DNA of 64,000 nt from contig NZ_JAFMPN010000001.1 of NCBI RefSeq assembly GCF_017351175.1, forward strand, positions 265,582-329,581, in the 5' to 3' direction. The DNA comes from Desulfovibrio sp. Huiquan2017. GTDB taxonomy: Bacteria; Desulfobacterota; Desulfovibrionia; Desulfovibrionales; Desulfovibrionaceae. The notes under the pieces are model-generated. The model ran no database searches, was not told where the DNA came from, and saw only the letters and a list, made by a program, of their open reading frames with translations. Position 1 is the stretch's first letter; each line of letters opens with the position of its first letter. Positions 1-64,000 of the stretch are shown piece after piece. The translations under genes were made by a program, and so were the position numbers.

Positions 1-13
1 GTACTCTCTCGAA

Positions 14-913
14 TTATTTAAAGATCCACTCAAGGATCGCCTTTTGCGCATGGAGCCGGTTCTCGGCCTGGTCCCAGACAATGGAGGCCGGGGATTCGAA
101 AACCCCCTCGGAAACTTCTTCGCCCCGGTGGGCGGGCAGGCAGTGCATGAAGCCAGCACCCGGGGCGGCCAGCGCCATGAGCGCCTCGTCCACCATGTAC
201 CCGGCGAACGCGGCCTCGCGCTTCTTCTGCTCCTCTTCCTGGCCCATGGAGGCCCAGACATCGGTATTGACGTAGTCCGCTCCGGCCGCGGCCTTCTTCG
301 GGTCGTCGGTCAGGGTGATCTTCGCGCCGAGGCCGACGGCTTTGTCCAAAATGGCCATATCCGGGGTATACCCCTCGGGACAGGCCAGGGAAAGTTCGTA
401 GCCGAAGACCGCCGCGCCATTGATGAAGGAATGGGCCATGTTGTTGCCGTCGCCCACCCAGGCCACCTTGAGCTTGTCCAGGTCCGGGGTGCGCTCGTAC
501 ATGGTCAGGACGTCGGCCATGACCTGACACGGATGGTATTCGTCGGTCAGGGCGTTGACCACCGGGATGTCCCCGTAATCGACCAGGGTTTCCAGCTTTT
601 CCTGACCGAAGGTGCGCATGACGATCCCGTCGGCGTACCGGGACAGGACCCGGGCCGTGTCCTTGATCGGCTCACTGCGGCCCAACTGGGAGTCGCGGGC
701 GGAAATAAACACCGGATCGCCGCCCAATTGGCGCACTCCCACTTCGAAGGAAACGCGGGTCCGGGTGGACGCCTTTTCGAAAATCAGCAGCACGGTCTTG
801 CCGTCCAGAAGATCGGTGCGGACCTTGTTGTCCTTCATTTCCTTGGCGCGCAGGATGACCTGCTTCACTTCATCCCTGGGGATGTCCAGAATGGTCAAAA
901 AATGTTTGGGCAT
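14..913 (-). CDS. argF: Ornithine carbamoyltransferase
   Basis: Cytosolic enzyme joining carbamoyl phosphate to ornithine to make citrulline in arginine synthesis. The 299-residue product has the family's normal length. The carbamoyl-phosphate motif S-T-R-T-R lies at residues 49-53, H-P-C-Q at 127-130, and the ornithine-side H-C-L-P motif at 257-260, so all active-site blocks are present. The ATG start has a GGAGT ribosome-binding site about nine bases upstream. The stop is 13 bases from the window edge, so a downstream partner such as argG would be outside the window. carB, which supplies carbamoyl phosphate, is at the other end of the window. The 131-base gap upstream shows no ArgR-like palindrome that I can see. 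Confidence 0.96.
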   Translation of the reverse strand: MPKHFLTILDIPRDEVKQVILRAKEMKDNKVRTDLLDGKTVLLIFEKASTRTRVSFEVGVRQLGGDPVFISARDSQLGRSEPIKDTARVLSRYADGIVMRTFGQEKLETLVDYGDIPVVNALTDEYHPCQVMADVLTMYERTPDLDKLKVAWVGDGNNMAHSFINGAAVFGYELSLACPEGYTPDMAILDKAVGLGAKITLTDDPKKAAAGADYVNTDVWASMGQEEEQKKREAAFAGYMVDEALMALAAPGAGFMHCLPAHRGEEVSEGVFESPASIVWDQAENRLHAQKAILEWIFK

Positions 914-1044
914 CGTGTGGTTACTCCGTCAGCTATTACCTTGATATCAGGAAAGAGATGGAGTTTGGCCCATATTACCATGAATGTAAAGGAATTTGGC
1001 CCCCGGGAAAATGGGGAAAACCCAAGCGGGACACGGACGCGCGG

Positions 1045-2619
1045 CTATTGATGTTTCTTCAGCCAGTCGTGAAACTGCTTGAGCGTCAGGGACCGGCTGG
1101 CCGGGCCGCTGCGCACGAAGAACTCCTCGCCCTTGGCCGCATCCAGAATGGCCGGAGCCGGGGCCGGGACGCAGTGCACACGCAGGACCCGCTTCTCGCA
1201 CACTTCAATGACCTTGCTGTCGATATAACGCGAGAATTCGGTCCCGATATGCCGATCCACCAGGTTGTTGAAGTGCAGGAGCGCCTTGTCGTCGCTGTCG
1301 AACCGGTCCTCGTCGAAACCGGTCACGGTGCCGTCGTCCGCCACACCGATGAGCAGGGTACCGCCCTCGGTGTTGAGGAAGGCGGACACGGTCTTTAGAC
1401 AGGCGTGTTCGATCTCCTTGCCATTCTTGCCCGACTTGAGGTTGAAACGCAGGGTCTGCTTGAATTCGAGTCTGCCGCCCTCCCCCGCCTGGATGAGATC
1501 GGTCACGTCCCCGGCGGTGAGGGCCGCCGCACGACGCATGCCCAGGGATTCGATGCGCCCCCGGTTGCGGTGCAGAATGAAGAGCACGCCGAAGGCCATG
1601 AGTATGAGGACCACGGCGCCGCCCTGGAGAAAGGAGTCGCTGGTCAGGGTGGACAGGACGTTCTTGCGCGGCACGGCCACGCCCAGGGACAAGGTGTCTC
1701 CGAAGATGGACAAGGGCATGGCCCAGGTCCACCAGATCTCGTGGTTGTTGACGAAGGAAAACGGTTTGTCCGGGGCCTTGTTCATTCCTTTGTCACGGGC
1801 GGCCAGACCGGATACGGCCTGCCGGACCACGGGATCGGGCAATTGGTCCGGAGTCAGGGACTGCCCGGCCAGATCCGGGCCGACGTCCGCGCCGAGCCCG
1901 CTCACGGGCATGGCCCGGCCATCGCCCCAATACAGAAAAATCCGTTCGGCTCCGCCCCGCTCGGCCTCGCTCAACTGGGACAGGATGGCTTCGGCCGGAA
2001 AGGCGAAGGAAAGCATGAGGCGCTCGCCCGATCCCGAATCCACCAGGGAGGAAGCCGTGATCCAGGCCACGTTGACGTGGTGGAAACGGCCCGCGCTGCG
2101 CCAGTTGACCTGGCCCGGCTCCAGATGGCTGAACTCGTCGGACAGGACATGGTCCACCTGGGGCAGCTCCAACTCCCAGCCCGAAAAGGGTTTGTCGTCC
2201 GCCTTGCCGTCCTTGAACAATGTCCAGGCCACGGCGGAATGCATCTCGTCGGGCACGGCCTCGACCATGCCGCCGAAGCGCCGGGTCAGCAGGTAGCGCA
2301 ACCCCTGGCCGTCGCTGACCATGACGGCCGCGAGATTCTGATGGTCCTTGAGCACCGCGCCGAATTCCTTGCGCAAGGCGGCTGGCTTGAGACTCTTGAG
2401 CAGCCCCTGGCCCATCTCCTGATTGGAGTTGCGCACCGCATTGAGGAGCACGGTGACCGCGCCGGACAGGCCGCGGGCCGAATTTTCCACCGCCACCACG
2501 GCTGCGTCGTGACGGATCTCGCGCACGCCCGTGTAGACCAATGCGCCCACGGCGGCCACAGCGAAGATAACCCCGTAAAAAACCAGTCGGTAAAGCTGTT
2601 TGCCTTTGATGCCGTGCAT
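1045..2619 (-). CDS. Membrane-anchored sensor-like protein with C-terminal AlbA_2 (Schlafen-type) domain
   Basis: 524 residues. A hydrophobic segment near residues 11-30, an extracytoplasmic stretch of roughly 300 residues and a second membrane segment near 331-350 are followed by a cytoplasmic domain. From about residue 378 the sequence carries an AlbA_2/Schlafen-type signature: a G-R-L-E-F-K-Q block, a helix with the K-T-V-S-A-F-L-N-T-E-G-G-T-L-L-I-G-V core, and a D-D-G-T-V-T-G motif. AlbA_2 domains are putative nucleic-acid or nucleotide binding modules, often annotated as ATP-binding proteins. The topology resembles a one-component membrane sensor, but no kinase, HAMP or cyclase domain is present. 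It sits two bases upstream of the ybeY stop in the same direction, so it may be the last gene of that operon. The ligand and output are unknown. Confidence 0.75.
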   Translation of the reverse strand: MHGIKGKQLYRLVFYGVIFAVAAVGALVYTGVREIRHDAAVVAVENSARGLSGAVTVLLNAVRNSNQEMGQGLLKSLKPAALRKEFGAVLKDHQNLAAVMVSDGQGLRYLLTRRFGGMVEAVPDEMHSAVAWTLFKDGKADDKPFSGWELELPQVDHVLSDEFSHLEPGQVNWRSAGRFHHVNVAWITASSLVDSGSGERLMLSFAFPAEAILSQLSEAERGGAERIFLYWGDGRAMPVSGLGADVGPDLAGQSLTPDQLPDPVVRQAVSGLAARDKGMNKAPDKPFSFVNNHEIWWTWAMPLSIFGDTLSLGVAVPRKNVLSTLTSDSFLQGGAVVLILMAFGVLFILHRNRGRIESLGMRRAAALTAGDVTDLIQAGEGGRLEFKQTLRFNLKSGKNGKEIEHACLKTVSAFLNTEGGTLLIGVADDGTVTGFDEDRFDSDDKALLHFNNLVDRHIGTEFSRYIDSKVIEVCEKRVLRVHCVPAPAPAILDAAKGEEFFVRSGPASRSLTLKQFHDWLKKHQ

Positions 2620-2621
2620 GG

Positions 2622-3131
2622 CTATGCCACGCCCTCCCCGTGTTCGAGCAAGGCTTGATCCACGGCCGTGTCGGTCATGTCGAACATGACCTCGCCATGG
2701 TCGAACCCGGCCAGGTGTAGCAACCCGTGCGCCAACAGGCGGGCCAGGTGTTCCAGGGGAACCTGGCCATAAAGGTCGGTCTCCCGGACCAATCCGTCCA
2801 CGGACAAGGCCAGTTCACCCAGGAAGGCCTCATCGCCGGGCCCGCCGCCCACCCCGTCCTGATCGCCGGAATCGACCTCGCCGGAATCGACCTCGTCGGC
2901 ATCGCGGGCCGGAAAGCTCAGGATGTTGGTCGGACCGGAACAGCCCAGGAATTCACAGTTGAGTCGGGCGATCTCGCGATCGTCCACCAGCTTGAGAAGA
3001 AAGGTTCGCCCGGTGAGGCCCAGGGCCCCCAGAAGGGTTTCCGCCAATGCGGCCAGCTCGCGCCGAGCCAGGGGAAACCTCGGGTCAAGCCGGGTTTCGA
3101 AAAGGATGTCGACCGGACCGGTCATACTCAT
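2622..3131 (-). CDS. ybeY: Endoribonuclease YbeY, 16S rRNA maturation factor
   Basis: Zinc-dependent single-strand endoribonuclease acting in 16S rRNA 3'-end processing and 70S quality control. The H-x3-H-x5-H zinc triad is at residues 135, 139 and 145 of 169, in the usual A-H-G-L-L-H-L-A-G-F-D-H-G context. The start overlaps the end of phoH by four bases (ATGA), the standard phoH-ybeY arrangement, implying translational coupling. Unusual: residues 78-101 form an acidic, glycine-rich insert containing a duplicated D-E-V-D-S-G-type unit encoded by a 15-base tandem repeat near 2870-2900, in the loop before the catalytic helix. Identity is secure; the insert's effect is unknown. Confidence 0.92.
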   Translation of the reverse strand: MSMTGPVDILFETRLDPRFPLARRELAALAETLLGALGLTGRTFLLKLVDDREIARLNCEFLGCSGPTNILSFPARDADEVDSGEVDSGDQDGVGGGPGDEAFLGELALSVDGLVRETDLYGQVPLEHLARLLAHGLLHLAGFDHGEVMFDMTDTAVDQALLEHGEGVA

Positions 3132-4096
3132 TCCCCGTTGCCCTCGTGGGCTTCGTAGGCCTTGACTATACGCCCTACCAGGGGATGGCGGATGACGTCC
3201 TGCTCGTCGAAGTTGACGAATTTCACGCCCTTGACCCCATCCAGGATGCGCCGTGCGTGGAGCAGGCCGGACTTGGAGTGGACGGGCAGATCAATCTGGG
3301 TCACGTCGCCGGTGACCACGGCCTTGGAGCCGAAGCCGAGCCGGGTCAGGAACATCTTCATCTGCTCGGGCGTGGTGTTCTGGGCCTCATCAAGGATGAT
3401 GAAGGCGTCGTTCAGGGTGCGGCCGCGCATGAAGGCCAGAGGAGCCACCTCGATGACTCCGGCCTCCTGATAGTCCTGGACCTTGGCGAAATCGAGCATG
3501 TCGTGCAAGGCGTCGTACAAGGGCCGCAGGTACGGGTTGATCTTCTCGGCCAGATCGCCGGGCAGAAAGCCGAGCTTCTCGCCCGCCTCCACGGCCGGAC
3601 GGGTCAGGACGATGCGCTTGACCTCGCGCCGGCTGAGCGCGCCCACGGCCATGGCCACGGCCAGATAGGTCTTGCCCGTGCCCGCCGGTCCGATGCCGAA
3701 GGTCATGTCCGAGTCCCGGATGGCGTCGAGATATTCCCGCTGATTCAAGGTCTTGGGTGACACCGTCCGCTTCGCCGAGGTGGCGTAGACGTCCCCCTTG
3801 AAGACCTCGCAGACGTCGGCCGAGGGCTGGCGTTCGAGAATGCGGCAGGCGAAGTCCACGTCCTGCGGATACACGGACTTGCCGCGCCGAATCATGGCGT
3901 AGAGCTGGGTCAGGACCTGGGCGGCCAGGTCGCCCTTCTCCTCCTCCCCGTCCGGGGAGTGGATGACCAGGGTGCTGCCCCGGCTTTCTATGCGGACTCC
4001 GAGGCGTTCGCCCAGAAGTTTCAGGTGTTGACCTTGTGGGCCGAAGAGTTGACTGGCCATATGGCCATCGTCGAATTCAAGTTTGGTGACGGGCAG
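3128..4096 (-). CDS. phoH: PhoH family ATPase
   Basis: Cytoplasmic P-loop ATPase of the PhoH/PhoL family, commonly linked to ybeY and RNA metabolism. With the start chosen here it has 322 residues. Walker A (G-P-A-G-T-G-K-T) is near residues 136-143 and Walker B with I-L-D-E-A-Q near 233-238; the N-terminal L-E-F-D-D block is typical. Start choice: an in-frame ATG at 4165 would lie inside the upstream permease gene and add atypical residues, while the first downstream ATG (4060) removes the conserved L-E-F-D-D. A GGAGGG element at 4109-4104 sits eight bases before an in-frame CTG at 4096, making CTG the best start. The ybeY gene overlaps its 3' end. Confidence 0.88.
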
Positions 4097-4112
4097 AACA
4101 ATTCCCTCCAAA

Positions 4113-4877
4113 TTAGTCCTTGGCACGCAGGAACATCCACCTGCACGCCTTGCGTTCCAGCACATTGGCGATTTCGTACAGGGCCGCGCCCATGATGGAC
4201 ATGCCGAGGATGCCGGAGAACATGGTTAGATAATCCATGGCCCCCCAGGCGTCCATGATCATATAGCCCAGCCCCCGGCTAGTGGCAAAGGATTCAACGA
4301 AAAAAAGCACGGCCACGGACACGCCGGTGCCCAGGCGCAGGGCCGTGAAGCCATGCGGCAGGGCCGCCGGGAGCAGGACCTCGCGCAGGACGTCCAGGGG
4401 TGTGCCCCCCAGGGAACGGACCGAATCGAAATATTTTGGATGGATGGAGCGCACCCCGTCGCGGGTGGTAACCAGGATCTGGTAGCCGAGAATAAGCGCG
4501 ATCATGGCGATCTTCGAGGTATCCCCCAGGCCGAGAAGAAGCAGGAAGATGGGCAGGAGCACTATCTTGGGCACCGGATAGGTCAAAAAGACGAAGGGGG
4601 ACAGAATCTTGTCCACCCGCTTCACGCTGCCCATGATCAACCCCAGAGGAAAGGCGATGATCCAGGCCAGGGCCATGGCCGTGACCGAACGGTACAGGCT
4701 GACGCCGAAATGCTCCCAGAATATCCGGGTGGACATGGCCTGGCAGAGAGCGGCCAGGGCGTCTTCGGGATGCGGCAGGATAACACCGCCCAGGGAGATG
4801 GCGGCCAGCTTCCAGAGCACGCCCATGACCAGAATGACCAGGCCGTAACGCAGAACGGAATGGAACAGCTTCACCAC
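4113..4877 (-). CDS. ABC transporter permease, TauC/SsuC type
   Basis: 254-residue inner-membrane permease with about six hydrophobic segments and an EAA-type cytoplasmic loop (V-R-S-L-G-G-T-P-L-D block), characteristic of the nitrate/sulfonate/taurine importer class. Two adjacent GTG codons (4877 and 4874) follow a GGAGG site; either could be the start. It overlaps the ATPase gene by seven bases and follows the substrate-binding protein gene, so the three form one operon continuing into phoH and ybeY. The substrate cannot be read from the sequence; candidates in this class include sulfonates, thiamine precursors and riboflavin. Confidence 0.9.
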   Translation of the reverse strand: MVKLFHSVLRYGLVILVMGVLWKLAAISLGGVILPHPEDALAALCQAMSTRIFWEHFGVSLYRSVTAMALAWIIAFPLGLIMGSVKRVDKILSPFVFLTYPVPKIVLLPIFLLLLGLGDTSKIAMIALILGYQILVTTRDGVRSIHPKYFDSVRSLGGTPLDVLREVLLPAALPHGFTALRLGTGVSVAVLFFVESFATSRGLGYMIMDAWGAMDYLTMFSGILGMSIMGAALYEIANVLERKACRWMFLRAKD

Positions 4878-5605
4878 TGGGCCTCCACGGTGTGGCGCAG
4901 CTCCTTAAGAAGCGCGAAGCAGCCCTCGGTATCGCGGATGCGCGCATCACCGAAGCCGGGATTGTCGAACACGGCTACGGGCCGGGCAGGACGCGCGGAC
5001 ATGACCATGATCCGCTGGCCGAGCATGACCGCTTCCTCCAGGGAATGGGTAACCAGCACATAGGGCACCCGGCGCACCTGCCAGGCGTCGAGCAGAGCCA
5101 ATTGCAGCCGCTCGCGGGTCAGGGCGTCCAGAGAGGAAAATGGTTCGTCCAGCAGGGTCAGGCGGGGCCGGGTGACGAAGGCCCGGGCAATGGCAACGCG
5201 CTGCTGCTCCCCGCCCGAGAGGTTGGCCGGATAGTCGTTGTCCCGCCCGTCGATGCCGACCTCGGCCAATTGGGCCCGGGCCAGTTGCAAACGCTCGCGG
5301 CGGCCCATGCCCTGAATCTTGAGGCCAAGGGCCACATTGTCGATGACCGTGCGCCAGGGCAGCAGGCCGTAGTCCTGGAGAATTATGGAGATATCCGACG
5401 CCGGGCCGGTGATGGGCTTGCCGTCCAACAGCGCCCGGCCGGTGTCGGGCGCGGACAGCCCGCTCAACATGTAGAGCAGGGTCGTCTTGCCGCAGCCGGA
5501 CGGGCCGACCACGGCCAGGGTCTCCCCCTCGGCCAGGGTGAAGGAAACATCCGTGATGACGGTCCGACCGTCATAGGACTTACCCAGGTTCTCGGCGGTC
5601 AGCAT
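4871..5605 (-). CDS. ABC transporter ATP-binding protein, TauB/SsuB type
   Basis: 244-residue ATPase that powers import through the adjacent permease. Walker [10 protein letters not shown] at residues 34-42, a Q-loop glutamine near 77, the signature L-S-G-G-E-Q at 129-134 and Walker B L-L-D-E-P at 151-155 are intact, with a D-loop S-S-L-D and a switch histidine (V-T-H-S) following. Length and motifs fit the nitrate/sulfonate/taurine subfamily. It starts three bases after the substrate-binding protein stop and overlaps the permease start. Confidence 0.93.
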
Positions 5606-5608
5606 GGG

Positions 5609-6535
5609 CTAGTCATGTGCGGGCGGCAGGGCCACGGAGTCGGGCACAGGCTTCTTGAGCAGCCCTTTGGCGACCATCCAGTCCTGGACCTCGGCCAGTT
5701 CGGCCGAAGCAGGCAGCGCGGGCGCCGGGTAGGGATAAATCGGGAACTGGGGGACCAACGGCTTGGGGATACGGCAAGTCTCGGCCATGAGCGCCCGATA
5801 CTTCTCCGGACTTTCGGCCAAAAGCCGGAGCGCATCGGCATAGGCGGCCAGGAACTTGCCGTAGGCCGCGCCGTTGTTTTCGAAATAGCGCTTGTGCAGG
5901 CAAAGTACGGTCACGGGCAGGTTCAAATCCTCGGCCGTGGCCAGGACGTTGCCGCCCTTGAGCCGGGCCAGGGACAAAAGCGGTTCGGGCAAGAGCGCCG
6001 CGTCCACCTGGTCGGTCAGGAGCATTTGCAGCCGGATGGGCAGTTTTTTGACTTCCAACTGCGAAAAATAGCCATGCCCCACGCCGAGATGATTCTCCAG
6101 CTTGTCGCAGAGAAATTCCATGATCGTGGATCTGGACAGGGCCAGGGAACGCCCCCGCATGTCGGCCAGCGTCCTGTCGCGGCCTGCGGGTGACAGGGCG
6201 ATGCCGAACATGGGATAGCCCGGCGTGGTCCGCCAGGAAGTCAGGGCGATGTGCATAGGCACGCCGCGATCCAGGAGCAGGTAGGTAGCGATAAGGTCGC
6301 CGAAATAGGCGTCGATCTGGCCGGTCTGCATGGCCGTATCTCGCTCCAGGGCGGACATAAACCGGACCAGGGTCACGTCCAGGCCGTGCTTGGCGAACAG
6401 CCCTTCCCTGTCGGCGACTTGCAGCGGCAGGGTGTCGATGACCGGCAGCACGCCGAAGCGCATGCCGATATTCTCCGCGCGGGCGGTGGTGGCCAGAGCC
6501 AGGGTCATGGCCAACGCAAGCAGTATTTTCTTCAT
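5609..6535 (-). CDS. Periplasmic substrate-binding protein of the TauABC-like importer (NMT1/THI5 fold)
   Basis: 308 residues with a typical signal peptide (basic M-K-K, hydrophobic core, cleavage probably after A-R-A near residue 20). The mature part has features of the NMT1/SsuA-like type 2 binding proteins: an early G-V-L-P-V-I-D-T-L-P block and a D-A-Y-F-G-D block where the ligand mouth forms. It would deliver a small anion or heterocycle to the following ATPase and permease. No cysteine lipobox is present, so it is probably soluble in the periplasm. The 114-base gap upstream shows no recognisable riboswitch, so a thiamine role is not supported. Confidence 0.88.
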   Translation of the reverse strand: MKKILLALAMTLALATTARAENIGMRFGVLPVIDTLPLQVADREGLFAKHGLDVTLVRFMSALERDTAMQTGQIDAYFGDLIATYLLLDRGVPMHIALTSWRTTPGYPMFGIALSPAGRDRTLADMRGRSLALSRSTIMEFLCDKLENHLGVGHGYFSQLEVKKLPIRLQMLLTDQVDAALLPEPLLSLARLKGGNVLATAEDLNLPVTVLCLHKRYFENNGAAYGKFLAAYADALRLLAESPEKYRALMAETCRIPKPLVPQFPIYPYPAPALPASAELAEVQDWMVAKGLLKKPVPDSVALPPAHD

Positions 6536-6649
6536 ACTGATTCCCCTTGGATTTGCTGGCGGGCTTTTAGCATGATGCGCAGGGAAAGGAAAGGCGCGAC
6601 CGCCCGGGAAGGCCGCGTCAAAGGAAACGCCTCCGGCCGAAACCCGGAG

Positions 6650-7732
6650 TCAGCTTCGGCAGTCCGATTCTCCCCGAACGAACAGCCCGGCGAAACTCTT
6701 GGCCACCAGCGCCAGCAGGATCACGGCGCAAGGCACGCCCACCCAATGGGGCAGCAACTCGCCCACTTCCGAGACCGTGGCCCGGATATCCAGGCCCAAC
6801 GCGGCGTAGAGATGATCGGTGCCCCAGGCCAGGGCCAGGGAACAAATCATGATGGAGGCCACGTAGAGCCCCGCGGCGCGCTTGCCCAGGGTCTTGAGCA
6901 TGACCGTGATGGTCGCCCCGTTGGTGGCAGGCCCGGCCAGGAGGAAGACCAGGGCCGCGCCGGGGGAAAGTCCCTTGAGCAGAAGCGAGGCCGCAATGGG
7001 TGTGGAGGCCGTGGCGCAGACATAGAGCGGCAGGGCCACCACCAGCATGGCCAGGTAGGAGAGCAGCCCCGTGCCCACCCAGCGGTCCAGAGCGTCAGCC
7101 GGAATGGCCGCCGCGATGATCCCGGCGATGACCACGCCCACCAGAAGCCAGCGGCCGATATCCTCGATCATCTCGCCAAAGGCGTAGCGCATGCCCGCGA
7201 AAAAACGTCCTTCAATGGTGGACGGCGGCGCCGCAGAGCACGCGCCCCCGCAACCGCAACCCGAGCAGCCGGTCGAACCGTCGGCCAGTCCGGCCAAAGG
7301 CAGGGGGTCGGCTTTCTCATCGGGGAAGGCATTGATCAGCACCCCGGCGAACACGGCGGTCAGGGACGCGGCCACGGGCCGGATCACGGTCATAAGCGGG
7401 TCGATGAGGGCGTAGGTCACGGCCATGGAGTCCACCCCGGTCTCGGGCGTGGAGATCATGAAGGCCGTAGTCGCTCCCTTGCTGGCCCCCTGCCGACGCA
7501 GCCCCAGGGCCGCGGGCAGCACGCCGCAGGAACAAAGGGGTAGCGGCACGCCGATGACGGCCGCCTTGAGCACCGCGCCCAGAGACTTGCCGCCCAGATG
7601 ACGGGCCATGAATGAATCGGGCACGAACCCCTTGAGCAGACCGGCCACGAAAAAACCGAAAAGGACGTAGGGAGCGGCCTCCACCAGCACGTTCCAGGAC
7701 TCCAACAGGACATTGACAAAAAGATCGGCCAT
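6650..7732 (-). CDS. Metal-efflux permease, SO_0444/YraQ-like (DUF318) family
   Basis: 360-residue polytopic inner-membrane protein. The two halves share a P-L-C-S-C-G-V-L-P / P-x-x-G-A-T-I-T type pattern of the permease family formerly DUF318, which includes exporters of copper, zinc and organoarsenicals. Between the halves, near residues 153-165, is a cytosolic cysteine cluster (C-S-G-C-G-C-G-G-A-C), a plausible metal-capture loop as in the SO_0444 Cu/Zn efflux group. It lies 78 bases downstream of an ArsR/SmtB regulator with a zinc-type alpha-5 site in the same direction. Together these suggest export of Zn(II) or a related soft metal; the exact metal is inferred. Confidence 0.83.
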   Translation of the reverse strand: MADLFVNVLLESWNVLVEAAPYVLFGFFVAGLLKGFVPDSFMARHLGGKSLGAVLKAAVIGVPLPLCSCGVLPAALGLRRQGASKGATTAFMISTPETGVDSMAVTYALIDPLMTVIRPVAASLTAVFAGVLINAFPDEKADPLPLAGLADGSTGCSGCGCGGACSAAPPSTIEGRFFAGMRYAFGEMIEDIGRWLLVGVVIAGIIAAAIPADALDRWVGTGLLSYLAMLVVALPLYVCATASTPIAASLLLKGLSPGAALVFLLAGPATNGATITVMLKTLGKRAAGLYVASIMICSLALAWGTDHLYAALGLDIRATVSEVGELLPHWVGVPCAVILLALVAKSFAGLFVRGESDCRS

Positions 7733-7810
7733 ACAACAAACCTACAACTACATTTTATTCACAAGTGAGTACGTATTCATAACACCGGGCAAAAAAAAGG
7801 AGGAGACGGA

Positions 7811-8167
7811 CTACGCCTCTTCCTTGATGTGATCCAGCCCCTGTGAGACCAGGTTGCGCACATGGTCGTCGTCCAGGGAGTAAAAGACGTTCTTGCCTTC
7901 CTTCCGGTAGCGCACCAGCTTGGCGGCGCGCAACAGCCGGAGCTGATGGGAGATGGCCGACTGGGACATATCCAGGACCTCGGCCAGTGCGCACACGCAG
8001 AGTTCGCCAATGGACAGGGCGAACAGGATGCGCACCCGGGTATAGTCCCCCAGGGCCTTAAAAAGTTCCGCCAGGAACAGGAACTCCCGCTCGGAGAGCA
8101 TGGCCTTTCGCGCAGCCGCCACGTTCTTGACGTGCTGCTCGGTATCACTGCAAGCAATATTCGACAT
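7811..8167 (-). CDS. ArsR/SmtB family metal-sensing repressor
   Basis: 118-residue winged-helix repressor. The alpha-3 segment carries E-L-C-V-C-A-L, the CxC site used by ArsR and CadC for soft metals. The C-terminal helix has D-D-H ... H-I-K-E with 11 residues between the two histidines and E three after, matching the SmtB/CzrA/ZiaR alpha-5 zinc site. An extra cysteine lies near the N terminus (residue 6). The ATG at 8167 is preceded by GAGGAAA at good spacing; an upstream in-frame GTG at 8191 lacks this. It is the first gene of an operon with the downstream efflux permease and probably represses its own promoter (8180-8232) until metal binds. Confidence 0.9.
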   Translation of the reverse strand: MSNIACSDTEQHVKNVAAARKAMLSEREFLFLAELFKALGDYTRVRILFALSIGELCVCALAEVLDMSQSAISHQLRLLRAAKLVRYRKEGKNVFYSLDDDHVRNLVSQGLDHIKEEA

Positions 8168-8179
8168 TTCTTTCCTCAC

Positions 8180-8232
8180 ATGAATAATCACTCATTTGTT
8201 ATAATAATACGGTCATACACCCCGCTTGTCAA
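8180..8232 (-). promoter_or_regulatory. arsR promoter with overlapping dyad operator
   Basis: On the minus strand TTGACA (8232-8227), a 17-base spacer and TATTAT (8209-8204) form a near-consensus sigma-70 promoter. Just downstream, 8195-8180 holds an imperfect dyad with ATGA/TCAT ends and 12 of 16 symmetric positions, AT-rich like ArsR/SmtB operators. Placed at about +2 to +17, repressor bound there would block initiation of the arsR-permease operon. Confidence 0.72.
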
Positions 8233-8236
8233 GCCT

Positions 8237-8263
8237 GGCGCCCCTCGATTGCCGAGAGGCGCC
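8237..8263 (-). terminator. Hairpin downstream of the glutamate dehydrogenase gene
   Basis: Arms GGCGCC plus CTCG pair with CGAG plus GGCGCC, giving about 10 base pairs with one internal mismatch. On the gene's strand it is preceded by an A run and not followed by T, whereas on the plus strand it runs into GGCGGTTTTTT. It probably ends or stabilises the glutamate dehydrogenase transcript, but it is not a textbook terminator in that direction. Confidence 0.5.
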
Positions 8264-8285
8264 GGCGGTTTTTTCGTCTGTCGCC

Positions 8286-11243
8286 CTATCCCAGCCCGAG
8301 GCGATCCAGGGTCAGCAACTTGCGGCCCGAGAAGTCCAAAATGCGGTCGATAAGTTCGGCATGCAGCAACCCCGCTCCGCGAACCTCGGCCATGAGCCCG
8401 GCCACCACCTTTTCCTGTTCGAGATAACCGAAGACCACCTCGCGCACGTTGCGCAGGCGGACCAGCCGATCGGCCCAATCCATGCCCTCCTGATAGAGCA
8501 TCTTGGCCGAGATGAACGAGGCCAGCAGGGCCAGTTGATGTGCGCGCGGCAGGTCGCCGACCACCCGCTCGCGGTATTTTTCGGCCAGCACGGCCGGGCA
8601 ATAGGACAGCAGGACCTCGACCAGGCCCGGATCGTCGGCCACCCGCTCCACGGACTCCATGAGCACTCCGTCCACCTGGTCGGCCAGCGCGTTGATGGAC
8701 GCGGACAGGGCGTAGGACAGCTCGGTGATGGTCCGCCCGCCCCCGGCCAGCTTGTATTCGCGCATGAGCACGCGCGCCTCGGAGCGCGCCCGCAACCTGA
8801 GGATATCCAGGAGTTGCCGGACGTACTCGTCCTTGATGTCCAGAAATTCCTTTTCGTCGAGGATGAGCCCCGCCAGGATTTCATAGGACGAACAGATGAC
8901 CCCGGTCTTGTTGGCCGACGGGCCGGGCACCACCAGGACTCCCGCCCTTTCGAGCTGGGCGCGGGCGTCGGCCGAGATGAAGATGTTCGCCCCCTCGACT
9001 ATGCCCCGTGCCGAGGGCGTGCCGTCCTCTAGCAGGAATTCCTTCCAGTTGGACATGTTGACCGTGTCCGGCCTGCCGCCCGAGGGGATGAAGATGTCGG
9101 CCACGGCAATATTGTGCAGGGTGTTGCGAATGCGCGCGCCTTCCGGTTCGCCCGTGGAAACCACGAAGGCCCCCTCGCCCCGGAGCGCATCCCGGCTGAA
9201 GTCGGCGGCCTTCAGATTGCCGTCCATGAGCCGGAGCAATTCGGCGTGGTCCATCCCGTCCGGATCGAAGACCGCGCCGTGTCCGTCGGTCATGGCCACG
9301 ATTCTCGCGTTGTCGCCATATTCACGCATGAGAATGCGCATGACGTTGGAGGCAACGTCCCCGGCCGGACCGCCGGTCAGCTTGACCGTGAACGGATCGC
9401 TCTTCGGGTCGATGCCGAGCGTGCGCAACAGTTCCTCGGCAAAGACGATGACCCCCTCCGAGGTTACGCCGTATTGCTTGTGGGCGATGCCCGCGCCGGG
9501 CTTGGAGCTCATGAAGGCGCTGGGCCATTTGTAGCCGCGCGCGGCCGCCCGGTCGGCCATCCATTGAATATGGGATGGGGTAATGTTCTCGTCCGGGCCG
9601 AGGAATATGATCTCCTCGCGGCCCAGGTAGTCCACGATGCCGGGCTGGACGAAGCCGTCGGCCCCCTCCGGGACGACAAGCAGATCCAGAAAGGAATCCA
9701 CCATGGACTTGACCGCCAGGTCGATGTCCCCTTCCGGGCCGAGGAGGATAACCGCCTTGGACCCGCCTTCGGGGATATCCTTGTTCTTGAACTGCTGGGC
9801 GCGGGCCAACTTGGTGACCTCGTCCAGAAGCCGGTTGGACTCCACCTCGAAATGCTCCTGGCTCCAGGTACGGACCACGCGCACTCCACCCCGGGCCATG
9901 TCGCGATAGCGCACGTGGAAGGCCCAACTATACGGACCGTGAAAACAATAGACCCCGAAAGGACGCTCCTTGCGGGGCAACGGGGCCAGGATGAGCGGAT
10001 CGAGCCTGAAGCTCAGGCCGAACTTGTGTTCCAGATAGTAATTGGTCCGCAGGGTATAGCGGAAGAATTTGTAGACATAGGTCAGGATGTCACGATGGAT
10101 GGCGTTATCCACGTTGCGGATAGCCGCGCGCACGCGGTTGCGCTGATCGCGCACGGCATTGGCGCGGTCGCCTTCGAAGGCCGGGTCGAAACGAACCCGG
10201 AAGTAATCCATGAGCAGCCGGGTCGCGTCCCGGTGCTTGAGCAGGGCATAGACGATGCGCGACGAGGTGTAGGCGTGCAGATTCCGCCGGATGAGGAATT
10301 GGTGGGCGAATTCACCCGCAGCCTGCATGAGCATGACCTGAGCCAGCTCCCATCCGTCCTCGTAGGCCAAAGCCTCCAGGCCGTGGGGCGCGAACCACTT
10401 GCACATCTCAAGCTGACGCTTGAGCCGGAGCCAGCGCGCGCTCCCCTCCTCCAGGTCCACGCGCCGCCGGTCGAGATAGAAGCTCATGATCGAGATAGCG
10501 GGCAACCCCGGACGCTCAAACTCGTCGGCATAGGCCCGGTCCACGGGAATGCCCTCCCGGGCGATGACGTTGACCACCGTGTGCAGCAACCCCTTTTTGG
10601 GCGGCTGGACCATGGCCACGCCGATACGGTCGAAGCCGGGATGGACCTCCTTTTCGAGCTGCACCTGGACGCGCTCCTCGTTCTCCACGCAACCGCAGGT
10701 CTTGAAATGACGCACGGCACGGCCCGGCTCGAACTTCTCCATGTAGTCCTCGCTGACCCAGCCGAGGAACCGCTCGAACCCGTTCAGATCGCCGGGAGCG
10801 AGATCCATCCGCCCGGCCCGGGCCTTTTCCAGAACTTCCTTCACGCCCACATCGTCCGCCGCACAGGCGGGCTGGGGGCCGAGGACGAAGGTGTCCAGCC
10901 GGATGGTATCGTCGCGGCTGGAATAGATGCGCGCATGCTGGATGTCCTTGTCGCGGTACTGCTTGAGGACCCAGCCCAGAGTGTCCGTGTCTCCGCTCGG
11001 CGAGATGTGTGTTACCCGGGAGCCGCACGGGCTGTGCAGGGCGATGGCCTGTTTCTCCTCGCGGACCATCCCGGAAATCAAGGCCATGAGGTGCCTGACC
11101 TGTTCGTCCTCGCCGTGGGTCTGGAAATAATACTCCGGCATTTCGGCGTAGAACCACGGAACCAGGGTGGCAGCCGAGCCTTCCAGAGTTTCCAGAAGCC
11201 TTTTCCGAATCTTCTCCGGGTCAACAGGCGGTTTGCCGTCCAT
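8286..11243 (-). CDS. NAD-dependent glutamate dehydrogenase, large (about 110 kDa) type
   Basis: 985-residue cytosolic enzyme expected to deaminate glutamate to 2-oxoglutarate and ammonia with NAD. The C-terminal half (about residues 430-830) has the glutamate/leucine/phenylalanine/valine dehydrogenase core, with P-E-G-G-S-K as the substrate-lysine region, F-T-V-K-L-T-G-G-P-A-G-D-V-A-S-N as the dinucleotide fold, and an S-G-G-R-P-D-T-V-N motif. The N-terminal half resembles the regulatory extension of the large NAD-GDH families; the size fits the 115-kDa class, not the 180-kDa one. The ATG start follows GGGAG by seven bases. It is a single-gene unit divergent from the cheV-like gene. Confidence 0.88.
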   Translation of the reverse strand: MDGKPPVDPEKIRKRLLETLEGSAATLVPWFYAEMPEYYFQTHGEDEQVRHLMALISGMVREEKQAIALHSPCGSRVTHISPSGDTDTLGWVLKQYRDKDIQHARIYSSRDDTIRLDTFVLGPQPACAADDVGVKEVLEKARAGRMDLAPGDLNGFERFLGWVSEDYMEKFEPGRAVRHFKTCGCVENEERVQVQLEKEVHPGFDRIGVAMVQPPKKGLLHTVVNVIAREGIPVDRAYADEFERPGLPAISIMSFYLDRRRVDLEEGSARWLRLKRQLEMCKWFAPHGLEALAYEDGWELAQVMLMQAAGEFAHQFLIRRNLHAYTSSRIVYALLKHRDATRLLMDYFRVRFDPAFEGDRANAVRDQRNRVRAAIRNVDNAIHRDILTYVYKFFRYTLRTNYYLEHKFGLSFRLDPLILAPLPRKERPFGVYCFHGPYSWAFHVRYRDMARGGVRVVRTWSQEHFEVESNRLLDEVTKLARAQQFKNKDIPEGGSKAVILLGPEGDIDLAVKSMVDSFLDLLVVPEGADGFVQPGIVDYLGREEIIFLGPDENITPSHIQWMADRAAARGYKWPSAFMSSKPGAGIAHKQYGVTSEGVIVFAEELLRTLGIDPKSDPFTVKLTGGPAGDVASNVMRILMREYGDNARIVAMTDGHGAVFDPDGMDHAELLRLMDGNLKAADFSRDALRGEGAFVVSTGEPEGARIRNTLHNIAVADIFIPSGGRPDTVNMSNWKEFLLEDGTPSARGIVEGANIFISADARAQLERAGVLVVPGPSANKTGVICSSYEILAGLILDEKEFLDIKDEYVRQLLDILRLRARSEARVLMREYKLAGGGRTITELSYALSASINALADQVDGVLMESVERVADDPGLVEVLLSYCPAVLAEKYRERVVGDLPRAHQLALLASFISAKMLYQEGMDWADRLVRLRNVREVVFGYLEQEKVVAGLMAEVRGAGLLHAELIDRILDFSGRKLLTLDRLGLG

Positions 11244-11460
11244 CGTGCATCTCCCTTTGGTTCAGGTAACTTTTTCGCGTTTCTCTTTTGTGCATGGACG
11301 CGGCCACCGCGTCAAGCCCGCGAGGCGACCGGAGCAATCTCCTAAACACGTTATAAATGTCTTAGTTCTCAATCTAATGGCGTGGACATAAAAGGTGTGA
11401 CAGCGTAAAGACTATGGGCATGACCACTCTGGAAAGAGAATCCGATAAGGGAGCAGACAA

Positions 11461-12405
11461 ATGAGTAAAAGCGCCATAGATACCGGCATCCTCCTGGAGA
11501 CGGGAACCAACGAGCTCGAAATACTTGAGTTCTACATCAACGAGATCCGCGAAGAGGGCCAGGAACCCGTGCCCAATTTCTTCGGCATCAACGTCGCCAA
11601 GGTCATGCAGGTCATCGAGACGCCCAATCTCGAGCCGCCTGAATCCGCTCCCCATCCATCCTTCATGGGCACCATTCCCCTGCGCGACCTGATCCTCCCG
11701 GTCCTCGATCTGTCCGTCTGGCTCGAACTGAACATGCCCAAGACCGAACGGGACATCGTCATCGTCACCGAGTTCAGCAAATCCGTAACCGGCTTCCTGG
11801 TCTCGGGCGTAACCGAGATCCACCGCGTGGGCTGGGGCAAGGTCATCCCGCCGTCGAGCATCATCTCGACCAACACCGACGCCATCATCGGCCTCATCGA
11901 CAAGGGCGACTACTTCGTCCAGCTCCTGGACCTGGAAACCATCCTGTCCCAGTTCGAGCCCGACGACGGCGTGAAAATGGCCGTGTCCGCCAACGAATAC
12001 AAAGTCCTGGTGGCCGACGACTCGGCGACCATTCGGGCCATGATCAAAGCCAATCTGAGCGAGGCCAACTTCAAGCCGATCATCACCAACAACGGCAGCG
12101 AGGCGCTGCATACCATCCGGGAACTCAAGGCCAAGGCCGAAGCCGAAGGCAAGGATATCAGCGAATACGTGGACCTGGTCATTTCCGACATCGAAATGCC
12201 GCTCATGGACGGCTTCAGCCTGACCAAGAACATCAAAGAGGATCCGGTCTTGCGAAAACTACCGGTCATACTGTATTCTTCCATCATTACGAACGAACTG
12301 CGACACAAGGGCGAGTCGGTCGGCGCGGACATGCAGATATCCAAACCCGACTTGCACACCATCCCCCAGGTGGCGCTCGAACTCATTGAAGGTGGCACGG
12401 ATTGA
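11461..12405 (+). CDS. cheV: CheV-type chemotaxis coupling protein (CheW domain plus receiver)
   Basis: 314 residues: a CheW-like adaptor domain (about 15-170) and a receiver domain (about 180-310). The receiver has the acidic pair D186-D187, phosphoacceptor D243 in I-S-D-I-E-M-P and a lysine in the K-P motif near 294. CheV proteins link chemoreceptors to CheA and are phosphorylated by it, probably for adaptation or sensory tuning. The ATG follows AAGGGAG. The TTG start of the Hpt gene overlaps its TGA stop, so both are co-translated. No cheA, cheW or cheR is nearby. Confidence 0.92.
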   Translation: MSKSAIDTGILLETGTNELEILEFYINEIREEGQEPVPNFFGINVAKVMQVIETPNLEPPESAPHPSFMGTIPLRDLILPVLDLSVWLELNMPKTERDIVIVTEFSKSVTGFLVSGVTEIHRVGWGKVIPPSSIISTNTDAIIGLIDKGDYFVQLLDLETILSQFEPDDGVKMAVSANEYKVLVADDSATIRAMIKANLSEANFKPIITNNGSEALHTIRELKAKAEAEGKDISEYVDLVISDIEMPLMDGFSLTKNIKEDPVLRKLPVILYSSIITNELRHKGESVGADMQISKPDLHTIPQVALELIEGGTD

Positions 12406-12803
12406 TACAGAAGGGAGATCCAGTCCTTGAAATCTTTCTTGAGGAGACGGCCGAACGACTCGATTCCATCGAGTCGGGCCTACTCCATTTGGAGAATTGC
12501 GGCGGAGAATGCGGCCCTGAGACCATCAACTCCATCTTTCGCGATGCCCATTCGGTCAAAGCGGGCTCCAACCTGCTCAAGCTGACCAACATCGAGGACC
12601 TTGCCCACAAGCTTGAAAACGTCTTGGAGATGATCCGCAAAAAACAGATCGTCCCCTCGGAGATAATCGTCACGGCCTGCCTCGAATCCGTGGACAAGCT
12701 GCGCGAACTCATCGAAAATATCGAGAACAGCGAAAGCATCTCCACCCGGCTACACAAGCACATGCTTGCCATGGCCGTCCAGAAGACCCTGGAAGAGGAA
12801 TAG
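12402..12803 (+). CDS. Hpt domain protein coupled to cheV
   Basis: 133-residue helical histidine phosphotransfer protein. The motif D-A-H-S-V-K-A-G-S places the phospho-accepting histidine at residue 50; the helices around it (E-D-L-A-H-K-L-E-N following) match the CheA P1/Hpt fold. There is no kinase or ATP-binding domain, so it can only shuttle phosphoryl groups. The TTG start overlaps the cheV stop by three bases. Its partner receiver is most simply the CheV receiver encoded just upstream, though a remote kinase could supply phosphate. Confidence 0.87.
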   Translation: MIQKGDPVLEIFLEETAERLDSIESGLLHLENCGGECGPETINSIFRDAHSVKAGSNLLKLTNIEDLAHKLENVLEMIRKKQIVPSEIIVTACLESVDKLRELIENIENSESISTRLHKHMLAMAVQKTLEEE

Positions 12804-12818
12804 GAATATTCGACAGCA

Positions 12819-12866
12819 CCAAAAAGAAGCGGCCGTGCCCCAAGGGACGCGGCCGCTTCTTTTTGG
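12819..12866. terminator. Bidirectional terminator between hpt and the convergent unknown gene
   Basis: A perfect 17-bp stem (12819-12835 with 12850-12866) around a 14-base loop. The arms end in CCAAAAAGAAG and CTTCTTTTTGG, so both strands give a GC-rich stem with a T tract. It separates convergent transcripts. Confidence 0.9.
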
Positions 12867-12873
12867 ATGAAAA

Positions 12874-13395
12874 CTAGTTTTCCAGGGTCGCCAGGAGTTC
12901 CTGGGCCTCGCTCATGCGGGCGAAGGATGTATTTTTGAAGACCTCGCCCTCCACGGCCTTGACGAATTCGTCATACGTCATGATCCGGAAATCCATCATC
13001 ACGCCCTTGACCTTGAAGTACAACTCAAGGAAGGCGAAGACCGGCTCCTCCTCGAAGCACTTGGCCAGCTCCCGGCCGCTATTCAAGGCCGTAAACGGCT
13101 TGTTCAGGCCGCCCAGGTGGAACATGTCCAGGCCGGACTGGCCGTCCGTGACCACGCCGAGAAGGTTGAAGGTCTGAAGCTTGGACGCGAATGCTTCGCT
13201 CATGTTCGGGAATTCGAGGAGATCCTTCTTGGGATACATGCCCACAAAGACCATCTGTCCGCCCTCTTCGGTCATGGTGTGCCGAAAGACGTGCTCATCC
13301 CGGTTCTTCCGGGCAGCCTTGACGGTTTCGTAGAGATCGAGGGCAAAGGCGAGTTTCAATTCTTCGGCGACGTTCCGGTCCATGTGCTTCTCCAT
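12874..13395 (-). CDS. Conserved-looking protein of unknown function, coupled to ubiD
   Basis: 173 residues, soluble, no signal peptide or membrane segment. I recognise no family. The composition is that of a folded protein (alternating hydrophobic blocks such as M-V-F-V-G-M-Y, charged helices, acidic ends). The ATG overlaps the ubiD TAA by one base (TAATG), so it is translated from the ubiD message, and a strong bidirectional terminator follows. Coupling to ubiD suggests a related role, but no catalytic motif is visible. The real start may be the internal Met at residue 5. Confidence 0.7.
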   Translation of the reverse strand: MEKHMDRNVAEELKLAFALDLYETVKAARKNRDEHVFRHTMTEEGGQMVFVGMYPKKDLLEFPNMSEAFASKLQTFNLLGVVTDGQSGLDMFHLGGLNKPFTALNSGRELAKCFEEEPVFAFLELYFKVKGVMMDFRIMTYDEFVKAVEGEVFKNTSFARMSEAQELLATLEN

Positions 13396-15239
13396 TAGAT
13401 GATGCCGTGCAGGGGGCCGCCCTTGGCTCCCAATTCGTCCACGCGCTTCTCCACCTCGGGATCCTCCTCAAGGGGCGGCGCATGGTAGGTTTTCAGTCTT
13501 GCGTCCAGCACCAGGGCCTTGTCCGCGCCCCAGTGCTTGGCGTGGGTGAAGGCCCCCGCGCCATAAATGTCCGTGGCCGGATCGGACCGGGTGAAGGTCA
13601 CCCACAGGAAATTGTCCCATCCGTCCGCCGTGAAGCGGGCGTCATCGGCCACCACGATGAGCGGGAACCCTTCGATGCCCGGGACCCTGCCCAGCGTCTC
13701 TCCCAGCCGCTCCAAAGCCGGGTCCTGCTGATCCCGCTTGCGGCGATGCCGGGGGCCCTTGACGATCAGAATGCCCGGCGCGAAGACTCTCGGATCGCGG
13801 AAACCGCGCGGCAGGTCGAGCCCGGACGGAAGTTCGGTCCCCAGTTCACGCTTGCGCCCCCCGGCCACGGCGAGAATGAGCTTGGAGCCCTGGTTCAGAC
13901 TGATGCCCGAATAATCCAGGGTGTCGATGGTTGTCCGGGTAATGAAATGCAAATCGCGGGTCAGATCCACCCGTTCCAGCAAATGGCGGAAAAAGGCGGG
14001 CACGTCGTGGCAGCCGGTCCCGGCGGGCAGGTCCTCGCGAGCCGCAATGAGCACGTATTTGGACAATGCGGTCTGAGTGTTGCCGAGCAGAGCCATGGCG
14101 TTGGTTAGAAGCTCCTGGGGCTGACGCTCGGCCGCGTAGGGCACATATCGCTCGCTGCCCACGGCCAGGAGCAGCGGGTGCACTCCGGCCGCGTCCACGG
14201 CATGGACTTCATGCACCCCCGCGAAGACCGACGGGACCAACTCGGCGGTCAGTTCATGGACGAACTGGCCGAACAGGGTATCTTCCTGGGGGGGGCGTCC
14301 CACGGTCGTGAAGGGCCAGACCGCGTCGTCGCGGTGATAGACCTTGTCCACACGCAGAACCGGGAAATCATGGACCAGGCTGTAATACCCCAGATGGTCG
14401 CCAAAGGGCCCCTCGGGCTTCTCGCCGCCCTTCACGACGGTTCCGCAGATGCAGAAATCCGCCTCGGCCGGAATAGGCAACCCTCCGGGCCGCCGGACCA
14501 TGGGGATGCGATGCCCGCCCAGCGCGCCCGCAAAAAAAAGTTCGGCCAGCCCTTCGGGCAAAGGCATCATGGCCGCCACGGTCATGGCAGGCGCACCGCC
14601 CACCGCGATGTTGACCTTGAGCGGCTCCCCCCGGCGGAGGGCTTCGGCGTGGTGGTGGCCGATGCCCCGATGGATCTGGTAATGCAGCCCCACCTCCCGG
14701 TCCGGCACATAGTCGTTGCCAGACAATTGGACGCGGTACATGCCCAGGTTGGACCCGGCATACCCGGGCCGGGACGGATCCTCGGTATAGACTTGGGGCA
14801 ACGTCACGTAGGCGCCGCCGTCCATGGGCCAGGACTTGAGCCCCGGCAGGCTGGAAACGGCCGTCTCATTGGCCATGACCGGCCCGTCGGCGACCGTCTT
14901 GGGCAAGGTGTGCCAAGCGGTCCGGGGCGCGCCCAGGTATTGCCACGGATGACGCAGCAACTCCATGGGATCCAGTTTGAGCTTCATCAACCGCTCCACC
15001 GTGTCCACGGTGTCGCGAAAAAGAAAGCGCATGCGCTCGCGGGTGCCGTAAAGATTTGCGGCCATAGGGAAACGGCATCCCCGGACGTTGCCGAAAAGCA
15101 AAGCCGGGCCCTTGGCCCGGAACACCCGGCGCTGGATGGCGCCGATCTCCAAATCCGCATCCACGCATTTGTCGATGCGAACGAGTTCCCCCGCGGCCTC
15201 AAGGGCCTCAAGGCATTCACGCGTATTCCTGTATCCCAT
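13395..15239 (-). CDS. ubiD: UbiD family prenylated-FMN-dependent decarboxylase
   Basis: 614-residue decarboxylase of the UbiD fold, requiring prenylated FMN made by UbiX (encoded at 16549). The N-terminal G-Y-R-N-T-R-E-C-L-E start, the P-F-G-D-H-L-G-Y block (about residues 283-290, carrying the glutamate/aspartate-rich cofactor region) and the late E-L-x-x-x-x-P-x-G-L-D segment are typical. The protein is longer than E. coli UbiD (about 497), like the long UbiD homologues placed in the futalosine menaquinone pathway. A menaquinone role is therefore likely in this presumed anaerobe but is inference; aromatic acid decarboxylation is the alternative. Confidence 0.88.
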   Translation of the reverse strand: MGYRNTRECLEALEAAGELVRIDKCVDADLEIGAIQRRVFRAKGPALLFGNVRGCRFPMAANLYGTRERMRFLFRDTVDTVERLMKLKLDPMELLRHPWQYLGAPRTAWHTLPKTVADGPVMANETAVSSLPGLKSWPMDGGAYVTLPQVYTEDPSRPGYAGSNLGMYRVQLSGNDYVPDREVGLHYQIHRGIGHHHAEALRRGEPLKVNIAVGGAPAMTVAAMMPLPEGLAELFFAGALGGHRIPMVRRPGGLPIPAEADFCICGTVVKGGEKPEGPFGDHLGYYSLVHDFPVLRVDKVYHRDDAVWPFTTVGRPPQEDTLFGQFVHELTAELVPSVFAGVHEVHAVDAAGVHPLLLAVGSERYVPYAAERQPQELLTNAMALLGNTQTALSKYVLIAAREDLPAGTGCHDVPAFFRHLLERVDLTRDLHFITRTTIDTLDYSGISLNQGSKLILAVAGGRKRELGTELPSGLDLPRGFRDPRVFAPGILIVKGPRHRRKRDQQDPALERLGETLGRVPGIEGFPLIVVADDARFTADGWDNFLWVTFTRSDPATDIYGAGAFTHAKHWGADKALVLDARLKTYHAPPLEEDPEVEKRVDELGAKGGPLHGII

Positions 15240-15346
15240 TGCGGTTCCCGTTTGTTGACTTGTAGCGTGACAATCTAGACGGAAACAGCGGAAAAGTTAA
15301 GCGAAGAATCAATTCGAACGGGGGTCGGGAAGCGGGAGCCGCCGGG

Positions 15347-15625
15347 CTAGTGCGCAGCGGCGGGAGGTTGCCAGACGCAGTCGTACTCCGCGAGCGACAA
15401 CCGGCGGTAGGCCAGGTCAAGCTCCTCGTCCAGCGGCTTCATCCAGCGCGAGGCGAGATTACGGCATGTGTTGCAGAACTCTCCGGGGAAACGGCATACC
15501 AGGCAATAAGGCTGATAGTCGTCGCAGCTTGCGGAATTCCAGGGACGCTGATGGCCGAGAATGCATTTCTTGTGATGGAATACGCATTCATGACAATCAT
15601 TTGACATCGTTAACATTTTACGCAT
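15347..15625 (-). CDS. Small cysteine-rich protein of unknown function
   Basis: 92 residues with nine cysteines. Three CxxC pairs lie at residues 11/14, 41/44 and 51/54, with further cysteines at 21 and 34, histidines at 12, 17, 18 and 25, and one cysteine near the C terminus. This pattern suggests binding of zinc or an iron-sulfur cluster. There is no signal peptide, so a cytosolic location is likely. The ATG at 15625 has a GGAGG site seven bases upstream; internal Mets at 4 and 7 are alternatives. It shares a divergent region with bacteriohemerythrin. I do not recognise a family. Confidence 0.75.
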   Translation of the reverse strand: MRKMLTMSNDCHECVFHHKKCILGHQRPWNSASCDDYQPYCLVCRFPGEFCNTCRNLASRWMKPLDEELDLAYRRLSLAEYDCVWQPPAAAH

Positions 15626-15793
15626 TGCTCAATCCTCCGAACCGGGTAATGTCTCAGTCTGCCCTGTAAGCACGGCCAACGCTTTTTTTGTATTATAATT
15701 TAAACGCCCTCGCCCGAGGTCCCCACGCCGGACGGAACATCGCGACCAACCGGCCGGAATTGCGTCACTCTTTCGCGACAACGTTTCCCGGCC

Positions 15794-15821
15794 TTGTCAT
15801 TCGTCGGGTATCTGCTAGATT
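15794..15821 (+). promoter_or_regulatory. Probable bacteriohemerythrin promoter
   Basis: TTGTCA (15794-15799), a 16-base spacer and TAGATT (15816-15821) resemble a sigma-70 promoter, placing transcription start about 28 bases before the hemerythrin ATG. An AT-rich patch at 15691-15704 with TATAAT readable on both strands may serve the divergent cysteine-rich gene. Confidence 0.5.
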
Positions 15822-15855
15822 TGCCGCACCCAAAACACACGTTCGGAGGATACTA

Positions 15856-16260
15856 ATGCCCCTCATTCAATGGGATGAAACCATGTCCGTGGACATGGAC
15901 GAGCTGGACGAGCAACACAGGGAATTGATCGACCTGATCAATGAGACCTATACGGCCATCCAACGCCACGACGAGCCGCAGATGATTCTGCTCCTGGATA
16001 AAATGCGCGATTATTCCATCGTCCACTTCGAAGCCGAGGAGGCGATCCTGCGCAGTTGCGGCTACCCCGGGACCGAGGCCCACGCCGCGCAACACCGTTC
16101 CTTCGAGGCCAGGGTGGCCGACTTCCGGCGCGACATGTTCACCAAGACCAACCTCTCCCAGGTTTTCATCTTCCTCAGCCGCTGGCTGAGCAGCCACATC
16201 ATGCACGAGGACCGCAAATTCATTCCCTGGCTCCCGGAAACGGACGACGAGGGAGCATAA
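15856..16260 (+). CDS. Bacteriohemerythrin
   Basis: 134-residue non-heme di-iron oxygen-binding protein, cytosolic. Ligands are all visible: H21 (E-Q-H-R-E), H57 with E61 (H-F-E-A-E-E), H76 and H80 (H-A-A-Q-H), and H114 with D119 (H-I-M-H-E-D). The ATG chosen follows GGAGG by six bases; the open frame extends upstream without a ribosome site. In anaerobes such proteins are thought to bind or scavenge oxygen. A strong terminator follows immediately. Confidence 0.94.
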   Translation: MPLIQWDETMSVDMDELDEQHRELIDLINETYTAIQRHDEPQMILLLDKMRDYSIVHFEAEEAILRSCGYPGTEAHAAQHRSFEARVADFRRDMFTKTNLSQVFIFLSRWLSSHIMHEDRKFIPWLPETDDEGA

Positions 16261-16269
16261 AAAACGACA

Positions 16270-16297
16270 AAGGCCCCTGCCGATCGGCAGGGGCCTT
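16270..16297. terminator. Terminator after bacteriohemerythrin
   Basis: A perfect 28-base palindrome, AAGGCCCCTGCCGA plus its complement, followed by GTTCTTC on the plus strand and preceded by A's, so it can serve both the hemerythrin transcript and the convergent tRNA. Confidence 0.88.
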
Positions 16298-16308
16298 GTT
16301 CTTCGCGG

Positions 16309-16385
16309 TGGTGGGCTATGCAAGATTCGAACTTGCGACCTCTTGCTCCGGAGGCAAGCGCTCTATCCAACTGAGCTAATAGCCC
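16309..16385 (-). tRNA. tRNA-Arg (anticodon CCG)
   Basis: Complete 77-base cloverleaf: acceptor GGGCTAT pairing with ATAGCCC, D arm with GCTCAG, anticodon stem CTTGC/GCAAG around loop CTCCGGA (anticodon CCG, reading CGG), and T arm with GTTCGAATC. Discriminator A and an encoded CCA end at 16309. Confidence 0.97.
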
Positions 16386-16490
16386 GCGGAAGGAAGTAGC
16401 TATACTTCGCCTTCACCTTTGTCAAGGCTATACTAATCCCTGAAAAGATGAAACAGGAAACGGGGCGAAGTCGCACCGGGCGGTTTCCCC

Positions 16491-16520
16491 TTGCAAAAAA
16501 ATCTCAAAAAAGTCTATATG
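16491..16520 (+). promoter_or_regulatory. Probable ubiX promoter
   Basis: TTGCAA (16491-16496), an A-rich 18-base spacer and TATATG (16515-16520) lie 28 bases before the ubiX start. The A tract in the spacer may add curvature. Confidence 0.5.
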
Positions 16521-16548
16521 CTCAGGTGTCACCCGAGCGGGAGAACGC

Positions 16549-17115
16549 ATGGAATCAAAACGCATCATTCTGGCGGTCAGCGGCGCGAGCGGCAGTCTGT
16601 ACGCCGCATCCCTGATCAAGGGACTCGTCAACCGCGACGACGTGGAACTGCACGTCATCATTTCCGACGCCGCCCGAAAGGTGCTGGCCCTGGAGACCGA
16701 TCTTCAGCCCGACGCCCTGACCCGAGGCGCGGCCGGGGTCCACGCCCCCGACGACATCACCGCCCCGCCCGCCAGCGGCTCGTGGAAACATGACGGCATG
16801 ATCATCTGCCCCTGCTCCATGGCCACCATGTCCGCCGTGGCCACGGGCTTCGGCCACACCCTCATCCATCGGGCGGCGGACGTGGCCCTCAAGGAGCGGA
16901 GAAAGCTGATCCTGGTGCCGCGTGAAACCCCGCTGTCAGCCATCCACCTGCAAAACATGCTCACGGCCACCCGCGCCGGAGCTATCATTCTACCGGCGAG
17001 TCCGGGCTTCTACCAACGCCCGGCGACCATTGCGGACCTGACCGACCAGGTGGCCGGCAAGGTCCTTGATCAACTGGACATCCCCCACACCCTGTTCCGG
17101 CGGTGGGGCGAATAG
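16549..17115 (+). CDS. ubiX: Flavin prenyltransferase UbiX
   Basis: 188-residue enzyme that attaches a dimethylallyl group to FMN, giving the cofactor used by UbiD enzymes. The opening I-I-L-A-V-S-G-A-S-G-S is the FMN phosphate loop; P-C-S-M-A-T-M-S-A-V-A-T-G near residues 85-97 and P-R-E-T-P-L-S near 124-130 are hallmark blocks. A GGGAG site precedes the ATG. It lies about 1.3 kb from the ubiD gene, on the opposite strand and in a separate transcript, and would supply its cofactor. A UPF0173 hydrolase gene follows by 10 bases. Confidence 0.95.
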   Translation: MESKRIILAVSGASGSLYAASLIKGLVNRDDVELHVIISDAARKVLALETDLQPDALTRGAAGVHAPDDITAPPASGSWKHDGMIICPCSMATMSAVATGFGHTLIHRAADVALKERRKLILVPRETPLSAIHLQNMLTATRAGAIILPASPGFYQRPATIADLTDQVAGKVLDQLDIPHTLFRRWGE

Positions 17116-17125
17116 GAGAAACGTC

Positions 17126-17803
17126 ATGGAAATTACATGGTTCGGCCACGCGAACTTCAGAATCAAAGCCGCCGACGCCACCCTGTTCATCGACCCATTT
17201 TTCGTGGGCAACCCCAGTGCCCCCGCTTCCTACAAGGATGTGGACGAATGCAACCTCATCCTGGTCACCCACGACCACCATGACCACATCGGCCAGACCT
17301 TGGAGATGGCCGTCAAGCACGACGCCGAGGTCGTGGCCATGTTCGACGTGATCCAGGCCCTCATCAAGCAAGGGCTGCCGGAGCGCCTGGGCGTGGGCAT
17401 GAATATCGGCGGCACGGTCAGCCGCCTGGGGCTGGACATCCAAATGGTCCAGGCAATGCACTCCTCGGCCCACGGCATGCCCGCGGGCTTTATCATTACC
17501 CAGCCGGGTGGCCTGTGCGTCTATGATTCGGGCGACACGGGCCTGTTCGGGGACATGGAACTGATCGGGGAACTTCACGACATCGACGTGGCCATATTGC
17601 CCATCGGCGGCAGGTTCACCATGGACGCGCGACAGGCGGCCTACGCCTGCAAGCTGCTCAAATGCAGGAAGCTCATCCCCCAGCACTGGGGAACGTGGCC
17701 CATCCTGGCCCAGAACACCCGGGACATGGCCGAACAGCTCGCCCTGGTGGCCCCGGATACCGACATGCTCGAGCTGGCCGTGGGCGAGCCCGTGACCCTC
17801 TAG
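17126..17803 (+). CDS. UPF0173-type metallo-beta-lactamase-fold hydrolase
   Basis: 225-residue protein. The opening I-T-W-F-G-H-A-N-F-R and the T-H-D-H-H-D-H-I-G zinc motif (about residues 48-56), followed by H-S-S (about 112-114), Y-D-S-G-D-T-G (133-139) and P-Q-H-W-G-T (about 190-195), define the YtkL/UPF0173 branch of the metallo-beta-lactamase fold. The substrate is unknown in this family. The ATG has AGGAG eight bases upstream; the open frame extends further back into ubiX but lacks a better start. It forms a two-gene unit with ubiX. Confidence 0.9.
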   Translation: MEITWFGHANFRIKAADATLFIDPFFVGNPSAPASYKDVDECNLILVTHDHHDHIGQTLEMAVKHDAEVVAMFDVIQALIKQGLPERLGVGMNIGGTVSRLGLDIQMVQAMHSSAHGMPAGFIITQPGGLCVYDSGDTGLFGDMELIGELHDIDVAILPIGGRFTMDARQAAYACKLLKCRKLIPQHWGTWPILAQNTRDMAEQLALVAPDTDMLELAVGEPVTL

Positions 17804-17807
17804 TCAG

Positions 17808-18653
17808 CTAGAGTTCCTCGTAGACCGCCGGGTCCTGCCCCTTGAGGCGGCCATCCGGACGCGTGAGCGCGTCGATGGTTGCCATGTCCGCATCGCACAA
17901 CTGGAAATTGAAGACATTCAAATTCTCCGCCCGGCGGTCGGCCGTGGCCGACCTGGGCAGGGGCACAACGCCAGACTGGATGTGCCAGCGCAGGACGACC
18001 TGAGCCACGGTCTTGCCCGTGACCTCGGCTATTTCGCACAAGGTGCCGTCTTTCAGGATATCGACGCCTTGACCCAACGGGCTCCACGCCTGGGTGACGA
18101 CGTTGTGCCGCCGGTCAAAGGCCCGTTGCGGCCTCTGGGAAAAATACGGGTGCAGCTCCACCTGATTGACCGCCGGGGCCACGCCGGTTTCCCGGACCAG
18201 GGCCTCCACATGTTCGGGCAGAAAATTGCACACGCCCACCGAGCGGACCAGACCACGCTCCCGAGCTTCGAGCAGGCCCTCCCACGCCTCCACGAACAAT
18301 CCGCGCTTCGGGTTGGGCCAATGGATCAGATAGAGATCCCAGTAGTCCAGTCCGGCCCGATACAGGGACTCTTCCACCGTGCGCAGGGCCTCAGCGCGCC
18401 GCTGGTGTCGGCCCGGCAGTTTGGAGACCAGGAACAACTCCTCGCGGGGGATGTCCGCCCACCGGACGGCCTCGCCAAGGGCCCCCTCATTCTCGAAGTT
18501 GAAGGCCGAATCCAAAAGACGGTATCCGGCCCGAATGCCGTCGGCCATGGCCTCCACGCCGGCGGCTCCGTTAAGCGTATAAGTACCGAGCCCGATGGCG
18601 GGCATAGTCCGGCCGTCATTCAGGTTGATGTCGGGAATACGGATTTCGTGCAT
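17808..18653 (-). CDS. Aldo/keto reductase family protein with the catalytic Tyr replaced by Phe
   Basis: 281-residue TIM-barrel protein of the AKR superfamily, NADPH-dependent class. The G-L-G-T-Y opening, D-S-A near residue 47, S-K-L with the tetrad lysine, and L-I-H-W with the tetrad histidine are present, as is the cofactor-binding P-L-P-R-S end. The usual D-x-A-x-x-Y-x-N-E block reads D-S-A-F-N-F-E-N-E, so the general-acid tyrosine is phenylalanine; the codon is TTC. Such a change usually abolishes carbonyl reduction. The ATG at 18653 was preferred over an upstream start at 18722 because the family begins just before the first strand. It is convergent with the UPF0173 gene, four bases apart. 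Confidence 0.86.
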   Translation of the reverse strand: MHEIRIPDINLNDGRTMPAIGLGTYTLNGAAGVEAMADGIRAGYRLLDSAFNFENEGALGEAVRWADIPREELFLVSKLPGRHQRRAEALRTVEESLYRAGLDYWDLYLIHWPNPKRGLFVEAWEGLLEARERGLVRSVGVCNFLPEHVEALVRETGVAPAVNQVELHPYFSQRPQRAFDRRHNVVTQAWSPLGQGVDILKDGTLCEIAEVTGKTVAQVVLRWHIQSGVVPLPRSATADRRAENLNVFNFQLCDADMATIDALTRPDGRLKGQDPAVYEEL

Positions 18654-18747
18654 GGATCGTCTCCGGGTGGATGGGCGTGAGGCGCGGGCGGCGCCAAGGC
18701 CGTTTTGGTCAACATACGGCATTTCCGACGGGATTCAACCCGGGAAA

Positions 18748-20562
18748 TCAGGCATCTCGCGACGACTTGAGGGTCTGGAGGGCGGCGTGAATCCGCTCTG
18801 CCCGCTTGGGTCCGATGCCGGGCACCCCACCGATGACCCGAGGGTCGGCCTCCAGCATGGCGTCCAGGGACTCGAAGCGATCCCAAAGAATGCGCGCGGT
18901 CTTGGGACCGATGCCGGGCAAGGAGGTCAACTCGCTGCTCAGGACCGCCTTCTTGCGCGCCCGGCGCTGTCTGCCCAGAACGAAACGATGAGCCGCGTCG
19001 CGGATCTTCTGCAGAAAAAGCAATTCCGGACTGCCGGGCTTGAGCGGCATGGGATTCTTGCGCCCGGGCCGGAAGATCACGTCCCCCAACTCACCCGCGC
19101 GCCGCGACTCGCCCTTGGCGATGGATGCCAGCTCCCAGCCGCACTCCTCGGTGCATTCGGCCAACCCCCTTTCCACGGCCGCTATCTGGCCGCGCCCACC
19201 GTCTATGAGCACCAGATCGGGCCACGGCGGGCCGGATTCCATGCGGCGCCGCGCCCACCCGGCCAGGGCTGCATAGTCGTCCCCGGTCCCCTCAAGATCG
19301 GGAAAGGCGTACAGTCGCGACGCTTCGGGATTGCGTCGGCCGTCCTCAAAGACGACCTGCCCCACGCGCATGTTCGTGCCCCCCAGGTGCGAAGCGTCCA
19401 CGCACTCGATGCGCACAGGCTCCTCGGGCAGCCGCAACGCCCTTTGCAGTCGCGACGTGATGGTCTCGCTCGTCTCCACCGCCCGGGCGGCCACGTTGCG
19501 GGCAATGCCCAAGAGCTGCTTTTCCTGGGTATTTCGGGGCGCGACGATATGCACGTTCCCCCCGCCGCGCTCGGCCAGGACCTCGGGCAACGGGGATTCA
19601 TCAAGCTCCATGGGCACGACCACCGTAGGTGGAATAAAGCGGCCCGGTCCGTAAAACTGGCCGATAAAGCTCTCGACCACCTCCGGGCCTTCGTCCAGGG
19701 TCAGGCCGGGCCAGAGAAACTGTTTCTGGTCCAGGAGCCGTCCCTGGCGCACGAAAAGCAGACCAAGACCAAGCCCCTGGCCGGTCTCGGCCAAACCGAT
19801 CACATCCCGGTCGCGGTTGTCGTGGATCACGGCGGCCTGTCCTTCCACCGTCTTCTTTACGGCGCGAATCTGGTCGCGGTATTCAGCGGCCAGCTCGTAG
19901 GCCATATCCATGGATGCCGCCTTCATCTTGCGGGTCAGATCGTCCACCAGCTCCAAGCTGCGGCCCGACAGGAGCATCTCCACCCGATGCACCATCTCCG
20001 CATAGGCCGCGTGGTCCACATCCTTGACGCACGGAGCCCAGCACTGGCCGATGTCGTGATACAGGCAGGGCCGTACGCGGTTGCGGAAGGCGGCGTCCTT
20101 GCACTTGCGCAGGGGAAAGACCTTGCCGAGCAGCTTCCAGACAGTGCGGGCCGCCGCGGCCGAGGTGAACGGGCCGAAGTAAACGGAGCCGTCGCGGACC
20201 ACCTTGCGGGTCATGGACAGACGAGGGAACTCGTTCTGTCGGTCCAGGCGAAAGAGCACGTACTGCTTGTCGTCCTTGAGCACCACGTTGTAGCGCGGCC
20301 GGTGCTTCTTGATCAGCCCGGACTCCAGAAGCAATGCCTCTTTTTCCGTGGCCGTAAGCAGGGTGTCGATCCGCCGGATGCGGCTGACCAGGGCCCGGGT
20401 CTTGGGAGTCTGCGCCGCCGGATTGCGGAAATAGGAAGCCAGTCGGCGGCGCAACCTCTTGGCCTTGCCCACATAGAGAATCCGGCCGCGCTCATCTTTC
20501 ATTAAATAGACGCCCGGAGTGTCCGGGAAACGGTCGGCAAAAAATTTGTACTCAGTGTCCAT
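18748..20562 (-). CDS. uvrC: Excinuclease ABC subunit C
   Basis: 604-residue nuclease that makes both incisions in UvrABC nucleotide-excision repair. The order is an N-terminal GIY-YIG domain (P-G-V-Y-L-M ... I-L-Y-V-G-K-A), a cysteine-containing middle, a UVR region, the RNase H-like C domain with D-A-S-H-L-G and L-I-D-G-G-R-G-Q, and a C-terminal helix-hairpin-helix pair (L-P-G-I-G-P, V-P-G-I-G-P). Length is normal. The ATG at 20562 is the most family-like start; a GTG at 20586 is possible, and neither has a clear Shine-Dalgarno. Confidence 0.95.
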   Translation of the reverse strand: MDTEYKFFADRFPDTPGVYLMKDERGRILYVGKAKRLRRRLASYFRNPAAQTPKTRALVSRIRRIDTLLTATEKEALLLESGLIKKHRPRYNVVLKDDKQYVLFRLDRQNEFPRLSMTRKVVRDGSVYFGPFTSAAAARTVWKLLGKVFPLRKCKDAAFRNRVRPCLYHDIGQCWAPCVKDVDHAAYAEMVHRVEMLLSGRSLELVDDLTRKMKAASMDMAYELAAEYRDQIRAVKKTVEGQAAVIHDNRDRDVIGLAETGQGLGLGLLFVRQGRLLDQKQFLWPGLTLDEGPEVVESFIGQFYGPGRFIPPTVVVPMELDESPLPEVLAERGGGNVHIVAPRNTQEKQLLGIARNVAARAVETSETITSRLQRALRLPEEPVRIECVDASHLGGTNMRVGQVVFEDGRRNPEASRLYAFPDLEGTGDDYAALAGWARRRMESGPPWPDLVLIDGGRGQIAAVERGLAECTEECGWELASIAKGESRRAGELGDVIFRPGRKNPMPLKPGSPELLFLQKIRDAAHRFVLGRQRRARKKAVLSSELTSLPGIGPKTARILWDRFESLDAMLEADPRVIGGVPGIGPKRAERIHAALQTLKSSRDA

Positions 20563-20713
20563 ATCGGTGCGGTATTTTTTCAACACAATTTGTATGAGAC
20601 GCGGCTATACGGTGAATTCCGACGCAATCCATCTTATCAAATTACACAACAACTATCTTATTTTATAAGTAATAAATACAAAACAATTGCCCGGCGAGTT
20701 CAATTTTTTGGTC

Positions 20714-20731
20714 GGTAAAAAAATTTTTACC
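20714..20731. promoter_or_regulatory. AT-rich palindrome upstream of the porin gene
   Basis: Eight-base arms GGTAAAAA and TTTTTACC separated by AA, in a very AT-rich 257-base leader between uvrC and the porin. A possible promoter, TTGCAA (20759-20764) and TAAACG 17 bases later, lies downstream. The palindrome could be an operator or an AT-rich element boosting transcription. Neither role is proven. Confidence 0.4.
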
Positions 20732-20843
20732 CAAATGATTTTTTCGAGCAAAATCCCTTGCAAAAGGGATCAACCTGGGCTAAACGGAACAACAGTTAAG
20801 GCGTTAACTTGGTTTTTTAACCGCAAAGAAAGGAAGATCACAA

Positions 20844-22241
20844 ATGAAACGTTTGACTTTGCTCGCAGCCGCCCTGGTTATGGTCCTGGGCATGGCTGTG
20901 TCCGCTTCCGCCGCTCCCGAGGTTTCCATCTCCGGTAACCTCCTGATCAACGCGATCTGGGAGAGCAACTGGGGCTTTGGCAAGGACCGGGCCGACCACG
21001 TAGGCGATAAGGCCATGGAAATCCGTCAGCGCGCTGACCTGTACTTCACCGTCACCGCCAACGAGAACCTGAAGGGCGTCCTTGGTTTCCGTTCCGTCAA
21101 GTCTAACTGGGGCCAGGGCGGCTTCGAGCTGGACGGCGCTGGCAGCGGCACCCGGAACACCATCGACATCCGTGACGCTTACATCGATTACAACTGGCCC
21201 GGCACCGACGTCAACGTCAAGGCCGGTCTGTACACCGTGGCTCTGCCCCAGGCTGTTGGCGGCGCTTCCATGATCATCGCCGAGCGTGCTGGCGCCGTCA
21301 TGGTTTCCACCCCGGTGACCGACAACGTCTCCGTCCTGGCCGGTTACACCCGCCTGTTCGACGTTGACAACAACAAGAAAGACAACTCCGACACCGACTC
21401 CAACGAGAACACCCTCGGCGCCGGCTTTGATGACGCTTACGCTGACGGTTGGCTGCTGGCCGTGCCCCTGTCCTTCGAGGGCGTGTCCGCCACTCCGTAC
21501 TTCCTGTACGCCGACTACGGCAAGAACTTCCTGCACGCCGCTTCCTACGACGCTGAAGACGCCAGCTTCGAGTACGACTCTGACACCGATGCCCACTCCT
21601 ACTGGGTTGGTACCGATTTCAAGATGTCCATCTTCGATCCGTTCATCGTGCGCGCTGACCTTGCCTTTGGTAAGACTGACGTGGATGACTACGACAACGC
21701 CGAGACCTCTGGTTGGATGTTCGACGCCGCTCTTGATTACACCGGCTTCGACTTCATGACCGTGACCGGTTACTTCGTCTACACCTCCGGTGACGACAGC
21801 GACGTGAAAACGGACGGCGGCAACTCCATGCCCGTCCTGAACTCCGACTGGGCTGTTGGTTCCTTCTTCTTCGGCGGTGGTTCCATCACCTCTGACGACA
21901 TCAACGGTGGCGACATCGAAACCGGTTTCTGGGTTCTTGGTCTTGATCTGGCCGACATCCAGTCCTTCGCCGACGGCCTGACCCACACTGTACACGTCCT
22001 GTACGCCAAGGGTACCAACGACGAGAAGGCCGCCAACGTCTCCAAGACCTACGGCATTGGCCTGACCGACCAGGACTCCCTGTGGGAAGTTGACTTCAAC
22101 ACCGACTACCAGATCTACGACGAGCTGACCCTGTACACCCAGCTGGGCTACATCAACTCCGACTTCGACGAAGACGTCTGGGGTAAGGATGTTGACGACG
22201 ACGCTTGGAAGGTCGCCACTGGTGTTGTCTACAAGTTCTAA
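20844..22241 (+). CDS. Outer-membrane porin, Desulfovibrio trimeric-porin type
   Basis: 465 residues: signal peptide of about 23 residues (cleavage after A-S-A), then a mature chain of alternating amphipathic strands rich in Asp, Tyr, Gly and Asn, ending in the aromatic K-F terminus typical of beta barrels. The pattern matches the abundant homotrimeric porins of Desulfovibrionaceae. Codon usage differs from the neighbours (more GGT, GTT, GCT and CGT), as expected for a heavily expressed protein. GAAAGGAAG precedes the ATG. It is a single-gene transcript with a strong terminator. Passive uptake of small anions or nutrients is the likely role. Confidence 0.88.
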   Translation: MKRLTLLAAALVMVLGMAVSASAAPEVSISGNLLINAIWESNWGFGKDRADHVGDKAMEIRQRADLYFTVTANENLKGVLGFRSVKSNWGQGGFELDGAGSGTRNTIDIRDAYIDYNWPGTDVNVKAGLYTVALPQAVGGASMIIAERAGAVMVSTPVTDNVSVLAGYTRLFDVDNNKKDNSDTDSNENTLGAGFDDAYADGWLLAVPLSFEGVSATPYFLYADYGKNFLHAASYDAEDASFEYDSDTDAHSYWVGTDFKMSIFDPFIVRADLAFGKTDVDDYDNAETSGWMFDAALDYTGFDFMTVTGYFVYTSGDDSDVKTDGGNSMPVLNSDWAVGSFFFGGGSITSDDINGGDIETGFWVLGLDLADIQSFADGLTHTVHVLYAKGTNDEKAANVSKTYGIGLTDQDSLWEVDFNTDYQIYDELTLYTQLGYINSDFDEDVWGKDVDDDAWKVATGVVYKF

Positions 22242-22255
22242 GCTCGCTTAGAACC

Positions 22256-22332
22256 ATAAGCTGAAAAGCTTATTCGCCAAGTAACGCCCAGAGGGCCGGG
22301 GAGTGCAAACCCCGGCCCTCTTCTTTTTTTTC
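22256..22332 (+). terminator. Porin 3' stem-loops and terminator
   Basis: A seven-bp stem ATAAGCT/AGCTTAT closed by a GAAA tetraloop (22256-22273) is followed by GAGGGCCGGGG (22291-22301) pairing with CCCCGGCCCTC (22310-22320) and a run of T's. The second is an intrinsic terminator; the first may protect the mRNA end. Confidence 0.88.
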
Positions 22333-22452
22333 TTGCGGGTTGGACGAGGAACGCGGACACTGTCCGGCGGAGACGGGACGTAGCGGGAGTGCGCGACACC
22401 ATCTCCCCAGACGATGCGAAAGCGGCACAACGCCCGCCCAGCCCCGCCGCCC

Positions 22453-22481
22453 TCGACTTTTGATCGACGCTCGGCTATAAA
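22453..22481 (+). promoter_or_regulatory. Probable hisD promoter
   Basis: TCGACT (22453-22458), a 17-base spacer and TATAAA (22476-22481) fit a sigma-70 promoter about 49 bases before the hisD ATG. The 120 bases between the porin terminator and this site show nothing else recognisable. Confidence 0.5.
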
Positions 22482-22529
22482 ATATCCCCTTGGATGAACA
22501 ACAAGACAACCGTCTTTCATGAGGTCATC

Positions 22530-23834
22530 ATGCCCTGTAGAAATTTGACGTATACGAATCGGGACGACTGGACCGGCATCGCCCGCTGGCTGGGGAAACG
22601 CAAGGACCCGGACACAAAAGTGGACACCATCGTCCGGGACATCCTCGCCGATGTCCGTGAACGGGGCGACGAGGCCCTGACCGAATACACCCGCAAATTC
22701 GACTGCGCCTCCTTTGAAACGACCGGCCTTCGCGTGCCCGAAAAAGCCATCGCCACGGCCCTGGAGAAAATTCCGAACGACGACGCGGCCATCCTCAAAG
22801 AAGCCATCCAGCGGGTGCGCGACTTCCACCTGAACCAGAAGGAAACGTCCTGGTGGACCACCGCCGAGGACGGCACCATTCTCGGCCAGATGGTCCGCCC
22901 CGTGGACCGCGTCGGGCTTTATGTGCCCGGCGGCCAGGGCGGCGAGACTCCGCTCATTTCCAGCTTGATCATGAACGCCATCCCGGCCCAGGTGGCCGGG
23001 GTCGAATCCATTGCCGTGACCTCGCCGCCGCGCAAGGACGGCACGCTCAACCCGTATATCCTGGCCACGGCCGCCCTCCTCGGATTGAACGAGATCCATC
23101 TGGCCGGATCCGCCTGGGCCATCGCGGCACTGGCCTTCGGCACCGAATCCATCGCCCCGTGCGACGTCCTGGCCGGGCCGGGCAACATCTTCGTGGCCAC
23201 AGCCAAATCCCAGCTCATCGGCCAGGTAGGCATCGACATGGTCGCCGGTCCGTCCGAGATCGTCATCCTGGCGGACGGTTCAGCCAATCCGCAATGGCTG
23301 GCGGCGGACATGCTGTCCCAAGCCGAACACGACCCCCTGGCCGCCTCCATCCTGGTCACTCCGGACGCGGAACTGGCCGCCCGGGTCCGGGAAGCGCTGA
23401 CGCCCCAATGCGAGGCCTTGCCGCGTTGCGACATCGCCGCAAAATCGTTGGAAAGCTGGGGCGCGATCGTCACCGTGCCCGACATCGAAACAGGGACTGA
23501 ACTGGTCAACCTGCTCGCCCCCGAGCACCTGGAACTGGCCGTGGCCGATCCATGGCCCCTGCTCGGCTCCATCCGCCACGCCGGCGCCATCTTTATGGGC
23601 CACACTTCGCCCGAGCCCGTGGGCGATTATTTTGCCGGACCCAACCACGTGTTGCCCACCCTGCGCACGGTTCGTTTCTCCTCCGCTCTTTCAGTGCAAA
23701 ACTTCTGCAAGAAATCCAGCGTGATCGCCACGAGCCCAAGCTACGTGGCCGAACACGGTGCCAAAATCGCCCGACTGGCCAGGTTGGAAGGACTCGAAGC
23801 CCACGCCCGCAGCATGGAACAACGCAACAAATAG
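22530..23834 (+). CDS. hisD: Histidinol dehydrogenase
   Basis: 434-residue enzyme catalysing the last two NAD-dependent steps of histidine synthesis. Family blocks are clear: V-P-G-G-Q-G near residue 132, C-D-V-L-A-G-P-G-N near 211, D-M-V-A-G-P-S-E, Q-A-E-H-D with the zinc/catalytic histidines near 270, and the C-terminal P-E-P-V-G-D-Y-F-A-G-P-N-H. The ATG at 22530 is preceded by GAGGT; an earlier ATG at 22494 adds atypical residues. purC follows with a 25-base gap, so co-transcription is likely. Confidence 0.95.
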   Translation: MPCRNLTYTNRDDWTGIARWLGKRKDPDTKVDTIVRDILADVRERGDEALTEYTRKFDCASFETTGLRVPEKAIATALEKIPNDDAAILKEAIQRVRDFHLNQKETSWWTTAEDGTILGQMVRPVDRVGLYVPGGQGGETPLISSLIMNAIPAQVAGVESIAVTSPPRKDGTLNPYILATAALLGLNEIHLAGSAWAIAALAFGTESIAPCDVLAGPGNIFVATAKSQLIGQVGIDMVAGPSEIVILADGSANPQWLAADMLSQAEHDPLAASILVTPDAELAARVREALTPQCEALPRCDIAAKSLESWGAIVTVPDIETGTELVNLLAPEHLELAVADPWPLLGSIRHAGAIFMGHTSPEPVGDYFAGPNHVLPTLRTVRFSSALSVQNFCKKSSVIATSPSYVAEHGAKIARLARLEGLEAHARSMEQRNK

Positions 23835-23859
23835 TAGTACAATCATAAAGAGGAATATC

Positions 23860-24756
23860 ATGGCTGCCGTTTTTGAAACCAATATCACCGAATACCCGCT
23901 CATCTCCCGGGGCAAGGTCCGCGACATCTACGAGATCGACGAGAACAGTCTGCTCCTGGTGACCACTGATCGCATTTCCGCCTTCGACGTGGTCATGCCC
24001 GACCCCATTGAGGACAAAGGCAAGGTGCTCAATCAGATCACCCTGTTCTGGATGAAGATGATGGAGGATCTGGTTCCCAACCACATCCTCGCCACCAACG
24101 TGGATGACTACCCCGAACCGCTGCACAAATACCGCGATCAGTTGCAGGATCGCTCGGTCCTGGCCAAGAAAGCCAGCCCCTTGCCCATAGAATGCATCGT
24201 GCGCGGCTTCATTACCGGCACAGGCTGGTCCGACTACAAGAAGACCGGGGAAGTCTGCGGCCACAAGCTGCCCGAAGGGCTCCAGGAATCCGCGATGCTC
24301 GAAACGCCGCTGTTCACCCCATCCACCAAGGCGGACCTGGGCGAGCACGACGAGAACATCTCCTTGGACAAGGCCGCCGAACTGCTCGGCGAAGAGAAGA
24401 TGCGCAAGGTCGAAAAACTGGCGCTCGACATCTACACTCGGGCCCGCGACTACGCAAAAAAACGCGGCATCCTCATCGCGGACACCAAATTCGAGTTCGG
24501 CATTCTGGACGGGGAACTGCTCTTCATCGACGAGGCCCTGACCCCGGACTCCTCCCGTTTCTGGCCCGAGGCAGGGTACGCGCCCGGCAAATCCCAGCCG
24601 AGCTTCGACAAGCAGTACTTCCGCGATTGGCTGGTGGAGATCGGTTTCAACAAGCAGCCGCCCGCGCCCCATGTGCCCGCGGACATCGCCGCCCGGACCC
24701 GCGCGAAGTATCTCGAAGCCTACAGGCTCCTGACCGGCGAAGATCTGAAGGTCTAG
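23860..24756 (+). CDS. purC: SAICAR synthase (phosphoribosylaminoimidazole-succinocarboxamide synthase)
   Basis: 298-residue purine-pathway ligase joining aspartate to CAIR with ATP. It is the longer, yeast-like form rather than the roughly 240-residue E. coli type. The opening I-S-R-G-K-V-R-D-I-Y nucleotide loop, T-D-R-I-S-A-F-D-V and the late I-L-D-G-E-L-L-F-I-D-E block are conserved. The ATG has GAGGA seven bases upstream. It is followed nine bases later by a very small membrane-peptide gene with its own ribosome site. Confidence 0.95.
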   Translation: MAAVFETNITEYPLISRGKVRDIYEIDENSLLLVTTDRISAFDVVMPDPIEDKGKVLNQITLFWMKMMEDLVPNHILATNVDDYPEPLHKYRDQLQDRSVLAKKASPLPIECIVRGFITGTGWSDYKKTGEVCGHKLPEGLQESAMLETPLFTPSTKADLGEHDENISLDKAAELLGEEKMRKVEKLALDIYTRARDYAKKRGILIADTKFEFGILDGELLFIDEALTPDSSRFWPEAGYAPGKSQPSFDKQYFRDWLVEIGFNKQPPAPHVPADIAARTRAKYLEAYRLLTGEDLKV

Positions 24757-24764
24757 GAGAGATC

Positions 24765-24851
24765 ATGCCCGAATGGCTGCAACTCATCGCCTTGGTCATC
24801 GCTGGTCTGGCCATCGGCCGGTTCCTGCGGGGCAAATTCGGCGGAGGTTGA
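24765..24851 (+). CDS. 28-residue predicted single-pass membrane peptide
   Basis: A short frame with AGGAGAG seven bases before its ATG, directly after purC. The peptide begins M-P-E-W-L-Q, continues with a hydrophobic stretch (L-I-A-L-V-I-A-G-L-A-I-G) of roughly 12-14 residues, and ends in a basic, glycine-rich tail R-F-L-R-G-K-F-G-G-G. This is the architecture of a small inner-membrane protein. The ribosome site and operon position favour a real gene; no family is known to me. Confidence 0.5.
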   Translation: MPEWLQLIALVIAGLAIGRFLRGKFGGG

Positions 24852-24950
24852 GGCCCGTCGAAACAATGCGGCTGGACGCCGCCCGAGGACAAAGATAAGC
24901 AATCCGAGGACAAGGATGGGAAATAGGCGATGCGGAGCCCGGACCGCCCC

Positions 24951-24979
24951 TTGACAGGCGGCCCGATTCCCCATATGTA
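24951..24979 (+). promoter_or_regulatory. Ribosomal-protein operon promoter
   Basis: A consensus TTGACA (24951-24956), 17-base spacer and TATGTA (24974-24979) sit about 61 bases upstream of rpsF. This would drive rpsF-rpsR-rplI and perhaps dnaB. Confidence 0.65.
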
Positions 24980-24996
24980 ACCCCTCTTGCCTTGCT

Positions 24997-25014
24997 CTCC
25001 CCCAGGTGGGGGAG
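24997..25014 (+). promoter_or_regulatory. Leader hairpin before rpsF
   Basis: CTCCCCC (24997-25003), loop AGGT and GGGGGAG (25008-25014) form a perfect seven-bp stem in the untranslated leader. rpsF leaders in many bacteria bind an S6:S18 complex for autoregulation; I cannot confirm that consensus here, so the function is open. Confidence 0.45.
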
Positions 25015-25039
25015 GGCCAATGACCAAAAGGAGTATGAA

Positions 25040-25330
25040 ATGGCAAACAATTACGAGACGCTCGTCCTGCTCTCTCCGGAGCTGGCTGAGGAAGACAGGA
25101 GAGTCATCCTGGACAACCTCACCGGCATCGTGGACCGCGAGGGCGGCAGCATGGTTGAGACCGACGACTGGGGCATGCGCCAGCTGGCCTACCCCGTCCA
25201 GAAGCAGACCCGTGGATACTACGTTCGCCTGGTGTACGACGCCCCCGGCGCGCTGGTTGCCGAACTCGAGCGCAACATCCGCATCACCGACGGCATCTTC
25301 AAGTTCATGACCGTCAAACTGGCTGCCTAG
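25040..25330 (+). CDS. rpsF: Small ribosomal subunit protein bS6
   Basis: 96-residue ribosomal protein that binds the 30S platform with bS18. The Y-E-T-L-V-L-L-S-P start, the G-G-x-x-V-E-x-x-D-W-G-x-R-x-L-A-Y block and the Y-V-R-L-V-Y strand are conserved. The chosen ATG has AAAAGGAG seven bases upstream; the open frame continues back into the leader without support. rpsR follows by 11 bases. Confidence 0.97.
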
Positions 25331-25341
25331 GAGGTTTCACC

Positions 25342-25605
25342 ATGGCTTTCCGCAAAAAATTCACCCCGAGGAAGAAGTTCTGCCGCTTCTGCGCGGATGC
25401 AGAGCTGCCGCTGGATTACAAGCGTCCGGACATCCTCCGCGACTTCGTCACCGAGCGCGGCAAGATCATCGCCCGGCGCATCACCGGCACTTGCGCCAAG
25501 CACCAGCGCCGTCTGACCAACGAGATCAAGCGCGCCCGCCAGATGGCCCTGCTTTTCTACACCACCGTTCACAGCACCGATGTGAAGAAACGGAGCTCCA
25601 TGTAG
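25342..25605 (+). CDS. rpsR: Small ribosomal subunit protein bS18
   Basis: 87-residue, basic ribosomal protein partnering bS6. It carries two CxxC-like cysteines in F-C-R-F-C near residues 13-16 and the conserved [10 protein letters not shown] ... [11 protein letters not shown] block. The retained cysteines mark the zinc-capable version. AGGAGG precedes the ATG. Confidence 0.97.
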
Positions 25606-25617
25606 GAGGGAGGACCG

Positions 25618-26169
25618 ATGAAACTTATCTTACGCGCTGACGTCGACGCCCTTGGTCGGCTCGGAGACATCGTTACCGTCAAGCCCGGCTACGGCCGCAA
25701 CTACCTGATCCCCCAGGGTCTGGCCAAGCCTGCGACCACCGCCAATCTGAAGGCCTTCGAACTGGAGCGCCGCAAACTGCAGGAGCAGGCCGATTCCCTG
25801 CGCGCCCAGGCCGAAGGTCTGGCCGCCCGCATCGCCGCCGCGCCCGTCGAGATCGAAGTGCGTGTCGGCGACGGCGACAAGCTGTACGGCTCCGTGACCA
25901 CCACCAACATCGGTGACGCCATGGAAGCCGCCGGCATCGAGATCGATCGCCGCAAGATCATCCTGGCCGAGCCCATCCGCTCGCTGGGCGAATACGAGAT
26001 CGAAATCCGCCTGCACCCGGACGTGCGCGGTGAGCTGAAGCTCTCCGTCGTCCGCCATGGCGGTCCCGTTGTCGAGGAAATCGAAGAGACCGAAGTAACC
26101 GAAGAAGTGGCCGAGGCCGTCGAGGAATCCATAGAGAATGCCGAAGACGCCGAAACCGCCGAGGCCTAA
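25618..26169 (+). CDS. rplI: Large ribosomal subunit protein bL9 with acidic C-terminal tail
   Basis: 183 residues. The N domain (K-L-I-L-R-A-D-V ... G-R-N-Y-L-I-P-Q-G-L-A) and the linker helix and C domain are standard. The family norm is about 150 residues; this copy adds about 30 residues after 150 that are almost all Glu, Val, Thr and Ala. That tail is encoded over the dnaB start. GGGAGGA precedes the ATG. Confidence 0.96.
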   Translation: MKLILRADVDALGRLGDIVTVKPGYGRNYLIPQGLAKPATTANLKAFELERRKLQEQADSLRAQAEGLAARIAAAPVEIEVRVGDGDKLYGSVTTTNIGDAMEAAGIEIDRRKIILAEPIRSLGEYEIEIRLHPDVRGELKLSVVRHGGPVVEEIEETEVTEEVAEAVEESIENAEDAETAEA

Positions 26170-27592
26170 ATCAGGCCAGTACGCCGATAATCCGGAAGAG
26201 GCCCTGGACAGGGCCTCTTCCGATCTCCTACGTAAAGTCCCGCCCCATTCCTTCGAGGCCGAGCAGTCCGTTCTCGGCGGCGTGTTCCAGTCCGAGAACA
26301 CGTTCCACCAGTTGGTGGACATCATTGGCCCGGACGATTTTTATTCTCCGGTCCACCGGGACATCTTCAAAGCCTTCACCCAGCTTTACGACGCCCACCA
26401 GCCCATCGACGTGGTCACCGTGGCCAACCAGTTGACCCAGAACGGGACGTTGGACACCGTGGGCGGACCGGTCTACCTGGCGGAACTGTCCGACTCCGTG
26501 GTCAGCGCCTCCAACGCCCTGCACCACGCCCAGATCGTTCGCGACAAGTGCATTCTGCGTGATCTGATCGACATCTCCAGCGGGATCATCTCCAACTGCT
26601 TTTCCTCGCGCGATGTGAGCGAGGTCCTGGACGAATCCGAAAAGGAAATCTTCCGCATCGCCCAATCCAAGGAGATGCGCGGCATGCTGTCCAGCGGACA
26701 GTTGGTGCCCAAAGTCTTCGATGAGTTGACCGCCCGCTTCAACAACAAATCCGTGGTCACGGGCATCCAGACCCACTACCACGAATTCGACAGCATGACC
26801 GCCGGGTTGCAGAACTCGGACCTGATCATCATCGCGGGCCGGCCGTCCATGGGCAAGACCGCGTTCGCTTTGAACGTGGCCCTGCGCGCCGCAGCCCGGT
26901 CCGAATGTCCCACGGCCATCTTCTCGCTGGAAATGTCCATGGAGCAGCTCATGACCCGTTTGCTGGCCGTACAGAGCAAGGTGGAACTGTCCAACCTGCG
27001 CACCGGCTATCTCGACGACTCGGACTGGAACAAGCTGTACGAGGGCGCTGACGTGCTCAGCAAGGCGCCGATCTACATCGACGACACTCCGGCGCTGTCC
27101 ACCCTCGAACTCCAGGCCCGCTGCCGCCGCCTCAAGGCCGAGCACAACCTCGGGCTGGTGGTGGTGGACTATCTCCAGCTCATGCGCTCCAGCGCCCGGC
27201 CCGACTCCCGCGAGCAGGAGATCTCCGACATCTCCCGCCACCTCAAGGCGCTGGCCAAGGAACTGAACGTGCCGGTCATCGCTCTGTCCCAGCTCAACCG
27301 CAAGGTCGAGGAACGCACGGACAAGCGCCCCATGATGTCGGACCTGCGCGAATCCGGAGCCATCGAGCAGGACGCGGACATCATCATCTTTCTCTACCGT
27401 GACGCCGCCTACAACAAGAACGAGGACAACCCGCTCAAGAACCACGCGGAAGTCATTATCGGCAAGCAGCGCAACGGCCCCACCGGCCGGTGCGAGCTCT
27501 TCTTCAAGAAGGAATACACCTTGTTCGAGAACATGGACGCCACTGCCTATCCCTCCGAGCTGCCCGAGGGATTCCACCAAGACTCCGACTAA
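26138..27592 (+). CDS. dnaB: Replicative DNA helicase DnaB
   Basis: 484-residue hexameric 5'-3' helicase driving the replication fork. The N-terminal block V-P-P-H-S-F-E-A-E-Q-S-V-L-G-G, Walker A G-R-P-S-M-G-K-T (about residues 230-237), Walker B L-V-V-V-D-Y-L-Q-L-M, and the C-terminal D-L-R-E-S-G-A-I-E-Q-D-A-D motif identify it. No later Met, GTG or TTG precedes the conserved block suitably, so the ATG at 26138, overlapping rplI by 32 bases, is the best start. A strong hairpin lies at codons 19-29. Confidence 0.93.
   Translation: MPKTPKPPRPKSGQYADNPEEALDRASSDLLRKVPPHSFEAEQSVLGGVFQSENTFHQLVDIIGPDDFYSPVHRDIFKAFTQLYDAHQPIDVVTVANQLTQNGTLDTVGGPVYLAELSDSVVSASNALHHAQIVRDKCILRDLIDISSGIISNCFSSRDVSEVLDESEKEIFRIAQSKEMRGMLSSGQLVPKVFDELTARFNNKSVVTGIQTHYHEFDSMTAGLQNSDLIIIAGRPSMGKTAFALNVALRAAARSECPTAIFSLEMSMEQLMTRLLAVQSKVELSNLRTGYLDDSDWNKLYEGADVLSKAPIYIDDTPALSTLELQARCRRLKAEHNLGLVVVDYLQLMRSSARPDSREQEISDISRHLKALAKELNVPVIALSQLNRKVEERTDKRPMMSDLRESGAIEQDADIIIFLYRDAAYNKNEDNPLKNHAEVIIGKQRNGPTGRCELFFKKEYTLFENMDATAYPSELPEGFHQDSD
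26193..26222 (+). terminator. Perfect hairpin inside the start of dnaB, just after rplI
   Basis: Fourteen-base arms (26193-26206 and 26209-26222) flank a GA loop. It looks like the terminators of this genome but lacks a T tract and lies 24 bases after the rplI stop, within the dnaB frame. It could attenuate read-through, set an mRNA processing point, or be incidental. Confidence 0.5.
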
Positions 27593-27613
27593 CCTCAATC
27601 TCGCGGAACCGCT

Positions 27614-28903
27614 ATGTACTACGATCCGGTAGAAACCCTGGACCGCGCCGCCCTGGAAACACTCCAGGCCGAACGCCTCAGACAAACCATCGCCATCGCC
27701 AAGCACTCCCCCTTCTATGCCGAACGGCTCAAGGGGGTCGAACCCGGCGACATAACGACCCCGGCGGACATCACCGACCTGCCCTTCACGACCAAGGACG
27801 ACCTGCGGAGCCAGTATCCCCACGGCCTGCTGGCCCGGCCTCTGGAAGACTTCGTCCGGCTGCACGCCTCAAGCGGCACCACCGGCTCGCCCGTGGCCGT
27901 ATTCTATACCCAGAAGGACCTGGACACCTGGGCCGATCTCATGGCCCGGTCCATGTACTGCTGCGGCTGCCGCAAGAGCGACGTGTTGCAGAACACCTCG
28001 GGCTACGGCCTGTTCACGGGCGGCCTGGGCATCCACTACGGCTCCGAGCGGCTGGGCATGCTGACCATCCCGGCGGGCACGGGCAATACCAAACGCCAGA
28101 TCAAGATGATCTGCGACCATCATGTTACGGTCCTGCACATCATCCCGTCCTTCGCCCTATATTTCGCCCAAAAAGTCCGCGAGGCGGGCTTTGATCCCAA
28201 GGACATGCCCTGGCGCATTGCGCTGATCGGGGCCGAGCCCCATACCGAGGAGGCTCGGGCCAAGATTGAAGAGCTGATGCACATCAAGGCCTACAATTCC
28301 TATGGCCTGTCCGAGATGAACGGGCCGGGCGTGGCCTTCGAGTGCGAATGCCAGAAGGGCATGCACCTGTGGGAAGACGCCTACATCGCCGAGATCATCA
28401 ATCCCGAGACCGGGGCACACGTGGCCGAAGGCGAGGTGGGCGAGTTGGTCATGACCACGCTGACCCGCGAGGGCATGCCGATCATCCGCTACCGCACCCG
28501 TGACCTGACCCGCTTCCTGCCGGGCGAATGTGAATGCGGCCGGACACACCGACGCATCGACCGCATCGCGGGCCGGGCCGACGACATGATGATCCTCAAG
28601 GGCGTGAACATCTACCCCATGCAGATCGAGCAGTGCCTCATGGCCATGCCCGAGGTGGGCCAGAACTACCTCATCGAACTCGTCCGCGAGGGCGTGTCCG
28701 ACCAAATGCGCGTCAAGGTGGAGATCAAGGACGAATTCTTCGTGGAGGACATGCGCGTGCTGCAGGGCTTGCAGAAGCGCATAGCCAAGAACCTCTGCTC
28801 CGAAATCCTGGTCACGCCGCGCGTGGAGTTGTGCCAATCGGACTCCATCCCCAAGGCCGAGGGCAAAGCCGTGCGGGTAGTGGATCTCCGCGGCAAGGAG
28901 TAG
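27614..28903 (+). CDS. paaK: Phenylacetate-CoA ligase family protein
   Basis: 429-residue adenylate-forming ligase activating an aryl acid with ATP and CoA. Motifs include S-S-G-T-T-G-S-P (P-loop, about residues 88-95), Y-G-L-S-E-M-N-G-P, Y-R-T-R-D-L-T and the hinge/lysine C domain with L-K-G-V-N-I-Y-P. The PaaK group is about 430-440 residues, so it is complete. Anaerobes often use such ligases for phenylacetate or indoleacetate made from amino acids. It starts 21 bases after dnaB, with the DUF456 gene six bases downstream. Confidence 0.88.
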   Translation: MYYDPVETLDRAALETLQAERLRQTIAIAKHSPFYAERLKGVEPGDITTPADITDLPFTTKDDLRSQYPHGLLARPLEDFVRLHASSGTTGSPVAVFYTQKDLDTWADLMARSMYCCGCRKSDVLQNTSGYGLFTGGLGIHYGSERLGMLTIPAGTGNTKRQIKMICDHHVTVLHIIPSFALYFAQKVREAGFDPKDMPWRIALIGAEPHTEEARAKIEELMHIKAYNSYGLSEMNGPGVAFECECQKGMHLWEDAYIAEIINPETGAHVAEGEVGELVMTTLTREGMPIIRYRTRDLTRFLPGECECGRTHRRIDRIAGRADDMMILKGVNIYPMQIEQCLMAMPEVGQNYLIELVREGVSDQMRVKVEIKDEFFVEDMRVLQGLQKRIAKNLCSEILVTPRVELCQSDSIPKAEGKAVRVVDLRGKE

Positions 28904-28909
28904 CCCCGC

Positions 28910-29407
28910 ATGGAATACGTCTGGGCCATCCTGCTCATCCTGGGACTGCTGCTCTCACAAGTGCTCCAGCTCTTCAGCATGCCCGCCAACTGGGTGGCGC
29001 TGGGGTTGGTGGCGCTGTGGAAATACGCCTACCCCGAGTCCATGACCTGGAACTTCGTCATCGTCATCGGCGTGGCCGCCGCTCTGGGCGAGGCCCTGGA
29101 ATTCGGCCTCCAAGCCTGGGGGGCGGGCCGCTACGGCGCGTCCGTGCGCGGCAACGTGGGCGGTATCGTCGGAGCCATTGCCGGAGCCATCTTCGGCGCG
29201 CCCTTCTTCCTCGGCCTTGGCGCGCTCCTTGGCGCACTCGGCGGAGCGTATCTGGGCTGCCTGGCGGCCGAGATCCCCGGCCGTACCCGTCCTGAGGCAT
29301 TGCGTGCGGCCAAGGGCGCGTTCGTGGGCAAGGCGCTCGGCTTCACGGTCAAGACCGCCATCGGCGCGGCCGTGGTCATCCTGTCCATTCCGCGCGTCTG
29401 GCCATAA
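28910..29407 (+). CDS. DUF456 family membrane protein
   Basis: 165 residues with several hydrophobic segments and a glycine-rich core (G-G-I-V-G-A-I-A-G-A-I-F-G-A-P and G-A-L-L-G-A-L-G-G-A-Y-L-G), the duplicated glycine-zipper pattern of DUF456. An integral inner-membrane protein of unknown function. It begins six bases after the paaK stop and is probably co-transcribed. It is convergent with the AhpD-like gene that follows. Confidence 0.82.
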   Translation: MEYVWAILLILGLLLSQVLQLFSMPANWVALGLVALWKYAYPESMTWNFVIVIGVAAALGEALEFGLQAWGAGRYGASVRGNVGGIVGAIAGAIFGAPFFLGLGALLGALGGAYLGCLAAEIPGRTRPEALRAAKGAFVGKALGFTVKTAIGAAVVILSIPRVWP

Positions 29408-29430
29408 CCAGCTTTCCCCTTTCCCCGCAG

Positions 29431-29778
29431 CTACTCAATCAGTCCGCGCTCGCGCAGGTAGGCCATGACCCGCGTGGTCTCGCCCATGCCTGTAGTCCCG
29501 CGCAGGGCCAGGGGCACGGCGCAGGTCTCCAGAATCTCGTCCACGGTGGCGCCCAACTCCAGGGCCTGCTCGCATTGAAAGAGAATGCACGCCCGACAGC
29601 CAATGCACAGGGACGCGGCCAGAGCCATGAGTCGCTTGTGCTTGCCGCTGACCGCCCCGTCCTTGTAGACCTCGCGATTGAGTTCGTCATAGGGTTCCGC
29701 CACCTCGGGCATGAGCTTCTTGAAAGCGGCGGCGTTGCCTTCATTCGCGTCCTTCAATTCCATCTGCTTCTCGACCAT
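29431..29778 (-). CDS. Carboxymuconolactone decarboxylase/AhpD-like protein, copy A
   Basis: 115 residues. The fold-defining block G-K-H-K-R-L-M-A-L-A-A-S-L-C-I-G-C-R-A-C-I has the CxxC pair at C61 and C64, with extra cysteines at 58 and 69. In AhpD the CxxC pair is the redox centre that serves alkylhydroperoxide reduction; in other members it supports decarboxylation. The ATG with GGAGG seven bases upstream was chosen over a longer frame. It is well over half identical by eye to copy B and has the same length, implying tandem duplication. It is the second gene after copy B. Confidence 0.87.
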   Translation of the reverse strand: MVEKQMELKDANEGNAAAFKKLMPEVAEPYDELNREVYKDGAVSGKHKRLMALAASLCIGCRACILFQCEQALELGATVDEILETCAVPLALRGTTGMGETTRVMAYLRERGLIE

Positions 29779-29889
29779 GCGGACCTCCGTATTGTTTGGA
29801 AGGTCCACTATGCCCCGCAGACAGGGGGCGGACAACCCGGAATTCCCGATACGGGCTATCGGCGGCGGTAAATCCTTTCCGTCGGCTGC

Positions 29890-29921
29890 CCGGGCGGTAT
29901 GGCCGGGGCCATGCCGCCCGG
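29890..29921. terminator. Hairpin between the two AhpD-like genes
   Basis: Fifteen-base arms (29890-29904, 29907-29921) with one U-G pair around a GG loop. On the plus strand it is followed by TTTT; on the gene strand it follows the copy B stop without a T tract. It may limit read-through from copy B to copy A. Confidence 0.55.
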
Positions 29922-29930
29922 TTTTGCCCC

Positions 29931-30278
29931 TTATTCCATCAGTCCCTTTTCCCGGAGGTACTCCACCACCCGGGCGGTCTGGGACGATCCCATGGTCCCG
30001 CCCAGGGACACCGCCACGGCGCAGGCTTCAAGAAGCTCGCCTACCGTGGCCCCCAGGGCAAGGGCGTTTTCCGTCTGGTAGAGGATGCAGCCCCGGCAAC
30101 CGTGGACCAATGCGCCCACCAGGGCCATGAGCCGCTTGTGCTTGCCGCTAAGCTCCCCGTCCTTGTAGACCTCTGCGGGCAAGGCCTCATAGGCCTCGGC
30201 GATTTCCGGCATGACAGCCTTGTAGGCTCCCCAGTTTTCGCTGATACTTTGGTGCAATTCCAATTGATTTTCAGTCAT
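29931..30278 (-). CDS. Carboxymuconolactone decarboxylase/AhpD-like protein, copy B
   Basis: 115 residues, same layout as copy A: V-Y-K-D-G-E-L-S-G-K-H-K-R-L-M-A, then C61-x-x-C64 in H-G-C-R-G-C-I-L-Y-Q-T. It lacks the two extra cysteines of copy A. AAGGAG stands seven bases before the ATG; an earlier in-frame start is unsupported. It is the first gene after a divergent LysR-type regulator whose palindrome sits between them, so it is probably controlled by that regulator. Confidence 0.87.
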   Translation of the reverse strand: MTENQLELHQSISENWGAYKAVMPEIAEAYEALPAEVYKDGELSGKHKRLMALVGALVHGCRGCILYQTENALALGATVGELLEACAVAVSLGGTMGSSQTARVVEYLREKGLME

Positions 30279-30326
30279 GGCGGACTCCTTGTTGTGGTTT
30301 CCACCAGATTGCCCGAGATGAAAACA

Positions 30327-30339
30327 TTCGACAAACGAA
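30327..30339. promoter_or_regulatory. LysR-type operator (T-N11-A) in the divergent region
   Basis: The inverted repeat ATTCG-ACAAA-CGAAT (30326-30340) contains TTCG...CGAA in the T-N11-A form recognised by LysR proteins. It lies 23 bases before the LysR ATG and 48 bases before the AhpD-like copy B start, in an AT-rich 84-base gap. Confidence 0.65.
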
Positions 30340-30362
30340 TTGTTTTTATCTAACATATCAAC

Positions 30363-31232
30363 ATGCTTGATGACACATCTTTAATCCAACTTCCACCGGA
30401 CCTCTTGCGCACATTCGTGGCCGCCGCCGACAGCGGCAGCTTTACCAAGGCCGCTCCCCTGGTCCACCGCACCCAGTCAGCGGTGAGCATGCAGATGCAA
30501 CGGCTGGAACGGGACCTGGGGCGGACGTTGTTCCACCGGGAGGGAAGGGGCGTGGCCCTGACCTCCGAAGGCGACGTGCTCTACCGTTACGCCCGACGAC
30601 TGCTGGCCCTGCACGATGAGGCCCTGATCGCGCTGGGCGGCCCCAGGCTGCATGGCGTGGTTCGCTTCGGCGCGCCCGAAGATTACTCCACCCGCTACCT
30701 GCCCGGTGCGCTGCAACGGTTCGCCGCCGCCCATCCGGGAGTGCAGGTGGATGTGTTCTGCGATGATTCGATACGGCTGCGGGACAAATTCCGGACCGGG
30801 GAGCTGGATGTGGCGCTGACCACGGAAGAACGCGCCGGGACCGTGGATTCCCGGCCGCTGCCCCTGGCCTGGCTGGTGGCGGAACGGGGCGCGCCCGTGG
30901 ATCGGCGTCCCCTGCCGCTCGCCTTGTACCACACGGGCTGCCTGTACCGGCGCAATGCACTGGCCGCCCTTGAACGGGCGGGCATCGCCTACCGCGTGGC
31001 CTATGGCAGTCCAAGCATGACCGGTGTGCTGGCGGCCATCCGGGCAGGGCTGGCCGTGGGCCCGGTCGCCGTGGGCACGACCATGGAGGGCTGCCGCCTG
31101 GCCATGCCCAGGGACGGCTTGCCGAACATCCCTCCAGTGGCCACCCGCTTGCGCGTCAGGCAGGATGCCGCCCCGGCCTTGCCGGAGGCTTTTGCCGGTT
31201 TCTTGCGGCAGGAACTGGCCCTGCTCCCCTAA
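30363..31232 (+). CDS. LysR family transcriptional regulator
   Basis: 289 residues: N-terminal winged helix (L-L-R-T-F-V-A-A-A-D-S-G-S-F-T-K-A-A, then R-T-Q-S-A-V-S-M-Q-M-Q-R-L-E as recognition helix), a linker helix, and a periplasmic-binding-protein-like effector domain starting with G-V-V-R-F-G-A-P-E-D-Y near residue 99. It is divergent from the AhpD-like pair with a LysR operator between. The effector cannot be read from sequence. The 3' end overlaps the patatin stop by four bases on the opposite strand. Confidence 0.9.
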   Translation: MLDDTSLIQLPPDLLRTFVAAADSGSFTKAAPLVHRTQSAVSMQMQRLERDLGRTLFHREGRGVALTSEGDVLYRYARRLLALHDEALIALGGPRLHGVVRFGAPEDYSTRYLPGALQRFAAAHPGVQVDVFCDDSIRLRDKFRTGELDVALTTEERAGTVDSRPLPLAWLVAERGAPVDRRPLPLALYHTGCLYRRNALAALERAGIAYRVAYGSPSMTGVLAAIRAGLAVGPVAVGTTMEGCRLAMPRDGLPNIPPVATRLRVRQDAAPALPEAFAGFLRQELALLP

Positions 31233-32113
31233 CGCGAGGAAAAAACTCCCGGCAATTCCCGGGCGGCCAGTTCATACCCGTGCTGGATGATGGGTCCGGC
31301 CTTGTCGAAGTCCATCATGCTGCACAGGTTGATGGGGATGCTCAAAACCACGTCCGGCGGGTAGGCGGCGATCTTCTGCCGGGCGATGGAACCCTGCATG
31401 GCGTCGAAGGATTTATAGAGGATGTCATAGGCGCGATTCTCCTTGCGCTTCATGACGATCTTGTCGGTCATGGAGCCGAGGAAATCGGCCACGGCTTGGG
31501 ACACGCCCGAGCCGTTCTCGTCCCCGTTGTGCCGGTCCGGTCTGATCTCGGCCCCCTTGACCGGAGGGGCACACAGGTTCACGGCGATGGTAAAGTCCGT
31601 CAGGTCGCTGAAGGTCGGGGCGATGGGCACGGGGTTGAGAATGCCGCCGTCGATAATGTCCTCGCCGTCCACCACCACGGGCTTGAAGAAAAGCGGCAGG
31701 GCGATGGACGCCTTGATGGCGTCGAAAATAGGCCCCTTGCGGATCCAGACTTCCTTGCGCCGCGAGATGTTCGCCGCCACGGCCGTGAAGCTGATCCTCA
31801 GGTTCTCAATGCGTTCCTCGCCGACCACCTGGCGCAGGGTGTCGATGAGTCGGTCGCCCTTGATCAGGCCATCCATGCCGAAAGAGACGTCCATCAGGGC
31901 CAGCATGTCCCGCTTGGTGACACCGCGCGCCCAGCGCTCGTACTCGTCGAGCTTGCCGATGGCGTGAATGCCGCCCACCAGTGCGCCCATGGAACAGCCC
32001 GAAATGGACTTGATCTCGCAACCGTGCTCCTCAAGCCAGCGAATGACGCCTATGTGCGCCAATCCACGGGCCCCGCCGCTACCCAAAACCAGGGAAATGG
32101 TTTTCTTACTCAC
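31229..32113 (-). CDS. Patatin-like phospholipase, RssA/NTE type
   Basis: 294-residue cytosolic or membrane-associated serine lipase. The oxyanion loop G-S-G-G-A-R-G-L-A-H-I-G is at residues 12-23, the nucleophile elbow G-C-S-M-G near 39-43, and the catalytic D-G-G near 152-154, so the Ser-Asp dyad is complete. The start is GTG with GGAGT five bases upstream; a nearby ATG is out of frame. It is divergent from threonine synthase across a 160-base gap in which I see no clear operator. Confidence 0.9.
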   Translation of the reverse strand: MSKKTISLVLGSGGARGLAHIGVIRWLEEHGCEIKSISGCSMGALVGGIHAIGKLDEYERWARGVTKRDMLALMDVSFGMDGLIKGDRLIDTLRQVVGEERIENLRISFTAVAANISRRKEVWIRKGPIFDAIKASIALPLFFKPVVVDGEDIIDGGILNPVPIAPTFSDLTDFTIAVNLCAPPVKGAEIRPDRHNGDENGSGVSQAVADFLGSMTDKIVMKRKENRAYDILYKSFDAMQGSIARQKIAAYPPDVVLSIPINLCSMMDFDKAGPIIQHGYELAARELPGVFSSR

Positions 32114-32277
32114 ATTGTACTCCGGTTTGGACGTCCGGCCGCAAAGGCCCGCCGCCCCGTTGTTTGCGAGGCCAGCCTACACAATTTTGACTTGCCATAC
32201 ACTACCTTTTAGGCGACCCTTTGGTCCCTTTTGAGGCGTGCATGACGAGAGCAACCCTATTCCCATCGGATGGACCA

Positions 32278-33726
32278 ATGACTGCCGATATTTTTCCCTC
32301 TTACCGCGGACACATGGAATACTTCTGCCTGGGCTGCGGCAAGCGATTCCCCACGGATGAACTGTACTACACCTGTCCCGACTGCGGCGGTGTATTCCTG
32401 CTCGACAACCTGAAGTTCGACGAGTTGAAACAGACTTCGGGCGAAGGGTGGCGGACCATCTTCGACGCACGCGCGGCCTCCAAGAAGACCGCCCTGCGCG
32501 GCATCTTCCGCTTCTACGAGCTCATGGCCCCGGTGCTTGAAGAGGAGGACATCGTCTACCTCGGCGAGGGCAACACCCCGCTGGTGGCTTCGAGCCCGGC
32601 GCTCAACGCGGCCACCGGCCTGACCACGGCCTACAAGAACGACGGCCAGAACCCGTCGGCTTCGTTCAAGGACCGGGGCATGGCCTGCGGCTTCTCCTAT
32701 CTGCGTTCGCTCATCCGCCGCCACGGCTGGGACCAGATCCTGACGGTCTGTGCCTCCACCGGCGACACCTCGGCCGCGGCCGCGCTCTATGCCTCCTATG
32801 CGGGCGGTGCCATCAAGTCCGTGGTCATCCTGCCGCACGGCAAAGTCACCCCGGCCCAGCTCGCCCAGCCGCTGGGCTCCGGGGCCGTGGTCCTGGAAGT
32901 GCCCGGCGTGTTCGACGACTGCATGAAGGTGGTCGAACACCTGGCCGACAACTACCGGGTGGCCCTGCTCAACTCCAAGAACGCCTGGCGCATCCTGGGC
33001 CAGGAGTCCTACGCCTTCGAGTGCGCCCAGTGGTACGACTGGGACATGGCTGGCAAATGCATCTTCGTGCCCATCGGCAATGCGGGCAACATCACCGCCA
33101 TCATGGCCGGCTTCCTCAAGCTTTACGATCTCGGCATCATCACCGAGCTGCCGCGCATCTTCGGCGTACAGTCCCACCACGCGGACCCGGTCTACCGCTA
33201 CTACGCGGTGGGCGACCCCAAGGAACGCGAGTACCACCCGGTCAAAGTCGGCGCGTCCGTGGCCCAGGCGGCCATGATCGGCAACCCGGTGTCCTTCCCG
33301 CGCGTCAAATACTTCGCCGAAAAATTCGAGGCCATAGGCGGCAAGCGCGCCTTCCAGGTCCTCCAGGTGACCGAGCAGCAGATCATGGACTCCATGATCC
33401 AGGCCAACCGCAACGGGCACATAGCCTGCACCCAGGGCGGCGAGTCCTTTGCCGGGGCCAAGCGCGCCCTGGAACTGGGCCTGGTGACCAAAGACGAACT
33501 GTGCGTCCTGGATTCCACGGCCCACCAGCTCAAATTCGTTGATTTCCAGAATATGTACTTCGACAACAGTTTCCCGCCCGAGTTCGGCATCGAGCCCGAC
33601 ATGCGGCTGGCCAACAAGCCGGAGCTGATCATCACTCCCGAGGAAAAGGAAACCCTGTCCGAAGCCGACTTCACCCGCCGGACCGCCGACAACGTGGTCG
33701 CCAAACTCGGCCTGGAGAAGAAGTAA
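32278..33726 (+). CDS. thrC: Threonine synthase with N-terminal zinc-ribbon motif
   Basis: 482-residue PLP enzyme turning O-phosphohomoserine into threonine. The N terminus carries C-L-G-C-G and C-P-D-C-G pairs (residues 17-20 and 34-37), a ribbon found in many bacterial threonine synthases. The PLP lysine is in N-P-S-A-S-F-K-D-R-G near residue 131, and the glycine-rich phosphate loop I-G-N-A-G-N-I-T follows. Starts at 32221 and 32242 are in frame; the ATG at 32278 is preferred because it is closest to conserved sequence. A weak TTGACT-like -35 is upstream. Confidence 0.92.
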   Translation: MTADIFPSYRGHMEYFCLGCGKRFPTDELYYTCPDCGGVFLLDNLKFDELKQTSGEGWRTIFDARAASKKTALRGIFRFYELMAPVLEEEDIVYLGEGNTPLVASSPALNAATGLTTAYKNDGQNPSASFKDRGMACGFSYLRSLIRRHGWDQILTVCASTGDTSAAAALYASYAGGAIKSVVILPHGKVTPAQLAQPLGSGAVVLEVPGVFDDCMKVVEHLADNYRVALLNSKNAWRILGQESYAFECAQWYDWDMAGKCIFVPIGNAGNITAIMAGFLKLYDLGIITELPRIFGVQSHHADPVYRYYAVGDPKEREYHPVKVGASVAQAAMIGNPVSFPRVKYFAEKFEAIGGKRAFQVLQVTEQQIMDSMIQANRNGHIACTQGGESFAGAKRALELGLVTKDELCVLDSTAHQLKFVDFQNMYFDNSFPPEFGIEPDMRLANKPELIITPEEKETLSEADFTRRTADNVVAKLGLEKK

Positions 33727-33754
33727 CCCCTTCCCCGGTCGAAAGAGCCCACCG

Positions 33755-34504
33755 ATGCCCAAGAAACAACGCGCGGATCAACTGTTGGCCTCCCAGGGGC
33801 TGGCGGAAAGCCGGGAAAAAGCCAAACGGCTGATCATGGCCGGCAAGGTCCACTACATGGATCACGGCCAGAAGACGCCCGTGGCCAAGCCGGGCCAGCA
33901 ATTCGCCGGGGATACGGAGTTCGTGGTCCCGGAGGACGACCGTTTCGTATCGCGCGGGGCCTACAAGCTGCTCACGGCAATTGAGGAATTCGCCATTGAT
34001 TTCAATGGAAAGATAGTCATGGACGCGGGCGCGTCCACAGGCGGCTTCACGGACTGCGCGCTCCAGCACGGGGCGATGCGAGTCTACGCCGTGGACGTGG
34101 GCTACGGGCAACTGCACGAAAAACTCCGTCAGGACGACCGTGTGATCAACCTGGAACGGACCAACGTGCGCCATGCCGACCCCGACCTGATCCCCGAACC
34201 GGTGGATGTCATCGTGGCCGACGTATCCTTCATCTCCCTGACCAAGATATTGCCCGCCTGCCTGCAATTCCTGCGGCCGGGGGGCGAGTTGGTGGTCCTG
34301 GTCAAACCCCAATTCGAAGTGGGGCCGGGTCAGACCGACAAGGGCGTGGTCCGGGATGAAACGCTACGGCAGTCGGCCGTGGACATGGTGCTGGATTGCT
34401 GCCGGGACGAACTCGGGCTCATGGTGCTCGGCGTGGTTCCGTCCAAGATACTGGGCCCCAAGGGTAATCAGGAATATATGGCCTACCTGCGCAGGCCGGA
34501 ATAA
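33755..34504 (+). CDS. tlyA: TlyA-type rRNA 2'-O-methyltransferase
   Basis: 249 residues: S4 RNA-binding domain (A-D-Q-L-L-A-S-Q-G-L-A-E-S-R-E-K-A, residues 6-22) followed by an FtsJ/RrmJ-like SAM domain with D-A-G-A-S-T-G-G-F-T-D at about 90-100 and D-V-G-Y-G-Q. Members methylate the 2'-O of rRNA cytidines; some are annotated as hemolysins for historical reasons. Substrate sites cannot be assigned. It starts 28 bases after thrC and three bases before the exporter gene. Confidence 0.9.
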   Translation: MPKKQRADQLLASQGLAESREKAKRLIMAGKVHYMDHGQKTPVAKPGQQFAGDTEFVVPEDDRFVSRGAYKLLTAIEEFAIDFNGKIVMDAGASTGGFTDCALQHGAMRVYAVDVGYGQLHEKLRQDDRVINLERTNVRHADPDLIPEPVDVIVADVSFISLTKILPACLQFLRPGGELVVLVKPQFEVGPGQTDKGVVRDETLRQSAVDMVLDCCRDELGLMVLGVVPSKILGPKGNQEYMAYLRRPE

Positions 34505-34507
34505 CTC

Positions 34508-35380
34508 ATGCTCCAAGGACTTGTCTACGCGGTCATCTCCGCCGCCTGTTTCGGCTCCATGGCCATCCTGGTCAAGTTCGGTTACATGGCGGGTATGGAC
34601 GGGGCGGTGATGATGCAGATGCGCTTCACCGTGGCCGTGGTCCTGCTGCTCTTCTACCTGTTGGCCAAGACGCCCCGGCTGTTGCGCATCTCCCTGCGCG
34701 ACCTGGGCAAATGTGCCTTTCTGGGGCTGGTGGTCTATTGGTTGCAGACCACCTGCTTCGTCAACGCCCTGGAAACCATCCCGGCGTCCACGGCGGCCCT
34801 GGTCCTGTACGGGCACCCCATGGCCGTGACCCTGCTCGCTTCCCTGTTCCTGCGCATGCGCGTGGACCGGGTGGTCATTCTCTCCCTGGCCCTGGTCATG
34901 GTCGGCTGCTGCCTGGTCTTCTACGACGCTTTCCTGCGCGAGGTGAATACCGCGGGGCTGGTCTACGCCCTGGGGGCCATGGCCACCTTCTCGGTCTACC
35001 TTATCCTGGTCCAAATCCTGCTCAAGGGATTAAAGCCGCTCACGGCCACCTTCTACGTCATGGCCTTCACGGCGATTTCCTTCACCTTGTCGGGCGACAT
35101 CCACGCATGGACGACCCTGGACCCGCAACAAGCGCTCATCAGCCTGGCCCTGGGGCTGTTCCCGGGCGTGATCGCCGTGACCTTCCTGTTCACGGCCATT
35201 GAGCGGATCGGCAGCGCATACGCCTGCATCTTCTCATCCGTGGAGCCGATCATCACCCTGCTGGCGGCAGCGGTCTTCCTGGGCGAACCCGTGGTCTGGC
35301 TCCAGATATGGGGCGCGGCCCTGATCATCCTGGGTATCGTCACGCCCAACCTGCGCCTGAGGCGGACCGAGGCGGGCTGA
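34508..35380 (+). CDS. EamA/DMT family membrane transporter
   Basis: 290-residue inner-membrane protein with about ten hydrophobic helices in two halves, each starting with the EamA pattern (G-L-V-Y-A-V-I-S-A-A-C-F-G-S near the N terminus, and G-L-V-Y-A-L-G-A-M-A-T-F-S-V-Y-L near residue 155). A P-x-x-x-x-L-A/E-P-x-x-x-x-L-A/G signature ends each half. The drug/metabolite exporter superfamily moves amino acids or metabolites; the substrate is unknown. It starts three bases after tlyA. Confidence 0.9.
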   Translation: MLQGLVYAVISAACFGSMAILVKFGYMAGMDGAVMMQMRFTVAVVLLLFYLLAKTPRLLRISLRDLGKCAFLGLVVYWLQTTCFVNALETIPASTAALVLYGHPMAVTLLASLFLRMRVDRVVILSLALVMVGCCLVFYDAFLREVNTAGLVYALGAMATFSVYLILVQILLKGLKPLTATFYVMAFTAISFTLSGDIHAWTTLDPQQALISLALGLFPGVIAVTFLFTAIERIGSAYACIFSSVEPIITLLAAAVFLGEPVVWLQIWGAALIILGIVTPNLRLRRTEAG

Positions 35381-35387
35381 TCCCGGC

Positions 35388-36212
35388 CTAATTCCGCTTG
35401 TCCATGTGTTTGCCCAGCAGCTTGAGATGGGCCTTTTCCTCGCGGGCCAGGAGTTGCAGGACATTCTTCGTGTCCTCGCTCTGGGCCTGCATGGCGCAAC
35501 GCAGGTAGTAATCCAGGGCCTGGGCTTCGACCATGGAAGCCAGCTCCAGCACCCCCTGGTCGCTGTCGAAGGCGCCGGGGAAACGATCCATGAACTCGCT
35601 GACCGGCACCCCGCCCTCGGCCATGTCAGAACTGTTGCGCAGGGCGACCGCCTCAAACTCGTCGCGGCTCATAACCTTCTCGGCGATGCGGGTGTACAGC
35701 TCGTACAGTGTGTCTTTGTGCTTATCCTCGAACCCGGCCAGCTCCATGAACAATTCGATGCGCTCCATGGTCTCGGCCATATCCGCGCGCTGCACGTAGA
35801 AGGCCTGGAGCACGTTCTCCATGGAGTATGCCTTGAGAATGACCTCGGCTGGACTCTCGGCTCCGGTGAAGGCGATCATGCCCAGCTCCATGGGGCCGAA
35901 CGCCCCTTCCCCCTCCCAGGCGGAGATGCCGCCCACCAGATTGTTGATGTCCTCGAAGCCTTGCCCCTGAAGGAGCGCGGCAGCGGCCATGGACCGGCCG
36001 CCCGAGGCGCAATAGACGAGCAACGGACGCCGCTTGTCCAATTCTTCGAAGTGATCCGGCAACAGGGACAGGGGTACGAGCCGCGCCCCCGGGATATGGT
36101 CCTGCTCGTATTCCGCTTCTTGCCTGACGTCGAGAAGCGTATAGGAGTCAGGTTTGCTGCCTTCCATGAATTTACGCGCCTGGTCCGGCGTCATCTGTGT
36201 GATGGTGGACAT
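35388..36212 (-). CDS. Rhodanese-ferritin-like fusion protein
   Basis: 274 residues. Residues 1-110 form a rhodanese domain with the loop L-V-Y-C-A-S-G-G-R-S, cysteine about 68, as sulfur carrier. Residues 130-274 look like a ferritin/rubrerythrin four-helix bundle (D-M-A-E-T-M-E-R-I-E, and near the C terminus R-E-E-K-A-H, the E-x-x-H half of a di-iron site). Function may be sulfur transfer with oxygen or peroxide protection, but this is inference. GGAGGG precedes the ATG. It is convergent with the EamA gene and follows the ECF genes by 99 bases. Confidence 0.82.
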   Translation of the reverse strand: MSTITQMTPDQARKFMEGSKPDSYTLLDVRQEAEYEQDHIPGARLVPLSLLPDHFEELDKRRPLLVYCASGGRSMAAAALLQGQGFEDINNLVGGISAWEGEGAFGPMELGMIAFTGAESPAEVILKAYSMENVLQAFYVQRADMAETMERIELFMELAGFEDKHKDTLYELYTRIAEKVMSRDEFEAVALRNSSDMAEGGVPVSEFMDRFPGAFDSDQGVLELASMVEAQALDYYLRCAMQAQSEDTKNVLQLLAREEKAHLKLLGKHMDKRN

Positions 36213-36311
36213 GATTCCCTCCGATAATCCGGTCTGAAGGGCGAAAAAATACCCCGTTTAAGCAAACTTTAGGAGGGACGGCCCGGCCCGTCAACAGAAT
36301 GGGGGGGCGGC

Positions 36312-37022
36312 CTACAGAAAAAACATGGCCGCAGTGGCCAGGAGCACGAAACCGGTTCCGGCCCAGTCCCGAGCCGCCCAGGCGAAATCCGGCTCCCAAG
36401 CCTCGGCCCGGTCCAGGCCCCGGCAAGCCACGGCCAAGGTCTGGTTCCAGGTCTTCTGGCCGAGATTGCGAATGACCGCCTGGGGAATCATGCGCATGCG
36501 CCGGAAGAACCCGGCCTTGGGACAGCGCCGGGCAACCACCCCGCGCACCCCGGACAGGGTGGACAGGCAGACCGGCAGGAAATGAACCATCAGCGACAGG
36601 GACAGAGCGATACGCCAGGCCCGCTCCCGGCCCAAAAACGGCCGAAGCGCCCAGGCCACGGCCAGCCCGAGGGCGCGGGCCGAGGTGGACAGGGCCAGGC
36701 ACAGCCCGAGCATAAGCAGGGCCACCAGCCGAACGGCCAGTTGCGCCGCGTCCGAGGCCATGTACTCCACCGGCATTCCGGTGACGCCGTCGAGCACGGC
36801 CTTGACCGCCACCCAGAAAAAAACAAAGGAAAGCAGGCTGCGGACCATCTTTCCCCCGCCCGGTTGGCCCACGGCCAGAAAGCGACCCAACGCCAGCAGA
36901 AACACGGCGCACCCGGCGGCCGCCAGGACGTCCACCTTCCACAGCCCGGGGCCGATCAGCAGGGCCGCCGCCAGCTTGAGCCGAGGGTCCAGGGAACGGA
37001 CCCAACCCGCCACGTCGGGCAT
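36312..37022 (-). CDS. ECF transporter transmembrane component (EcfT/CbiQ/BioN type)
   Basis: 236-residue membrane protein, about six helices, with the coupling-helix signature (V-A-R-R-C-P, and a second A-x-x-x-R-G-like segment R-A-E-A-W-E). The ATG overlaps the ATPase stop (TGATG). An ECF system also needs a substrate-binding S component such as BioY, CbiM or NikM; none is in this window, so it may pair with one elsewhere, or work as a generic energizing module. The opening D-P-R-L-K-L fits the family. Confidence 0.82.
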   Translation of the reverse strand: MPDVAGWVRSLDPRLKLAAALLIGPGLWKVDVLAAAGCAVFLLALGRFLAVGQPGGGKMVRSLLSFVFFWVAVKAVLDGVTGMPVEYMASDAAQLAVRLVALLMLGLCLALSTSARALGLAVAWALRPFLGRERAWRIALSLSLMVHFLPVCLSTLSGVRGVVARRCPKAGFFRRMRMIPQAVIRNLGQKTWNQTLAVACRGLDRAEAWEPDFAWAARDWAGTGFVLLATAAMFFL

Positions 37023-37762
37023 CAGCGCGCCCCCTCGTCCCACGGCACGATGGTCCGGCAGGCGGTCCACGAGCCCGGCGCGCGCACCGAATGCTCGGCC
37101 ACGCGGTCCAATACGGTCTCGGCCGGGCCGTTCAGGGCCAGTGCCCCGTCGTCAAGCACGGCCAGTCCGTCCACCAGGTCGATGAAGCTGTCCAGGTCAT
37201 GGCTGGAAACCACCTGGGTCAACCCGGCCTCGCGGTTGGCCCGGATCAGGGCGCGCATCTCGCGCACACCGGGATAATCGAGCCCGCTGAACGGTTCGTC
37301 CAGCAGCAACACGCACGGCCGGTCCAACAAGGCCGCCGCCAGGCAAAGCTTGCGCTTGGTGCCCCAAGACAACGTGTGTACCGGACGGTCCCAATACTTC
37401 AACAAATTGAGCCGGTCTGCCATAGCCCGGGCTTCGGCAACGGCGGCCTCACCACGTTCGCGGCCCAGGAGCAGATCCTCCTCCACTGTGGCCCCGAGGA
37501 TTTGCAGGTCCGCGTCCTGCATGACCAGCCGACAAACCTGGCGGATGCCGCCTTCATGGCCCGGGCTGACCCGCCCGGCCACCTCCAGGCTCCCCTTGGT
37601 CGGGGCGTACAGCCCGGCCATGAGCGCAAGCAGCGTGGACTTGCCGCTGCCGTTGGCCCCGGCCAAGCCGAGCAGCCCCCCTTTCTCCACCTTCAGGGAA
37701 ACTCCGGACAGGACTTCGTCCCCGGAGGAATAATCGAACGTAACGGTATTGAGTTCTATCAT
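37022..37762 (-). CDS. ECF transporter ATP-binding protein (EcfA/CbiO/BioM type)
   Basis: 246 residues. Walker A G-A-N-G-S-G-K-S-T near 35-43, signature L-S-W-G-T-K-R-K near 127-134 (a variant of LSGGQ), Walker B L-L-L-D-E-P near 148-153 and the D-loop S-G-L-D are present. The L-S-W-G-T-K variant is typical of some cobalt/nickel or biotin ECF ATPases. GAGGA precedes the ATG at 37762. It is the first gene of a two-gene operon with the T component; the likely substrate is a vitamin or metal ion. Confidence 0.87.
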   Translation of the reverse strand: MIELNTVTFDYSSGDEVLSGVSLKVEKGGLLGLAGANGSGKSTLLALMAGLYAPTKGSLEVAGRVSPGHEGGIRQVCRLVMQDADLQILGATVEEDLLLGRERGEAAVAEARAMADRLNLLKYWDRPVHTLSWGTKRKLCLAAALLDRPCVLLLDEPFSGLDYPGVREMRALIRANREAGLTQVVSSHDLDSFIDLVDGLAVLDDGALALNGPAETVLDRVAEHSVRAPGSWTACRTIVPWDEGAR

Positions 37763-37871
37763 TGTCTTCCTCACGCCAGACACTCCATCATCCCACCCCC
37801 CGCTGTCAACGCCGCAGGGCAGGGAAAGACAGTCTTACGGCGGACTCCGCGAACAACGTCCGCAGCAACGA

Positions 37872-37895
37872 AAGACCCCGCCGAGGCGGGGTCTT
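37872..37895 (-). terminator. Terminator downstream of the FadL-type gene
   Basis: Arms AAGACCCCGCC (37872-37882) and GGCGGGGTCTT (37885-37895) around GA, with TTTCGTTG following on the minus strand. It ends the outer-membrane protein transcript before the ECF operon. Confidence 0.85.
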
Positions 37896-37915
37896 CAGTG
37901 TCTATGGCGCGGCTC

Positions 37916-39127
37916 CTAGAAATGGTAGCCGATGGAGGTACCGAGCCCCCAGGTGCGGCCGTTCTTGAAGTCCACATCATAGGCAGTGCCTCTGGAGTCG
38001 TGCATGGCCATACCTGTACGTTCCTTGGCAACAATGTACATGCCCGAAACATCCACGGTCCAGGCGTCCCACTTGTATCCGGCGCCCAGAGTGAATATCT
38101 GGCGATCATTGGCGGGCAGCATGGGGGAACTGTACTCATGGCGAATGGGCGTCTGGTCGTAGACATAACCCGCGCGCAAGGCGAATGCCTCGGTGAGACA
38201 GTATTCCGCGCCCAACTGGAAACGCCAGGTGGACTTATAGTTGAAGTCCTCGGAGGTATTGGACGCGGAGAAATCAGTAAAATTGAACTCGATGCGGTCG
38301 AACTGTTCCCATTGGGTATAGATCACGTCGAACTCGAAAGTCAGGTCTTTCGTGGGCGTAAAGCCCAGGCCCGCGGTGTAGCTCGCGGGAAAATCGGCAA
38401 TCATGGTGGCGTTGCCCGAGTTGTTGATGGGGAGGTCGCTTCCGCGGATGGACGCGGAGCCCTTGCCTTCGAAATGCACGGGAGAGCGATAGGCCAGGCC
38501 CAGAGAGAACATATCGTTGAAATCATAGAGCAGGCCGAGGTTGAAGGCGAGAGAGGTCCCGTCCACGTCAACCTTGAACGTGCCGTCGCCCGGAACTCCC
38601 TTGCGGGTCGTAAAGAAGCCCTTGATGATTTCAATGCCGCCCCCCACGGAAAGGGAGTCGTTGACCTTGTAGGAGGCAACGGGGTTCAGGGAAAAGGTCT
38701 CCAGCAAGGCGTCCTGGATCATGGCCTTTCCGGCCCAATGCTGATTGTAGTTGGTACCCAGGCCGAACCGGGTGAATACGCCCACACCGAGAGTCCAGTC
38801 GTCGTTGATTTGACGGGTGGCAAAGGCGTGGGGCACGCCGAAGACCTGATTCTGGGTATTGCTCTTGTCGCCGTTGACGTACACTTCCGAAGATGGAGAA
38901 ACCGCGGTCACGCCGCCGTAGATATTGGTACCCTCAAGCTTGCTCATCTGCGCCGGGTTGTAGGCGACGACCGAGGCGTCATTGCCGGTGGCGTAAGCGG
39001 CGGTACCCATGCCCAGAGCGCGGTTGCCCCACTCGTACAATGCGAAACCGCCAGCCTGGGCCATCGTGGCGGTGGCAAGCAGGCAAACCAGAAAACAGAA
39101 CACAAAACATGCGGATGCGCGTTTCAT
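37916..39127 (-). CDS. FadL/OmpP1/TodX family outer-membrane transporter
   Basis: 403 residues with a signal peptide (cleavage about residue 25, A-Q-A) and mature N terminus G-G-F-A-L-Y-E-W-G-N-R, followed by the A-S-V-V-A-Y-N-P-A-Q plug motif of FadL. The chain alternates aromatic strands and ends in G-Y-H-F, the outer-membrane signature. It takes up long-chain or aromatic hydrophobic molecules. AAGGGGGAAGG precedes the ATG. It is a single-gene unit. Confidence 0.92.
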   Translation of the reverse strand: MKRASACFVFCFLVCLLATATMAQAGGFALYEWGNRALGMGTAAYATGNDASVVAYNPAQMSKLEGTNIYGGVTAVSPSSEVYVNGDKSNTQNQVFGVPHAFATRQINDDWTLGVGVFTRFGLGTNYNQHWAGKAMIQDALLETFSLNPVASYKVNDSLSVGGGIEIIKGFFTTRKGVPGDGTFKVDVDGTSLAFNLGLLYDFNDMFSLGLAYRSPVHFEGKGSASIRGSDLPINNSGNATMIADFPASYTAGLGFTPTKDLTFEFDVIYTQWEQFDRIEFNFTDFSASNTSEDFNYKSTWRFQLGAEYCLTEAFALRAGYVYDQTPIRHEYSSPMLPANDRQIFTLGAGYKWDAWTVDVSGMYIVAKERTGMAMHDSRGTAYDVDFKNGRTWGLGTSIGYHF

Positions 39128-39394
39128 CCTTCCCCCTTGAGAGCTCGTTTCAATGCCTCCGGCACCCTCCCAGATGCCTCGGAGAACTTCCACCCCGGAC
39201 GCATTACGTTACTATATGGAAAAACTGCCCACTCATACATGAGGGAAAAAAGAATGTAAAACGAAAAAGTCTTTTCAAACAGCCGTTTAACTCATTTCCG
39301 GCGAAAACAAAAATGCCTGGGTGCGGCACGATTCTGGCACAGGATTAGGACATGCGCCCGAGGATGGAATAAATTTCCCGGCGCGGGAGGACAC

Positions 39395-39832
39395 ATGAAA
39401 CAGTTCATTCCCCGGCTGGACGCCAAGGAAAAGAGTTTTCACGGAATGTTGGCCGTCGGCGGCCTGGCAGGCGTCATCGAAGGATCCATACGTTACGGCT
39501 TTACCGTACACACGGCGTTTCCGGGTATGCTGTTGACCCTGTTGGGGGCTTTCCTGGGAGGGTTCACCGGGCTGTTCATGAAGGACTGCATCCGGACTTG
39601 GCGGGGCCAAAAGCCCTACCGGGGGGTGCACAACGACGGCTGGATGATGGGCGGGTTCATGGGCACCTTTGTGGGCGCCCTGTTTCAGGTGACGGCCAGC
39701 CCGGACGGTGGCAACCTGGTCATCGGCGCCATTGTCGGGGCCTACCTCGGCGCGGTCTGCGGAGCGCTGCCGGACGAATTCGTCACTCCCATCCTGAGCA
39801 GGATGAACGAGGGGACGCCCGGCAGGCCCTGA
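39395..39832 (+). CDS. Glycine-rich membrane protein of unknown function
   Basis: 145 residues with roughly four hydrophobic, glycine-rich segments (for example L-A-V-G-G-L-A-G-V-I-E-G and V-I-G-A-I-V-G-A-Y-L-G-A) and cytosolic basic loops. GGGAGGACAC precedes the ATG. It is an inner-membrane protein; I do not recognise a family. It lies in a gap divergent from fadL and convergent with the DUF4198 gene. Confidence 0.6.
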   Translation: MKQFIPRLDAKEKSFHGMLAVGGLAGVIEGSIRYGFTVHTAFPGMLLTLLGAFLGGFTGLFMKDCIRTWRGQKPYRGVHNDGWMMGGFMGTFVGALFQVTASPDGGNLVIGAIVGAYLGAVCGALPDEFVTPILSRMNEGTPGRP

Positions 39833-39872
39833 CGACGAAAGTGACGCGCAGGGCCCACCGGGCGGGGGTAAG

Positions 39873-40619
39873 CTATTTCATTTCCACCCAGATGACCGCA
39901 CCCATCTCGAGTTCGCGGCCTTCATAAGGCTTCTCAGCGGTATTCAGACCGGCAAAGCCCCACCATCCCTTCCAAGGGCAGGCGAAGGTGAACACGCCCT
40001 GCCCGTCGGCGAGCACTTCCTGAGTAACCATACGCTCGTTGGGGGCCTGGCGCTTGCCATCCTTGTTGTAGAATTCCACTTCCACCCGGGTATAGGGGGC
40101 GGGCTTGCCGCCAACCATGACCACGCCCTGGAAAACGTTGCCCGCATAGTTGCCGAAGGGGCGGGTCAGAGGCACGATTTCGGTATCCAGGCCAAGCGGC
40201 GTATTCCAGTTCTCGCCCTCGCCATAGGCGTCGACCACCACCTTGGTGATGTGGCGGATGTAGTTGTTTTCCGCGTCTTCCTTGTAGGGAACCGGATCAA
40301 AGACGAAGGTGTACAGTCCCGGGGCCTTGGCAGTGAAGGAGGTATTCCAGGCCAGATGACCCATGACCTTGGTTTCCTTCAGCGTGGGCAGCAGATCCAC
40401 GCGCTGGTCGTTGTCGATGGCCACGAAAAAGGCGGCGGGTTTCTCCAATTCCATGCCCTGACCCTCGAAGGGATGGGAAAAGGACAGGACCAGGTTCACG
40501 GTCCGCTTGGCCTGAGTCAATTCGTCGGTGTCGGGGATCAACATGCCGAAGTGAGCCTGGGCCGGACCGGCGAACAGAACGACGCACAGGACCGCCAGAG
40601 CGAAAATCAATTTCTTCAT
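39873..40619 (-). CDS. Periplasmic DUF4198 protein, nickel-uptake associated (NikK-like)
   Basis: 248 residues: signal peptide with cleavage predicted after A-Q-A at residue 22, leaving a mature chain that starts with histidine (H-F-G-M-L-I-P-D). The next 200 residues are the DUF4198 beta-rich fold, with W-G-F-A-G-L-N and E-M-G-A-V-I-W-V near the end. In sulfate reducers DUF4198 proteins are tied to nickel import beside NikMNQO systems. GAGGAG lies upstream of the ATG. A palindrome resembling a NikR operator lies 55 bases upstream. The family function is inferred, not established. Confidence 0.82.
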   Translation of the reverse strand: MKKLIFALAVLCVVLFAGPAQAHFGMLIPDTDELTQAKRTVNLVLSFSHPFEGQGMELEKPAAFFVAIDNDQRVDLLPTLKETKVMGHLAWNTSFTAKAPGLYTFVFDPVPYKEDAENNYIRHITKVVVDAYGEGENWNTPLGLDTEIVPLTRPFGNYAGNVFQGVVMVGGKPAPYTRVEVEFYNKDGKRQAPNERMVTQEVLADGQGVFTFACPWKGWWGFAGLNTAEKPYEGRELEMGAVIWVEMK

Positions 40620-40673
40620 CACACACTCCTCAAAGATTGTTGCAAACAAAAAATCCGTCTTCTTACTTAATTC

Positions 40674-40700
40674 ATGTTACTAGTATCAAACTAGTAACAC
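40674..40700. promoter_or_regulatory. NikR-like operator before the DUF4198 gene
   Basis: ATGTTAC (40674-40680), 13 bases, and GTAACAC (40694-40700). The inner part is a perfect dyad, TTACTAGT-ATCAA-ACTAGTAA. This is one base from GTGTTAC-N13-GTAACAC, the NikR motif I recall for Desulfovibrio. Further TTACTT elements flank it (40665-40670, 40710-40730). A promoter for the DUF4198 gene should overlap it. Confidence 0.6.
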
Positions 40701-40758
40701 AAGTCAAGTAAGATTACGGATTACTTACTCTTCATGGACAGTGATGGACCGAAACCGA

Positions 40759-41682
40759 TCACTCCGGATGACGCCGCCAGCGCCGGGCCAGGGTCACGCC
40801 CGAAATATTGTGCCACAGACTAAAAAGCGCACCAGGCAATGCCGTGGCCACGCCAAAATGCTTCACGGCCAGGGCCACGCCCAGGCCCGAGTTCTGCATG
40901 CCCACCTCGATGGCCAAAGTCCGCGCGTCCCGCTTGTTGCAGTGCACGAGGCGGGCCAGGCCGTACCCGGCCGCCAGCCCCAACGAATTGTGCAGGACCA
41001 CGGCCAGCAGGGCCAGTAACGGCAGCCCGAGCAGGGTCGCCTGGTTCAGGCCGATGATGCAGGCGATGAGCAGAGCTATGACGATGATGGACAGGGAAGG
41101 GAACCAACGCAGAAACGGTTCCAGCCATCGCCGGAAAAGACGGCGCAAAATCAGGCCGTCGATCAGCGGGAAGACCACGATCCAGAACACGGAGGTGACC
41201 ATGGACCAGAAATCGATTTCCACCTGACGTTCCAGAAGCAGATAGATGATGGCCGGAGTGAGAACCGGCGCAATGCAGGTGGAGGCCAGGGTTATGGTCA
41301 CGGAAAGCGGCACGTTGGCCTTGGACAGATAGGCGATGACGTTGGAGGCCGTGCCGCCAGGACAGGCCCCGACCACGATCATGCCGATGGTGATGTCCGG
41401 CGGCAGGCCGAGGACGCGGGAAATAATCACGGCCAGAACCGGCATGATGGCGTACTGCAAGACCATGCCGAGCCCCACCAGGGGCCACTTTCGCAATATC
41501 TCGACGAAATCCCCGAACTCCAGGGTCAGTCCCATGCCGAACATGATGACGCCCAGCCCCAGGGGGATGTGCGGCTTCACCCAGGTGAACGTCGGGGGGT
41601 AAACCAGGGCCACGGCGGACATGACCACGGCGATAAGAATAAAATTTCGCTCGAAAAGAAGGGGAACAGCGTCGATTTTCAT
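40759..41682 (-). CDS. Bile acid:sodium symporter family protein
   Basis: 307-residue inner-membrane carrier with about nine hydrophobic helices. The G-L-G-V-I-M-F-G-M-G-L-T-L block (residues 39-51), G-A-C-P-G-G-T-A-S-N (about 103-112) and the crossover helix E-V-G-M-Q-N-S-G-L-G (about 266-275) are BASS-family hallmarks. Substrates in this family range from bile acids to pantoate or sulfonates. The ATG at 41682 lacks a good Shine-Dalgarno; an upstream ATG at 41736 is possible. Confidence 0.88.
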   Translation of the reverse strand: MKIDAVPLLFERNFILIAVVMSAVALVYPPTFTWVKPHIPLGLGVIMFGMGLTLEFGDFVEILRKWPLVGLGMVLQYAIMPVLAVIISRVLGLPPDITIGMIVVGACPGGTASNVIAYLSKANVPLSVTITLASTCIAPVLTPAIIYLLLERQVEIDFWSMVTSVFWIVVFPLIDGLILRRLFRRWLEPFLRWFPSLSIIVIALLIACIIGLNQATLLGLPLLALLAVVLHNSLGLAAGYGLARLVHCNKRDARTLAIEVGMQNSGLGVALAVKHFGVATALPGALFSLWHNISGVTLARRWRRHPE

Positions 41683-41868
41683 GCCCGTGGGGTGGCTTAA
41701 ATACGGATTCTTGTCAACGCTGGAGCAAAAAAACATGTCTCAAAGCATAGTTCCCGCGACAATCCGGCCCAAATGTCCCGCCATGGGCAAGGCCGCCCCC
41801 GGCAAGGCAGAATGGACGGCTCGCCGCCTCGCTGCGGAGCCGGGTTGAGCGGCATATGGGAAGAAGTG

Positions 41869-41897
41869 TTGACGAACGGTCGGGAACGCTGTAGGAA
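41869..41897 (+). promoter_or_regulatory. Probable SRP RNA promoter
   Basis: TTGACG (41869-41874), a 17-base spacer and TAGGAA (41892-41897) predict transcription start near 41904, a few bases before the SRP RNA helix. The -10 match is weak. Confidence 0.5.
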
Positions 41898-41915
41898 AAC
41901 CATTCCCGTACAGAG

Positions 41916-42000
41916 GGAAGCCGGACGGCGGTCGCGTTGAGAATTCCGTCAGGTCCGAAAGGAAGCAGCGGTATCAATTGCTCCCGGGTGTCCGGTTTCC
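41916..42000 (+). ncRNA. ffs: Bacterial small signal recognition particle RNA (4.5S-like)
   Basis: The core GTCAGGTCCGAAAGGAAGCA (41948-41967) is the hallmark SRP domain IV loop that binds Ffh and FtsY; E. coli has GTCAGGTCCGGAAGGAAGCA. The flanks GGAAGCCGGAC (41916-41926) and GTCCGGTTTCC (41990-42000) pair as the closing helix, with inner GTTGA/TCAAT pairing. Transcript ends are approximate; the 5' end may be about 12 bases earlier. A strong terminator follows at once. Confidence 0.93.
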
Positions 42001-42004
42001 ACTC

Positions 42005-42037
42005 AAAGGCGCGTTCAGTACTGAACGCGCCTTTTTT
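42005..42037 (+). terminator. SRP RNA terminator
   Basis: A perfect 30-base palindrome, 42005-42034, with arms AAAGGCGCGTTCAGT and complement, followed by T's. It also separates the SRP gene from the convergent kinase gene. Confidence 0.93.
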
Positions 42038-42047
42038 CTTGGGCCGA

Positions 42048-45000
42048 TCAGCCGTCCGAGTCCGTCAGCTCCAGCTTGAGCGCCGTTTCCAGCTCTTCCA
42101 GGAGGGCCAGCCCCTTCTTGAAATCGTATTCGGCGATGAGCTTGAGCAACTGCGCCACCTCGGTCTGCACCTCGGTGGGCCAGACCAACTTCCTGACGGC
42201 CTCGCCCCGCTCCCGGCAATCCACCGGCGCTCCCTGGGAAAGCGGCAACCGCAACCCATCCAGGCTGGCCAGCAGTTCCTCCCGCGGGGCGACCTCCCCG
42301 TGCTGCGGAAAATCAGGTTCCTTGCCCCCGGCCCGCTTGAGTTCGCCGATGCTCCGAACAACCTCATCCAGCCGGACGGTGAAGGCGGCCAATTGCTCGG
42401 CGGTTTCCGTCTCTCTCTGATCCAGAGCCTTTTCCAGCTCACCGGCGGCCTCGAACAGCCCCATTGCCCCGAGCATGCCCGAGGTGCCCTTAACCGAATG
42501 AGCGAGCGCCACGGCCGCGTCGATGTCCCCAGCGGCTAGCTGTTCCCCGATCAGTTCGGCGGCGTTCGCGTACTTCTCGTCCAACAAAAGCAGCAGCGTT
42601 CTGTAGAGCTTCTCGTTTCCTCGGGCACGACGCAGGCCGAGTTGCACGTCGATGCCGTCCATCATGGCCGGAAGAGCGTCGGCATTCCCGGAGGGAGGCT
42701 CGGGGTGTCGGCCCGGAGCTGCCGAAGCGGCCGCCTGCTCGTCCCCCTTGACCAGCCACTTGGTCAGGACGGCGAAGAGGTCATCCGGATCGAAGGGCTT
42801 GGCGATATGGCCGTTCATGCCCACTTCCTTGCTCTTCTCGATGTCGGCAAGCATGGCATGGGCGGTCATGGCGATGATCGGCAAATCCTTGAAACGGGCC
42901 TGACTGCGGATGCGCCGGGTGGCTTCGTGCCCGTCCATGACCGGCATCTGGATATCCATGAGGATCAGGTCTACGTCGTGCTCCTCAAGAAATTCCAAGG
43001 CGGCCTGGCCGTTGTGGGCCTCGGAGACATCCACCCCGATGGAGGCCAGAATTTCCTGGGCCACCTGGCGGTTGATCTCATTGTCCTCCACCAGCAGAAC
43101 GCGCTTGCCCGCCAGCCGGTCCAGAGCCTCTTCCGGCCGGACGGCCTCGTTCAGGGTGACCATCCCCTTGCCCAAGGTCTCCACCACAAGGTTGAACAAG
43201 AAGGACTGATTCACCGGTTTGAACAGCAGACCTCGGAACCCCAGTTCGTTGGTCCTCTTGACCAGGGAGGCGTTGCCGTAGGCGGAGACCATGAACATGG
43301 GCGGCTTGACCGTGATGGCCTCGTCCTTGAGAATCCGTTCGGCGGTCTCCAGTCCGTCCATTTCCGGCATGCGCCAGTCCACCACCAGCAGCTTGTAGGC
43401 GGCCTCGTTCCCGTCGGCGCGCAGGATGTCGAGGGCCTCGGCCCCGGACTTGGCCGTGGTCACGGACAACCCCATGTATTCGAGCATGCCCTTGAGGATG
43501 ATCCGCGAAGTGGGATTGTCGTCCACCACAAGGGCCGGCATGCCCTGGAGCTCCTGAGGCAGGGTCGCGCTCTCCGTCTCCTCGTGGAAGACGGGAAAGG
43601 TGGCTTCGAACCAGAAAAGACTGCCCTTGCCGAACTCGCTCTCCGCCCCGATCGTGCCGCCCATGAGGTCCACCAGTTGTTTGCACAGGCTCAAGCCCAG
43701 TCCGGTGCCTCCGTATTTCCGGGTGGTGGAGGCGTCCGCCTGGGTGAAGGGCTGGAAGAGTTCCTGGATTTTTTCAGGCTTGATGCCGATGCCGTCATCC
43801 CTGACCGAGAAACGCAACGTGGCGTTGTTCGCGTCCTTTTTCACGGTGGAGATGCCCACCACCACGGACCCCTTGTCGGTGAACTTGACGGCGTTGTTGC
43901 ATAGATTGATGAGGATCTGGGCCAGCCGCATGGGATCGCCCTGAACGGCGGGCGGCACGTCCGCGCCCACGCTGATGAGAAATTCGAGCTTCTTTTCGTT
44001 GGCCCGGGGCGAGACGATGGTGGTCAACTGTTCGAGGACCTGTTCCAACTTGAACCCCACGGACTCCACGGTGAGCATGCCCGCCTCGATCTTGGACAGG
44101 TCGAGCACATCGTTGATGATGCCGAGCAGAGACTTTGCCGAAATGTCGATCTTGTTCAGGTAGTCCCGCTGAGTGGCGGTCAGCTCGGTCATCTTGATCA
44201 AGTGAGTCATACCGATGATGGCGTTCATGGGTGTGCGTATTTCATGGCTCATGTTGGCCAAGAACTCGCTCTTGGCCTTGGTGGCCTTCTCCGCCGCATC
44301 CTTGGCCTTGATGATCTCCTTCTCGGTCTGCTTGCGGATGTGGATCTCCGAGGTGAGCAGCCGGTTGGTCTTGTTCAGCTCGTCCGTGCGCTCGACCACC
44401 CGCTTCTCCAATTCGTCGTAGGCGGTCTTGAGATTGGCCTGGGCGATACGCAGGGGAGTGATGTCCGTGATCATGGCGAACACCCCGCAGAAAATCCCTT
44501 CAGCATCGAACTGGGGGCTGGCCGAAATAAGGGTCCAGACCTCGGAGCCGTCCCGGCGTACAAATCGCCGCTCGTACTGGGAGGCCTGCCCGGCGCGACG
44601 CTTCTCAAGCTCCCTCGCGTGATTCTTCTGGTCGTCACCGTGAATGATATCCGGCACGAACATGCCCGTCAGTTCCTCTTCGGTATAGCCGAGCATGTCA
44701 GCGAAAATCCGGTTGACCTGGGAGATGTGTTCCGACGCATCGACCATGACGATGCCCTCAATGCTCGTCTCGAACAGACGGCGATACTTCACCTCGCTCT
44801 CGCGCAGTTCGGTCTCCCGCAAATGAATCTGGGCGGCCATCTCGTTAAATTTGGAGAGAATGAGCTGGACCTCTTGGAACCCCTCCTGCTCTTCCTCCGC
44901 GAGTTCGCCGTACTCACCGGCGGACAACCCCTCGATGCGCCGGATGAGCTGCCCGAGCGGCAGGCGCAACCCCCGGTTGAGAACGACCCGGGTGGACAGG

Positions 45001-45482
45001 CCGAGGACAATCACCACGGACAGCAGGGAAATCAGACTGATCCAGGTGGTCTCAAAAACCTTCTCGCGAAAAATGGCCTGGGTCAAACCGAGACGGACCA
45101 CGCCGACTTCGATGTTATCGTAGCTGATACGCTTTTCTCTGACGATGGTCTCGCCCGGCGTGATCTCGCCGAAGCGGTAGATATCGTTGCCGCGATGATC
45201 CCGGACTTCGATGAAAACCACTATGTCGATGTTGGCGAAGGTGTTGCACAGGTTGACGACGGATTCCTCTTCCATGTGCCAGAGGTAGGATTCCAGGCTG
45301 TTGGCCAGGTGGGTTAAGGCCTCGTCGGCCCGCTGTTTGAACTGGGCCTCGGATTTTTGAAACAGGAGGACGAAAATGATCGAGGAAATGGCGAGGGAGG
45401 AGAGCACCACCACGACCACAAGACTTGTGGTCAGGTGTTGCACCAGGGAACGCTTTCTCCTGATTTTATGCAACGATGGCAT
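42048..45482 (-). CDS. Hybrid sensor histidine kinase with HAMP, PAS, two receivers and Hpt domain
   Basis: 1144 residues. Membrane segments about 19-41 and 146-166 flank an extracytoplasmic sensor. HAMP follows at about 168-225, PAS at 231-350, a coiled coil, HisKA with H413 (F-L-A-N-M-S-H-E-I-R), an ATPase domain with G-T-G-L-G-L-S, receiver 1 (D702 in V-V-D-W-R-M-P), receiver 2 (D843 in L-M-D-I-Q-M-P), and Hpt with H995 (A-H-S-V-K-G-T-S-G). This is a BarA/ArcB-like complete phosphorelay. It acts at the inner membrane and should phosphorylate a remote response regulator. AGGAGG precedes the ATG. The signal is unknown. Confidence 0.95.
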   Translation of the reverse strand: MPSLHKIRRKRSLVQHLTTSLVVVVVLSSLAISSIIFVLLFQKSEAQFKQRADEALTHLANSLESYLWHMEEESVVNLCNTFANIDIVVFIEVRDHRGNDIYRFGEITPGETIVREKRISYDNIEVGVVRLGLTQAIFREKVFETTWISLISLLSVVIVLGLSTRVVLNRGLRLPLGQLIRRIEGLSAGEYGELAEEEQEGFQEVQLILSKFNEMAAQIHLRETELRESEVKYRRLFETSIEGIVMVDASEHISQVNRIFADMLGYTEEELTGMFVPDIIHGDDQKNHARELEKRRAGQASQYERRFVRRDGSEVWTLISASPQFDAEGIFCGVFAMITDITPLRIAQANLKTAYDELEKRVVERTDELNKTNRLLTSEIHIRKQTEKEIIKAKDAAEKATKAKSEFLANMSHEIRTPMNAIIGMTHLIKMTELTATQRDYLNKIDISAKSLLGIINDVLDLSKIEAGMLTVESVGFKLEQVLEQLTTIVSPRANEKKLEFLISVGADVPPAVQGDPMRLAQILINLCNNAVKFTDKGSVVVGISTVKKDANNATLRFSVRDDGIGIKPEKIQELFQPFTQADASTTRKYGGTGLGLSLCKQLVDLMGGTIGAESEFGKGSLFWFEATFPVFHEETESATLPQELQGMPALVVDDNPTSRIILKGMLEYMGLSVTTAKSGAEALDILRADGNEAAYKLLVVDWRMPEMDGLETAERILKDEAITVKPPMFMVSAYGNASLVKRTNELGFRGLLFKPVNQSFLFNLVVETLGKGMVTLNEAVRPEEALDRLAGKRVLLVEDNEINRQVAQEILASIGVDVSEAHNGQAALEFLEEHDVDLILMDIQMPVMDGHEATRRIRSQARFKDLPIIAMTAHAMLADIEKSKEVGMNGHIAKPFDPDDLFAVLTKWLVKGDEQAAASAAPGRHPEPPSGNADALPAMMDGIDVQLGLRRARGNEKLYRTLLLLLDEKYANAAELIGEQLAAGDIDAAVALAHSVKGTSGMLGAMGLFEAAGELEKALDQRETETAEQLAAFTVRLDEVVRSIGELKRAGGKEPDFPQHGEVAPREELLASLDGLRLPLSQGAPVDCRERGEAVRKLVWPTEVQTEVAQLLKLIAEYDFKKGLALLEELETALKLELTDSDG

Positions 45483-45895
45483 TCACTGCCTCCTCTCCGG
45501 GGGTCTCCAGAACCCGTTTGCGGCCCGTCTTGCTACACGCCGCACAGCCTCGGCGGGCGGATGCCGCTCCGCTCGCTTACAGCCGTCCCCCACACACTTC
45601 ATAGGCCCCGAACAGCTTCCCGTCGATTATATTCAACATCCGCAGCCGACCCCGGACGAACCACCGATTCATTGCAGCCAACGGCCCGAAACCAATTGCA
45701 GCGCATCCGCCCCCTGCCGTTAGCCCAACTCGCTGAAAAACAATGCCAAGGTCAGCACTGTACCACACGCACCCCGGACGGGACCAGCCCTTTGTGCCCG
45801 GTCACTCCGGCCGGTCGACCCGTCTTTTCTGTAACCTCCGGGTCACCCCGAACGCTTATATTTGTAGGGGGAGGAACCTCAACAAGGTGGCACTT
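45483..45895. other. 413-base region without a supported gene
   Basis: Mixed composition. A 63-codon minus-strand frame (45577-45768) lacks a ribosome site and family features. I see no RNA motif. A TATATT box (45857-45862) could be a -10 for the small frame that follows. Confidence 0.4.
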
Positions 45896-46084
45896 ATGCT
45901 CGACAAGAATAGCAGTGAGCCCATACTCAGCGAAATGGAAATCCGTTTTCTCCTGTCCGACCAGCCGATCCGCACGCCCATTCCGCGCCCGGCCCGGAGC
46001 AAGGCAAAGGTGGCGAACAGGAACGCCCGGAAAAGAAAAGGCAACGCCCTGTCCGCCGGGCCCCGGGAACAGGAACAACCCTGA
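45896..46084 (+). CDS. Hypothetical small basic protein
   Basis: 62 residues. After an acidic start (M-L-D-K-N-S-S-E-P-I-L-S-E-M-E) it becomes strongly basic and proline-rich (P-I-P-R-P-A-R-S-K-A-K, then R-N-A-R-K-R-K). AAGGTGG lies five bases before the ATG and a strong terminator follows, so it may be a short transcript unit. Basic tails like this occur in nucleic-acid-binding small proteins, but no family is recognised and it could be chance. Confidence 0.4.
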   Translation: MLDKNSSEPILSEMEIRFLLSDQPIRTPIPRPARSKAKVANRNARKRKGNALSAGPREQEQP

Positions 46085-46105
46085 GTCCCTGAAGCGCGAC
46101 ACGAA

Positions 46106-46137
46106 AAAAGGCTTACGATGTACATCGTAAGCCTTTT
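46106..46137. terminator. Bidirectional terminator before tRNA-Ser
   Basis: A perfect 32-base palindrome, AAAAGGCTTACGATGT and complement, lying between the small plus-strand frame and the minus-strand tRNA-Ser. It has T tracts on both strands. Confidence 0.88.
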
Positions 46138-46145
46138 GCATTCGG

Positions 46146-46237
46146 TGGCGGAGAGGAGAGGATTTGAACCTCCGTTGGAGTTCCCCCCAAACACGCTTTC
46201 CAGGCGTGCTCCTTAAGCCGGACTCGGACACCTCTCC
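46146..46237 (-). tRNA. tRNA-Ser (anticodon GGA)
   Basis: Class II tRNA of about 92 bases including CCA. Acceptor GGAGAGG pairs with CCTCTCC; anticodon stem CACGC/GCGTG holds loop CTGGAAA, giving GGA (reads UCC and UCU). It has the long variable arm expected of tRNA-Ser, a T arm with GGTTCAAATCC, discriminator G and encoded CCA. Confidence 0.97.
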
Positions 46238-46298
46238 GCGTTGAGAGGGAGTAACTACCTAATATGGTGAGGCTTGGCAAGTAAAAATTTTCTCTTTT

Positions 46299-47216
46299 CT
46301 AGAGCGGAAGTTGCAAGCTTCCCCGGAACTCGTCCAGACTCTTGGCCCCGATCTCGGAAAGCAGGCTCTCCATGGCGTCGGCCAGGCCAAAAGCGAAGTC
46401 CGGACGCAGGAAATTGGCGGTCCCGACCTGCACGGCCTGCGCACCCACCAGCAGGAATTCCAGGGCGTCCTCGGCAGAGCTGATGCCGCCGATGCCGACC
46501 ACCGGGATGTCCACGGCATGCACGGCCTGGTGCACGCAACGCAGGGCCACGGGCTTGACTGCCGGGCCGGACAACCCGGCGATGACGTTGGCGATGCGCG
46601 GTTTACGGTTGCGGATGTCCACGGCCATACCCGACAAGGTGTTGATCAGCGACAACGAATCCGCCCCCCCCGCTTCGGCGGCCTTCGCGCAGACCGCGAT
46701 GTCGGTCACGTTGGGCGAAAGCTTGACCATGACGTGTTTATTCCCGGCCCGCTTCTTGACCGCTTCGGTGACCCGGGTGATCTGGGCAGGGTCCTGGCCG
46801 AAGGCGATGCCTCCCTCCTTGACGTTGGGGCAGGAGACGTTGACCTCCAACGCGGCCACGCCCTCCTCGCCCGCCAGCACCCCGGCCAACTCGCCGAACT
46901 CGGCGGCGTCGCAGGCGTACAGGTTGGCGATCACGGCCACTTTCCGCCAGGGCAGGTTCGGCAGGGCCTTGGTCACGAAGTGTTCCACCCCGGGGTTCTG
47001 GATGCCGATGGCATTGAGCATGCCGCACGGCGTCTCGGCGATACGCGGCATGGGGTTGCCTTCACGCGGCTTGAGCGAGAGCCCTTTGGCCACGATGCCG
47101 CCCAGCCGGGTCAGATCGCCATAGGGCGCGAATTCCAGACCGGAGCCAAAGGTCCCGGACGCGGTCATGACCGGATTTTTGAGGGAAAGACCGCCGAAAT
47201 TAACTTGCATATCCAT
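46299..47216 (-). CDS. pyrD: Dihydroorotate dehydrogenase B, catalytic subunit
   Basis: 305-residue FMN enzyme oxidising dihydroorotate to orotate. Blocks include N-P-V-M-T-A-S-G-T-F-G-S near residue 14, the loop N-V-S-C-P-N-V-K-E-G-G with catalytic cysteine (class 1B) near 130-140, and the late G-I-G-G-I-S-S block. It pairs with the Fe-S flavoprotein PyrK encoded 12 bases upstream, forming the NAD-linked heterotetramer. The start has GGAGG upstream in the 12-base gap. Confidence 0.95.
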   Translation of the reverse strand: MDMQVNFGGLSLKNPVMTASGTFGSGLEFAPYGDLTRLGGIVAKGLSLKPREGNPMPRIAETPCGMLNAIGIQNPGVEHFVTKALPNLPWRKVAVIANLYACDAAEFGELAGVLAGEEGVAALEVNVSCPNVKEGGIAFGQDPAQITRVTEAVKKRAGNKHVMVKLSPNVTDIAVCAKAAEAGGADSLSLINTLSGMAVDIRNRKPRIANVIAGLSGPAVKPVALRCVHQAVHAVDIPVVGIGGISSAEDALEFLLVGAQAVQVGTANFLRPDFAFGLADAMESLLSEIGAKSLDEFRGSLQLPL

Positions 47217-47228
47217 GGCTGCGGCCTC

Positions 47229-48014
47229 CTAAAGCTCCACGTTGTCCGTCCAAAACACCGGTCCGCGCGTGCAGACCTGCACGTGATGTCCCGCGCCGTC
47301 CTTGGTCACGCACCCCAGGCACGCGCCTACACCACAGGCCATACGGTTTTCGAGGGACACCTGGGCCCGGCCCCCGTACTCCCCGGCGAACCGCTGCACC
47401 GTGCGCATAAACGGCGTGGGCCCGCAGGCCAGGACCAGCCCATTCCGCCCGGCATACTCCTCAATCAGCCCCCGCATGGTCTCGATAATGCAATCCAGGT
47501 CGGACGGTTCCGCTTCCAGCATGCACCGACTTTCCACGGTCCGAGACAGGAGTTCATAGGGGTAACAGTCCAACGGCAGGCGATGAGCCAGAAACAGGTC
47601 CAGATTGCCGGGTTGCGGATGTTGCTCGACATATCCGCGAAAAGGTGCGATGCCGATGCCCCCGGCAAGCAACAGGGTCGGCGTATCCGGCTCCACGGCA
47701 AAGGAGTTGCCAAGCGGCCCCCACATGGTCACCATGTCGCCGGGTTCCAACTCGGCGATGCGCCGGGTGCCCCGCCCCACGGCCTGGATGAACAGGGTTA
47801 TGGATGTTTCATCGCCCGAACTGATGGAAAAGGGCCGTCCCCAAACCATGTCGAGTTCCCAGGCGACGGGCCGGATCATGACGAACTGGCCGGGTTTCCA
47901 CCCGTCCCAGTCCGGGCGTTCCAGCGTCAATTCGAAAAACGCGCCCGCCGTTTTTGATTGACCGACCGGGGATACTTTCAATACCTTGACACTGCGACAA
48001 TTCCTCAAGGACAT
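47229..48014 (-). CDS. pyrK: Dihydroorotate dehydrogenase electron-transfer subunit
   Basis: 261-residue FAD/[2Fe-2S] subunit carrying electrons from PyrD to NAD. An FNR-like FAD domain (P-G-Q-F-V-M-I-R-P), NAD domain (G-G-I-G-I-A-P-F) and the C-terminal cluster motif C-G-V-G-A-C-L-G-C with a fourth cysteine 12 residues later are complete. The ATG has AAGG seven bases upstream. It is divergent from the U32 gene with only 11 bases between the start codons, so the promoters must overlap coding sequence. Confidence 0.94.
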   Translation of the reverse strand: MSLRNCRSVKVLKVSPVGQSKTAGAFFELTLERPDWDGWKPGQFVMIRPVAWELDMVWGRPFSISSGDETSITLFIQAVGRGTRRIAELEPGDMVTMWGPLGNSFAVEPDTPTLLLAGGIGIAPFRGYVEQHPQPGNLDLFLAHRLPLDCYPYELLSRTVESRCMLEAEPSDLDCIIETMRGLIEEYAGRNGLVLACGPTPFMRTVQRFAGEYGGRAQVSLENRMACGVGACLGCVTKDGAGHHVQVCTRGPVFWTDNVEL

Positions 48015-48025
48015 ACGGATACCTT

Positions 48026-50044
48026 ATGAGCACTAAACATATACCTGAAATAATGGCCCCTGCCGGGGACGGAAACGCCTTTCTGGCGGCCGTCGCGGCC
48101 GGAGCCGACGCGGTCTACGTGGGGTTGAAACATTTCTCGGCCCGCATGCAGGCCCAGAACTTCTCTATCAGCGAGTTGGCGAGGCTGGCAAGCCTCGGCC
48201 GGGATCGCGGCACCAAGACCTACGTTGCCATGAACACCCTGGTCAAGCCCCAGGACGTGGAATCCGCCGGGCGGCTCATCGACCGCCTGCAAAAAAACGT
48301 CAAACCCTACGCCCTGATCGTCCAGGATCTGGCCATGCTGACCCTGGCGAAGCAGGCGGGCTTCACCGGCGAACTCCACCTGTCCACCCTGTCCAACGTG
48401 ACCCACCCGGACGGGTTGGCCGTAGCCAGGAAGCTCGGGGCGAGCCGCGTGGTCCTGCCCCGCGAGCTGAATCTGGACGAGGTCAAGCTCATGGCCGAGG
48501 CGTGCCCCAAGGACCTGGACTTGGAGATATTCGTCCACGGCGCGTTGTGCCACTGCGTGTCTGGCCGCTGCTACTGGTCCAGCTACCTGGGCGGCAAATC
48601 CGGCCTGCGCGGCCGTTGCGTGCAGCCCTGCCGCCGCCTCTACACCACGGGCAAAGACCAGCCGGAACGGCTTTTCTCCTGCTCGGACCTCTCCCTGGAT
48701 GTGCTGACCAAGCCGCTGCTCGACATGAACCGGGTGGTCGCTTGGAAGATCGAGGGACGCAAAAAGGGCCCGCACTACGTCTACTACACGGTGAAGGCCT
48801 ACCAGATGCTCCGCGACAACCCGCAGGACGGAGCGGCCAAGAAAACCGCCATGGAGCTGCTCGACCAAGCCCTCGGACGGCCCTCCAGCCACTCCGTGTT
48901 CCTGCCCCAGCGCGCTTTCCAGCCGGTCCAGCCCAAAGAGGAAACAAGCTCCGGGCGGCTCATCGGCGAAATCCGGCGGGACCAGAAAAAACTCTTTTTC
49001 GAGCCGCGCGAACAACTCGAACCCGGTGACCTGGTGCGCGTAGGATATGAGGATCAGCCCGGCCACCGGACCCTTCCCATCCGCCGTCGCGTGCCCAAGC
49101 GCGGACGCATTGACATTCCCTTTTCCAAAAAACAGGCGGGCCCGCCCGTGCCCACGGGCACCAAAGTCTTTCTCGTGGATCGGCGCGAGCCCGAACTGAT
49201 GAAACAAATCAAGGAACTGGAGCGGGAGCTTGACTTCTTCCCGGCCCCGGAGCCCAAGGAATCGACCTTCACTCCCACCTGGCCCCAGGCCGCTCCGCGC
49301 AAACAATCCAAATCCCGGGCACGGGGCGGCGCCCGGCCCAGCACCCGCTCCGAGTCCGTAACCCTGTTCCGGCAACCGCCCACGGGCCGGACATGGGACC
49401 GCCCCGCCTACTGGCTGGAACGGTCGGTCCTGGGCAAGGTGCCCTCCAAGATCGCGTCCCGCGCCCAATGGTGGCTGCCCCCGGTCATCTGGCCCGGCGA
49501 GGACAAGAAATATCGTGGGCTCATCAAGGAAGCCATGCGCAAGGGGGCCCGCGAGTTCGTGCTCAACGCCCCGTGGCAGGTCGGCTACTTCGAGGACCGC
49601 CCGAACGCGACCCTGACCGCCGGACCGTTCTGCAACGTGGCCAACAAGCTCGCCCTGGACGTGCTGCGCGGCCTGGGCTTTTCCAGCGCCATCATCAACC
49701 CGGAGCTGCCCTTCGAGGATCTCCAGGCCCTCAGCCAGAATCCGCCCCTGCCTCTGGGCTTTGTCATCAAAGGGTTGTGGCCCTTCGGCATCTCCCGATT
49801 CCTGGCCGATTCCGTGCCGTTTGACGAAGCCGTCAAATCGCCAATGAACGAAGTCGCCTTCGTGCGTAAGTACGGCCAGAACAATTGGATATTCCCGGGG
49901 TGGGAAGTGGACCTGACCAAGGAAACCCGCACCCTGGAACGGCTTGGCTACAAAACCTTCGTGACCATGCTCGAACCCTGGCCGCGCAATGTTCCCCGGC
50001 CCAAGCGGACCAGTGAATTCAACTGGCGGTTGAAACTGCTGTAA
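48026..50044 (+). CDS. U32 family peptidase/RlhA-like protein
   Basis: 672 residues. The opening P-E-I-M-A-P-A-G-D-G-N-A and the cysteine-rich block C-H-C-V-S-G-R-C-Y-W-S ... G-R-C-V-Q-P-C-R-R (residues 174-205) are the U32 hallmark. U32 members include RlhA (hydroxylating 23S rRNA C2501) and the collagenase-like YhbU; the cysteines are thought to hold an Fe-S cluster. The region from about 430 on is a second, less conserved part. Function as peptidase or rRNA modifier cannot be decided here. A terminator follows. Confidence 0.9.
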   Translation: MSTKHIPEIMAPAGDGNAFLAAVAAGADAVYVGLKHFSARMQAQNFSISELARLASLGRDRGTKTYVAMNTLVKPQDVESAGRLIDRLQKNVKPYALIVQDLAMLTLAKQAGFTGELHLSTLSNVTHPDGLAVARKLGASRVVLPRELNLDEVKLMAEACPKDLDLEIFVHGALCHCVSGRCYWSSYLGGKSGLRGRCVQPCRRLYTTGKDQPERLFSCSDLSLDVLTKPLLDMNRVVAWKIEGRKKGPHYVYYTVKAYQMLRDNPQDGAAKKTAMELLDQALGRPSSHSVFLPQRAFQPVQPKEETSSGRLIGEIRRDQKKLFFEPREQLEPGDLVRVGYEDQPGHRTLPIRRRVPKRGRIDIPFSKKQAGPPVPTGTKVFLVDRREPELMKQIKELERELDFFPAPEPKESTFTPTWPQAAPRKQSKSRARGGARPSTRSESVTLFRQPPTGRTWDRPAYWLERSVLGKVPSKIASRAQWWLPPVIWPGEDKKYRGLIKEAMRKGAREFVLNAPWQVGYFEDRPNATLTAGPFCNVANKLALDVLRGLGFSSAIINPELPFEDLQALSQNPPLPLGFVIKGLWPFGISRFLADSVPFDEAVKSPMNEVAFVRKYGQNNWIFPGWEVDLTKETRTLERLGYKTFVTMLEPWPRNVPRPKRTSEFNWRLKLL

Positions 50045-50054
50045 CGGAAGAATG

Positions 50055-50085
50055 CGGGAGCCCCCTCCGTCAAAGAGGGCTCCCG
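50055..50085. terminator. Terminator between U32 and chemoreceptor genes
   Basis: CGGGAGCCC (50055-50063) pairs with GGGCTCCCG (50077-50085) around a 13-base loop, followed by TATTTCTATT. It separates convergent transcripts. Confidence 0.75.
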
Positions 50086-50090
50086 TATTT

Positions 50091-52118
50091 CTATTGCACC
50101 GCTTGCGGCTTGTGAGCGGGAATCTGTCCGGCGGGAACGTCCTCGCCAGGCCGGTCGTCGCCGCCCAGTCCCCCGATGATCGTCTCCAGCATCTCGGCCA
50201 TGGAGGTCAGACCGGCAATGGCCGAGGCCGCCTCCTGCACGTCCTCGGCAGTGTTCGAAGCCAGTTGGCTCACGTCCAGCACCGCGCCGCTCATCTGCTC
50301 GGTAGCCACGGACTGCTGACGGGCCGCGATGGCGATACCTTCGACGCGATCGGCCACGTCGGCCGAAAACTTCTGGATGTTTTGGAACGCGCTCACCGAA
50401 TTGCCAACCTGGCCGTTGGCGTCGGTCACGTGAATCAAAGTTTCCTTTACTTCATCTATATTGCGCCCCGTGGCCTCCTGGATGGCGGTAATGCGTTCCT
50501 CCACTTCCTTGGTGGCGACCATGGTCTTCTCGGCCAACTTACGCACCTCATCGGCCACCACGGCGAATCCCCTCCCCGCCTCGCCCGCCCGGGCGGCCTC
50601 GATGGCCGCGTTCAAGGCCAGCAGGTTGGTCTGATCCGCAATTTCGTTGATCACGCTGATGACTTGACCGATGGACTCGGTATCCGAACCCAGGCGGGTC
50701 ATGCCTTCCTCCAGCACGGAGACCGTCCCGGCCACCTCGGACATGGCCTTTTCGGCCCGCCGGACCACCTGGATGCCTTGGCTGGCTTCGGAACTCGCCT
50801 CGCTGGCCTTGTTGGAGGCGTCGGACACGTTCATGGCCACTTCGTTGACCGTAGCGTTCATTTCCTCCATGGCCGTGGCCGACTCGGCCATGCGCTCCTG
50901 CTGCGAGACCGCGCTCTCGGCGATCTTCCCGGTGCGGTCCTGGAGGTCGCGCGACACCGTCGCCAGCTTTTTGGCCACCTCATCGGCCTGTCCGGCGGCT
51001 TCGGCCATGCGTTCCAGCAAAGCCTGGACGCGCTCCTGCTGAGCCAAGGCCTCGTCCCGCGCCCGACCCGCCGCCTCGGCTTGGATGCGTGCATCCTCTC
51101 CCTTGGCCTGGGCCTCGCCTATGACGGCGCGAAGGTTGGCGACCATATCCATGAGCACATCCTTCAGCTCACCCAGTTCGGCAGTAAACAGGCCCTCGGG
51201 TTCCACGTCCAGATCACCCCCGGCCACTGCCCGGGCAAAACGGTTGAGCCGCAGCAGCGGCCGGTTGATGGAACGCATAACCCACCACAGCAACAGCAGA
51301 ATGGCCACACCCACGGCCAATTCCACTCCAATCACGCAATAGTCGATCATTCGCGCCTCATGCCGCGACCGGGCCACGCTGCTGTCGGCTATCCCGGCGT
51401 AAACCGGCTCCAAAGAACGGGCCGCCTTGATAAGCCCGGTTGTGATGGCCGCGATCTGCTTTTCCTTGGCCACATACTTGTTGAAGGCGTCGAGGTATCC
51501 TTGCAGGGCCTTGAGTTGCCCGGCCACTTCCTCAGGCGTGTATGCGGCTGCAAGCATCCGGCGCAATTCGTCCGCGCCCTTGGTCACTCGGCCCACGTAC
51601 AGCTCACCGCCCCGGATGATGTAGTTCTTCTCCTGCCGCCGCATCTGGAGCAGTTTGATGACGAACTCCGTGGACATGGCCCGCTTGCCGAATTCGGCCT
51701 CCATGTTGCGGGCGGCCTGGATGAAATCCCAACGCAACCCGTCCTTCATGGTCAGCCCCATGTCCACGTACAAATCGTTCACTTCGACCAGCGCGTCACG
51801 ATATTGCTTCAGGATGCCCAGAGCCTCGCGACAATGATCGGCCAACCCCGGCTCGATACGGGCGATTTCCTCCAAAACGTGCCCGGCCTTGTCCGCATTG
51901 GCCATAGCCTTGCCAGTATATTGCTCGTCTTTGCGCAACAGAAAATTCTTTTCCTGCCGTCTTGCCTGAAGAAAAAGAGCTGTGCCGTCATTGGCCAGAG
52001 TTGCCAGTTCCCGAGCCCGGGTCACGTACTTCCCGCCGACAACGTTCACGGCGAATATCCCGGACAACCCCAATAGCACGGAAACAAAAATCAGAATCAA
52101 CTTGCTTTTGATGCTCAT
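50091..52118 (-). CDS. Methyl-accepting chemotaxis protein with HBM ligand domain
   Basis: 675 residues: TM1 about residues 7-25, a long helical periplasmic domain, TM2 near 280-300, HAMP, and a signalling domain with the [22 protein letters not shown] hairpin core. The periplasmic region repeats R-R-Q-E-K-N-[F/Y]-[L/I]-[L/I]-R twice, in two helical halves, characteristic of HBM domains that bind small organic acids in McpS. AAGGGGCGCAC precedes the ATG. It would feed the chemotaxis system together with CheV. Confidence 0.93.
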
Positions 52119-52137
52119 GTGCGCCCCTTCATGAGAA

Positions 52138-52167
52138 ATTACATTGCCGAAAGCCACAGTATTGCAA
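52138..52167 (-). promoter_or_regulatory. Chemoreceptor gene promoter
   Basis: On the minus strand TTGCAA (52167-52162), an 18-base spacer and TGTAAT (52143-52138), five of six -10 matches, place transcription start near 52131, 13 bases before the ATG. The rest of the 239-base gap to the MIF-like gene shows nothing recognisable. Confidence 0.6.
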
Positions 52168-52357
52168 AAGGCGTGCACAGGAATACTTTCATCATTTCAG
52201 GATATTAATGGTGCAATATCGCGCAAAGCAGCTCTTGCGCGACCAGAATGGCCCGCGCGACGAGGGGCGAAATGGGAGGGGATGAAGCGTCCGGCCACCT
52301 CGCAAGGCGGCGCGACACGGGGCTGGGAGACAAAAAGGGCGGAGGCCGGAGGCGTTG

Positions 52358-52696
52358 CTAGAAAGTCCGTCCGTCCCAACCGAAGAGATGGCGCTCGATG
52401 TTGCCGAAGGCGATGTAGACGCGATTGCCCGGAATGGCCAATTCCCGATTCAGGAAGTCGCACAAACCGGCGGATAATTCCGGGGTACGGTCCTCGGGCA
52501 GGCCGATGGAATCGAGAGTGACGAAAGCCGCCGGATCGGCGGTACCGCCGAAGGAAAGGCGCTTGCCAGGCTCAAGTTCCGCCAAAACGTAGGATTCGGG
52601 TTTGCCGAGAAGCTCGGCGGCCAGGGCCGAAAGCCGCTTGAGGCAGGCGGTCTCGTCGGGAACGCGGACGTTGGTTTCCACTTTGATGAACGGCAT
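52358..52696 (-). CDS. MIF/phenylpyruvate tautomerase-like protein
   Basis: 112 residues. Pro2, which becomes the N-terminal base after Met removal, is present in M-P-F-I-K-V-E-T; the strand V-Y-I-A-F-G-N near residues 93-99 matches the family core. Members are trimeric tautomerases acting on keto-enol acids. It starts nine bases after the PhzF-like gene, so they share a message. The substrate is unknown. Confidence 0.85.
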   Translation of the reverse strand: MPFIKVETNVRVPDETACLKRLSALAAELLGKPESYVLAELEPGKRLSFGGTADPAAFVTLDSIGLPEDRTPELSAGLCDFLNRELAIPGNRVYIAFGNIERHLFGWDGRTF

Positions 52697-52705
52697 GGCC
52701 CCTCC

Positions 52706-53488
52706 CTAGAGGTGGATGGTCCCGGTCATGTAGGTCACGGCGCGGCCCGCGATTTTGACGCGGTCGCCGAGGTATTCGCAGTGCAGCGTACCGCCTCGCC
52801 GGGAGGCTTGGTAGGCCAGAAACCTGGACTTGCCCAGCCGGTCCGCCCAGTATGGGACCAGGGTGCAGTGAGCCGAACCGGTGACCGGATCTTCGGGAAT
52901 GGAATCTCCCGAGACGAATACGCGGGAAACGAAATCATAATCCAGGCCGGGCGCGGTGCAGATGAGGCACAACCCATCCAGGGCCGAAACCTGACGAAAG
53001 TCAGGATCGAGCGCCCGGATTTCGTCCTCGGTTTCGAAGACGGCCAACATGTCCCGGGAGCCCATGTAAAGTTCGGCGGGCCGCGCGCCCAGGGCCGAGG
53101 CCACGCGCTCGGTGACCTGAATCCCGGAGCAGGACCAGGCCGGAAAGTCCATGGAATAGAAGTTGCCCTCGCGGTCCACGAAAAGCCGCCCGCTCTTGGT
53201 CTGGAAGACCACCACAGGATCGATGTAGTTCAGATGGTGAAAGAGGACGTGGGCACTGGCCAGGGTGGCGTGCCCACACAGGTCGATCTCGGCCTCCGGC
53301 GTGAACCAGCGCAACTCGAAGTACTCCCCGTTGCGCACAAAAAAGGCGGTCTCGGGCAGGTTGTTCTCCTGAGCGATGCCCATCATCAGCTCGTCGGACG
53401 GCCACTCGTAGAGCGGGACCACGGCCGCCGGATTGCCGCCGAAGACCTCGTCCGCAAATGCGTCCACCTGATAGAGATCGAGTTCCAT
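52706..53488 (-). CDS. PhzF family isomerase
   Basis: 260-residue enzyme of the diaminopimelate-epimerase-like fold. The opening Q-V-D-A-F-A-D-E-V-F-G-G-N-P-A-A-V and N-N-L-P-E-T-A-F-F-V, with catalytic Glu near residue 46, plus D-P-V-T-G-S-A-H-C near 216-224, are complete. PhzF members isomerise dihydro-aromatic acids and are spread widely outside phenazine clusters; no phenazine genes are here. It precedes the MIF-like gene in one unit. Stop and start spacing suggests an enzyme pair on related enol acids. Confidence 0.9.
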   Translation of the reverse strand: MELDLYQVDAFADEVFGGNPAAVVPLYEWPSDELMMGIAQENNLPETAFFVRNGEYFELRWFTPEAEIDLCGHATLASAHVLFHHLNYIDPVVVFQTKSGRLFVDREGNFYSMDFPAWSCSGIQVTERVASALGARPAELYMGSRDMLAVFETEDEIRALDPDFRQVSALDGLCLICTAPGLDYDFVSRVFVSGDSIPEDPVTGSAHCTLVPYWADRLGKSRFLAYQASRRGGTLHCEYLGDRVKIAGRAVTYMTGTIHL

Positions 53489-53504
53489 GGCGCCCTCGAA
53501 TTAC

Positions 53505-55853
53505 CTAGAAGGTTTGCTTGAACAAATCATCGTCCGAGGCCGAAGTCTCTCCATTGCCGCCATACGAGCCGGAAGCTTCCGTGGGCTCGGAGCCCACCTT
53601 GAACGGCAGGAAGAATTCCTGGGTCGAGGACGGCGTGGCCAGTTTGCCGGTCCGGCCGTCCACCTTGACCATAACGATTCCCGGCGGCTGAGTGAAGTCC
53701 TCATAGGGATAATCGTTTTCCACCTGCTTGCGGTAATCCACCCAGATAGGTGAGGCCGCCCGCGAACCGGTCTCCCACTTGCCCATGGGGGTCAATTCGT
53801 CGAAGCCGACGTACACGCCGGTCAGCAGGTACGGGGCATACCCCATGAACCATGCATCCTGCTCCAGGTTCGAGGTACCGGTCTTGCCCGCCACGGGCCG
53901 TCCCAGCACCCTGGCCCTCCAGCCAGTGCCATTCTGGACCACCTGCTTCATGAGCGTGGCCATGATGTAGGCGGTCTGCGGGCTGAAGGCGTCCACGGCC
54001 TCGGGCTTGGAGGTGTACAGTTCGTCGCCCCAAGCCGACTTTACGGACAGGACCGTGCGCGGCTTGATGTAGGAGCCGCCGCGCGGGAACGTGGTATAGG
54101 CCTCGCAAAGATTCATGGGCGTGACCACGGCGGACCCCAGGGACACGGACAGGTCGGGCGGGAAATCCGATTCCAGCCCCATAGCCCTGGCCCGTTCAAT
54201 GATGGTCCGGATGCCGATCCTCTGGGCGATGCGGATAGTGCACAGGTTCTTGGACTTGACCAAGGCGGTGCGCAACAGGGTCGGGCCCTCGAAGGTGCCC
54301 TCGAAGTTCTGGGGGCGCCACAGCTTGCCCTCGGCATCGTTGGCGTAGACGATGGGCGCGTCCAGGACGATGGAGGCGGCGGTATAGCCATTGTCGATGG
54401 CCGCCGAATAAACGATGGGCTTGAAGGCCGAGCCGGGCTGCCGTCGCGCCTGGGTGGCCCGGTTGAACTGGCTCTTGGCGAAGGAGTAGCCGCCCACCAG
54501 GGCAACGACCTCGCCGGTGTCTGGCTTGATGGAAACCAGAGCGCCCTCCACTTCGGGTTCACGCTCCAGGTCGAGAATCCAGGTGCCGTCCTCGTTCTTC
54601 GGAGCCTGAGCCACGGTCACCCAGACCTCGTCGCCCTTCTTGAGGACCTTGCGGGCGTCGGTCGGATCGGGCACGTCCTCATGGCTCTTCTTGGGGTCGG
54701 GCTTGCGCACCCACCACATGGCCTTGAGCGGAATTTCCCCCTTGAACTTGCCGAAATGCACAAAGGCCCTGTCTCGGACGACCTTGACCACGAAGGCCTT
54801 GAGGAGCTGGTCCTTCTCCATGATATTGTCGGTGGTCTGCGGCCCCTCTTCGAGAATGCGCGGCTCATCGGCCGGGGTGAAATTGCCGATGGGGCCGGTC
54901 CAGCCGCGCCGCTTGGCCGAATCGATAAGCCCGCGCCGAAGGGCCTTTTCGGCCGCCGCCTGATGCTTGAGATCACACGGGGTGGTCACGGTCAGGCCGC
55001 CGTTGTAGACCTCGTCCTCGCCGAACTGGTCCACGAGCCAGCGGCGGACTTCCTCAAGGTAGTACGCGCCCACCCGCCAGGACGGGTCCTCCATGGACTT
55101 GAGTTCAATGGGCTCCACCAGGGCCTCCTGATACTGGTCCTCGCTGATCCAGCCGAGGTTGCGCATCTGGCCCAGGACGTACTCCTGGCGCTGCCGCGCC
55201 AACGGGTAGCTCTGGTAGGGATTGTACCTGGTTGGCGCCTGGGGCAGCCCCGCAAGCATGGCCGCCTCGGCAATGCTCAGGTCCTTGGCGTGTTTGGCGA
55301 AATAGGTTCTGGCCGCGGCCTCCACACCGTAGGAATGCGCGCCCAGGAAGATATGGTTCAGATAGATGGTCAGGATCTCTTCCTTGGTCAGGTAGTTCTC
55401 CAGACGGAAGGCGAGGATGGCTTCCTTGAGCTTGCGCTTGTAGCTGCGCTCGGAAGTCAGCAGCAGCCGCTTGATGATCTGCTGAGTGATGGTCGAGCCG
55501 CCCTGCTTGGTGCGGCCGGCCATGAGGTTGGCCTTGAAGGCGCGGACGATGGCGGTCAGGTCCACGCCGTCGTGCTGATAGAAGGAGGCGTCCTCGGCGG
55601 CCAGGAACGCCTTGGGAATCCATGTGCTCATCTGGTCCAGAGTGACCAGGAACCGCTTCTCCCTGTAGAAATAGCCGAGCACCTTGTCGTCCTGGCCGTA
55701 CACCGTGGTCACCAGGGGCGGCTTGTAGTCCGTGATATTCTTAAAGCCGGGCAGATCGCTGGAGGCCCAGTGGTAGAGCCAGATGGCCCCGCCGATCCCC
55801 GAAAGGGTGCAAACAAGAACGAATATGCCGAATATCTTAAGGAATTTATTCAT
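53505..55853 (-). CDS. mrcA: Penicillin-binding protein 1A (glycosyltransferase plus transpeptidase)
   Basis: 782 residues: N-terminal membrane anchor (about residues 8-28), GT51 domain with E-D-A-S-F-Y-Q-H-D-G and G-G-S-T-I-T-Q-Q, an inserted OB-like region, and a transpeptidase domain with S-x-x-K (G-S-A-F-K-P), S-x-N (S-K-N) and K-T-G-T (G-K-T-G-T-S-N). It builds septal and lateral peptidoglycan in the periplasm. The C-terminal tail is short and Ser/Gly rich. The YkgJ-like gene lies 10 bases upstream. Confidence 0.95.
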   Translation of the reverse strand: MNKFLKIFGIFVLVCTLSGIGGAIWLYHWASSDLPGFKNITDYKPPLVTTVYGQDDKVLGYFYREKRFLVTLDQMSTWIPKAFLAAEDASFYQHDGVDLTAIVRAFKANLMAGRTKQGGSTITQQIIKRLLLTSERSYKRKLKEAILAFRLENYLTKEEILTIYLNHIFLGAHSYGVEAAARTYFAKHAKDLSIAEAAMLAGLPQAPTRYNPYQSYPLARQRQEYVLGQMRNLGWISEDQYQEALVEPIELKSMEDPSWRVGAYYLEEVRRWLVDQFGEDEVYNGGLTVTTPCDLKHQAAAEKALRRGLIDSAKRRGWTGPIGNFTPADEPRILEEGPQTTDNIMEKDQLLKAFVVKVVRDRAFVHFGKFKGEIPLKAMWWVRKPDPKKSHEDVPDPTDARKVLKKGDEVWVTVAQAPKNEDGTWILDLEREPEVEGALVSIKPDTGEVVALVGGYSFAKSQFNRATQARRQPGSAFKPIVYSAAIDNGYTAASIVLDAPIVYANDAEGKLWRPQNFEGTFEGPTLLRTALVKSKNLCTIRIAQRIGIRTIIERARAMGLESDFPPDLSVSLGSAVVTPMNLCEAYTTFPRGGSYIKPRTVLSVKSAWGDELYTSKPEAVDAFSPQTAYIMATLMKQVVQNGTGWRARVLGRPVAGKTGTSNLEQDAWFMGYAPYLLTGVYVGFDELTPMGKWETGSRAASPIWVDYRKQVENDYPYEDFTQPPGIVMVKVDGRTGKLATPSSTQEFFLPFKVGSEPTEASGSYGGNGETSASDDDLFKQTF

Positions 55854-55863
55854 TTTTCATCCA

Positions 55864-56427
55864 TCAGAAGGTTTTCTTGACCGGATTGGCGCCCTTGGTC
55901 GGAGGCAGCCCCCAGACCAGGCGCAACCGGCCGTACAGATCCTTCACGGTCGCCCTGTTGGTGTCAAGGATATCGAGTATCCGCGTCAGAGTGCCCCCTT
56001 CCCGCCGGGCAAGGCAGGTGGGAGCGTCAAAATGCGTAACCGTTCGCCCGGACATCCAGAAGGGAAACAAGCGGCAGTAATAGGGACGCGCTTCCTGCGG
56101 GATCTCGCAGCCCAGCGGCCCGAGGAAGCGGCACGCCCCCATGGAATCCACGGCCAGCCGAAAATGCTCCTTGCCCTCGGGGAAGAGTTGCCGGACCAAG
56201 GCTTCCTCGCCGGGGAAAAGGCGGCAGGCGTAGTCAATGAAGGCCTTGGAGTTGGGCGAAACCACGAACCCTCCGGTGTACGGCACCAACTCCTGAATGC
56301 GTTCCTTCTCGATTTGGGACAGGGGAAAGCAGAACTCCTCCTGGCCCGAGGAGATACGGCAGCAGGTCGGCCCCTGGAAGGAGCAACGCCTGCAAACGTC
56401 CGCGTCGTCGGTCCGGGACGATGTCAT
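55864..56427 (-). CDS. YkgJ-type cysteine-cluster protein
   Basis: 187 residues with cysteines C-R-R-C and C-C near residues 12-23, and further cysteines in Y-A-C, G-A-C-R, G-C-E, Y-Y-C-R and T-C-L. This set is typical of the YkgJ/UPF0153 group, thought to bind zinc or an Fe-S cluster. The ATG at 56427 overlaps the kdsD stop (ATGA), so it is translationally coupled to kdsD; the open frame runs further upstream but not as a gene. Function unknown. Confidence 0.82.
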   Translation of the reverse strand: MTSSRTDDADVCRRCSFQGPTCCRISSGQEEFCFPLSQIEKERIQELVPYTGGFVVSPNSKAFIDYACRLFPGEEALVRQLFPEGKEHFRLAVDSMGACRFLGPLGCEIPQEARPYYCRLFPFWMSGRTVTHFDAPTCLARREGGTLTRILDILDTNRATVKDLYGRLRLVWGLPPTKGANPVKKTF

Positions 56428-57440
56428 CGGCCAGTTCCCCCGCCGTTGTCGCCCGCGAATGTCAGTTCGCCCTTGCCGAGCAGGTCGTGGAGGTGAATCA
56501 TGCCAGCCAGCCGCCCGTCGTCGCGGACCACGGGCAAAACGGTGATCTGGTTGCGCTCCATGAGATCGAGGACCCGGGCGGAGGATTCCCCGGTCAAGGC
56601 CCGCCGGGGCGACACGGTCATGACCTCGCCCACGGGCCGCTCCATGCGGAGCCCGTCGGCGCAGACCATGCGACGCACGTCGCCGTCGGTCAACACGCCC
56701 TTGAGAAAATTGGCCTCGTCCACCACGGCCACCAAGCCAAGCCCCCCGTCGTTCAGGGTGGCCAGAGCCGCTCTCAGGAGGGCCGCTTCCCGAACCACTG
56801 GCAGACCGTCGGTGTGCATGAGCTGATCCACGCAGGCGGCCAGCCGTTGGCCCAGCGAACCGCCGGGATGAAAACGCTTGAAATCGTCCTGGCCGAAGGA
56901 TTTCCACTCCATGAGGCAAACAGCCAGGGCGTCGCCCACGGCCAGTTGCGCGGTGGTCGAGGATGTCGGAGCGAGCCCCATGGGACAGGCTTCACGGGGC
57001 ACGCGGACCTTGATGTGGATATCCGCGAGCTCCGCCATGGGCGAAGCGGGATTGGAAGTCATGGCGATGACCGTGGCCCCCAGGGACTTCAACGTGGGCA
57101 GGATGGCGTTGACCTCATCCGTGGCTCCGGAGTTGGACAGGGCCAGAACGACGTCCTCGTCGCGAATCATGCCCAAGTCGCCATGGGCCCCCTCCACCGG
57201 ATGAAGAAAGAAGGACGGTGTGCCCGTGGAGGACAGGGTAGCCGCGATCTTGCGGCCCACCAACCCGGACTTGCCCAAGCCGGTGATGACCACGCGGCCC
57301 GTGCATCGCGCCATGGCGGTCAGGGCCTCGACGAAGGGGCCGTCCAGTTGGTCGTGTACGGCCTTGAGTCCCTCGGCCTCGATATCCAGGACCTCGCGGG
57401 CCAAGGCCAGCCAATCCGTGCGCTCAGAGGTGCATGCCAT
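56424..57440 (-). CDS. kdsD: Arabinose-5-phosphate isomerase (KdsD/KpsF/GutQ)
   Basis: 338 residues: a SIS sugar-isomerase domain (G-L-G-K-S-G-L-V-G-R-K-I-A near residue 55 and S-N-S-G-A-T-D-E), then two CBS repeats from about 210, the last with A-G-M-I-H-L-H-D-L-L. It makes arabinose-5-phosphate for 3-deoxy-D-manno-octulosonate (Kdo), the inner sugar of lipopolysaccharide. Length and layout are standard. Coupled by ATGA to the YkgJ-type gene. Confidence 0.92.
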   Translation of the reverse strand: MACTSERTDWLALAREVLDIEAEGLKAVHDQLDGPFVEALTAMARCTGRVVITGLGKSGLVGRKIAATLSSTGTPSFFLHPVEGAHGDLGMIRDEDVVLALSNSGATDEVNAILPTLKSLGATVIAMTSNPASPMAELADIHIKVRVPREACPMGLAPTSSTTAQLAVGDALAVCLMEWKSFGQDDFKRFHPGGSLGQRLAACVDQLMHTDGLPVVREAALLRAALATLNDGGLGLVAVVDEANFLKGVLTDGDVRRMVCADGLRMERPVGEVMTVSPRRALTGESSARVLDLMERNQITVLPVVRDDGRLAGMIHLHDLLGKGELTFAGDNGGGTGR

Positions 57441-57466
57441 GTGTTGTTCTCCCGTATATGAACCGG

Positions 57467-57490
57467 CGGGGGACGAAAAAACGTCCCCTG
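57467..57490. other. A-rich-loop hairpin between kdsD and purF
   Basis: CGGGGGACG (57467-57475) and CGTCCCCTG (57482-57490) form a nine-bp stem (one G-U pair) over a loop of six A's. It follows purF on the minus strand without a T tract. A second inverted repeat, GCCCGGC/GCCGGGC at 57519-57548, is nearer the purF stop. Either may stabilise the purF mRNA end. Confidence 0.45.
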
Positions 57491-57564
57491 CCCGGCGGAC
57501 GGTCCTCGCGCCGCCCTTGCCCGGCCTGTGTCCGCATGGACGCCGGGCGTTGGTGATTCGCGGC

Positions 57565-58977
57565 CTAGCAGAATTCCTTGATGATCCCCGGGGAGGCCTC
57601 CAGGCAGTCTTTGCCCATGTGGTCGTTCAGGGGAATCGGATAGTTGCCGTCGAAACAGGCCAGACACCACTCGTCCTGGGTGACGGAGTCGAGCAGGCCG
57701 GGGATAGTCAGGAAGTGCAGGGAGTCGATGTCCATGAACCGGGCGATGTTCTCCACCGAATGGTTGGCCGCGATGAGCTCACCCTTGGAGGAGAAGTCGA
57801 TGCCGTAGAAGCAGGGGAACTTGATGGGCGGGCAGCTGACGCGCAGATGAATCTCCCGCGCGCCCAGTTCTCGCAGTTTCTTCACCCGGGCGCGGATGGT
57901 CGTGCCGCGCACGATGGAATCCTCAATGATGATGATCCGCTTGCCCTGAATCATGGACTTGACCGGGTTGAGCTTCACCCGGACCGAAAAGTCGCGCATG
58001 TCCTGGGAGGGCTGGATGAAGGTCCGGCCCACGTAGTGGTTGCGGATCATGGCCAGCTCCAGCGGCAGGCCGGACTCCTGGGAATACCCCACAGCCGCGT
58101 AGTTGCCCGAATCCGGGAACGGCATGACCATGTCGGCGTCCACCGGGGCTTCCTTGGCCAGCATGACACCCATGGCCTTACGTCGCTCATAGACGACATC
58201 GCCGAAGACGTGCGAGTCGGGCCGGGCGAAGTAGATCAGCTCGAAGATGCACTTGCTGCATCGCCTCGGCTCGGCGAAGCGGTGGGAGGTCAGCTTGTTG
58301 TTGTGGACCACGACCATCTCGCCCGGTTCGAGCGGACGCAGGTAGTCGGCCTCGACCAGGTCGAAGGCGCAGGTCTCGGAGGCGAAGACGTAATTGCCCC
58401 CCACTCGGCCGAGCGCCAGGGGCCGGAACCCGTTGGGATCCTTGACCGCGATCATCTTGTCGTTGGCCAGGATGAGCATGGAGTAAGCGCCGCGCACCTT
58501 GTTGCAGGCCTTGCCCACGGCCTCCTCAAGGGTCTCGGATTCGTGCAGGTACTTGATGATCAGGTGGGCGAAAACCTCGGTGTCCATGGTGGTCTGGAAG
58601 ATGGAACCGTGGGCCTCAAGCTCGGTGCGCAATTCGTAGGTGTTGACCAGGTTGCCGTTGTGGGCCACGGCCAGGCGCAGGTCGCCGTGGCGGATCAAAA
58701 ACGGCTGGGCGTTGCGGATGAGCGACGCACCCGTGGTGGAATAGCGGATGTGGCCTATGGCGATGGAGCCCTTGAGTTCCTTGCTCAGATGGCGTTCGTT
58801 GAACACGTCGGCCACCAGGCCCATGCCCTTCTGTTCACGAATCTTCTCGCCATCCCAGGTAACGATGCCCGCGGACTCCTGCCCGCGGTGCTGCAACGCG
58901 TACAGACCGAAATAGGTCATACGCGCCGCTTCCTTGTTCCCGTAGATGCCGAAAAGACCGCAATACTCTTTTTTCAT
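57565..58977 (-). CDS. purF: Amidophosphoribosyltransferase
   Basis: 470 residues, first step of purine synthesis. A short propeptide (M-K-K-E-Y) precedes the catalytic Cys6 of C-G-L-F-G-I. Cysteines later in the chain (C-S-K-C near 239-242, and in C-L-A-C near 440) fit the Fe-S-containing B. subtilis type. The PRPP loop I-E-D-S-I-V-R-G-T-T is intact. It follows carB by 28 bases and is probably in the same transcript. Confidence 0.95.
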   Translation of the reverse strand: MKKEYCGLFGIYGNKEAARMTYFGLYALQHRGQESAGIVTWDGEKIREQKGMGLVADVFNERHLSKELKGSIAIGHIRYSTTGASLIRNAQPFLIRHGDLRLAVAHNGNLVNTYELRTELEAHGSIFQTTMDTEVFAHLIIKYLHESETLEEAVGKACNKVRGAYSMLILANDKMIAVKDPNGFRPLALGRVGGNYVFASETCAFDLVEADYLRPLEPGEMVVVHNNKLTSHRFAEPRRCSKCIFELIYFARPDSHVFGDVVYERRKAMGVMLAKEAPVDADMVMPFPDSGNYAAVGYSQESGLPLELAMIRNHYVGRTFIQPSQDMRDFSVRVKLNPVKSMIQGKRIIIIEDSIVRGTTIRARVKKLRELGAREIHLRVSCPPIKFPCFYGIDFSSKGELIAANHSVENIARFMDIDSLHFLTIPGLLDSVTQDEWCLACFDGNYPIPLNDHMGKDCLEASPGIIKEFC

Positions 58978-59005
58978 GAAGAATCTCTCGCTGTCCGGCC
59001 TTTAT

Positions 59006-62239
<3,234 letters not shown>

Positions 62240-62344
62240 TCTGCTCGAAGTAGTTGAAGTTACGGCGGTATTCGGAAGAGGTGTAAACAGTCCCCTCCCC
62301 CGCCCGGCTCGGCACCGCCGCCGCCCGCCGGACAAGCAATCTTT

Positions 62345-62350
62345 ATTATA
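62345..62350 (-). promoter_or_regulatory. carB -10 element
   Basis: TATAAT on the minus strand (62350-62345), a perfect -10; the best -35 is TTGCGT with a 15-base spacer, which is short. This would give a roughly 99-base leader before carB. I see no pyrimidine-attenuator structure in it. Confidence 0.45.
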
Positions 62351-62547
62351 AGGTTATCCCCCGAAACGCAACGGTTAAGTACCGCCGAGCCCGGAAGGAT
62401 GCTGGGGGAAGGAGGAGAGAATACGACGCCCCGGCGCAATCACCCGATTCCCGGGCCGCATCCTCCGGGACCGGCCTCACCGCTTTCCCGGATCAAGAAC
62501 ATCCCAGCCTGATCGCCTGGGAACAGTCGAAAGACCGCAAATTCCCA

Positions 62548-62580
62548 TTGACAGGGGTTGTATTGATACTTACTCTCAAC
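62548..62580 (+). promoter_or_regulatory. feoA promoter with Fur-like operator
   Basis: TTGACA (62548-62553) is a perfect -35, with TACTCT 17 bases on as -10. Overlapping it, ATTGATACTTACTCTCAAC (62562-62580) has 12 of 19 symmetric positions, matching the ATTGATAATGATTATCAAT form of a Fur box. Iron-responsive repression is therefore plausible. Confidence 0.55.
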
Positions 62581-62611
62581 CTCAACGCAAGCTTTGAGGG
62601 AAAATCCAGCG

Positions 62612-62893
62612 ATGCAAAAGCCTTTGACAGAGTTTCCGACTGGTGCGGTAGTACGTATTTCTGGTATAGACGGAGGCAGAAATGCGCGGGCGCGAATGCT
62701 CGCCATGGGCATGACGCCCGGCTGCCCGGTGACCGTCCTGGCGGGCGGCTCCAAGGGGTGCCGTGTGCGAGTGCGCGGCTCGGACGTGGTCTTGTGCTGC
62801 GGCCTGGCCGGGAAAATCCTGGCCGTGCCCGACGAGTCCGACGAAGGTCCCCGCTGCGCCTGCTGCCCGTCCCCACGCGCCCGGGCGATCTAG
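62612..62893 (+). CDS. feoA: FeoA-like SH3-fold protein
   Basis: 93 residues. G-A-V-V-R-I-S-G-I ... M-L-A-M-G-M-T-P-G is the FeoA beta-barrel pattern. The C terminus carries C-A-C-C-P, extra cysteines not usual in FeoA. FeoA is a small cytosolic partner of the ferrous-iron transporter FeoB, but feoB is not in this window. The ATG at 62612 follows GAGGGAAAA; an upstream TTG at 62594 is possible. A putative Fur site lies 32 bases before the start. Confidence 0.82.
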   Translation: MQKPLTEFPTGAVVRISGIDGGRNARARMLAMGMTPGCPVTVLAGGSKGCRVRVRGSDVVLCCGLAGKILAVPDESDEGPRCACCPSPRARAI

Positions 62894-63062
62894 CCGCCCT
62901 CCCCCGACGTCTTTCAGGCCGCCCGCCAGGGCGGCCTTTTCTTTGCCCACGCATCCCGACGCCGCGATGCGCACCGCTTCCCGGATGCGCACTAATGTGA
63001 ATTATACTTGTCCGGGTCCTGAAAGCGATGCTAACCTTTGGAGCAAAAGTAAGGGAGGTTCC

Positions 63063-64000
63063 ATGTCCGACACCATCAAGATCGGAGTCAGTGCCTGCGT
63101 GGCCGGGGAGAGAGTGCGTCACGACCGCTCCCACCGACGCAGCGCCTACCTGACTGAGACACTGGCTCGGCATGTGGAGTTCGTGCCGATCTGCCCCGAG
63201 ATAGCCTGCGGCATGGGCATCCCGCGTGAACCACTGCGTCAGGTGGACTGCGCAGGCGAAATCCGGCTCATCGGCTACGAGTCCGGCCTTGACTTGACCG
63301 ACAAGATGACCCGATGGGCCGATCGCGTGCTCAAAGGGCTGGACAAGGAAGGCGTCTGCGGCTTCGTCCTGCGCGTGCACTCCCCCTCCTGCGCCGAACA
63401 CAAGGCCAGGATATACTCCACAAAGGGCTTGCCCCCGCGCCTGGGCCCGGGTTTCTTCACCCGCATGCTCCAGGCCCGCTACCCGCTGCTGCCCGTGGTT
63501 TCCTCGGAAGGACTGCAAAACGCCGAACTGCGCGAAAACTTCGTCCGCCGGGTCTTTACCCTGCACCGCTGGCGCGCCCTGACCGCCAAGGGGACCTCCA
63601 TCGGCAACCTGGTGGACTTCCACACACGGCACAAGATGCTCATTCGCGCCCACGACCTGCGCGGCTACCGGGAGCTCGGCCACCTCCTCGGCAAGAGCTC
63701 CCTGGACCGGGCCGAAACCGTTTTTCACACCTATGGCACCCAACTCTTCAAGTCCCTGTCCCTCAAGGCCACCCCGAGCAAAAACCGCGATGTCCTGTCT
63801 CATGCAGCAGGCTTTTTCAAGAAAAATCTTGATCCCGAGGACAAGCTCGAACTGCACGCCATGATCACGGCTTACGCCAAGGGCAAGGTCCCCCTGCTCG
63901 TGCCCGTCACCCTGCTCAACCATTACGCCCGCAAGTTCGACCGGCCGTACCTGACCCAACAATATTACCTCAACCCCGAGCCCGGTGAGCTCAAGCTGCT
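63063..64000 (+). CDS. DUF523-DUF1722 protein, 3' end outside the window
   Basis: 312 full codons are visible and the frame is open to the window end. The opening I-G-V-S-A-C-V-A-G-E-R-V-R-H-D-R is the DUF523 hallmark, with C-P-E-I-A-C-G-M-G-I-P-R-E-P and S-P-S-C-A. The DUF1722 (YbgA-like) part follows from about residue 185 with H-K-M-L-I-R-A-H and Y-L-N-P-E-P at the end. Both domains are of unknown biochemical function. GGAGG precedes the ATG. This gene has no stop in the window, so it is partial. Confidence 0.9.
   Translation, partial: MSDTIKIGVSACVAGERVRHDRSHRRSAYLTETLARHVEFVPICPEIACGMGIPREPLRQVDCAGEIRLIGYESGLDLTDKMTRWADRVLKGLDKEGVCGFVLRVHSPSCAEHKARIYSTKGLPPRLGPGFFTRMLQARYPLLPVVSSEGLQNAELRENFVRRVFTLHRWRALTAKGTSIGNLVDFHTRHKMLIRAHDLRGYRELGHLLGKSSLDRAETVFHTYGTQLFKSLSLKATPSKNRDVLSHAAGFFKKNLDPEDKLELHAMITAYAKGKVPLLVPVTLLNHYARKFDRPYLTQQYYLNPEPGELKL

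Follow-up and report, generated by a model that had tools for sequence, protein, structure and literature searches.

What is the function of the inverted repeat upstream of a lone gene for a DUF4198 protein, here called nikK? The sequence-only reading of the window (the whole stretch of DNA analysed, 64,000 nucleotides) had proposed that the repeat is a NikR-like operator. The features at issue are listed below with their window coordinates.

40674..40700, no strand assigned: predicted NikR-type operator, ATGTTACTAGTATCAAACTAGTAACAC (GTGTTACTAGTTTGATACTAGTAACAT on the nikK strand), based on motif match and shuffles, ortholog conservation, a genus-wide scan and a matrix.
40702..40707, minus strand: putative -35 element TTGACT, its function suggested by conservation and spacing.
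40680..40688, minus strand: probable extended -10 element, TG-N-TACTAG, deduced from alignment columns 21-29, with a spacer of 16 and overlapping the operator.
39873..40619, minus strand: nikK, encoding a 248-aa secreted DUF4198 protein, based on a Pfam match, an alignment of 21, a structure model and fold matches.

The plus strand of the dyad agrees with GTGTTAC-N13-GTAACAC at 13 of the 14 half-site positions; written as ATGTTAC-N13-GTAACAC, it is one mismatch from the delta-proteobacterial NikR motif given in PMC545781, and it falls within the pattern GTGTTAC-N13/14-GTAACAC at 0-2 mismatches. Around a central ATCAA, the arms TGTTACTAGT and ACTAGTAACA pair at 10 of 10 positions, bearing out the perfect inner dyad described earlier. 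No other match with up to one mismatch was found in the 64 kb, and none of 100 dinucleotide-preserving shuffles contained any; the dyad noted earlier is real. With up to three mismatches the window held two matches, an unremarkable count, as at least two were found in 13 of 100 shuffles. At up to two mismatches the whole genome yielded seven forward and seven reverse matches, no excess over the reversed-pattern control (14 and 12). Since the genome counts do not exceed the control, the motif count proves nothing alone, and the case for an operator rests on position and conservation. A matrix built from 26 sites of relatives, located upstream of the FecB-like gene described below and excluding our own site, ranked 40674 at the top of the window with 23.8 bits (runner-up, 13.6), a score reached in none of 200 mononucleotide shuffles of the window.

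The dyad lies 58 bases past the end of an SBF-type transporter gene and 55-81 bases upstream of the nikK ATG (40619), on the upstream region of the DUF4198 gene as had been noted. Its distance from the SBF gene, together with the 10-bp perfect stem in our genome, would also suit an RNA hairpin or a terminator of that gene. The dyad is, however, not G+C-rich and has no T-run, the terminator scan was blank there, and a conserved -35-like hexamer directly adjoins it. Moreover, at the four outer positions of the arms just 3, 11, 16 and 9 of the 35 orthologs show complementary bases, whereas the left half-site persists. We rejected the hairpin on the blank scan and the poorly kept outer arm pairing, and find it hardly credible. 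We also discarded the idea that the CTAG repeats are TrpR-like, as the paired CTAG is peculiar to our genome among the 35 aligned orthologs and the spacing of the repeats differs from that of a TrpR box. No riboswitch reached the gathering threshold in the window between 35000 and 45000, in the nikML and nikQO regions or in the C2 importer (see below).

An operator of this kind calls for its repressor, and we found one nikR in the genome, at C10:77932-78162 (PF08753, E 1.6e-33). Its product scored 215 bits against NCBIfam NF003381 (cut-off, 105) and exceeded the cut-offs of three other NCBIfam NikR models, while remaining below that of TIGR02793 (128 versus 175 bits). The gene was found in 35 of the 36 genomes of the genus; the exception, G030, is 82% complete. 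Rodionov et al. (2004, PMC545781) predicted that NikR controls nik operons and an [FeFe] hydrogenase.

The predicted NikK protein matched Pfam PF10670 with E 2.4e-54 and 185.1 bits, compared to a gathering cut-off of 34. A signal peptide, read from the sequence, covers approximately residues 1-22 and ends in ...PAQA, suggesting that mature NikK would start at His23. Residues A22-H23, His49 and His123 were invariant in all 21 aligned homologs, so that an N-terminal His is accompanied by a second conserved His. The DUF4198 protein IsDUF4198 binds Ni2+ with a Kd of 18 nM via His1 and His18 (PMC12537917), and His49 would be the equivalent of His18 in its Ni-bound structure, PDB 9GCB. The AlphaFold2 model of NikK (mean pLDDT 90.7) matched Zcp and 9GCB in Foldseek. 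NikK thus resembles IsDUF4198 in Pfam family, fold and N-terminal His after the signal peptide; the Foldseek identity is just 17% (TM 0.53/0.61), and nickel binding by NikK is a prediction. A PDB sequence search with the single NikK protein gave no matches, and a PDB profile search gave two Zcp sequences plus three weak matches that are unrelated. The proposal that the DUF4198 protein binds nickel gains support, by analogy, from the nickel-binding family member (PMC12537917) and from the invariant N-terminal His of the mature protein.

Upstream of nikK, on the same strand, lies the SBF gene (40759-41688), and a convergent gene (39395-39832) follows downstream; nikK was correctly described as lone in the sense that it is not part of an operon. 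Beside nikK in 30 loci of the genus, our own included, we found the SBF gene in 29, a gene for a 145-aa protein in 29 and a FadL-type gene in 27. There are three DUF4198 genes in the genome. The other two are located at C16:30032-32495, beside FeoB-like and Fur-like genes (both named from sequence). We searched 42 genomes from outside the genus. A DUF4198 match was present in 32 of them, and in 18 of these (16 from other families of the order and two from the same family) it was no more than 1 kb from a CbiM/NikM gene. By coordinates, the two genes were never close in the 36 genomes of the genus, including our own. Judged by family and context, the DUF4198 gene is the counterpart of nikK of the literature (PMC545781; PMC2667541).

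We analysed the conservation of the dyad in the 36 genomes, of which G014 is without a close nikK ortholog; the upstream regions of the other 35 (our own and 34 more) were aligned. The hexamer CTTGAC (40703-40708) is identical in all 35, and we take it to be the -35 element of a sigma-70-type promoter whose extended -10 element would be TG-N-TATTAG, the column-majority form in the genus; the majority block following the GTGTTAC half-site in the alignment is TTTGATATTAGTA. With the promoter placed in this way, the GTGTTAC half-site would fall inside the -35/-10 spacer and GTA at the -10 end, putting the dyad between the conserved -35-like hexamer and the NikK start, on the putative promoter of a nickel gene. 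A consensus promoter scan detected no promoter in the nikK upstream region.

Of the 35 orthologs, 28 have an exact left half-site, GTGTTAC; allowing one mismatch raises this number to 32, and allowing two raises it to all 35. For the right half-site, only 12 orthologs fall inside the two-mismatch limit and the remaining 23 are at least three bases off, most often as GTATGCA, suggesting that the nikK operator is lopsided across most of the genus. The full dyad at nikK is therefore a minority state, to which the studied genome belongs, and genomes with the lopsided operator often have the complete dyad upstream of the FecB-like gene. The weak right half-site, and the likeness of CTTGAC and TG-N-TAT to promoter elements kept in all or many orthologs, would allow that the promoter alone is conserved and the resemblance to NikR sites at nikK is coincidental. 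The spacer of sigma-70 promoters is as a rule little constrained, yet columns G9, T10, A14 and C15, with GTGTTAC in the spacer, are identical in 35 of 35 orthologs, and the dyad turns up again ahead of the FecB-like gene, where the surroundings differ. We consider a coincidence very improbable and retain the NikR operator as the explanation.

A stricter pattern combining promoter and half-site, derived from the nikK alignment, was found in 27 of the 36 genomes at 28 places with no control matches; 27 of these places are nikK promoters and the remaining one, in G020:C32, is near a contig start. The motif was not in excess ahead of nikK homologs from named genomes, most of which lie outside the genus: at up to three mismatches it occurred in three of 79 upstream regions (3.8%), compared to 2.5% in shuffles. 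These were 79 of 80 loci, L180 being omitted because its match already begins at the end of the locus, and L133-L136 probably belong to the genus. Upstream of the nikK homolog of L148, a Halodesulfovibrio MAG, we observed GTGACAC-N13-GTGTAAC, with the orientation published for nikK of Desulfovibrio vulgaris (PMC545781).

A second site in our genome (C2:42526-42552) lies ahead of genes encoding a Peripla_BP_2 protein, a FecCD permease, an ATPase and an FmdE protein (C2:38976-42552, L010), which adjoin Ech-type hydrogenase genes (Ech named from sequence). A close ortholog of the FecB-like binding protein was found in 33 of the 36 genomes. The dyad was present in 27 of 30 binding-protein loci, with 13-bp spacing and up to four mismatches over 13 positions, 66-84 bases upstream; it was not found at that position in L268-L270, three more distant loci. 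Seven loci of relatives all keep the binding protein, FecCD, ATPase and FmdE genes, and one close relative among them (L305) has Ech adjoining, L306 stopping at a contig end. From its sequence features, the C2 operon is a candidate second NikR-controlled importer, possibly for nickel.

We then scanned the 36 genomes, regardless of genes, with the exact pattern GTGTTAC-N13-GTARCA, the shape of which was chosen after seeing the FecB-side sites. The scan gave 31 rows, corresponding to 30 places, from 20 genomes, compared to 12 rows for the reversed-pattern control. By coordinates, nine rows are nikK promoters, 17 are promoters of FecB-like binding proteins and the other five represent four places, a number within the chance level of the control. 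In G009 (L271), two rows form one palindromic place between an HD gene, which immediately precedes it, and nikQ-nikO; the nikO aligned in full, and only residues 122-281 of the nikQ aligned in one frame. In G019 (L297) the dyad precedes an [FeFe] hydrogenase gene (PF02906, E 6.1e-92), and a site in G005 is near a transporter permease gene. The fourth place, C1:245042 in our genome, is near an aldehyde dehydrogenase gene. That two of the four places precede target kinds predicted for NikR in 2004 (PMC545781) speaks for NikR, small as the number is. Two further dyads in our genome were observed with the FecB-side matrix, one at C1:245041-245067 (23.7 bits; also an exact-scan match), near an aldehyde dehydrogenase gene, and one at C12:66905-66931 (22.8 bits), where a probable methyltransferase gene starts.

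The association of the dyad with a FecBCD/BtuC-type importer, whose relatives carry iron complexes or B12 and whose operon includes an FmdE protein, could instead indicate that nikK and the FecB-like importer are controlled by another metal-responsive repressor, for cobalt or of the Fur family. The nikML promoter (C7:89229-89256) would fit this, as it bears a different, genus-conserved 28-bp dyad, GTGTATAC-N12-GTTAACAC. A matrix from 23 such nikML dyads ranked 40674 first in the window, yet the best site in 9 of 20 shuffles scored as high, and we rejected this matrix as independent proof of the operator. Against another repressor, the motif is the one published for delta-proteobacterial NikR (PMC545781), it stands ahead of nikQO in G009 and of an [FeFe] hydrogenase in G019, nikR is present in all but one of the 36 genomes, and no cobalamin riboswitch reached the gathering threshold in four C2-type importer loci (L010, L301-L303). 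We regard such a repressor as improbable, and the proposed NikR-like operator is supported by the presence of nikR, ortholog conservation, promoter overlap and the motif at other genes, including some nickel and hydrogen genes.

If NikK serves nickel uptake, a transporter is expected, and its components had been described as absent from the window, correctly for nikMLQO. A CbiM/NikM gene is located at C7:88584-89162 with an adjoining nikL-like gene, and a Q-O pair at C9:88599-90172; we gave the C7 and C9 genes nik names for their resemblance, in order, to those that follow nikK in operons of other genera. In the nickel ECF transporter NikKMLQO, NikK and NikL replace NikN (Zhang et al. 2009, PMC2667541). 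All five gene types, named by family and similarity, are present here, but at three places (C1, C7 and C9) in contrast to one operon. The earlier suggestion of a free-standing nickel carrier held in that the gene stands alone; the nikML- and nikQO-type genes elsewhere in the genome suggest that NikK is rather a single component of a transporter whose genes are dispersed.

Within the window, 36312-37783 encodes an ECF-like ATPase and a T-like membrane protein after a FadL-type gene. The T-like protein had no Pfam or NCBIfam match, and no S component was recognised beside the pair, which is visible in the longer genus loci only and is present in L133 and L136. We evaluated this CbiO/T-like pair as nikQO and rejected it: at eight nikQO-bearing operon loci where both ATPases were comparable, the C9 ATPase was closer (41-54% versus 33-37%).

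The explanation that we strongly favor is a NikR operator on a sigma-70-type nikK promoter, with nickel-dependent repression and nickel delivery by NikK; from sequence comparison, the dyad very probably lets NikR switch nikK off when nickel is plentiful. At low nickel, NikR would be off the DNA and nikK transcribed. NikK would be exported and its signal peptide removed, exposing the N-terminal His, which together with the second conserved His would bind periplasmic Ni2+. NikK could then deliver Ni2+ to an inner-membrane importer, NikML with NikQO and possibly also the co-regulated FecBCD-type importer. Once cytoplasmic nickel is sufficient, Ni-NikR would occupy both half-sites, the first inside the -35/-10 spacer and the second covering the -10 end, and block RNA polymerase.

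In this genus the classical NikR operator may have concentrated on nikK and the FecB-like gene, and nikML has another dyad, raising the tentative and rather unlikely possibility that the FecBCD-type importer receives nickel from NikK in place of NikMLQO, or in addition to it. Against this route, G020, G031 and G032 have nikK without a close binding-protein ortholog. In our limited literature search, far from exhaustive, no report described such a route for sulfate reducers. NiuBDE is kin to FecB/FecCD/FecE. In Helicobacter pylori, NiuBDE provides ABC-type nickel import (PMC5140060, PMC7840056), the class proposed here for the C2 operon, which differs in its extra FmdE protein and for which nickel is only a candidate substrate. 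The importer with the common operator is a modest new lead to a second possible nickel importer.

The arrangement as a whole is a well-supported new example of a known one, as Rodionov et al. predicted a NikR site at the stand-alone nikK of D. vulgaris in 2004 (PMC545781). In common with our genome, D. vulgaris has nikK apart from nikMQO, GTGTTAC-type half-sites with 13-bp spacing and a nikR. According to the sites given in that report, the D. vulgaris nikK half-sites have the opposite orientation, GTgACAC-N13-GTGTaAC (<-->), in contrast to our dyad (-><-), which shares its orientation with the site at D. vulgaris nikMQO; our genome also differs in that nikML and nikQO are themselves split. 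Our literature search found no paper joining NikR and Pseudodesulfovibrio, most likely the genus studied here. What started as a guess has led to a small predicted nickel regulon in the genus. As a separate observation, the plus strand of the window carries a bacterial small SRP RNA at 41913-42006 (Rfam RF00169, 58.4 bits).
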